From positions 1 through 32,182 of the forward strand of contig LQBH01000019.1 in the NCBI GenBank assembly GCA_002030015.1: DNA of 32,182 bases, written 5' to 3'. The position numbers were made by a program, and so were the translations under genes. Below are positions 1-32,182 of this stretch, one piece after another. The DNA is from a delta proteobacterium MLS_D (GTDB taxonomy: Bacteria; Desulfobacterota; Syntrophia; Syntrophales; UBA2210). The number at the start of each line of letters is the position of its first letter. Position 1 is the stretch's first letter. The notes under the pieces were generated by a model. The model was not told where the DNA came from. It worked only from the letters and a program-made list of their open reading frames with translations, and made no database searches.

Positions 1-301
1 TGTCGATGCTCCGCGAGACAGCCAGGTGCCGTATGATCAGGCAATTCAACCGACTCTTGTTTTTCAGGCTGTAGACCACAACGCCCCGGCGCGACAGGTC
101 CTGAAGGACGGCCACGTCTTCATCGGCGATAGTGACCCGCGCCATCATCCGGTTCAACAACCAGATGAAAGGATATTTCCCCGGCGGGTAGAGATGGCCG
201 CTGTAGTGTTCGCCTATCTCTTCGATTCGATGGCGGACCCGGGAGAGCAAGGGTCCGATGCCCCGCGCGTTCAACATATGATCCATCCAGACCTTCGGCA
301 T
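1..301 (-). CDS. glycerol-3-phosphate acyltransferase-like (PlsB), N-terminal part, runs off the window
   Basis: This is an open minus-strand frame that continues past base 1. It reads through segments such as GEHYSGHLYPPGKYPF, then RVTIADEDVAVLQDLSRRG, then VVVYSLKNKSRLNCLIIRH. The last block resembles the beginning of the acyltransferase core of PlsB-type enzymes, where a VVYxLxxxSxLDxL pattern precedes the catalytic HX4D, which lies outside the window. PlsB acylates sn-glycerol-3-phosphate at the inner membrane, the first step of phospholipid synthesis. The start is uncertain. The ATG at 301 has a GGAG six bases upstream and is preferred. A TTG at 409 would extend the frame into the end of ptsI. 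The gene follows ptsI on the same strand with no terminator seen between them. The family call rests on a short stretch and is moderate. Confidence 0.5.
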   Translation of the reverse strand, partial: MPKVWMDHMLNARGIGPLLSRVRHRIEEIGEHYSGHLYPPGKYPFIWLLNRMMARVTIADEDVAVLQDLSRRGVVVYSLKNKSRLNCLIIRHLAVSRSID

Positions 302-381
302 CAGGCGCTCCGGCGTCGGTGACTGAAAGAATGAGATACGGCGTTTTTTCTGCTCAGCCCCGGAGGTCCCCGGTTCGGCGA

Positions 382-2160
382 TCAGGCCGCGCCGCTGCCG
401 CCGATGCAATAATCGGCGAATCGACGGTTCATGTATTCCCTGACGTGGGCTTCCACTTCGTCGGTCCGGTCGAATTTCATAACCTGCCGCAGGAGTTTTT
501 TTGCCTCCGACAGCTTTGCTTCCCTGATAATGCGTTTCACCCGGGGGATTGCCAGCGGCGTCATGCTCAGTCCGTCGATTTCAAGACCCAACAGGAGAAT
601 CGTACAGAAAGGATCACCCGCCATCTCGCCGCACATGGCCACTTTTATGCCGGCCCGGTGACCCGCGTCGACCACATGCTTGATCAGGCGCAGTACCGCG
701 GGGTGGCAGGGTTTATAGAGATATCCCACGTGTTCGTTCACGCGGTCTATGGCCAGCGCGTACTGTATAAGGTCGTTGGTTCCGATACTGAAAAAATCGA
801 CTTCCTGCGCCAGCGCGTCGGCCATCATGACGGCGGACGGGACCTCGATCATGATCCCGAGCTTGATGTTTTCGTTGAAGGGAACGCCTTCGGAACGTAG
901 ATCCCCCTTCACTTTTTCCATGATATTCTTGACTTCCCTGATTTCCTCCACACCCGAGATCATGGGGATCATGATCCCGGTGTTGCCGAAAACACCGGCT
1001 CGAAAAATCCCGCGCAGTTGTACCTCGAAAATATCCCGTTCCCGCAGGCAATAGCGGATTGCCCGGAGTCCCATGGCAGGGTTCATTTCATCGGCGAGGT
1101 GGGGGTCTGATACAAATTTGTCGCCGCCGAGATCGAAGGTGCGTATAGTCGCCCACTTGATACGCTCATCCTCGACAACGACCCGGTAGTGGGCGAAATG
1201 TTCCTCTTCAGTGGGCGGTTGTTCCCGATTCACGTAAAAAAATTCCGTTCTGAAAAGGCCCACGCCGTTGGCGCCGTAGTAAACCGCTGCCGGAATTTCC
1301 TCGATAAATTCGATGTTGGCGCCCACTCCGACGCTGTGGTTGTCCCGCGTGACAGCCGGCAGGTGAGCGTTTTTCAGGAAATCCTCCTCCATGACGAAGT
1401 AATACCGTTTCTTTTCCTCGTATCGCCGGAGTGTTTCCTGATTGGGATTGATAATGACCATGCCCGAGGTGCCGTCGACGATAAGGACGTCGTCTTTGTC
1501 CACTTCCCCGGTAATGTTCTGAAGGCCGACAACGGCGGGAATACCGATGGATCGAGCCACGATCGCCGTATGGGAAGTTCTGCCTCCCACGTCGGTGGCA
1601 AAAGCGAAAACTTTTTTCACTTTCAGCTGCACCGTATCGGCGGGAGAAAGGTCGTGGGCGACGATTATAATCGCTTCGTTTACATCAGTCTCAGGTTCGG
1701 GCGCGACTCCCGACAAGTGACGATGTACACGCTGCACCACGGCTTCAACGTCCCGTATGCGTTCTTTCAGGTACGCATCTTCCATTTTCTTGAAGATGTC
1801 GCGGTATCGGGTGAGCGTTGACTCAAGGGCCCATTCGGCGTTGACGCCCTGGTCCCTGATAATATCAATGGTCTTTTGACTGAAACCGGTGTCCCCGAGA
1901 ATCATGCTGTGTACATCAATGATGAGCGGTCCGATGCCTTCAGTGTCGTCGAGCTTGCTTCGAATCTCGTCAAGCTCACGCCGGGCTTCCTCCAGCGACT
2001 GTATGAATCTCCGGATTTCCTGTTCCACGAGGGCCGGGTCGGAAAGATCGCGACGGGCTATTGTCACGGGTCGATGGTCGATCAGGCGCGCTTTCCCCGT
2101 GGCTATTCCCGGAGAAACACCGATTCCCTTCAATACAATGGTATGCTTCTGTTTCTGCAA
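382..2160 (-). CDS. ptsI: phosphoenolpyruvate-protein phosphotransferase, PTS enzyme I
   Basis: Enzyme I takes phosphate from PEP and passes it to HPr in the cytoplasm. The 592-residue protein has the full family layout. The N-terminal part contains the HPr-binding helical domain and the phosphohistidine loop GGRTSHTAIVAR, with His197 as the phosphorylated residue. The C-terminal PEP-binding barrel carries GLFRTEFFY, IMIPMISG, GTNDLIQYALAIDR and the MCGEMAGD motif with catalytic Cys510. The frame opens at TTG; no ATG fits the usual N terminus (VLKGIGVSPGIATGKA), so TTG is taken as the start. It lies 7 bases after the ptsH stop and is clearly cotranscribed with ptsH and the IID gene. With only a IID protein nearby, its phosphate acceptor beyond HPr is not visible here. 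Confidence 0.96.
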   Translation of the reverse strand: MQKQKHTIVLKGIGVSPGIATGKARLIDHRPVTIARRDLSDPALVEQEIRRFIQSLEEARRELDEIRSKLDDTEGIGPLIIDVHSMILGDTGFSQKTIDIIRDQGVNAEWALESTLTRYRDIFKKMEDAYLKERIRDVEAVVQRVHRHLSGVAPEPETDVNEAIIIVAHDLSPADTVQLKVKKVFAFATDVGGRTSHTAIVARSIGIPAVVGLQNITGEVDKDDVLIVDGTSGMVIINPNQETLRRYEEKKRYYFVMEEDFLKNAHLPAVTRDNHSVGVGANIEFIEEIPAAVYYGANGVGLFRTEFFYVNREQPPTEEEHFAHYRVVVEDERIKWATIRTFDLGGDKFVSDPHLADEMNPAMGLRAIRYCLRERDIFEVQLRGIFRAGVFGNTGIMIPMISGVEEIREVKNIMEKVKGDLRSEGVPFNENIKLGIMIEVPSAVMMADALAQEVDFFSIGTNDLIQYALAIDRVNEHVGYLYKPCHPAVLRLIKHVVDAGHRAGIKVAMCGEMAGDPFCTILLLGLEIDGLSMTPLAIPRVKRIIREAKLSEAKKLLRQVMKFDRTDEVEAHVREYMNRRFADYCIGGSGAA

Positions 2161-2167
2161 TGTTTTC

Positions 2168-2437
2168 TTACTCTTCGCCGAATTTCTCTTCGATCAGTTT
2201 TCCAAGTTCGTCCACCACGTTTTCCGCGTCTGTTCCCTCGGCGGTTACGGTGATGGCTCCCCCCTTGGGGCAATCAAGGGTCAGTATGCCAAGGATGCTT
2301 CGCCCGTCGACAACATTACCGTCACGTTCAAAGAACACCTCGGCCTCGAATCGTTTTACCACGTTTACCAGCATTACCGCCGCCCGGGCATGAAGCCCGA
2401 GTTCATTCTTGAGCGTGAAAGTTCTTATTATATGCAT
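2168..2437 (-). CDS. ptsH: phosphocarrier protein HPr
   Basis: This 89-residue protein is HPr, the small carrier that accepts phosphate from enzyme I. The active-site motif GLHARAA places the phosphorylated histidine at His16. A second site, GRSILGILTL with Ser47, matches the regulatory Ser-46 that HPr kinase/phosphorylase modifies in Gram-positives and many proteobacteria. This suggests, but does not prove, that an HprK is encoded elsewhere. The ATG lies 3 bases after the stop of the IID gene, which points to translational coupling, and ptsI follows 7 bases later. Confidence 0.95.
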   Translation of the reverse strand: MHIIRTFTLKNELGLHARAAVMLVNVVKRFEAEVFFERDGNVVDGRSILGILTLDCPKGGAITVTAEGTDAENVVDELGKLIEEKFGEE

Positions 2438-2440
2438 AAT

Positions 2441-3190
2441 CTACCAGGCCGCAAAAAACAAGAGGACGGTCATCCCGTATAAAATGACCGGCATGGGAAC
2501 CCGCTTTCGGACAAGCCAGAAACAGGCCAGGCAAAGAGCCGCCCCCCCGGGAGCTATGATGAGCTTGAATCCGGCTTCGCTCATGCCGCAGGGGGAAAGC
2601 GACAGCCATCCTCCGGCCGTGACGGCCAGAAGAACGATGGAAAGCCAGCGCAGCCTGTCCGCCGTTCCCGGCATGGCGAAACGTTTCAGAAAATCCGTGG
2701 CGCCCGTTCCGTCCCGATACGCCTCGGCGAACCCTTTCGTTCTTATGTATCCCTGTACAAGGTTGTATGCCACAAGCGCCGGAATAAGCGCCGCGAGGGA
2801 CGAACATCCGACGGCGGCGACGACTCCCACCGCCAGGACCGAGCACAACGGTCGAAGTGATCCCCAGAAGAAGGGGTCGCCGAGCGCGGCATACGGTCCC
2901 GCAAGGGATTGTTTCAGGTATTGCGCCTCGGCGCCCCGGCACGTCTCCTCGCGATTCAGGACGGAAGCGATAATCAGGCCGGCCATGTATACGTTGGTGC
3001 TGAAGGATTCCGTATGTCTCAGAAAAAAAGCGCTTTTATTTTCAACACGGGCTTGCGCGGGGGCGATCGCGTAAGCGAACCCGATATTCTGCATTTTTGA
3101 ATAATTCCAGGATGCGTTTATCAGGAGCGACCGAAAGAACACGCGCATGATCGTCCCGATATTGCGCCTGTCTGATTGCAGTGTTTTCAT
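2441..3190 (-). CDS. mannose-family PTS component IID (orphan)
   Basis: The 249-residue product matches IID proteins of the mannose/fructose/sorbose PTS family. It has an N-terminal RVFFRSLLINASWNYSKMQN block (the family's typical amphipathic start), a conserved GDPFFWGSLRP segment, and hydrophobic C-terminal stretches. IID normally forms the membrane channel complex together with IIC, fed by IIA and IIB. None of those partners is next to this gene: upstream lie about 360 non-coding bases and a divergent gene. The start could be the ATG at 3190 or the internal ATG at 3148, which begins MRVFFRSLL and looks more like the family start. A candidate promoter lies at 3230-3258, so this is probably the first gene of an IID-ptsH-ptsI transcript. 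Confidence 0.85.
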   Translation of the reverse strand: MKTLQSDRRNIGTIMRVFFRSLLINASWNYSKMQNIGFAYAIAPAQARVENKSAFFLRHTESFSTNVYMAGLIIASVLNREETCRGAEAQYLKQSLAGPYAALGDPFFWGSLRPLCSVLAVGVVAAVGCSSLAALIPALVAYNLVQGYIRTKGFAEAYRDGTGATDFLKRFAMPGTADRLRWLSIVLLAVTAGGWLSLSPCGMSEAGFKLIIAPGGAALCLACFWLVRKRVPMPVILYGMTVLLFFAAW

Positions 3191-3229
3191 AATCGTGCGG
3201 AAGCATACTCCTGTCTGAAAGCCTGCGAA

Positions 3230-3258
3230 TACCTAGCACTATTACCCAGTGAAGTCAA
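3230..3258 (-). promoter_or_regulatory. candidate sigma-70 promoter of the IID-ptsH-ptsI operon
   Basis: On the minus strand TTGACT (3258-3253) is followed after 17 bases by TAGGTA (3235-3230). The -35 is one base from consensus and the -10 is weak. It sits about 40 bases upstream of the IID ATG. The call is by eye only. Confidence 0.4.
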
Positions 3259-3402
3259 TTGAAAGGACACGGCTTTTCTTCCGAGGCCGTCACATGAGGA
3301 GACGGTGTATGCATGATGCCGCCGCCAACATCATCGGTACGAGAAAAGACGTTCGGTCGCCCTGGACGGAATGCAGATTTTTTCGGGTGTTGAAGTTTTT
3401 TA

Positions 3403-3431
3403 TTGACGGGCGTTAATTATTCTGATATTTC
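3403..3431 (+). promoter_or_regulatory. candidate promoter of the PxxKW-type gene
   Basis: TTGACG at 3403-3408 is followed after 16-17 bases by an AT-rich ATATTT/TATTTC at 3425-3431, with a T-rich tract just upstream. It would start a transcript near 3437, leaving a leader of about 115 bases before the coding region. The stretch 3241-3400 between the two divergent promoters holds no gene that I can recognise. Confidence 0.45.
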
Positions 3432-3480
3432 CGCGCCCGTTCAACCGACGGCCGGGAAGCTGTTCAGGGTGTTTTACGAT

Positions 3481-3518
3481 CCGGTGCGGTGGCAACTTAC
3501 GCGGCGCACCGGTTTTTT
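3481..3518 (+). terminator. intrinsic terminator inside the leader of the PxxKW-type gene (attenuator or end of a small RNA)
   Basis: CCGGTGCG (3481-3488) pairs perfectly with CGCACCGG (3505-3512) and is followed immediately by six T residues. This is a complete rho-independent terminator on the plus strand. It lies between the candidate promoter and the ATG at 3554, so transcripts must read through it or start after it to reach the gene. Confidence 0.75.
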
Positions 3519-3553
3519 ATGCAAAAAACATATGTAAGAGAGGAATGTGAAAG

Positions 3554-3838
3554 ATGATTTGTGAAACGGTAAAAGCGGGCAAGGAATGCGTTTTTATGAC
3601 CAAGAAGGGGTGCAGCTTCAACGGTGGTTCCTGTCATCCCATCGTCGAGCAGTGCAACGGCTGCGAGAGAACAATGGAATACGAAGGAGGCATCTATTGC
3701 ATGCTTTATCCCGATCCCGCGGCGAAGTGGGCTTATGGTCGCTGTTCAAGCGCGACGCACATGCAGCAGGATATCCAGTCCGTGACCCAGAAGGTCAATC
3801 CGCTCAAGGCATCGAAGCGAAAGTCAAAAGGTAAGTAA
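3554..3838 (+). CDS. PxxKW-type cysteine-rich small protein
   Basis: This 94-residue protein has eight cysteines, spaced mainly within the first 75 residues, and the signature PDPAAKW (P-x-x-K-W) followed by AYGRCSSATH. It matches a small cysteine-rich family known from deltaproteobacteria whose function is not established. The cysteine pattern (MTKKGCSFNGGSCHPIVEQC, then NGCERT, then GIYCMLYPDP) would suit binding of a metal or Fe-S cluster, which is inference. There is no signal peptide or membrane segment. The C terminus is a basic tail (KASKRKSKGK). AGGA sits 9 bases before the ATG. It is the only convincing plus-strand gene in the window and has its own promoter, an attenuator-like terminator in the leader and a strong terminator behind it. 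Confidence 0.85.
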   Translation: MICETVKAGKECVFMTKKGCSFNGGSCHPIVEQCNGCERTMEYEGGIYCMLYPDPAAKWAYGRCSSATHMQQDIQSVTQKVNPLKASKRKSKGK

Positions 3839-3867
3839 ACCGGGTAAATACCGTTTTCACGATATTG

Positions 3868-3898
3868 AAAAACCCGGCCGAGAACGGTCGGGTTTTTT
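3868..3898. terminator. bidirectional intrinsic terminator between the PxxKW gene and merR
   Basis: AACCCGGCCG (3871-3880) pairs with CGGTCGGGTT (3885-3894) around the loop AGAA, with one G-T wobble. A-rich sequence lies on the left and a run of T on the right. The symmetry lets it stop transcription from both converging genes. Confidence 0.85.
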
Positions 3899-3920
3899 GT
3901 CGCGAGAAGGAAACGCGGAA

Positions 3921-4259
3921 TCAGGCCAGTATGTCGCGCATGGCCTGCAACTCTTTCTTTATTTCATCCAGAAGATCTGCGGAAGAACTTTTTCCTTGTT
4001 CCGGCGGAGCGCTTTTGCCGCCGTAGAGCTTTTTTTTCGCTCCCGCTATGGTGAATTTGTCCCGGTAGAGCAGGTCTTTGATCGTGAGGAGTTCCTCAAT
4101 GTCGTGTTGCCGGTACAACCGCTGGTCCGACCTCGTCCGCATGGGGCGGACGGATTTAAACTCCGACTCCCAGTAGCGAATCACATAGGGCTCCACCCCG
4201 AGAATTCTGCCGACTTCCCCGATTCGAAAATAGACCTTGTCGGGAATCGTTACGCCCAA
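3921..4259 (-). CDS. MerR-family transcriptional regulator
   Basis: The 112-residue protein opens with a MerR-type winged helix-turn-helix: YFRIGEVGRILGVEPYVIRY and WESEF, followed by the wing segment with RSDQRLYRQHDIEELLTIKDL. The short C-terminal part (about residues 80-112) is a charged helix (LLDEIKKELQAMRDIL) suited to dimerisation. There is no cysteine set or ligand domain like those of metal-sensing MerR proteins. The position directly after ihfA is common in deltaproteobacteria. The frame opens at TTG, with a G-rich stretch upstream as a possible ribosome site. The target is unknown. It is the last gene of the thrS-ihfA transcript and ends at the bidirectional terminator. Confidence 0.88.
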   Translation of the reverse strand: MGVTIPDKVYFRIGEVGRILGVEPYVIRYWESEFKSVRPMRTRSDQRLYRQHDIEELLTIKDLLYRDKFTIAGAKKKLYGGKSAPPEQGKSSSADLLDEIKKELQAMRDILA

Positions 4260-4300
4260 TGGTGCGAAGCCCCCTTACAACAGCCGCTTTTCGTGTCAGG

Positions 4301-4576
4301 TTATTGGTTCAGCGAGTTTCTCAGGACCTGGCTCGCCTTGAAGGTCAGGACCCTTCGCCTTGAAATCTCGATGGTTTCACCTGTCTGCGGATTCCGTCCC
4401 TTGCGCGATCGCTTGTCGTTCACGACAAAATTGCCGAATCCCGAGATCTTGATTTTTTCTCCACGGGCGAGCGTTTCTTTCATGATGTCGAAGACTGACT
4501 CGACGATACGCGCCGAATCCCTCTTTGAAAAACCGAGCTTGTTGTAGACGTCCTGAATGATATCGGCTTTCGTCAT
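4301..4576 (-). CDS. ihfA: integration host factor subunit alpha
   Basis: This 91-residue member of the HU/IHF DNA-bending family has the IHF-alpha pattern: MTKADIIQDVYNKLGFSKRD at the start, then GEKIKISGFGNFVV and the DNA-contacting arm RKGRNPQTGETIEI, followed by RRVLTFKASQVLR. IHF is a heterodimer that bends DNA at specific sites. The partner ihfB is not in the window. Its place directly behind pheT is the same as in enterobacteria. AAGGAG lies 7 bases before the ATG. Confidence 0.95.
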   Translation of the reverse strand: MTKADIIQDVYNKLGFSKRDSARIVESVFDIMKETLARGEKIKISGFGNFVVNDKRSRKGRNPQTGETIEISRRRVLTFKASQVLRNSLNQ

Positions 4577-4602
4577 CGTTCTTCTCCTTCGCGCCTGCTC
4601 TT

Positions 4603-7023
4603 TTAATCCATGCCCCGGACTTTTGCGCCCGATGCCCTTATGATTTCGTCGACGATACGGTGATGAACATCACCGACATCATTGTCCGCCAAGGTTTTTG
4701 ACGGTGACCGGTACGTGAATCGCAGGGCCAGACTCTTCATGTCTTTCGGCACGCTGGATCCGCAGTATACATCAAATACATGAACACTTTCAAGTAATTC
4801 TTCACCTGCGTTCAGGATGGGTGAGCACAGTTGATCCGCCGTGATATTCCGATCGACTAGAAAGGCAACGTCCCTGGCAACAGCCGGAAAACGCGGAATT
4901 TCCCGAAAGCGCCTGCGCAGTGAGGCCGCATTGATAAGGGCGTCTTGGTCCAGTTCAAACACGAAGGCGGTCTGAGGGAGATCCATGCGTGCGAGGACGT
5001 CCGGATGAACCTCGCCGACCACGCCGGCGCGGTTGTTTCCGAAAAAGACGGAAGCCGACCGTCCGGGATGAAGAAAGGGAACGGTCGGATCCGGATCGAA
5101 TCGGACCGCTTCTATACTCAGGGCTTCAAAGAGCGTTTCCAGGCAGCCCTTCATGTCGTAAAAGTCCGACGTCTCTTCCTGAAAGCGCCATGATCTTTCG
5201 AAACGGGCTCCCGTGAGCAGCCCGGCGATCCGTTTCGTTTCCCGCGGCAGTTTCCCTGTTTCCGTCCTGATAAATATTTTCCCGGCTTCGAAAAATTTGA
5301 GATCACTGTTGCCCGCGTTCATGTTTCTGCGCATCGACCCGAGCAGACCGTAGACAAGGTTTGTCCTCATGACGGACGTGTCTTCCGTCAGGGGATTTTC
5401 TATGGTCACGAATTTCCATGATTCATGGCTTTCGGGAAATCCCAGCAGACGGCTCGATTCGGGCGAGGTGAAACTGTAATGAATGACTTCCATGTACCCC
5501 AGGCCGGTGAGTGCGTTTTTGATAACACTATCTATCTGTTCGTCACGGTCATCGTCCTCCGCCGACGGCGGGGCAAGCGGCGGCAGCGTGACCGGGATCG
5601 TGTCGTAGCCCTCAATCCTCGCGATTTCCTCTACAAGGTCGATTTCTCTCGTTACATCGCCCCGGAACGTGGGAGGTGTCACCCGCAGTATCCCGTCGCC
5701 TTCGTCATGAACCGTCATCTCAAGGTGTCGAAGAACCTGCTGTATCCTGGACGCATCAAGGGACAGGCCGAGAATTTCCTCCGCTTTTTTGATTCTCAGC
5801 GTGATTGCCGCCGGGGGAACGATCTCGCGGGGATACTCGTCTATGTGACCTTTCGCGACCGATCCGCCAGACAGTTCGGCCATCAGCCTCGCCGCGCGGT
5901 TGAGTGCCGGTATCACACCGCCCGGGTCGACACCCCGCTCGAAGCGGAAGGCGGCATCGGTACTCATGCCCATGGTGCGGGCCGCCTTTCGTATCGACGT
6001 GGGATTGAAATAGGCGCTTTCAAGCAGGATCGTATCTGTTGCGTCCCGCACTTCGGAATTCAGTCCGCCCATGATGCCGGCTATGGCCACCGGTTTTATT
6101 CCATCGCAGATCATCAGCGTGTCTTTCGCCAGCGTGTGCACCTTTTCGTCGAGCGACTGGAATTCTTCTCCTTCAGAGGCGCCTCGGACAACTATCCTGC
6201 CTTCTTCAAGGAATGAAAAATCAAAGGCGTGCAACGGCTGCCCATACTCCATCATGACAAAATTTGTCACGTCGACCACGTTGTTGATGGAACGCAATCC
6301 CACAGCTTCAAGTCGCACCCTCATCCACGACGGGGATGATCCCACGTGAACGTTCCTGACAAGCCGCGCGGTGTACCGGGGGCACAACCGGGGGCTCTGA
6401 ATTTCCACGGAAGTGGTTCCGTGAATATCTTCACCTGCTTCGTCGCAGGAGGAGTCGGGATATCGAAGGTCGGCGCCGGTGAGAAGCGCGACTTCCCGAG
6501 CGATGCCGAGCATGCTCAGACAATCGGGACGGTTGGGTGTAACGGCTACGTCGAGAACGACATCCTCGAGATCAAGTGCCCGCTGCAAATCTTCACCCAG
6601 GGGAAGCGATCGATCGAGCTGCATGATGCCCGTGGCGTCGTTACCGATTCCCAGCTCTTCTTCGGAACAGAGCATACCTTCGGACGCCTCGCCCCTGATG
6701 GTCGAGTGCCTGATGGTATAACCGCCGGGGATCACGGCACCCACTCTGGCCAGGGGTACGACGTCGCCCGCGCCGATGTTCTGCGCGCCGCAGACGACAC
6801 GGTAACCCTTGTCTCCTGTAGTTACCTCGCACAGTGAGAGCCGATCGGCATTAGGGTGGGGATTGACTGATTCGATTCGGGCGACCACGACGCCCGAAAA
6901 GTCGGGTCCCGCGGGCGACACGGACTCTACCTCAAGACCCGCCATGGTTAATTTTTCCGCTATTTCCTCCGGGGGAAGAGAACAATCAACGTAATCACGC
7001 AACCATTTTAGACTGACCAGCAT
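4603..7023 (-). CDS. pheT: phenylalanine-tRNA ligase beta subunit
   Basis: The 806 residues match a full-length PheRS beta chain. An N-terminal tRNA-binding (EMAP-like) domain spans about residues 40-150 (VVARIESVNPHPNADRLSLC). The B3/B4 editing region follows, with NNVVDVTNFVMMEYGQPLHAFD. The B5 domain lies near 405-475, then the inactive synthetase-like core. The C-terminal FDX-ACB anticodon-binding domain runs from about 712 (FREIPRFPAVARDVAFLVD). The enzyme charges tRNA-Phe as an alpha2-beta2 tetramer with PheS and edits mischarged Tyr. The gene starts 18 bases after pheS and no defect is visible. Confidence 0.97.
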   Translation of the reverse strand: MLVSLKWLRDYVDCSLPPEEIAEKLTMAGLEVESVSPAGPDFSGVVVARIESVNPHPNADRLSLCEVTTGDKGYRVVCGAQNIGAGDVVPLARVGAVIPGGYTIRHSTIRGEASEGMLCSEEELGIGNDATGIMQLDRSLPLGEDLQRALDLEDVVLDVAVTPNRPDCLSMLGIAREVALLTGADLRYPDSSCDEAGEDIHGTTSVEIQSPRLCPRYTARLVRNVHVGSSPSWMRVRLEAVGLRSINNVVDVTNFVMMEYGQPLHAFDFSFLEEGRIVVRGASEGEEFQSLDEKVHTLAKDTLMICDGIKPVAIAGIMGGLNSEVRDATDTILLESAYFNPTSIRKAARTMGMSTDAAFRFERGVDPGGVIPALNRAARLMAELSGGSVAKGHIDEYPREIVPPAAITLRIKKAEEILGLSLDASRIQQVLRHLEMTVHDEGDGILRVTPPTFRGDVTREIDLVEEIARIEGYDTIPVTLPPLAPPSAEDDDRDEQIDSVIKNALTGLGYMEVIHYSFTSPESSRLLGFPESHESWKFVTIENPLTEDTSVMRTNLVYGLLGSMRRNMNAGNSDLKFFEAGKIFIRTETGKLPRETKRIAGLLTGARFERSWRFQEETSDFYDMKGCLETLFEALSIEAVRFDPDPTVPFLHPGRSASVFFGNNRAGVVGEVHPDVLARMDLPQTAFVFELDQDALINAASLRRRFREIPRFPAVARDVAFLVDRNITADQLCSPILNAGEELLESVHVFDVYCGSSVPKDMKSLALRFTYRSPSKTLADNDVGDVHHRIVDEIIRASGAKVRGMD

Positions 7024-7041
7024 CGGTAACCGTAACCTTTG

Positions 7042-8058
7042 TTAGAATTGAGCCAGGAACCGCCGGTCGTTCTCGAAAAACAACCGGATGTCCGATATGC
7101 CGAGGGTGAGCATGGCTATTCGTTCCACCCCCAGGCCGAAGGCGAACCCGGAAAACTCTTCGGGATCGTACTGTACGTTGGAATACACCGCCGGGTCCAC
7201 CATGCCGCATCCAAGAATTTCAATCCACCCGCTATGGCCGCAGACACGGCATCCCCGTCCGCCGCACATGACGCACTGGATGTCGACTTCGGCGCTTGGT
7301 TCGGTGAAGGGGAAAAAACTGGGCCGGAATCTCAGCGGTCGGTCGGCTCCGAACATGTAGTGGAGAAAATATTGCAGCACGCCCTTGAGATCCGCAAACG
7401 TGACGTTGCGATCCACCATGAGTCCTTCCACCTGGTGAAACATGGGGGTATGGGAAACATCAGAATCCGGCCGGTACACCTTGCCCGGAGAAAGAATTCT
7501 GACCGGCGGACGTTGTTGTTCCATGGTCCGCACCTGCACGGGCGACGTGTGTGTCCGCAGAACCGTGTCACCCGCGATATAAAAGGTGTCCTGCATGTCT
7601 CGGGCGGGATGATCCTTGGGAATGTTGAGAGCTTCAAAATTATAATAATCCAGCTCCACTTCGGGACCTTCCACCACGGAAAATCCCAGTTTCGCGAAGA
7701 TGGAACAAATTTCCGCTGTTGTCTGAGTGATAGGATGGAGCGTGCCGTATTGAACGGTCCGGCCGGGGAGCGTTACATCGAGGGCATCCTGTTGCAGACG
7801 ATCGGTCCGGGAGCGGGTTTCCCATTCCTCCAGCGCGGCGTCGATGGCGCCGGCGATGCGCTCTTTTATCCTGTTTGACAAATTGCCCAGAAGGGGCCGC
7901 TCGTCGGGAGGAACTTCCTTGAGTTTTCGAAGAAGACCTGTCAGTAGACCTTTCCTGCCCAGATAACGCGTTCGAATCGCGAGAAACTCATCCTTGTCCG
8001 CCGCCTTCCCTATCTCGGAGAGTGCCTCTCTCTCAAGATTTTCAAGGGCCGCTTTCAT
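7042..8058 (-). CDS. pheS: phenylalanine-tRNA ligase alpha subunit
   Basis: The 338-residue class II synthetase chain holds the catalytic site of PheRS. The N-terminal coiled-coil arm covers roughly the first 85 residues. Motif 2 is in the region of [12 protein letters not shown] and [12 protein letters not shown], and motif 3 is [14 protein letters not shown] near the C terminus. A cysteine-rich loop ([17 protein letters not shown]) lies before the last third and is also found in other bacterial PheS proteins. The ATG overlaps the rplT stop as ATGA, indicating translational coupling to the ribosomal protein gene. pheT follows closely. Confidence 0.97.
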
Positions 8059-8414
8059 GCCTTCGCTTCACCTTTGGCCGTTCTGACAATCTCTTCGAAG
8101 GCCGGTGCGTCGTAAACAGCAATGTGGGCAAGGACCTTCCTGTCCAGTGTCAACCCGTTCTTCCTCATCCCTTCCATGAGCCGGCTGTAGGAAATGCCGT
8201 TCATACGGGCGGCCGCGTTGATGCGCGCGATCCAGAGTTTCCTGAAATCACGCTTCCTGACTTTCCGGTCGCGATAGGCGAAGGCCATGCCTCGGTTTAC
8301 CGACTCCGTGGCAATGCGATAGAGCCTGCTCCTGGCGCCGAAATAGCCCTTGGCAAGCTTGAGAATTTTCCGTCTTTTTTTCTTCGAAGCCACGCTTCTT
8401 TTTACTCTCGGCAT
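8055..8414 (-). CDS. rplT: 50S ribosomal protein L20
   Basis: The 119-residue protein is L20, a 23S rRNA-binding assembly protein. The basic N-terminal tail ([20 protein letters not shown]) is followed by the globular part with [16 protein letters not shown] and [10 protein letters not shown], all characteristic of the family. AGGAG lies 9 bases before the ATG. L20 represses its own operon in several bacteria, and a hairpin upstream of rpmI (8694-8717) could serve this here. The stop overlaps the pheS start. Confidence 0.97.
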
Positions 8415-8457
8415 TTCGAATATCTCCTGTTTATAAGACCCGTCCCGCTCAAGCCGA

Positions 8458-8655
8458 TCAGAGGTAGGGAATCAACCGTTTGATTCCGCTCTCGTCGCGC
8501 TTGTCGAGCGTGGTCGTCTTTCTGAAATTTCTCTTACGTTTCCGGCTCTTCTTGGTGAGAATGTGGCTGGCGAAAGCCTTGCTCCGCCTGACCTTTCCCG
8601 TTCCCGTCAAACCGAATCTCTTTGCCGCTCCTCGATGAGTCTTCATTTTCGTCAT
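8458..8655 (-). CDS. rpmI: 50S ribosomal protein L35
   Basis: This is a 65-residue basic protein with the L35 pattern: [20 protein letters not shown], then [15 protein letters not shown] and a KRLIPYL end. It is full length. AAGGAT lies 5 bases ahead of the ATG. It sits between infC and rplT as in most bacteria. Confidence 0.96.
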
Positions 8656-8693
8656 GATGCATCCTTTTTATTGCTGTGATAGGCGCGCCGCTG

Positions 8694-8717
8694 GTGGCCT
8701 TCAAAAAGAAGCGCCAC
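8694..8717 (-). promoter_or_regulatory. hairpin in the infC-rpmI spacer, possible L20/L35 control element
   Basis: On the minus strand GTGGCGCTTC, a loop of T residues and GAAGGCCAC form an imperfect hairpin in the 100-base spacer before rpmI. In E. coli L20 binds structured RNA at a comparable place. The structural match is only by position, so the regulatory role is a guess. Confidence 0.3.
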
Positions 8718-8756
8718 TCAGGGTTTTCTCGCCCTGTTTTCCGGAAGAATAGGGAA

Positions 8757-9269
8757 TTACTGTTTCCGGGGCGACACGATCATAACCATCCTCCGCCCTT
8801 CCAGTCGCGGTTCCTGGTCGATCACGCCCAGGTCGGAGAGCTGCTCGGCGATTCTCCGCAGTGTCGCCCTGGCCAGGTCAGCGTACACGATCTCCCGGCC
8901 TCGAAAGAGCACGGTGACTTTCACCTTGTTGCTCTGCTCAAGAAACCGGCGCATGTTTTTCATTTTCACCTCAAGGTCATGAGCCTCCGTTTTCGGTCGC
9001 AGGCGGACCTCCTTGAGCTGCACCGTCGTCTGACTCTTCCTCGCCAGGTGGATCTTTTTGCTCTGCTGGTACTTGAACTTTCCATAGTTCATGATCCGGC
9101 ATACCGGTGGAGAAGCATTCGGCGCGACCTCAACAAGATCATAGCCCTCACTTTCGGCCCGAGCCAAAGCGTCGGCCAGCTTCATAATGCCCAATTGTTC
9201 TCCGTCTCCCCCGATGATCCGGACTTCGTCAGCCGTGATCTCGCTGTTGATCCTCGAATTTTTAGCTAT
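8757..9269 (-). CDS. infC: translation initiation factor IF-3, with an ATA start codon
   Basis: IF-3 binds the 30S subunit, keeps it free of 50S and proofreads the start codon. From the proposed start the protein has 170 residues, the normal length. The N-terminal domain runs from IAKNSRINSEITADEVRIIG through the family block NASPPVCRIMNYGKFKY. The C-terminal domain has RGREIVYADLARATLRRI and ends MVMIVSPRKQ. No ATG, GTG or TTG gives the conserved N terminus; the first in-frame TTG (9194) would remove about 25 conserved residues. An ideal AGGAGG lies 6 bases before ATA at 9269-9267, so ATA is taken as the start. Rare AUU/AUC/AUA starts are a known hallmark of infC and let IF-3 repress its own translation. 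Confidence 0.93.
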   Translation of the reverse strand: MAKNSRINSEITADEVRIIGGDGEQLGIMKLADALARAESEGYDLVEVAPNASPPVCRIMNYGKFKYQQSKKIHLARKSQTTVQLKEVRLRPKTEAHDLEVKMKNMRRFLEQSNKVKVTVLFRGREIVYADLARATLRRIAEQLSDLGVIDQEPRLEGRRMVMIVSPRKQ

Positions 9270-9332
9270 GTGTCACCTCCTGGACCTGAAACAGGTGCGT
9301 TTTATAACAACCGGCGATTTTCCCCGCGTCAG

Positions 9333-11252
9333 TTACCGGAATGCTACCGCCTCTTCGCGGACGAGCGCGATAAAATCATCGACGGTGAGTGCGTCAAGTT
9401 TGCTTCCGTCACGCCTGCGGGGTGCCAACGTTTTCGATTCAACCTCGCGGTCGCCGATCACCAGCATGTAAGGGATCTTCTGGAGCTGTCCCTCGCGAAT
9501 CTTAAATCCCAGCTTTTCATTGCGAAAATCACCTTCGGCGCGCACCCCCGCTTCGATCAACCGCTGAAGAATTTCTTCTCCATAGGGACTATGCCTGTCG
9601 GTTACGGTCAGAATAAGTGCCTGGACCGGCGACAGCCACAGGGGCAGAGCGCCCGCGTAATGCTCGATCAATACTCCCATGAACCGTTCGATCGCGCCGA
9701 GAATAACCCGGTGCAGCATTACGGGCCGGTGCTTCTCGCCGTCGGGACCAACATAACTCAAGTCAAACCTCTCGGGCAAGGTAAAATCGCATTGAATCGT
9801 TGCGCACTGCCACTTTCGCCCAAGGGCGTCCCTGAGTTTGAAGTCTATTTTGGGTCCGTAAAAGGCGCCGTCGCCCTCGTTGACGTCATAATCCTTACCC
9901 GTTTCATCAAGAGCAGTTCGAAGCGCCGTTGTCGCCCGGTCCCATTCTTCGTCGGTTCCGATAGAATCATCCGGCCTGGTGCTCAATTCAACGTCGTACT
10001 CGAAGTTGAATATTTTCATGGCGTCGTCCACAAAATCGACGACGGACCGGATTTCATCGTTCAGTTGTTCGGGCGTGCAGAGAATGTGGGCGTCGTCCTG
10101 GGTGAACTGGCGGGCGCGTAACAGTCCGTGAAGGACTCCTGTTTTTTCATGACGATGTACCGTGCCGAGTTCAAAGTACCTGAGCGGAAGATCACGGTAA
10201 CTGCGTATTCGGGACTTGTATATCAGCATGTGGGACAGGCAGTTCATGGGTTTGATGCCGTAAACCTGGTCGTCCACCTCGGTGTAATACATGTTTTCGC
10301 GGTAGTGGTCGAAGTGGCCCGACCGCTTCCACAGTTCTCCCTTGAGAATCTGCGGTCCCATGACGATGCCGTAGCCTCGTTTGAGGTGCTCTTTCCGTTC
10401 CCAGTCCTCGATGATCGTCCGCAGCATGGCGCCACGGGGATGAAAAATAATAAGGCCCGGACCGACTTCATCATTGATCTGAAAGAGATCGAGCTCCCGC
10501 CCCAGTTTTCGGTGGTCCCGCTTCTTCGCTTCTTCAATAAGCGCCAGGTAACGGTCCAGTTCTTCCTGCGAGGCGAATCCCGTGCCGTATATCCTTTGAA
10601 GCCGGGCCTTGTGTTCGTCGCCGCGCCAATAAGAACCGGCCACGTTCAGAAGCTTGAAGGACCGGATCATGCCCGTCGATGGAATGTGTGGACCGCGACA
10701 GAGATCAACGAAATCACCCTGACGGTACAGCGTTACCTCCTGTGTTTCCCCGGCCAGGTCACGCAACAACTCCACCTTGTAGGGTTCGCCCCGTTCCTCG
10801 AAAAAGGTGATTGCCTCGTCGACAGAAAGAACGCTTCGCGTGAACGGAAGGTCTGCCGCGATGATTTCCGCCATTCTTGCCTCGATTTTTTCCAGGTCTT
10901 CCGGCGTGAAAGCGTCTTCCGAGTAATCAAAATCGTAGTAGAACCCGTCTTCAATGGAAGGACCGATAGTGACTTTCACCGAAGGGAACAGATCCTGCAC
11001 AGCCTGGGCCATCACGTGGGATATGCTGTGACGGAGAATATCGAGACCTTCGTCGGAATCCAGGGACACGGGTGCCAGCGAGGCATCCTCCTCAACCGGA
11101 CAATCCAAGTCAACGGTCCGATCATTCAAACGGGCCGCGACCACCGCATCGAGCGATGATCCGTTCAAGGAAGTAAGTATCTCCCGGGCCGTCATGCCTG
11201 AATTCCGGGTTACCGACGATCCATCGGGCAGTTGTATCGTAATATTCTTCAT
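9333..11252 (-). CDS. thrS: threonine-tRNA ligase
   Basis: The 639-residue enzyme from the ATG at 11252 has every ThrRS domain. There is a TGS domain ([11 protein letters not shown]) and the editing domain with [16 protein letters not shown] and [13 protein letters not shown]. The class II core has [20 protein letters not shown] (zinc-ligand Cys), [20 protein letters not shown] and the motif 3 region [19 protein letters not shown]. The C-terminal anticodon-binding domain follows. A longer frame opens at 11327, but its 25 extra residues do not resemble any ThrRS and would span leader hairpins. The true start has little ribosome-site sequence because a GC-rich hairpin ends five bases upstream. 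That is consistent with translational control of the kind known for E. coli thrS. Confidence 0.95.
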
Positions 11253-11257
11253 AGCAT

Positions 11258-11365
11258 GGTCGGCCCCGCCGACCGATCGTACCGGAATAACGTCCCGCCG
11301 GTACCGCGGGGAAAAAGACAACCCCATCGCAGAAAGGGCATCATCAGTGCCTCCTGGTGATGCCC
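11258..11365 (-). promoter_or_regulatory. structured leader of thrS with three hairpins
   Basis: Between tRNA-Val and thrS the minus strand can fold three perfect stems. The first is an 8-bp stem, GGGCATCA pairing with TGATGCCC (11365-11336). The second is a 7-bp stem, GTACCGG pairing with CCGGTAC (11304-11279), with a 12-base loop containing ACGT. The third is a 7-bp stem, GGTCGGC pairing with GCCGACC (11274-11258), which ends 5 bases before the thrS ATG. The first may also help end the tRNA transcript, since T residues follow it. The arrangement recalls the E. coli thrS operator, where ThrRS binds tRNA-like stems to block the ribosome site. I see no T-box motif. Confidence 0.4.
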
Positions 11366-11388
11366 CCGGGGTTTCCTGTGATTAAAAA

Positions 11389-11464
11389 TGGTAGGCACGC
11401 AGGGATTTGAACCCTGGACCCCCACCGCGTCAAGGTGATGCTCTCCCCCTGAGCTACGTGCCTA
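11389..11464 (-). tRNA. tRNA-Val, anticodon GAC
   Basis: The minus strand folds as a standard cloverleaf of 76 bases with encoded CCA. The acceptor stem is TAGGCAC pairing with GTGCCTA, and the D arm is AGCTC/GAGC. The anticodon loop is TTGACGC (anticodon GAC, reading GUC/GUU), and the T arm contains the GGTTCAAATCC consensus. It stands directly ahead of thrS and behind a good promoter. Confidence 0.95.
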
Positions 11465-11497
11465 CATGCTCTCACACACTCCGTAAAGCAGCTAACC

Positions 11498-11526
11498 CCA
11501 GTAACAATAATCGGTCGTCCTGTCAA
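11498..11526 (-). promoter_or_regulatory. candidate sigma-70 promoter of tRNA-Val and the thrS operon
   Basis: On the minus strand a perfect TTGACA (11526-11521) is followed after 17 bases by TACTGG (11503-11498). A TTACTG at 16 bases is an alternative. The mature tRNA begins 34 bases further. No other strong promoter is seen before infC, so it may drive the translation operon as well. Confidence 0.55.
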
Positions 11527-11603
11527 GATTTTTTATATTCCGGAATGGATAAATGGTTGACTTTCGAAGACCTTGTGCAAGCTTTTTGAAAAATATTATT
11601 ATC

Positions 11604-11725
11604 CCGTCATTCCGGGAAGGCGAAGCGCGATCCGACAAGGTCCTCTTGAGGGCGAAACAGGAAAGTCTCTGAAAACAGCGAATATCGGCCCGTGTACCCC
11701 GTAAGGGAATTCGCCGGCATGACGG
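11604..11725. repeat. 122-bp element with 12-bp terminal inverted repeats, MITE-like
   Basis: The left end CCGTCATTCCGG (11604-11615) and right end CCGGCATGACGG (11714-11725) are inverted copies with one mismatch. No coding capacity lies between them. The right end also forms a separate perfect hairpin, CCGGCAT pairing with ATGCCGG (11714-11734), just past the pgsA stop. It lacks a T run but could still act at the 3' end of the pgsA message. Repeats beginning GTCATTCC are widespread in proteobacterial intergenic DNA. Apart from this element and the tRNA promoter, the gap 11465-11771 shows nothing I can name. Confidence 0.45.
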
Positions 11726-11771
11726 AGATGCCGGATTTATGCGGTTGTGTGAGGTATCTTCCGGCTGACCT

Positions 11772-12314
11772 TCACGAAGATTTCCTGTTGATATAGCCGA
11801 TTCCCGTTATGATGTAATTGAGTCCCGAGGCGGCCGTGAAAAGGGCGGCGGCAATGAAAAGCACCGACATCCAGTACGGCTCCCGGATTTCGGGCAGGTT
11901 GAGCAGAACAAGAGCGGCCAGGACGACGGCGGCCTGCAGAACCGTAGTGATCTTGCTGACAACGGCGGGCTTCACTTCGAACGGGACGGACATGAAAAAA
12001 AGAATCGCGACGCCGCAGAGAATGACGCAATCCCTGCTGATGACTATGACCGTCAGCCACGCGGGAATCGCGTTCAACGTTGAAAGCGTCACGAAGGAAG
12101 ATACCAGCAGGGCCTTGTCGGCCATCGGATCGAGATATGATCCCAGTTCCGTCTTCTGGCGGAGGATTCGGGCGAAAAAACCGTCCAGCGCGTCCGTCAC
12201 GCCGGCGACAGCGAAAACGACCAGCGCGAATCCGAAGCGACCCTGTATCAGCAAAATCACGATAACCGGCGTCAGCAGAATTCTGAAAATGGTCAAGACA
12301 TTGGGAACGTTCAT
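11772..12314 (-). CDS. pgsA: CDP-diacylglycerol-glycerol-3-phosphate 3-phosphatidyltransferase
   Basis: PgsA makes phosphatidylglycerophosphate from CDP-diacylglycerol and glycerol-3-phosphate in the inner membrane. The 180-residue protein begins MNVPNVLTIFRILLTPVIV, typical of PgsA. It carries the complete CDP-alcohol phosphatidyltransferase motif: D41, D44-G45, A48-R49, G58, D62 and D66, in the segment DALDGFFARI to LDPMADK. About five to six hydrophobic helices follow. It is the last gene of the set that starts with the small acidic protein, separated from the lipoprotein gene by about 110 bases. That spacer holds a perfect 7-bp hairpin at 12376-12395. The family includes other phosphatidyltransferases, but the start and size favour PgsA. 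Confidence 0.9.
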   Translation of the reverse strand: MNVPNVLTIFRILLTPVIVILLIQGRFGFALVVFAVAGVTDALDGFFARILRQKTELGSYLDPMADKALLVSSFVTLSTLNAIPAWLTVIVISRDCVILCGVAILFFMSVPFEVKPAVVSKITTVLQAAVVLAALVLLNLPEIREPYWMSVLFIAAALFTAASGLNYIITGIGYINRKSS

Positions 12315-12375
12315 ACACCGTCACCCGTGTTTTCCCGTTTCGGGAGGGCTGGGAGGAATCGCGACAGATAAAGCG

Positions 12376-12395
12376 CCGGTCGCCTGGACGACCGG
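12376..12395. other. short perfect hairpin in the spacer between the lipoprotein gene and pgsA
   Basis: CCGGTCG (12376-12382) and CGACCGG (12389-12395) pair around a 6-base loop. No clear T run follows on the minus strand, so it is not a convincing terminator. It may stabilise the end of the lipoprotein message or be a small dispersed palindrome. Confidence 0.35.
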
Positions 12396-12425
12396 GCGGA
12401 TTGACTCGACCGTAAAGGCAGAAAC

Positions 12426-13097
12426 CTAGAACCGCCAGAACCACCGTCGGTACCAGGGATCCTTTTCCGGTTTGGCCGGTCGCACCGATTCCGGACCGTC
12501 GGGGAAAGTAGACATCACCTCGTCGATTATTTCCCGGAGCATGATATCGCAGGATATATGCGCCTTTTCCTCGGCCCGTCCTCCCGTAATGCCGAAGTGT
12601 CGTTCTTTCTCTCTCTTTTCCTCCGACCATATTGTCTCACCGGTAACGGCATCCCTGAGAACAAATGACAACGCCAGATCAGTAGAAGCCACGAGCAGTG
12701 TCTGGGATGTGTTCCACGTAGTGATCACGGGATAGAGAAGCGCGTCCACACCCAGAGCCTTTCCCAATGCCTGGGGCGACAGAGTGAGACCGTCTTCCGG
12801 CTTCCCGCTTTCGGTCATGGCCGCTATCTTGTCGTCGATAAAAGAGAGGGGGATCACGGGATAGCCCTTGAAGTAAACCTGCTGCAGCAGCTCATGCCTG
12901 AGAATATCGGGGGCCAGCTCATCATCGGACCTGTTGTCCACAGGCATGACCGCGATGAGGCGCGGTCCCTGATCTTCGATCTCTTCCGACGCCGGTTCGG
13001 TAACGGTGTCGGGATCCGGAAAATTTCGCGAGGCGCAACCGGACGCCAGAAATAGAACAACAAAAAATACGGCAAGAATTCTGTATCGTATCGGCAT
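12426..13097 (-). CDS. GNA1162/DUF799-like lipoprotein
   Basis: From the ATG at 13097 (GAGGTG eight bases upstream) the 223-residue product has a lipoprotein signal peptide. The sequence is basic MPIRYR, a hydrophobic core, then lipobox LASGC with the modified Cys21. Alanine at +2 predicts outer-membrane delivery. The mature part contains RLIAVMPVDNRSDDELAPDI, HELLQQVYFKGYPVIPLSFI and ALGKALGVDALLYPVITTW. This arrangement matches the GNA1162/DUF799 lipoprotein family, whose fold is related to the TolB-N/CsgG type. The family has no settled function; in Neisseria it is encoded with CsgG-like proteins. A longer frame from 13304 is rejected because it would bury the signal peptide. The gene begins 13 bases after the FlgT-N-like gene and ends with a basic, aromatic tail (DPWYRRWFWRF). 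Confidence 0.75.
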   Translation of the reverse strand: MPIRYRILAVFFVVLFLASGCASRNFPDPDTVTEPASEEIEDQGPRLIAVMPVDNRSDDELAPDILRHELLQQVYFKGYPVIPLSFIDDKIAAMTESGKPEDGLTLSPQALGKALGVDALLYPVITTWNTSQTLLVASTDLALSFVLRDAVTGETIWSEEKREKERHFGITGGRAEEKAHISCDIMLREIIDEVMSTFPDGPESVRPAKPEKDPWYRRWFWRF

Positions 13098-13110
13098 CAA
13101 CGATTCACCT

Positions 13111-13815
13111 CTACCATGATAAGATATCAACATCAATTCGTTCCGGCGTGCTGTGTCGGACAACCAGGTGAATGCCCCGAAGATCGGCTGCGGCCAGTTC
13201 TTCGGCGAGACGCTCCTCTCGGGACGCGTCGCACCGCACGTCGAATTCCACCATTCCCCGTTCGAAAACGCGTTCACTGACATGCTTGATACAGGGAATG
13301 TCACTGAACAGTAGCTGTTTCACGGCCGCGTATTGGGCGCAGCTCATGATACCGCTTATATTCAGCACCACCGATTCAGGTTCACCGGTCGCGCCGGTTC
13401 TCTGATGATCTGCCTGCCCGGAATCCGCAAGGATTCGGTGGATCCGATCCGAAACGACGGTCGCCGACAGGATGACGCGGTAAAAACCGACATCGGCCTT
13501 TTCCTCGAGAATTCTGAATTCAACAACATAACGCGGCGCTTCCCGACGCAGGGCTTCCACGCGGTCTGCTTTCAACATCCTCTCCTCAGGCGAAAGGATT
13601 TCGTCGATTACGGCGTCGACCGCGTTGACCAGGGCGGCGTCGATTGCCGCTTTTCGCGATGATGCATAGTCATCGTCGCGGATCGAAGCAACGCCGTCAC
13701 TTGTGACGGTTACCGAGGCTTCGTTACCTCCGGCGGCGTTTACATCGGGCGCGTACGCCGCAATACACACACAAACACAGAGGGACAGGAATATACCTAC
13801 TTGTCTCGTCACCAT
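13111..13815 (-). CDS. exported protein with FlgT N-terminal-like domain
   Basis: This is a 234-residue protein with a Sec signal peptide (hydrophobic residues about 6-22, then APDVNAAGG with a likely cleavage after VNA). The following segment, VTSDGVASIRDDDYASSRKA then AIDAALVNAVDAVIDEIL, resembles the N-terminal domain of FlgT and related periplasmic proteins. In those proteins a short strand pair precedes a helix rich in Ala and ending in a conserved AV. The C-terminal half (about 150-234) has two Cys residues (Cys in IMSCAQY and DIPCIKH) and alternating strands and helices like other CsgG/TolB-N-type domains. No flagellar gene is nearby. With the lipoprotein next door it may form an envelope complex. 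That is inference. Confidence 0.6.
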   Translation of the reverse strand: MVTRQVGIFLSLCVCVCIAAYAPDVNAAGGNEASVTVTSDGVASIRDDDYASSRKAAIDAALVNAVDAVIDEILSPEERMLKADRVEALRREAPRYVVEFRILEEKADVGFYRVILSATVVSDRIHRILADSGQADHQRTGATGEPESVVLNISGIMSCAQYAAVKQLLFSDIPCIKHVSERVFERGMVEFDVRCDASREERLAEELAAADLRGIHLVVRHSTPERIDVDILSW

Positions 13816-13863
13816 CGATCTCCTCTGGAACCGGGGTTGTGAAAAAGGCGAGCGACGGGCCCT

Positions 13864-14112
13864 TCACGAGTCGCGTTTCAACTTATCTATCTCTTCACGA
13901 ATGATGCGTTCCGCGATTGATGGAAACATGTCACGGGCGATACGTTCGGCCGTTTCAACGACAGAACGTCTGATCTCGTCCTCATCGGGCGTGCGAGCCG
14001 GGGGCCGTTCCTCATTCACAATGTCGACCAGTTCGATGACGTCATCTCCGGTGTCCACTGTTTCCACGCCGTCTTCGCCGGCCGGATGGTTTTTTCTGTC
14101 TTCCGCGTCCAT
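13864..14112 (-). CDS. small acidic protein with a C-terminal amphipathic helix, unknown function
   Basis: The product has 82 residues, no signal peptide and no membrane segment. The first half is acidic and probably disordered (GVETVDTGDDVIELVDIVNE). The second half is a predicted amphipathic helix ending in IAERIIREEIDKLKRDS. Deltaproteobacterial response regulators, and proteins with PopZ-like tails, often end in similar IxxEIxKLK helices, so a protein-protein contact role is possible. I do not recognise a defined family. It is the first gene of the set running to pgsA, with AAAGG upstream of the ATG. The 48 bases to the next gene hold no terminator. Confidence 0.6.
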   Translation of the reverse strand: MDAEDRKNHPAGEDGVETVDTGDDVIELVDIVNEERPPARTPDEDEIRRSVVETAERIARDMFPSIAERIIREEIDKLKRDS

Positions 14113-14288
14113 GAAACAGGCCGCCTTTCAACGAACATTGTCTCCGCCCGCGCCGAACCGCGTCGGCAGGCAGGCATCGCGCATCCATTTCATTGAATAT
14201 GTTTAATCTTTCACGTTTTCCCTATCATACCGGCGGGGTCCGTTCAAGACATTTCGCATGCCCCGGACCGCCTGACCGGTGAGGGGAG

Positions 14289-14680
14289 TCAGTTTTATTT
14301 CTTCCTTCACCTGAGAGGGAATCAACACTACTTTTTCCACTTCCTTGAGGCGCAGGGGTCAACACTATTTTTTTCCTCCTCTGAGGAGTAAGGTCAACAC
14401 TACTTTTTCCTCTCCCCTGAGGAGTAAGGTCAGCACTACTTTCCCTTCCCCCTTGAGAAGGAGTCAGCACTATTTTTTCCCTCCCCCTCGAGGGGGGAGG
14501 GTCAGGGTGGGGGTGAAAAAATGCTGTTCTCACGGTACGTCCTGTTTTCCCCCTCCCCTTCATCCCCTCCCTCCAGGGGGGGGAAGGACTGTCGGGATTA
14601 GTTCCTCCCTTCAGGAGAGGAAGAAAGGACTGCCTGCGGGAGTAGTCCCTCCTTCCAGGAGAGGAGGAAAGACTTCCGCG
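14289..14680. repeat. array of degenerate 33-38 bp palindromic repeats in a 600-bp gene-free region
   Basis: Units beginning TCAACACTA/TCAGCACTA start at 14322, 14359, 14394, 14430 and 14464, with weaker copies at 14289 and 14502; spacings are 33, 37, 35, 36, 34 and 38 bases. Each unit holds a T-rich tract and a small palindrome of the type CTCCTCTGAGGAG. The last is a long near-perfect palindrome, CCCTCCCCCTCGAGGGGGGAGG, starting near 14480. A second type follows at about 41-base spacing (GGACT at 14586 and 14627, with CTTCAGGAGAGG/CTTCCAGGAGAGG). The region is homopurine/homopyrimidine rich and has no believable ORF. The stretch 14113-14288 holds nothing else I can identify. Confidence 0.75.
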
Positions 14681-14722
14681 GGACCTGTCTGAAAATCCCC
14701 CGTGATAAAATTTTCAGAAAAA

Positions 14723-14752
14723 GGGGTCGTGATTCCGTGGAATCACGACCCC
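14723..14752 (-). terminator. strong intrinsic terminator of the atpZ-atpI-atpB operon
   Basis: GGGGTCGTGATTCC (14723-14736) pairs without mismatch with GGAATCACGACCCC (14739-14752). On the minus strand it is followed by TTTTTCTG. It begins 27 bases after the atpB stop, so the operon ends after atpB. Confidence 0.9.
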
Positions 14753-14778
14753 GTGCAAGCGGCATAGCAAGGATATTC

Positions 14779-15432
14779 TCAGTGCGCTTCTTCCATGGCG
14801 GAAGCGATATACATCATTGCCAGGAGTGTGAACACCAGGGTCTGAATCAGGCCGGTGAAAATCATCATAACGAAAATGGGTAGAGGAACGATGAAGGGCA
14901 CCAGGATCAATACGATCGCAAGGACCAGCTCTTCGCCGAAAATATTGCCGAACAGACGCATCGAGAGCGACAGCGGCCGGGAAAGATGGCTGATGATTTC
15001 AATGGGAAGCATAATGGGCGCGAGCCACCAGACAGGGCCGAAAAAGTGTTTGACGTAGGCGAACCCATGTTCCCTGACGCCGACGATGTGAGTCATGAAA
15101 AACACGACAAGCGCCAGTCCGACGGTGGTATTCAGATTCGCCGTGGGAGGTTCGAATCCCGGTATGACGCCGAGGAGATTGGATGTAAGAATGAAAAGCG
15201 CGAGCGTCGCGATGAGAGGAAAGAACTTGCGCCCTTCCGGCCCCATCGTTTCCACCATCAGCGTGTTGATCGTTCCCAGGGCGACTTCCATGAAATTCTG
15301 GGTTCTTCCGGGGAACATTTCGAGGCGGCGGGTCGCCAGAAAAGCGAGCAGCATCAAAATGATCATGACGAACCACGCGTATACAACGTGAACGGGGACA
15401 AGGGGATTCTCAAGAAACAGGAATGGATGCAT
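14779..15432 (-). CDS. atpB: ATP synthase F0 subunit a
   Basis: Subunit a forms the ion half-channels beside the c-ring of the F0 motor. The 217-residue membrane protein has the family layout with about six hydrophobic helices. It carries the essential arginine in [17 protein letters not shown] and the [16 protein letters not shown] end. The N terminus ([12 protein letters not shown]) is like other deltaproteobacterial AtpB proteins. AGGAGG lies 12 bases ahead of the ATG. Its start overlaps the end of atpI by 23 bases. A strong terminator follows directly, and atpE (subunit c), which usually comes next in this group, is absent. Confidence 0.95.
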
Positions 15433-15829
15433 CGTTGCTATTCAACCTCCTGGGGGAATTTTTTTTTTGAGTCTCCAGCAAGACCGTCGGAACGATGGTT
15501 ATTACCACGATGGAAAGACCGACGACGAGCGCGATAATATTTGCCGGGGTTTGCGTAATGATGACAAGAATGACGATACCCGTTACCAGAAGACGCAGGT
15601 AGAATCTGCCCACAACACGCCGGGACGCGGATGCCGCGGGACCTTCGAGGGCCCGCCTCGCGTCGCTGTACATCCAGTGGAAATTCAGAGAGCAGATGCA
15701 CCCGCCGAGAAACACGCCAAGCGTAATCGGAAACGATTGAAACGCCAGGCTTCCGGCCGTGAAAAGACCCACGACCAGCCAGTTTCTCACCTTAATTTTT
15801 CTTAGTATGGGATCGCTTTCTTTTTTCAT
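15410..15829 (-). CDS. atpI: ATP synthase subunit I (AtpI-type)
   Basis: This 139-residue membrane protein has four hydrophobic stretches (about residues 18-30, 34-48, 78-95 and 98-115), matching the ATP synthase I family. These proteins help assemble the c-ring or carry Mg2+ in some bacteria. The second half of helix 2 has [20 protein letters not shown], and a charged tail follows. The gene overlaps both neighbours: its start lies within the end of atpZ and its end within atpB, a compact layout that implies cotranslation. Confidence 0.8.
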
Positions 15830-16097
15830 TGTCCAGTGCTTCCTTAGACTTTTTCGCCACGCTGGCTTCCCTTTTTTCCTCGTTGAGAAGCCGCCTTATG
15901 AACACATAAAAATTCCAGAAACCGGCGAGTATGCCGATAACCAGAAAAAGCACCGTGAAAACGTTCGCTGTTGTTTGAAACTTGCGGTCAAGGTAGGCTC
16001 CTATCAGCAGGCATCCGAAAACGGAAATGGCCATCGCAATGCCGAGACTGCTCGCATAGGCCATTTCCATTACTTTCTGCCTGGTATTTTTTTCCAT
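15792..16097 (-). CDS. atpZ: AtpZ/AtpI-family F0F1 assembly protein
   Basis: This is a 101-residue protein with two transmembrane helices (about residues 15-36 and 43-66) and a highly charged C-terminal tail rich in Lys and Glu. It matches the small AtpZ (F0F1-ATPase gene 1) family that precedes AtpI and AtpB in many deltaproteobacteria. Conserved features include GIAMAISVFGCLLIGAYLDR and the second helix with GILAGFWNFY. AtpZ and AtpI form a complex in some alkaliphiles. It is the first gene of the operon; a weak promoter candidate lies at 16137-16165. Confidence 0.8.
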   Translation of the reverse strand: MEKNTRQKVMEMAYASSLGIAMAISVFGCLLIGAYLDRKFQTTANVFTVLFLVIGILAGFWNFYVFIRRLLNEEKREASVAKKSKEALDNEKRKRSHTKKN

Positions 16098-16136
16098 TAA
16101 TGCCCGCGCCGTTCATACCTCTTCCGCCTCGGACCG

Positions 16137-16165
16137 CGACTAACACAATCAGATACGGAAGTCAA
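16137..16165 (-). promoter_or_regulatory. candidate promoter of the atpZ operon
   Basis: On the minus strand TTGACT (16165-16160) is followed after 17 bases by TAGTCG (16142-16137). The -10 is poor. It lies about 40 bases before the atpZ ATG, in the spacer that separates the polysaccharide cluster from the atp genes. Confidence 0.3.
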
Positions 16166-16229
16166 TAGAGATAGATGAGCGGCCCCACCGAAAAAGCCGG
16201 TCCACCGGAATCTTGACGCCCGAAAGAAA

Positions 16230-17969
16230 TTACAGGCATGCCGCCGCCAAAACACTTTCCACCTCATCGGCGGTTTTTTGCATGTCCTCTGCGGTCAGCG
16301 TTGGATGCACCAGAAACATGAGACTCGTTTCACCAAGTTCCTGTGCTACGGGTAACCGTTCCGGCGGCTGCAGGCCTTCAACAACGAACGCCTTTTCCCG
16401 ATAGATTTCGCCACAACTGCCGCTGAAACAGGGTACGCCACGGCTTGTCACCTCATTCATTATCCGGTCCCGGTTCCACCCTGTTTTCAGTTGTTCCGGC
16501 CGGACAAACACGTAATATTTATAATAGGAATGGAAAAGGTCGGCCGGTGTTTGCACGACTCGCAGCGCCTTCATGGCGGAAAACCGTTGCGCCAGAACCT
16601 CCGCGTTCGATCTCCGGGAGCGCACCCAGTCATCGAGTTTGCGCAACTGCCTTCTTCCGATGGCCGCCTGCATTTCGGTCATACGCCAGTTAGTGCCGAA
16701 GGACTCATGAAGCCATCTGAATCCGGGCGGGTGTTCCCTGCGATACACCGTGTCGTAGCTTTTGCCGTGGTCCTTGAACGACCAGGCCCGTCTCCATACG
16801 TCGCTGTCATTGGTCACCAGCATGCCGCCTTCGCCGCCGGTGGTCATGATCTTGTCCTGGCAGAAGGAAAAGGCCGCCGCGTGGCCGAAAGACCCCACTG
16901 GACGATTCCGGTACCGCGCACCGTGAGCCTGGGCACAATCCTCAATGACGACGAGATCGTGCTCCCTCGCGCACGCCATGATCCCATCCATGTCGCAGGG
17001 CCAGCCCGCGAGATGAACGGCGATGACAGCCCTGGTCCGGGGTGACAGAACCGCGCGGATCGAATCGGCGGTTATATTCTGACTGTCACGGTCAACGTCG
17101 GCGAATATGGGGATCGCTCCTTGTAAAACGACTGAACTTGCGGAAGCGATAAATGTCCGGGGAGTCACGATAACCTCGTCGCCCGGTCCGATCCCGCAGG
17201 CCTTCAGCGCCAGTTCAAGCGCCACCGATCCGTTGGCAAGCGCCACCGCGTGTCGTACTCCACAGAACGCGGCGAATTCCTCCTGGAACGATGCAACCTC
17301 GCTGCCCGTCCACTGGTTTATTCGTCCCGACTGTAAAACAGCGACGGCTGCGCTGATTTCGTCGTCTTCAAAATGCGGCCACGATGTCCTTTCGGGCAGC
17401 CGTTCCGGTGGGATCCAGCCGTCCTGGCTTGAGATCACCGCCGCGCCGAGCGCCGTCGAGTCGGCGGGAATATCATGCGTACCGGCGGGAACCAGTCGAT
17501 ACTGGCGGAACAGAGCCGTGGCAAGCAGGCGGCTGGCCACCATGAAAATAAAAATAAAAAACCAGCCAGCCATCAGCGTGCTTCGGGGCATATAAGTCTT
17601 TGTCATGAACACCCACACGATGAAAAGCAGAAAAGCCGTCCCGACGGCCCTGACCGTGCCGAGCACGCGGCCCGTGTAGGTCATTGTTCTGAACGCCGTT
17701 CCTCGATACAGGCCGTTCAATATAAAAGCGAACAGGCAACAGGCCGTCAGCATCGGGGCATTGGCCAACCAGACATTCACCAACATGTCGCGCAGCAGGG
17801 CCATGAATGTGTCGGGCCACGGAATCGCCCAAAACCCCACCGTCGCCAGTATGCCGAGAAAAAACCCGAGATTCACCAGGAACAGGTCGACCGCAAGACG
17901 GATGACCAGACCGTGCCGTGTATAATCGGATTGCATCCATTGTCTGAAGAGAGTTATCCAGGTTTTCAT
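16230..17969 (-). CDS. membrane-anchored DegT/DnrJ/EryC1/StrS-type sugar aminotransferase (four-helix WbpM/PglF-like domain fused to PLP enzyme)
   Basis: One uninterrupted 579-residue frame joins two domains. Residues about 20-155 form four membrane helices with NGLYRG, RAVGTAFLL, YMPRS and ASRLLATALFRQYR. This is the same order of landmarks as the membrane domain that precedes the dehydratase in WbpM, CapD and PglF. Residues about 195-579 are a complete PLP aminotransferase of the DegT type. It has ALANGSVALELALKACGIGP, the PLP-facing Asp344 in VIEDCAQAHGA, and the Schiff-base Lys373 in FSFCQDKIMTTGGEGGML. Such enzymes transfer an amino group to a 4-keto (or 3-keto) nucleotide sugar. The dehydratase domain that normally follows this membrane anchor is missing. 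The gene overlaps the acyltransferase by 4 bases and is last in the cluster. The function of each half is well supported; the substrate is unknown. Confidence 0.88.
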   Translation of the reverse strand: MKTWITLFRQWMQSDYTRHGLVIRLAVDLFLVNLGFFLGILATVGFWAIPWPDTFMALLRDMLVNVWLANAPMLTACCLFAFILNGLYRGTAFRTMTYTGRVLGTVRAVGTAFLLFIVWVFMTKTYMPRSTLMAGWFFIFIFMVASRLLATALFRQYRLVPAGTHDIPADSTALGAAVISSQDGWIPPERLPERTSWPHFEDDEISAAVAVLQSGRINQWTGSEVASFQEEFAAFCGVRHAVALANGSVALELALKACGIGPGDEVIVTPRTFIASASSVVLQGAIPIFADVDRDSQNITADSIRAVLSPRTRAVIAVHLAGWPCDMDGIMACAREHDLVVIEDCAQAHGARYRNRPVGSFGHAAAFSFCQDKIMTTGGEGGMLVTNDSDVWRRAWSFKDHGKSYDTVYRREHPPGFRWLHESFGTNWRMTEMQAAIGRRQLRKLDDWVRSRRSNAEVLAQRFSAMKALRVVQTPADLFHSYYKYYVFVRPEQLKTGWNRDRIMNEVTSRGVPCFSGSCGEIYREKAFVVEGLQPPERLPVAQELGETSLMFLVHPTLTAEDMQKTADEVESVLAAACL

Positions 17970-18367
17970 GGCTGGTTCGTCCTCGAGATTGTCGCGGGGA
18001 CGCCGAAAGCAACGGCGTTGTCGGGAATATCACTGTTGACAAAACTGTGTGCCCCGACCAGGGCGTTTACCCCGATAGTCACGCCGGGCATCACGACGCT
18101 GTGGCTTCCCAGCTGGCATCCCTTTTTCAACGTTACGGGCCCGGACTTTCCGTCGATCGTCGAAACCGAATAAATCGCGCAATGCGAACCGATCTGAACG
18201 TCATCTTCAATAGTAACGATGTTTTTCGCGTTGATGTAGGTGAATGCGCCGATATCCGTTTTAAAGCCCAGATGAAAATTTTTTACATGTTGAACCACCC
18301 AGTTATACTTGGTCGGTTTTCCCTCTTCCACATCCGGATAGGTCCAGTTCTCGAAACGCTCTTTCAT
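17966..18367 (-). CDS. left-handed beta-helix (hexapeptide) acyltransferase
   Basis: The 133-residue protein is built from hexapeptide repeats: IGAFTYINAKNIVTIEDDVQ, IGSHCAIYSV, LGSHSVVMPGVTIGVNALVG and a typical C-terminal coil with IPDNAVAFGVPA. The active-site type His is probably in GSHCAIY or GSHSVVM. These trimeric enzymes transfer acetyl or another acyl group to a sugar amine or hydroxyl. The gene overlaps the aminotransferase, and the pairing of aminotransferase with acyltransferase suggests N-acylation of the newly made amino-sugar, as PglD does after PglE. It is shorter than PglD and lacks its N-terminal nucleotide-binding domain. Confidence 0.85.
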   Translation of the reverse strand: MKERFENWTYPDVEEGKPTKYNWVVQHVKNFHLGFKTDIGAFTYINAKNIVTIEDDVQIGSHCAIYSVSTIDGKSGPVTLKKGCQLGSHSVVMPGVTIGVNALVGAHSFVNSDIPDNAVAFGVPATISRTNQP

Positions 18368-18403
18368 CGGTCACCCCTCTGGTCGACTATGGCAGGCAGC
18401 AGA

Positions 18404-19018
18404 TCAGCCTTCCCGGCGCGGTCCGCCGCTTCCCATAAATTCCTCCATCGTCGCCTGTCCCGGCTGGCTGATGCCCTCTCGTTTCAGGATTTTTGCCATC
18501 GTCATCCACAGTATTTTCAAGTCCAGTCTCAACGACCAGTTGTCAACGTACCACAGGTCCAGCTTGAACTTCTCCTCCCAGGTAATGGCATTGCGACCGT
18601 TCACCTGGGCCCAGCCGGTAATGCCCGGTTTGACTTCGTGCCGGCGGGCCTGTTCCGGCGTGTAGCGATCCAGGTACTGCATCAGCAGGGGGCGCGGGCC
18701 GACGAGACTCATGTCGCCTTTCAGAACATTAAACAGTTCGGGCAGTTCATCGAGGCTCAAGGATCGCAACTTTTGTCCCACAGATGTGAGACGTTGCACA
18801 TCCTCACTGACATCCCGGGCACCTTCTGCTTGTTCTATCATTGTTCTGAACTTATAGAGAGTGAATTCCCTGCCGTGAAGTCCCGGTCGTTCCTGGCGGA
18901 ACAGAACAGGCCGTCCCATGGAGACGTAAATTATCAGCGCGACACAGAGCAGGAGTGGGGAGCAGAGTGCCAGTGCCGGAACTGACAGAACAAAATCGAA
19001 TACTCTTTTAGCATTCAT
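18404..19018 (-). CDS. monotopic phosphoglycosyl transferase (undecaprenyl-phosphate sugar-1-phosphate transferase, PglC-like size)
   Basis: From the ATG at 19018 the 204-residue protein is the minimal form of the bacterial sugar transferase family. An N-terminal re-entrant hydrophobic helix (about residues 9-33) is followed by PVLFRQERPGLHGREFTLYK and FRTM. The catalytic Asp90-Glu91 lies in SLDELPELFNV, followed by KGDMSLVGPRPL and PGITGWAQVNGRN. It starts polysaccharide assembly by moving a sugar-1-phosphate from a UDP-sugar onto undecaprenyl phosphate at the inner face of the membrane. The upstream 38 residues of the longer frame do not fit the family. The start lies just after the stop of the GT4 gene. 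Confidence 0.93.
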   Translation of the reverse strand: MNAKRVFDFVLSVPALALCSPLLLCVALIIYVSMGRPVLFRQERPGLHGREFTLYKFRTMIEQAEGARDVSEDVQRLTSVGQKLRSLSLDELPELFNVLKGDMSLVGPRPLLMQYLDRYTPEQARRHEVKPGITGWAQVNGRNAITWEEKFKLDLWYVDNWSLRLDLKILWMTMAKILKREGISQPGQATMEEFMGSGGPRREG

Positions 19019-19022
19019 ATCG

Positions 19023-20213
19023 TTACAGGTTCGCGACAAAAGATTCAGGATCAAACATTGCCGGCCCGGCGGGTGATCCTTTCGTGACTGCTTCGTATAT
19101 ATCCGCGATTTCCGCGCCCGTGCGATCAACATCGAACATGTGCCTTACCAGTTCTTGCCCTCGGAGAGCCATGCGCCGCGCTTCATCTTCGTTGTCCAGC
19201 GCATATAAAATCGCGTTACTCAATTTCGTCGGACTGGACGGCGGGACGAGCCACCCTGTTACTCCGTGGAGAACGACTTCGGGCAGGCCGCCGACCGAGC
19301 TCGCGATAGTCGGAACCCCGGCGAGGAGAGGTTCTGCAACTCCCCCGCAATTCTCGGAAACAGGGGTATGCACTGCCAAATCAAAACCATGCCACAAATC
19401 GGCGGCGTTTTCATGGGGGACTTTTCCCGCGAATACTATGCGCGTGCCCGCGGCGCGGGCCGCCTGGCGGCGCAACCGTTCCTCGTACCGCCGGTCGACA
19501 CCCCACTGACCGCCGACAAACACGCCTGCCACGTCTTCGCGTCTGCGGCAAACAATACCCAGCGCTTCAATAACGTCTTCGTGGCGTTTGAGACCTCTGG
19601 TTTGCCCCAGATAATATTTGGGGGGATACATATAATTAATATTGCCGACGATGCGGCCGTCGAGCTTCAAACGCGCCCTGATACCATCATGGGAACTGTT
19701 TTCACTGTCCACCCGGAAGCCGTAATACGAGAGAAAGACCCGGTCGGCCGGCACATGGTTCGCCAGATATAAATTCCTGGTATACCTGCTTGACGCTATC
19801 CAATAATCAGATCCACCCGCCGTTGCCGTTTCCGCCCGCCGATACAGGGCATGTTCAAGGTGAAGCGGTCCGGGTACCTGGAACAATCTCGGTACTGGAT
19901 GATTGCGGCCCAGGGCGAGCCGGAGAAACATTGTCGTCGTCACAAAATGATTGTGAATGATATCCGGCTGGACCCGGGCGATCAATGACCTGGCTTTCCG
20001 GGCACGATCGGAAAAAAGAAGGGGGGCCTGAATCGGCAGGCTGCAATCGAGCACGTGAATCACCGCACCCGCCTGCTCCCATAACGGTATTGCGTCGCCC
20101 TTTGCCGAAGGAACGACAACATGCACGTCGATACCCGCGCGCGTCAACACGCCCGCCTGTAAGGCCGCCCAGCGGGCGCCGTCACTTGTTTTAACAACGT
20201 GAAGAACGCGCAT
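19023..20213 (-). CDS. glycosyltransferase family 4 (GT-B fold)
   Basis: This is a 396-residue retaining glycosyltransferase. The N terminus RVLHVVKTSDGARWAALQAG and VQPDIIHNHFVTTTMFLRLA are typical of the acceptor domain. The C-terminal domain has VFAGKVPHENAADLWHGFDL, HTPVSENCGGVAEPLLAGVP with the E-x7-E type motif (ENCGGVAEPLLAG), and SSVGGLPEVVLHG. It transfers a sugar from an NDP-sugar to the growing lipid-linked glycan in the cytoplasm. The specificity cannot be read from sequence. The gene lies 60 bases after the GT2 gene. Confidence 0.9.
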   Translation of the reverse strand: MRVLHVVKTSDGARWAALQAGVLTRAGIDVHVVVPSAKGDAIPLWEQAGAVIHVLDCSLPIQAPLLFSDRARKARSLIARVQPDIIHNHFVTTTMFLRLALGRNHPVPRLFQVPGPLHLEHALYRRAETATAGGSDYWIASSRYTRNLYLANHVPADRVFLSYYGFRVDSENSSHDGIRARLKLDGRIVGNINYMYPPKYYLGQTRGLKRHEDVIEALGIVCRRREDVAGVFVGGQWGVDRRYEERLRRQAARAAGTRIVFAGKVPHENAADLWHGFDLAVHTPVSENCGGVAEPLLAGVPTIASSVGGLPEVVLHGVTGWLVPPSSPTKLSNAILYALDNEDEARRMALRGQELVRHMFDVDRTGAEIADIYEAVTKGSPAGPAMFDPESFVANL

Positions 20214-20272
20214 ATTTCGTGTCTCTTCGTAAGGGGTTCACGAGCGGTGTCCCCTGTATCATTGCATGGAGA

Positions 20273-21181
20273 CTATAAAGATTCGTCATGACGTTCATCC
20301 TGAACTATATGTAATACCCGGAGCCACTCATCTGACATGCCGTCCTCCCGTATACCCTTGACAGGATAGGAGATTCCGGAAAAAATTCTTACTATATCCA
20401 GGATGGAACGCCCGACATAGGCGAGAAAAGCCATGAGGGCGAAACCCGGTTGCCTGTTTCGAAGAAAGTGATTCACCTGAATCCGCAAGACGCATAAGCG
20501 TGCCACGATTTGCCGGTTCCAGCGGATTTTTTCTCGTCGGCGATACGCGAAGAGAGGTTCGCGGACAATGCCGAAACGGCTTTCTTTATAGCTTCTGAGC
20601 AGCAGCTCCTGGTCCTCGCAAAATTGGGAAATCTCTTCCCGGTATCTGAATGTTCGGAACCATTCAACGCGTCCCATCCACGTTGGATGGCCAAGATAAA
20701 ATCCGAGCCATGGTCTCGCTGATATCGCGTCGTCGGACGACGGGCAGGGCAGCATGCCGGTAAGCCTGTTGTGACCGTCGATGACCACGGCCTGGACGGC
20801 CACCAGGTCAAGGTGGGGATCGTTTTCCAGTGCCTGTACCTGGCGGTCGAACCGCTCCGGGTACGATACGTCGTCCTGGTCCATGCGCGCGAAATAGCGG
20901 CCGCGCGCCCGATCCACCGATTCATTCAGCCTGGCGGCGAGCCCCCTGTTTTTTCCGTCCCTGAATATGCGTATTCGCTCGTCCTGGATATCGCTGAGCG
21001 ACTCGAGCGCGTTGTCCGTCGATCCATCGTCAATAATCAACAGCTCCCAATCGGCAAAGGTTTGCCCGATGATTGAAAGGACGGCGAGCCGCAAATGCCT
21101 TCCTGCGTTATATACGGGTATGGACACGGTAACCAGGGGTACGTTTTCGATCATGTTTTCCCCCGCGATCTTTTCAGCCAT
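20273..21181 (-). CDS. glycosyltransferase family 2 (GT-A fold)
   Basis: The 302-residue protein has the GT2 hallmarks. These are VTVSIPVYNAGRHLRLAVLS, then WELLIIDDGSTDNALESL, then the metal-binding region ARMDQDDVSYPERFDRQVQA, and further on GRVEWFRTFRYREEISQFCE with an acidic catalytic region. It is probably an inverting transferase of the cytoplasmic assembly line. The ATG at 21181 has AAGGA upstream and overlaps the epimerase stop. An ATG at 21154 with GGGGG upstream, giving MIENVPLVTV, is an equally good start. A hydrophobic stretch near the C terminus (FALMAFLAYVGRSILDIVR) may be a membrane contact. Confidence 0.88.
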   Translation of the reverse strand: MAEKIAGENMIENVPLVTVSIPVYNAGRHLRLAVLSIIGQTFADWELLIIDDGSTDNALESLSDIQDERIRIFRDGKNRGLAARLNESVDRARGRYFARMDQDDVSYPERFDRQVQALENDPHLDLVAVQAVVIDGHNRLTGMLPCPSSDDAISARPWLGFYLGHPTWMGRVEWFRTFRYREEISQFCEDQELLLRSYKESRFGIVREPLFAYRRREKIRWNRQIVARLCVLRIQVNHFLRNRQPGFALMAFLAYVGRSILDIVRIFSGISYPVKGIREDGMSDEWLRVLHIVQDERHDESL

Positions 21182-22151
21182 AGTGTTCCTTCAGCCAAGT
21201 GAACGTGTGGGCCAGCCCTTCGTTGAAATCAACCCGGGGTTCCCATCCCGTATGTTCCCGCAGCGCCGTGGCATCGAGAACATTGGTCTTCACGTCGAAA
21301 GGCCGTTCCGGCAGGTGTTCGACAGAAATCGCGTTATTCGACCCATTCATAAAGCTGCCGATTGCTTCGATCACATCCATGTTTGAACGCCCAACGCCCG
21401 ATCCGATATTGTATGTTTGACCGGAATGTCCCTTTTCGAGTACGCCAACGATACCTTCGACGAGATCACTCACGTAAATGTAGTCGCGTACCGTTCCCCG
21501 TTGTCCGAATATGGCGATCCGATCCCCGCGCAGGACCGAAGCGAGGGCCGTCGCGATGAACCCCTGTCCTGAAAAAGGTTTCTGCTCCGGGCCGAAGGCG
21601 TTGGCGGGACGCACGCAGGTGTAGTGGAGCCCCTGCGTCGCGCCGTAAAGATGGCCGTAATGCTCCAGCGTCAGCTTCGTGACCCCGTAAGGCGAGATGG
21701 GCTTCATGGGATGATCTTCCCGAATCGGAAGGGTGACTGCCTCACCGTACACCGTGCCTCCTGAAGAGACAAACAACACCTTTCGCCGCATGGCGGCGGC
21801 CTCGGCAAACAACCGCAACGTGGGGGGCAGGTTTTCCAGCAGGTCTGCCAGAGGATTTTCAAAGGACGTATTCGGAACAGAGGCATAGGCCAGGTGGATT
21901 ACCTCTTCATGGGACCGAAGCAGTTCCCCGATGAGTCCCGGTTCGCCGAAGTCCCCCGCGACGCGCGACGCCTCAGGCGGCAACGACGAAAGAGAAGAAT
22001 CGTTCTTATCCAGCACGGTCACGGAACGGCCGGTCCCGAGAAGAGCGGAAACCAGGTGTGTCCCGATAAACCCGGCGCCGCCGATGATAAGCGTGCTGGG
22101 ATCGGTGGAACGGACACGGTCTTTGTCACTTGTTGCCGTTTTGCCGGACAT
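21174..22151 (-). CDS. NAD-dependent nucleotide-sugar epimerase/dehydratase (extended SDR, GalE-like)
   Basis: The 325-residue extended short-chain dehydrogenase has the Rossmann glycine motif GGAGFIG (24-30) and the catalytic residues Ser130 (FVSSGGTVYG), Tyr155 and Lys159 (SPYGVTKLTLEHYG). The RPANAFGPEQ substrate region and GTVRDYIYVSDLVEGI are conserved in the family. It resembles UDP-glucose 4-epimerases and related enzymes; 4,6-dehydratase activity is not excluded. It could supply a galacto-configured sugar to the transferases around it. It begins one base inside the stop of the CgeB-like gene (TGATG). Confidence 0.9.
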   Translation of the reverse strand: MSGKTATSDKDRVRSTDPSTLIIGGAGFIGTHLVSALLGTGRSVTVLDKNDSSLSSLPPEASRVAGDFGEPGLIGELLRSHEEVIHLAYASVPNTSFENPLADLLENLPPTLRLFAEAAAMRRKVLFVSSGGTVYGEAVTLPIREDHPMKPISPYGVTKLTLEHYGHLYGATQGLHYTCVRPANAFGPEQKPFSGQGFIATALASVLRGDRIAIFGQRGTVRDYIYVSDLVEGIVGVLEKGHSGQTYNIGSGVGRSNMDVIEAIGSFMNGSNNAISVEHLPERPFDVKTNVLDATALREHTGWEPRVDFNEGLAHTFTWLKEHYG

Positions 22152-23386
22152 CAGCTCTCCCTGTAAAATATTCGTCCCGGCCAGCCCGAAGCGGAATAGG
22201 TCTTCCGGCCGAAAATCCGCCAGGAAAGTTCAAACAGAATCCGCCGTGCCGCCCGGGGCCCCCGTTTCCTTCCCCATAGAAGGACGCAGGGAACGATCAT
22301 CAATACCCTGAGCATACGCAGCCCCGTATTAGACTGGTGGCGGTCGACAAGTTCTGAAAAATCGGGCGGGTTACCTGTAATGTCCCATCCCGGCGCCGAC
22401 CTGCTCGCGTGTCCCTGGCTCAAAGCCCCGGCCGCTTCGAGCAGGCGGGCGAAGCGAATCTCATAGGTATGCTCCGACCTGGTCCGTTCATGACCGGCGC
22501 GGGCGATCCTGTCCCGTTCCTCCGGATGTGCGAGGTAATACTTTATTTTCTCAGCCAGCCCGTCCGGATCGTCAAAGATAACGATTTCCCGTCCCGGCAC
22601 ATAATAACGGTCCAAGTCGTCGGCGGGCTGGGTCAACAAGAACCCGCCGCATCCGGGGACCTCAAAAATCCGGGCCTTGATCTGGCGGCTTCTCGAAATA
22701 GACAGACCGTGCCTCACCCAAGCGGAATTGCTGAAATTAAGGCTGATCACAGAATCGCGCATAATGCGGGGAATATCTTCCGCCGGAACGGAGCCGTTTT
22801 TCCAGCCGTGTCCGAAACAGGCCGCGTCAATGCCCCGCCTTTTCAACTCGTTAATCCAGGCGGCCCGATCGCCGTGGCTTGAACCGACGAACGATACGGC
22901 ATAGCGGCAGTCGCGCGCGGGCAAAGGTTCCTGCAGCGTCGCGCCGGACGACGCCCATTGCGTGAGAAAAAAATTATCAAACCCATCCCGCCGGGACTTC
23001 TCCATCGCGGCGGCATCAGTCGTGGCGTAAATGTCGCAATAAGGCGCGACAAGGCGGGAATACTGCCGGTATTGCCACGAATCGTCCGTCCCCCAGATTA
23101 TGACAGTACACCCATGAAAATGTCGTGCGATTTCAAGCGACTCCACCCATAGTTCGTACAGCATGAGAGCGCAAAGAATGACATGAGGTTTCTCCCGCTC
23201 AACCGTTTCGAGAAAATGCCGGTTCAAATCGGCGAAATTCCGATAGCGCTCCCGTTCCAGCGTGTCAAAAAAAACCAATTCGTGACCGAGAGCCTTGAGG
23301 GCCGGCGGAAAATTTGAATACTCGTATCCATACCCGCGATTACGGTCCCCGTAATTATATGTGCCGAAGGCGCAGAGAATTTTCAC
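22151..23386 (-). CDS. CgeB-like glycosyltransferase (GT-B)
   Basis: This is a 411-residue protein starting at GTG (MKILCAFGTYNYGDRNRGYG) with AGGA upstream. The pattern of an early RGYGYEYSN, a central WGTDDSW, and the late QIKARIFEVPGCGGFLLTQP and FDDPDGLAEKIKYYLAHPEE matches the CgeB / glycosyltransferase-1-like family. That family includes spore-coat and surface glycan transferases. The C-terminal 70 residues are basic and hydrophobic and may bind the membrane. The likely role is adding a residue to the glycan. Confidence 0.82.
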   Translation of the reverse strand: MKILCAFGTYNYGDRNRGYGYEYSNFPPALKALGHELVFFDTLERERYRNFADLNRHFLETVEREKPHVILCALMLYELWVESLEIARHFHGCTVIIWGTDDSWQYRQYSRLVAPYCDIYATTDAAAMEKSRRDGFDNFFLTQWASSGATLQEPLPARDCRYAVSFVGSSHGDRAAWINELKRRGIDAACFGHGWKNGSVPAEDIPRIMRDSVISLNFSNSAWVRHGLSISRSRQIKARIFEVPGCGGFLLTQPADDLDRYYVPGREIVIFDDPDGLAEKIKYYLAHPEERDRIARAGHERTRSEHTYEIRFARLLEAAGALSQGHASRSAPGWDITGNPPDFSELVDRHQSNTGLRMLRVLMIVPCVLLWGRKRGPRAARRILFELSWRIFGRKTYSASGWPGRIFYRES

Positions 23387-23431
23387 GTTAAATCCTGGTT
23401 GTTTTTTAGTTTTGGTGCTTGCTGTCGACCG

Positions 23432-24331
23432 CTAGAACGGCCGTTTTTCCAAACGTCTCCGTATCATGCCGCCCGCCAGAAGAACTACTTTTATGGGCAG
23501 CAACATACCAAGAAACAGTCGTTCGCCGCGATCCGCGACAAGCAGGTATCTGAAGGCGTAATTGCTGTATTCTGCTGATTTTTTCAAGACGGCACGCATG
23601 TTCCACGAAGTGCCCGTACCATCCTGGTAAAATTTTTTGTTCCCGACGGTGCATCGATATAAGCATTTGTCGCTCAGCGCCAGCGGCCCCTTGCCCAGGA
23701 TCCAGAAGACAAACAGCATATCCATGCCGAAGCGGCCTGATTTTCGAATAAACCAGTCAAAGCTGAAACCGTCGAGCAATTGTCTGCGAAAAAGTCCGTA
23801 AAACAGGTTTGCCTTGCCTCCCCGGCCTGACTGAAGAAAAAACAGCAGCCGCCTTACGAGAGCCGGGTTCCTCGTAAACTGTTTCATCTTTGAATAAAAA
23901 TCAGGGTAGTAATGACGAACAGGCTCCCCCGTTTCCAGTACGGCGATGAAATTGCAGAAAGCCATGGGAGATTCCGGATGCGCGGTCAACAGGGCTGAAA
24001 GTTCCTCAACAAAACCGGGTTCCCGCCAGTCATCATCGGAGGCCCACATGAAGTAGTCGCCCGTTGCCTTGTCGAGAACAAATTGAAAGTTATGTTCAGC
24101 GCCGTAATTTTCCGCTTGGCGGTAGTATTGAATCCGCCCGTCTCGCGACATGAATTCATGAACCACTTTTTCCACATCATCGCCCGGAGAAGCGTTGTCC
24201 GAAACGATTATTTCCAGATGGGGATACGTTTGTTCAACAATGGCCGTGAGCGCCCGGCGTAGTTCCTGCGGCCTGTTGTAAACGGGCATGCCGATGCTGA
24301 CTCTGGGTACACTGTCTCGCCGGAAATTCAT
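23432..24331 (-). CDS. glycosyltransferase family 2 (GT-A fold)
   Basis: The 299-residue GT2 protein has RVSIGMPVYNRPQELRRALT, HLEIIVSDNASPGDDVEKVV and the DxD-type motif in FMWASDDDWREPGFVEEL. The C-terminal stretch (ERLFLGMLLPIKVVLLAGGM) is hydrophobic. It belongs to the cytoplasmic assembly of the polysaccharide. The donor sugar cannot be told from sequence. It stands 19 bases after the flippase gene. Confidence 0.88.
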   Translation of the reverse strand: MNFRRDSVPRVSIGMPVYNRPQELRRALTAIVEQTYPHLEIIVSDNASPGDDVEKVVHEFMSRDGRIQYYRQAENYGAEHNFQFVLDKATGDYFMWASDDDWREPGFVEELSALLTAHPESPMAFCNFIAVLETGEPVRHYYPDFYSKMKQFTRNPALVRRLLFFLQSGRGGKANLFYGLFRRQLLDGFSFDWFIRKSGRFGMDMLFVFWILGKGPLALSDKCLYRCTVGNKKFYQDGTGTSWNMRAVLKKSAEYSNYAFRYLLVADRGERLFLGMLLPIKVVLLAGGMIRRRLEKRPF

Positions 24332-24350
24332 GATTACGGTTCTCTGTTTT

Positions 24351-25856
24351 TCAGGTTGCTCTGTATTGAGTCAATCTACCGATAATAAAATCTCTCGCGG
24401 CCGGCGTGATCGCCATCGTCAACAGGAGTGTCATACCTGAGATCACTACAAGTAGCGAGACCATCATTGTTTGGGACATCGCGTCGCTAATCAGCAGTCT
24501 GCCCGCCCCGGCAGTGGCAAATGCCACAATCAATGGAAACCCAACGTCTTTTATATACCAGGAGCGTTTTTCACTGACCAGAAGGCGGCGATGCATGAAT
24601 TGAATCGCAACAAGAACGTAACCGCTGTTAAGAACAACCCAGACGATGGCGGCGCCTACCGCGCCGTATTGCCATGTCATCAGGATCGTCAGTGGAACAA
24701 GCGTGACCACCGCGAAAAGGTTGACATAAAACGCGAGTTTCGTCCACCCGTGTGCCAATTGCAACGCGTAGGGCATGTTCATCAAACCGTTGAGAGCCGT
24801 ACCGATAATCAGAATACCGACGAGAACATGAGCGTTTTCGGCCGTCGTCGGGCTCTGCGTCCATAAAAGTAGAATTTCATAGGCGAAAAAAGCTATGATC
24901 GCAGTGACCGGCAGTATCAGTGCCGACATTAATTGGCAGACTTTGTGATAAAGACTCTTCAAATTTTCTTCGTCTTGCAGCGATACCAACTGAGTCAGCC
25001 GTGGATAGACGGCATTGAATAAAGGACCGATCAAACGGTACAGCGTCGAGGCAACCATCCACGCAAGCGTATAATAGCCGAACATTTCAAGCGGCAACAT
25101 TTTGCTCAGAATAATTTTATCTGCCTGGGTAAGCAGTGTTCCCAGAATGGAAATTCCACTCATGCCGGCTGCAAAACGCCAAACACCCAATAACAGATCT
25201 CCTCGAAATGAAGGTTTTTGGGAGGACTTCGGCAGGCTTCGCCAGAGAAAGCTCCACATCATCAGGACATGAAGAATACTCACTATGATCTGCCAGATGA
25301 AAAAGGCGTAAATTGTCGGTGCGACAAGCCATAGGACGAGAACCGCGCCGAACCAGCGAAACGTTGCGATGGTACTGTTTACAACATTCAGAAGAACCTG
25401 ACGCTGAAGTCCCGTCAACCCGCCTGCGTAAAAGCTGACGGGCCATTGCACGGCAATCGCGAGTCCCATGATCAACATGGCCCGCTGCACAACCTCCGGT
25501 GACAACCGATCAGGCTTGACCCAGTAATGGGCTATGTAAGGCGACAGGATCATGACGACCAGGGCGATAATCACGGCAATAGACCAGTAAATGGCCTCCA
25601 TGCTGCGGACGAGATCTCGCATCTCCTGCTCTTTGTCGGGAAGCGCGGACAAACGGGCCATTTCTCTGTTGACCGTTGCCCCCAGTCCCACATCAAGGAG
25701 GAGAAACAGCGCCTGAAGCGTGATAAAAACTCCGATAAGCCCATAAGCCTCCATCCCCAGAAATTTTATGTACAGGGGGATAAAGAGCAGCGCCATCAGG
25801 GCCTGCCAGAAACTGCCCAGGAAGTTGGCCGTTATGTTTTTTTTGAGGAGTGTCAT
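24351..25856 (-). CDS. polysaccharide flippase of the MOP/Wzx type
   Basis: This 501-residue integral membrane protein has about 12-14 hydrophobic helices and starts with the Wzx pattern KKNITANFLGSFWQALMALL, then IPLYIKFLGMEAYGLIGVF. It also has VNREMARLSALPDKEQEMRD and ADKIILSKMLPLEMFGYYTL in the middle. Such proteins flip undecaprenyl-linked oligosaccharides from the cytoplasmic to the periplasmic side. This gene marks the cluster as a Wzx-dependent surface polysaccharide locus. The polymerase Wzy is not evident elsewhere in the window. Confidence 0.9.
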   Translation of the reverse strand: MTLLKKNITANFLGSFWQALMALLFIPLYIKFLGMEAYGLIGVFITLQALFLLLDVGLGATVNREMARLSALPDKEQEMRDLVRSMEAIYWSIAVIIALVVMILSPYIAHYWVKPDRLSPEVVQRAMLIMGLAIAVQWPVSFYAGGLTGLQRQVLLNVVNSTIATFRWFGAVLVLWLVAPTIYAFFIWQIIVSILHVLMMWSFLWRSLPKSSQKPSFRGDLLLGVWRFAAGMSGISILGTLLTQADKIILSKMLPLEMFGYYTLAWMVASTLYRLIGPLFNAVYPRLTQLVSLQDEENLKSLYHKVCQLMSALILPVTAIIAFFAYEILLLWTQSPTTAENAHVLVGILIIGTALNGLMNMPYALQLAHGWTKLAFYVNLFAVVTLVPLTILMTWQYGAVGAAIVWVVLNSGYVLVAIQFMHRRLLVSEKRSWYIKDVGFPLIVAFATAGAGRLLISDAMSQTMMVSLLVVISGMTLLLTMAITPAARDFIIGRLTQYRAT

Positions 25857-25888
25857 ACGTAAAAGGGCATGGAGCTAAGGTTGTGCAA

Positions 25889-26689
25889 TCATAATCGTTT
25901 CAGATATCCCTCGGGAGCGACCGTGATAAGAAGCTTGTGTTCGATCGTGCGGTCGATTTCAAAATGAAGAGGGGCTCCGTCGGCGGCTGTGCGCTCTTCC
26001 TCTCCCAGGCGTCGCAGGTACTCCCGGACTGCTGTTTTTGGATTATTCCCCCGATCCCAGGGGCGATCCGGATAGGAACCTTCCGGCAGGTCTTCAATGA
26101 TTGTGTCGAACACGACGCAGTAACTTTCCCTGCTTGTCAGGGGGGCGTACGCCTCTAACTCGGCCAGTACGTGGTCATGGGTATGATTTGAATCCATGCA
26201 AATAAATACCCGTTTGTAATCACGCGCGTAACGGTGGACTTGTTCGATCGTCTCCGGCGCGATGCTGTCTCCTTCGATCATGTCGATCCGGTGAACCATG
26301 GGATGGGCCTCGATCGCGGCACGGTTGTGAGGGCGTATATCGATATCGAGACCCAGGACGCGGCGTCGGGAGTTTTGAGGATCAAGCGTCGTCCCCGTTT
26401 CGACTGCTTCACAATAATCGAGCAGGGCAAGCAGGGAAGCACTCATGATAAGCGACCCGCCATGGGCGATGCCGGTTTCAATAATAAGATCGGGTTTTAC
26501 CTGCCATACCAGTTCCTGCAGCGCGATCATGTCCTGGGGATATTGTATAATGGGACGGCCGAGCCAGGAAAAATTGTATGAATACCGGGCCTCTATTGAC
26601 CGGACGGTAAATTCCGCCGACGCACCGAGTAGGAATGAGTCGTTTTCATTTTTTTCAATTCTTTCCTGGACTTCCTCTTCAAAACTCAT
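25889..26689 (-). CDS. CmcI-family methyltransferase/hydroxylase-like protein
   Basis: From the ATG at 26689 (AGGTGG upstream) the product has 266 residues. LGRPIIQYPQDMIALQELVW, then LIIETGIAHGGSLIMSASLL, GLDIDIRPHNRAAIEAHPM and ICMDSNHTHDHVLAELEAYA match the CmcI family. These are SAM-binding Rossmann proteins named for a cephamycin enzyme and common in LPS and glycan clusters, where they are thought to methylate sugars. The Asp-x-Asn-His segment is the usual metal-binding area. A GTG at 26704 would add five residues. It is the last GC-rich gene before the composition changes. Confidence 0.85.
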   Translation of the reverse strand: MSFEEEVQERIEKNENDSFLLGASAEFTVRSIEARYSYNFSWLGRPIIQYPQDMIALQELVWQVKPDLIIETGIAHGGSLIMSASLLALLDYCEAVETGTTLDPQNSRRRVLGLDIDIRPHNRAAIEAHPMVHRIDMIEGDSIAPETIEQVHRYARDYKRVFICMDSNHTHDHVLAELEAYAPLTSRESYCVVFDTIIEDLPEGSYPDRPWDRGNNPKTAVREYLRRLGEEERTAADGAPLHFEIDRTIEHKLLITVAPEGYLKRL

Positions 26690-26705
26690 CTTGGTCCACC
26701 TCACG

Positions 26706-26864
26706 TCAGTTTAAATCCTTGTCCTCACGGAGCTCCTTAAGTATCTTCTTGGCAATGAATACCAACACATCGTTGACACCCTTTATTTGCCAGCCACATC
26801 GCGGACACTCACTTGATAGGTTGATTTCTAAATACGCTCCAGAACTACCCAGCCATCTTCTCTC
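26706..26864 (-). pseudogene. fragment of a zinc-ribbon protein in the spacer at the composition boundary
   Basis: A minus-strand frame that overlaps the end of the large membrane protein gene reads SSECPRCGWQIKGVNDVLVF, then IAKKILKELREDKDLN and a stop at 26706. It contains a CxxC knuckle followed by a basic helix. No ATG, GTG or TTG is available downstream of the preceding in-frame TAG. It is most likely a remnant rather than a gene. It may equally be chance, as it is short. Confidence 0.3.
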
Positions 26865-28867
26865 CTAAGTTCACGGTATGAAATCAACCGAGAAAGATAC
26901 TTCTGTATTTGACGACTGCGTTCGGGTGCAGCCAATGCAATGTCAAAGCTCGGATCATCAGCAAGAATGTATTTGGGACCGTGCCTTTCAATCCAGTTCA
27001 CAATACCGTCAACATCTTTCTCATATCTAGCCTCCATCGGGCTGTACAAAGGAACCCCATCATTGAAGCCTCGTAAGCGAACATACGTTGGCACCCCAGA
27101 CAACACAAGGGTTTCGTCTGGAGAATAATTTTCAATCAAAACATTCATTTGTAACTCGAATTTCGATCCGGGAAACCATGGCAAACATTTTCCATCTACT
27201 GTCATGTTATCATCACACCTCACGAACTGCCAACTGAACGATTCGCCAGCTACAAGTCCAATTTGTAACGAGGAGGACACTATCTGACCACCCATCATAC
27301 AGGCAATAATTGCCCCGATCGGTACCCCATATTTTAAAGGCTTTCGGAATAGATTCTGCCACACTTCCCGAGTAAGGTGTGGCGCAATCAATAACACAAG
27401 CAGCACCCATTGAAACCAAAGATTAGATTCAGCCATCCGATTCACATAGTACATCAGCCATATTAACATGATAGTGGCAACCGCAGCCCCGTAAGCATCG
27501 GTCATTACAATATCTCCGCGACGCGCCCGCCAGACACTGTCTAGAATAGTAGCGGTCGCCACAAAGAAAAGCAGGGTTGCCGACATACTAGGTTTCTCAA
27601 CCAAGCCACCGTAACCACCTATGGCAAATAAAGACAAAAACTGGAATAATTCGCCCGGTGAATTTTTTAAGATCGGTCCGATGACGAGCACAGATCCTGC
27701 CATCCCGGTTACAAAAAACGCCATGCCGAATCTCATAAAAGTCGAGGCAATACTTGCGATTGGTAACTTTGGATCATACCTTTTTAATACAATGGCAACA
27801 ATATAACCGGCCGTTGTCGCCAGGCCCGTTTCTGGGCTCAATATGACGAAAACAGCCGCGGCTGATGCAAGTAGCCATATCCGAAACTGTGTCCTCCGCA
27901 TTTCCAACACCAGAACAATCAGGGAAGCAAGAATGGGAATATATCGAATCCCTGTCTGGTTCGGATGATTTACGGCTGGTCCAACGTTACTTAACATGAA
28001 TGCAGTCAACCCGAGTGCCAACACAATAATATACAGGCTGTACTTTCTATTTGTGAGATAGCATAAAAAGCAGATCATCGTTACCGCAATGAGTTGATGC
28101 ATTTTAACCGCTTGTACTAGAGCAGTATCTGATAGCCCGAAAAATGGAAACAGTTTGAGAGTAAGCGCCGTGAGCAGCGGCATCCCGAGTCCATAGTTTG
28201 CTCGCTCTATCGTCCCCACTTCGGAACAACAGATTAAATCGAAGCCGGATAGAATAGTTGTTGCGTAATGTCCTTCTACTCCCAGTAGCATAGTGTCACT
28301 TCGAATCAACAACGGAGTGGAAAGGGGGGCTATCAGGAAAATAACGATGTAGAAGAATATGATACCGATCGCCAGCCAAGAGAAAAAATGAGGAAACGGA
28401 AGTTTCTGTGTAAGGCGGGGTCTCATCCATATGTGGGCGATCTGGTCAAACCAAAACGTGCGTGAAAAGACCAACAGTATTGTAACAAACAAAAACCCGG
28501 GTAGCAGGAATAGATTTGACCCGGATCCAAGAAAGATTGCGGCTATAACGACGATTAGAACAAGAATATGATCTGCTCGTCCCATAACCGGAATAATTTT
28601 CGCACTTGGCCAAAAAAGTGAGGCAGCGCAGATCGCGGCAAACAATCCCAGCAGCGACAAGTAAAATCTGCTCTGAGCCCAAGTTGATTCAAGATTAAGT
28701 ATACGAACGTGGGTATCAAGTATCTTAGCATCCACGGGAAACGTGAAGAAATGCAGAATAAATAATCCGAGAACGAAGATAATTGCAAAAACGGCTGCTG
28801 CTGCGACCAAGCTTCTTTTAGAATCATCAAAGATTTGCTTTCCACGGCGTTTTTCTCTAGTATTCAT
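26828..28867 (-). CDS. large polytopic membrane protein, GT-C-like, function unassigned
   Basis: The ATG at 28867 is supported by AGGAG six bases upstream. The protein then has 679 residues with about 14 hydrophobic segments and a soluble C-terminal part of about 120 residues (about 560-679) with LVLSGVPTYVRLRGFNDGVP and GPKYILADDPSFDIALA. This shape resembles GT-C membrane glycosyltransferases that use polyprenyl-phosphate sugars at the periplasmic face. The first loop has RSDTMLLGVEGHYATTILSG, where an Asp/Glu would be expected to be catalytic. No named family is recognised. A longer frame from 28984 starts on weak signals. A Wzy-like polymerase or an unrelated transporter is also possible. 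Base composition is more AT-rich than the genes at 16-26 kb. Confidence 0.7.
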   Translation of the reverse strand: MNTREKRRGKQIFDDSKRSLVAAAAVFAIIFVLGLFILHFFTFPVDAKILDTHVRILNLESTWAQSRFYLSLLGLFAAICAASLFWPSAKIIPVMGRADHILVLIVVIAAIFLGSGSNLFLLPGFLFVTILLVFSRTFWFDQIAHIWMRPRLTQKLPFPHFFSWLAIGIIFFYIVIFLIAPLSTPLLIRSDTMLLGVEGHYATTILSGFDLICCSEVGTIERANYGLGMPLLTALTLKLFPFFGLSDTALVQAVKMHQLIAVTMICFLCYLTNRKYSLYIIVLALGLTAFMLSNVGPAVNHPNQTGIRYIPILASLIVLVLEMRRTQFRIWLLASAAAVFVILSPETGLATTAGYIVAIVLKRYDPKLPIASIASTFMRFGMAFFVTGMAGSVLVIGPILKNSPGELFQFLSLFAIGGYGGLVEKPSMSATLLFFVATATILDSVWRARRGDIVMTDAYGAAVATIMLIWLMYYVNRMAESNLWFQWVLLVLLIAPHLTREVWQNLFRKPLKYGVPIGAIIACMMGGQIVSSSLQIGLVAGESFSWQFVRCDDNMTVDGKCLPWFPGSKFELQMNVLIENYSPDETLVLSGVPTYVRLRGFNDGVPLYSPMEARYEKDVDGIVNWIERHGPKYILADDPSFDIALAAPERSRQIQKYLSRLISYRELRREDGWVVLERI

Positions 28868-28984
28868 TAATATCTCCTGGACAACGACAGAGAATAACCT
28901 CAGATTGTGGAGGGGCGAAAAAACTATCATTGCTGTCTTTATCTCTTTCCATATTTCCAAAATCGTACGTGAAGAACTCATCAC

Positions 28985-29905
28985 TCAAAAATTATTTGGC
29001 TGCCCCTTAAGCTGGAATGGGGATCCTTCATCGGCCCTTTTCGCAACCACCACCAACGATCCCCCAAATGGCATTGAAAGACCCCATTGAATTAAAACCC
29101 GCTCACAATCGCATACCTTTTCAAAGAGTGAATTGATGATACCAGGCAAACGAAGGCCCGCTTGGGGCTTATGGGTTTTTTTCTTTGGCATCCGGTACGT
29201 CGCAAATCTTGACGCCACCATTGCGGGAAGCAGGAAGGAGGTAAAGGAGCTTGAAAACAATACCTGAAAGCCCGCTTTTTCTATTTTTTCTTGCAATTCC
29301 TGCCTTGTGTAGCGTCTTTTATGGCCAGCCTTTTCATCAGTCCTGCTCCACAGCCACCGGTGCTGTGGGACGGCGATCATTAATATGCCTTGTGGTTTTA
29401 GAGCCCTGTTCATTTGCTCTAATGCATATTGGTCTTCATCGATATGTTCGATTACATCGAATGAACCAACAACGTCGAATTCGTTTAAAAAAGGAACGCG
29501 ACAGGCGTCCATTTGAGCAAATTCAGCCTTAGGCAATCTTTGACGCGCGTAGTGCAATCCGGATATATATGCTTCACCACCGTAAAAGGTTATATCGGGA
29601 CGCTTATTTGAAAGTTCCGACATGACAAAGCCAGTTCCGCAGCCAATTTCCAGAAATTTTCCTGCGTAAGGGTAAAAGCGATTCAGAAGATAAACAAGTA
29701 ACCGGTTGCGGCTCAGAAACCAGAAATTGCCACTCTCTAAACGAGCCAGGTTGGCATGTGACTCCTCATTATAGGACACCCCACCGACAGCAAGGTCAGG
29801 GGCCAGCAGAGGGAAGCCGTCCTCGAATACAGGTTCCCAACCGCAGGACATACAGTGCCAGTTCTTCCCAATTATTGCTGCATTACACTTGGGGCAAATT
29901 TTCAT
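28985..29905 (-). CDS. class I SAM-dependent methyltransferase with N-terminal zinc ribbon
   Basis: This 306-residue protein has an N-terminal zinc ribbon with Cys4, Cys7, Cys18 and Cys21 (KICPKCNAAI, HCMSCGW). A Rossmann methyltransferase domain follows, with motif I FLEIGCGTGF (84-93), the acidic segment FDVVGSFDVIEHIDEDQYAL and LKPQGILMIAVPQHRWLWSR. The C-terminal half has a hydrophobic segment with FTSFLLPAMVA. The same architecture is common in glycolipid and polysaccharide clusters. The substrate may be a polyprenyl-linked sugar. It overlaps the membrane flippase gene by 23 bases. Confidence 0.85.
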   Translation of the reverse strand: MKICPKCNAAIIGKNWHCMSCGWEPVFEDGFPLLAPDLAVGGVSYNEESHANLARLESGNFWFLSRNRLLVYLLNRFYPYAGKFLEIGCGTGFVMSELSNKRPDITFYGGEAYISGLHYARQRLPKAEFAQMDACRVPFLNEFDVVGSFDVIEHIDEDQYALEQMNRALKPQGILMIAVPQHRWLWSRTDEKAGHKRRYTRQELQEKIEKAGFQVLFSSSFTSFLLPAMVASRFATYRMPKKKTHKPQAGLRLPGIINSLFEKVCDCERVLIQWGLSMPFGGSLVVVAKRADEGSPFQLKGQPNNF

Positions 29906-30884
29906 GTTGTTTGTAATCCGTGAATTGTACTATGCCGCCTGTCAGGGCCACTACGATCCTGGTTAGATAGATCAATACACCCAAAAGTACAGCGTCAGAA
30001 GGTATAACGCCGACCATAATCAGAAAAAAGGCAAGTGCGCCTTCACGGACTCCCAGCCCGCCAAGCGATATGGGTAAAACAGTCACCAAATATACCATTG
30101 GCATGATTGCTAAAAAAAAGGAAAGCGGCAGATCAATATGTATAGCTTTCGCCAAGTAATAGCTACCGACAATGTCAAAAAAATGGGCCATAAAACTCAG
30201 CAAGAGAACAATAAAAATTGCAGCAACCGACAAAGTGCGAATCTTCCCCAATACGGCACATGTGCGAGATCTAAATCCTCGAACATCACGAACGGTAAAC
30301 CATTTTCCAGGCAGGGATTTTAATACTGCAAAGAAAAGAACAAATAGCAAAATGCATAAAACGGCCACGTTGTAAATAACAGAAAAAACCGACTCATCCT
30401 GCTGCAAGAATGTCGGGGCTACAACAACAGTAACAGCAGAAATCATAAGCATAACCATCAGCCCGCATAATCGCTCAAAAAATACACTTGTTACCAGAAT
30501 AGACTTGTGATTCCTGTGCTGTTTCATACTCAAACCGAGCCTTACAAGATCGCCCCCGATAACGCCGGGGAGCATTTTGCCGTAAAAAAATCCAATCATG
30601 TAGTGACGCCAGCTTATCAGAATATTCTGCCTGACATTAAATTGTCTAAGCAAGATGCTCCAGCGCACAGACATCGCCACGATGCTGAGCAATAACAAAA
30701 CGAAAGCCTGCCATATAAATGCAAGGCGCAGTTGGGGTAAAATATTTTTTATTCGCTCCCAATCGAGAAATGTTAACAGGTAAATTATGATAGCGCATGA
30801 TAATGCCACTCGCGCATAAAAGAGAATTCGCGATTTTGATGAATTATTTTTGTTCGTCACTAGGATGGCGGGGACTCCATTCAT
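29883..30884 (-). CDS. AglD/UPF0104-family membrane protein (lysylphosphatidylglycerol-synthase-TM type)
   Basis: This 333-residue polytopic protein (about 8 helices) has WQAFVLLLLSIVAMSVRWSI, then MIGFFYGKMLPGVIGGDLVR (conserved GxxxPGxxGGDxxR), and VTVLPISLGGLGVREGALAF. These match the UPF0104/AglD-type domain also found fused to MprF. Members act in glycolipid and glycoprotein pathways and have been proposed to flip lipid-linked sugars. Placed between a polyprenyl-P glycosyltransferase and a methyltransferase, a flippase or acceptor role is likely but unproven. The start ATG at 30884 fits. Confidence 0.85.
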   Translation of the reverse strand: MNGVPAILVTNKNNSSKSRILFYARVALSCAIIIYLLTFLDWERIKNILPQLRLAFIWQAFVLLLLSIVAMSVRWSILLRQFNVRQNILISWRHYMIGFFYGKMLPGVIGGDLVRLGLSMKQHRNHKSILVTSVFFERLCGLMVMLMISAVTVVVAPTFLQQDESVFSVIYNVAVLCILLFVLFFAVLKSLPGKWFTVRDVRGFRSRTCAVLGKIRTLSVAAIFIVLLLSFMAHFFDIVGSYYLAKAIHIDLPLSFFLAIMPMVYLVTVLPISLGGLGVREGALAFFLIMVGVIPSDAVLLGVLIYLTRIVVALTGGIVQFTDYKQHENLPQV

Positions 30885-30939
30885 TTTATAAAAATCTGAA
30901 TGGTTTGGAAGCCTTGTTGCGGTATGTCTGTCTCAGACT

Positions 30940-31884
30940 TCAAGATATTTGTTCCTCATTGTTGATGCTTTCTCTGATAGTAAAGGCAGGTCTATGTTCG
31001 GCGGTTGCTATAAGGCGCGCAACGTACTCACCCAATATTCCGAGGCAAAATAATATAATTCCGGTGGCCGCAACAAGCATGACCATAAGGGATGTCCAAC
31101 CTGCCACCCGGGAGTCAAGCAAAAACCATCTTCCGATAATGTACAGGCCATACATAACGCTCAAAAGTGCCACCGAGAATCCAAAGATGCTCATTAATCT
31201 CAGCATCGCCGATGAATTGTTAAACAGCATATTGGAAAACAAAGAAAACGATTTTCGCAGCGTGTATTGGCTTTTGCCATACTTGCGCTCATTATGAGGA
31301 ACTGTAACGTTGACGATATCATCTGTCACATACAGGATAAGACCGAGAATAAATGGGCGCGGCGTGTGAATACGCAACATCGCCTTTACAACATGTTTCT
31401 TGAAAAGTTTGTAGGGAGTGTTCATCAAATGCGACGGCTTGCCCAACAAAAATTCATAGCATTTACTGTTAATGTCGCTGACTAGCCGCTTGAAGAAACC
31501 AAATTTTTTCTGTGGATAACTGGCAACGACCACATCATGGTCGCGCTTTTGAATAAGAAGGGGTATATGTTCGGGATGTTGCTGAAGGTCATCATCCATG
31601 GTAATGATATAATCACCTTGCGCCATGGACAAGCCGCACAGCAGGGCGCCCGGTTTCCCCATATTCCTTGCCAACCTGAATGCTTTAATTCGTGAATTGC
31701 CGACAGCGAGTTCTGTTATCACCTCCCATGTCTCGGCTCTTGGAGAACAATCGTCTACCAATATTATTTCATAAGGTTCCTTGACAATGTCCTCAAAGAC
31801 ACGATGAGTTTCATTCACCAATTCTACAATTGAATGGGAACTGTTAAAGACAGGAACGACAATTGAGTAAGTTATTGATGTCAC
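30940..31884 (-). CDS. GtrB/DPM1-like polyprenyl-phosphate glycosyltransferase (GT2 with two C-terminal helices)
   Basis: The 314-residue protein begins at GTG (GAGGTG upstream). It has the GT2 pattern SIVVPVFNSSHSIVELVNET, YEIILVDDCSPRAETWEVIT, the metal site YIITMDDDLQQHPEHIPLLI, and KLFKKHVVKAMLRI. Two C-terminal membrane helices (about 230-250 and 265-290, with GFSVALLSVMYGLYIIGRWF) are typical of GtrB and ArnC/DPM1-type enzymes. They make polyprenyl-phosphate sugars for later transfer in the periplasm. With the UPF0104-type flippase and the GT-C-like protein it forms a Gtr-like set. It is the first complete gene of the AT-rich block. Confidence 0.9.
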   Translation of the reverse strand: MTSITYSIVVPVFNSSHSIVELVNETHRVFEDIVKEPYEIILVDDCSPRAETWEVITELAVGNSRIKAFRLARNMGKPGALLCGLSMAQGDYIITMDDDLQQHPEHIPLLIQKRDHDVVVASYPQKKFGFFKRLVSDINSKCYEFLLGKPSHLMNTPYKLFKKHVVKAMLRIHTPRPFILGLILYVTDDIVNVTVPHNERKYGKSQYTLRKSFSLFSNMLFNNSSAMLRLMSIFGFSVALLSVMYGLYIIGRWFLLDSRVAGWTSLMVMLVAATGIILFCLGILGEYVARLIATAEHRPAFTIRESINNEEQIS

Positions 31885-31892
31885 TGATCACC

Positions 31893-32036
31893 TCAGTATT
31901 GCGCACTATGGGTTGTCATAAAAGACCGCAAGTTCGCCAAATCCTCTATGCGTGTCGCATTCGCCTGGGTCAACGAATCCGCATGACGCAGGTTCGTCCC
32001 TGAACGCTCGGAAGAAACAAGAAAATCAAAACGCAT
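31893..32036 (-). pseudogene. truncated sulfotransferase start (47 codons)
   Basis: The ATG overlaps the stop of the partial gene upstream, with GGAG in reach. The frame reads MRFDFLVSSERSGTNL, which resembles the N terminus of sulfotransferases (FDFLxSSERSGxNL, the start of the PAPS-binding loop). Immediately after, it turns into RHADSLTQANATRIEDLANL and ends. The rest of the expected roughly 250 residues is not in the window. The GtrB-like gene starts 8 bases later. It looks like a deletion or recombination remnant. Confidence 0.5.
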
Positions 32037-32182
32037 GACGAACATCTCCTCGCACTATTTCTCGCTTTTCTCCATAAGCTTCACGTAATATTTCGAACAC
32101 ATCACTGAATATAAAAATTTTTCGTATGTCAGAATCATGGTTCTCCCCGACCAATAACTCTATCCGCTGCCTTTCGCGCAAA
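32026..32182 (-). CDS. C-terminal end of an unrecognised protein, runs off the window
   Basis: An open minus-strand frame enters from the right edge and ends at TGA 32026-32028. It reads RQRIELLVGENHDSDIRKI, then FIFSDVFEILREAYGEKREI and VRGDVRHAF. The charged, helix-friendly sequence and the overlap with the sulfotransferase-like start suggest a real gene end. I do not recognise the family. Confidence 0.5.
   Translation of the reverse strand, partial: LRERQRIELLVGENHDSDIRKIFIFSDVFEILREAYGEKREIVRGDVRHAF

Follow-up and report, generated by a model that had tools for sequence, protein, structure and literature searches.

This locus raises the question of why a predicted intrinsic terminator stands between the promoter and the coding region of a gene for a small cysteine-rich protein that is without known function. 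The gene (3554..3838, + strand, with its ATG at 3554) lies in a window of 32,182 nucleotides, the whole stretch of DNA that was analysed, from the delta proteobacterium MLS_D. Its 94-residue product belongs to the PxxKW family of cysteine-rich proteins (NF038144; Pfam DUF6811) and passes both curated cut-offs, with 120.8 bits for NF038144 (cut-off 40) and 130.7 bits for PF20657 (cut-off 35.8). Eight cysteines are conserved in PxxKW proteins, seven of them invariant and the eighth almost so, together with a PDPxxKW motif and a basic tail. Of 155 genomes of the order, 136 carry exactly one copy of the gene, as do 16 of the 19 in the family. The AlphaFold model has a mean pLDDT of 68, and no useful match to PxxKW is found in the PDB by sequence or by fold (best fold E 8.4). 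The literature search likewise returned nothing on PxxKW, DUF6811 or transcription attenuation in Desulfobacterota.

The PxxKW gene stands alone, with a divergent PTS IID-HPr-EI cluster on one side and convergent MerR-like, IhfA and PheT genes on the other. At all loci where neighbours were found, the PTS IID/HPr/EI genes are upstream on the opposite strand and the MerR/IhfA/PheT genes are downstream, also on the opposite strand. This order of EI-HPr-IID (divergent), PxxKW and MerR-IhfA-PheT (convergent), which occupies 382-4576 of the window, is conserved across the order and was not found in loci outside it. Two further elements are apparent around the gene: a two-sided terminator-like hairpin (AAACCCG..CGGGTTT plus a T run, 3870..3898, no strand assigned) where the PxxKW and MerR-like genes converge, and a promoter-like site (TTGACT-N15-TGCTA, 3234..3258, - strand), an exact match to TTGACN15TGNTA, before the divergent PTS IID-like gene (2441-3190, - strand). 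The same promoter type precedes a tRNA gene within the window, at 11526(-).

The candidate PxxKW promoter is of the sigma-70 type (3403..3431, + strand), with a -35 element TTGACG (3403-3408), a 17-bp spacer, a -10 element TATTTC (3426-3431) and an extended TG (3423-3424) one base 5' of the -10. It is followed by a putative intrinsic terminator (3481..3518, + strand), in which CCGGTGCG (3481-3488) pairs with CGCACCGG (3505-3512) at 8/8 positions across a 16-nt loop, and the resulting G+C-rich hairpin is joined directly on its 3' side by six T residues (3513-3518). Thus, the perfect 8-bp stem and T6 tract described in the initial annotation are present as described. A simple consensus scan of the window listed neither element, because the -10 matches the consensus at only 3/6 positions and the loop exceeds the limit of 8 set for the scan. 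The 43-nt hairpin has a folding energy of -18.8 kcal/mol (z -3.17), with 1 of 200 shuffles as good, while the whole 91-nt leader is no more stable than its shuffles (z 0.19). With a start site some 7-9 nt after the -10, the promoter and terminator positions predict a leader RNA some 80 nt long (~3439-3518, + strand), and the ~80-base RNA proposed earlier is therefore a fair prediction. A probable ribosome-binding site, AGAGAGGA (3537..3544, + strand), is read from the sequence, is matched by strong purine-rich sites in homologues and is left uncovered by the terminator hairpin. A 12-codon frame begins directly after the T tract (3519-3557) and ends in a stop that overlaps the PxxKW start (ATGA); it also occurs in the closest relative, L079, and has no ribosome-binding site before it. 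In the genome of MLS_D, a hairpin of this kind lies within 130 nt upstream of only 2 of 49 genes (plain open reading frames of 400 kb plus the window) whose neighbour is divergent and at least 130 nt away, and PxxKW is one of the two. The leader used as a query against its own genome finds only itself convincingly (second match E 0.235).

For comparison, 184 upstream regions were oriented, and 167 non-redundant regions were kept after 17 near-duplicates were dropped. A TTGAC-type -35 spaced 16-19 bases from a TA-starting -10 is called upstream of 162 of the 167 homologues, leaving five without a promoter call, and an extended TG is seen in 141; these counts take the best site in each region, without a shuffle control. 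Identity in the promoter (0.67-0.90) exceeds that of DNA farther upstream (0.25-0.52), and thus the element is very likely the real promoter of the PxxKW gene. As called in these regions, the promoter is nearly universal within one order of bacteria. The homologues thereby bear out the 'good -35/-10 pair' of the initial annotation as a promoter, but 'good' overstates the -10 in the sequence of the window alone.

The terminator is distributed more narrowly. Under a fixed rule (a T tract directly preceded by a hairpin of at most -8 kcal/mol, with 40 dinucleotide shuffles per leader as control), 48 of 162 leaders have a terminator compared with 4.9 expected from shuffles. Members of the same genus do not count independently. 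By family, the figures are 15/16 leaders in the family of the window (f1; 0.72 expected), 17/18 in f13 (1.62 expected), 5/6 in f5, 3/3 in f12, 3/3 in f18, 2/3 in f15 and 1/1 in f4. The remaining families are at zero, including f14 (0/45), f9 (0/10), f16 (0/9), f19 (0/4), f17 (0/3), f10, f11, f20 and f3 (0/2 each), and f2, f6, f7 and f21 (0/1 each). Loci outside the order, a group known by named contigs, have a terminator in 2/29 cases, one of which (L073) is a copy of the f5 genome G124 and is tallied as outside although it is an f5 member. The absence of the hairpin from homologues, which the initial annotation would have taken as refutation, is therefore not seen in its own family, but conservation is not general, as f14, f9 and f16 have no such terminator. 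Several families have leaders of ~25-85 nt with no terminator. As the terminator is missing from families, and from nearly all outside loci, that keep the gene and promoter, as well as from f1g4 (L088) and f15g38 (L225) inside the terminator-bearing clade, it is dispensable for the gene; it is a feature of lineages and not a requirement of PxxKW. Some leaders depart from the common layout. In two f5 leaders (L174 and L187), a tandem pair of terminator-like hairpins with T tracts follows the promoter and precedes the gene. In L103 (genome G137, contig C64), ~300 nt separate the leader terminator (1579-1655) from the gene start (1954), compared with the usual ~45, and an apparent insertion carrying a further hairpin lies between them.

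Where the terminator occurs, its history appears to be one of retention through sequence change. In a FastTree phylogeny of 52 loci built from neighbouring-gene proteins (910 columns, with gaps), f1, f5, f12, f15 and f18 form one terminator-bearing clade (support 1.0), while f13 and f4 lie apart. The only clade members without a terminator are L088 and L225, joined by L214 when the threshold is applied. Scored by family label, the terminator changes 6 times on the tree, compared with a shuffled mean of 17.4 and minimum of 11; this count gives L214 its family label even though its own leader misses the threshold. Scoring each locus by threshold gives 7 changes, the shuffle control being for family labels only. 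The simplest reading is that an old terminator was kept in this clade while its letters changed. The hairpin arms of f1 leaders (14 leaders, L016 left out) pair better with their own partner (7.7/9 pairs, -11.9 kcal/mol) than when swapped between genera (5.0/9, -7.6 kcal/mol), which indicates compensatory change. For f13, all cells (100%) of the outer helix are paired, double changes occur in four pairs of the whole structure (shuffled mean 1.4; 7 of 500 shuffles as high), and identity is 0.77 in the hairpin, compared with 0.33 in the spacer after it and 0.57 at third codon positions. The stem arms have thus changed from one f1 genus to another and still pair. A small 5' hairpin noted by eye in f13 was rejected, as it is broken in L101, L128 and L137.

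The hairpin could in principle act as part of a general structured 5'UTR that tunes translation or mRNA decay, with the T tract incidental. Such a role would fit f14, a large sister family in which leaders of similar length (~100 nt) have a conserved hairpin without a T tract (e.g., GGCG..GTGGAA paired with TTCCGCAACGTC in L117 and L185), and it would fit L088 and L225, where hairpin-like stretches are seen by eye, also without T tracts. Shuffles of the f14 leaders are, however, just as stable (mean z -0.22), the ribosome-binding site is not covered, and the clade of the window keeps hairpin and T tract together far above shuffles, which makes this explanation quite unlikely for the leader studied here.

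The arrangement of the genes argues instead that the terminator acts on PxxKW itself. The upstream gene is divergent wherever it was found, so that none of the upstream genes found is transcribed in a direction that would need the terminator. Between terminator and gene, no promoter-like site beats shuffles in the 48 leaders (mean score 7.27 compared with 7.49 in shuffles and 10.6 for the conserved promoter). Because the terminator separates PxxKW from its own promoter, serves none of the upstream genes found and is followed by no second promoter, the gene should be supplied by read-through from the conserved promoter. The attenuation suggested at the outset is thus supported, on comparative sequence grounds, by the leader terminator of nearly all f1 genes, the divergent upstream gene and the single promoter.

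A terminated leader may also be a product in its own right. The promoter and terminator predict a discrete RNA of ~65-80 nt in several families, which could be a trans-acting small RNA (or sponge) for whose sake the terminator is kept, with PxxKW made by read-through. Small RNAs derived from 5'UTRs are documented in E. coli, including ChiZ and IspZ (PMC7815308), and the predicted PxxKW leader RNA resembles them as a short RNA from a 5'UTR, but differs in having no conserved seed. No conserved unpaired seed is apparent, as identity is 0.35 in the pre-terminator region of f1 and 0.43 in the spacer after the terminator, and the conserved part of the f13 leader is the hairpin, the loop of which varies. 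A model of the f13 leader (R1) has strong matches (E 8.6e-15 or better) in 16 f13 genomes, once per genome and all 16 upstream of PxxKW, and thus gives no sign of a shared regulon. Eight further matches (E 2e-4 to 0.1) include two upstream of PxxKW (G030 and G046) and six elsewhere. A small-RNA function is regarded as rather unlikely.

Control of the terminator by a riboswitch or other cis aptamer is less probable still. The position is that of terminator-type riboswitches, which likewise place a terminator between promoter and coding region, here before one gene. A GCGCCCC stretch just after the -10 could, by eye, pair with the 5' arm of the terminator in some f1 leaders. This GCGCCCC/GGGGCGC antiterminator (f1g5) was dropped, however, since the GCGCCCC arm reaches no further downstream than the probable start of transcription, is broken in the sister leaders L004, L007 and L021, and gains nothing in a duplex test. 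Pairing of the pre-terminator RNA with the 5' arm equals that of shuffles (44 of the 48 leaders tested; mean z -0.16; 1/44 with p <0.05). The pre-terminator RNA is also short (~13-42 nt in most leaders and ~15-18 nt in f13), differs between genera, and in L012 (genome G017) tolerates the tandem duplication of 18 nt directly ahead of the terminator. Unlike terminator-type riboswitches, which combine a conserved upstream aptamer with a mutually exclusive antiterminator, the PxxKW leader has no conserved aptamer-sized domain, no antiterminator beyond shuffles, no relevant Rfam match at gathering or loose thresholds and no strong f13-model copies elsewhere. The uncharacterised riboswitch entertained in the initial annotation is accordingly very unlikely; a protein-binding site in the leader, its other suggestion, may exist.

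Ribosome-dependent attenuation by way of a leader peptide is the most improbable of these explanations. Some f13 leaders (L105, L124 and L149) do have an AUG after a purine-rich stretch and a Trp-rich frame that runs through the terminator. Some such frame is present in 24 of 48 leaders, but the frames differ, the start codon is missing in the close relatives L127 and L090, the leader of the window has none, and none of the short frames that overlap the hairpin is conserved across the 48 leaders.

The conserved leader terminator before this uncharacterised gene thus appears to be real and is most likely an attenuator, a known type of control. In the proposed mechanism, the near-consensus vegetative promoter, ~80-nt leader, factor-independent terminator and PxxKW coding region would form one transcription unit, in which initiation is strong and most transcripts are predicted to stop at ~3518. 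As only polymerases that read through would make PxxKW mRNA, the terminator would serve as an attenuator and fix the share of polymerases that read through, a share that is probably regulated but may be constant. With no antiterminator fold and no leader peptide conserved, control by a trans-acting factor or the state of the polymerase is most likely; candidates would include a protein that binds RNA, one that melts hairpins in the manner of cold-shock proteins, and an elongation factor. We place the probability of this reading, in which PxxKW is fed by read-through of an attenuator under such control, at roughly 0.6.

Leader attenuators governed by a factor and not a ligand include the ampC attenuator of E. 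coli and cold-shock antitermination at metY-rpsO. The PxxKW leader resembles both in its promoter, short leader, intrinsic terminator and predicted expression via read-through, but it differs in gene and phylum, and ribosome binding in the leader of the ampC type is not seen. A bolder and unlikely version is a switch that senses shape: an attenuator kept across the clade through full turnover of the hairpin sequence, with neither aptamer, antiterminator nor leader peptide, whose terminator would be melted or stabilised by an unknown protein. That protein might be PxxKW, with its cysteines and basic tail, which would then couple its own production to a redox or metal signal; such autoregulation is only a possibility, because the fold could not be assigned. 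For the biology of these bacteria, a conserved attenuator before PxxKW suggests that the dose of the protein is controlled after initiation, and the condition under which read-through occurs would provide a handle on when the cell needs it.
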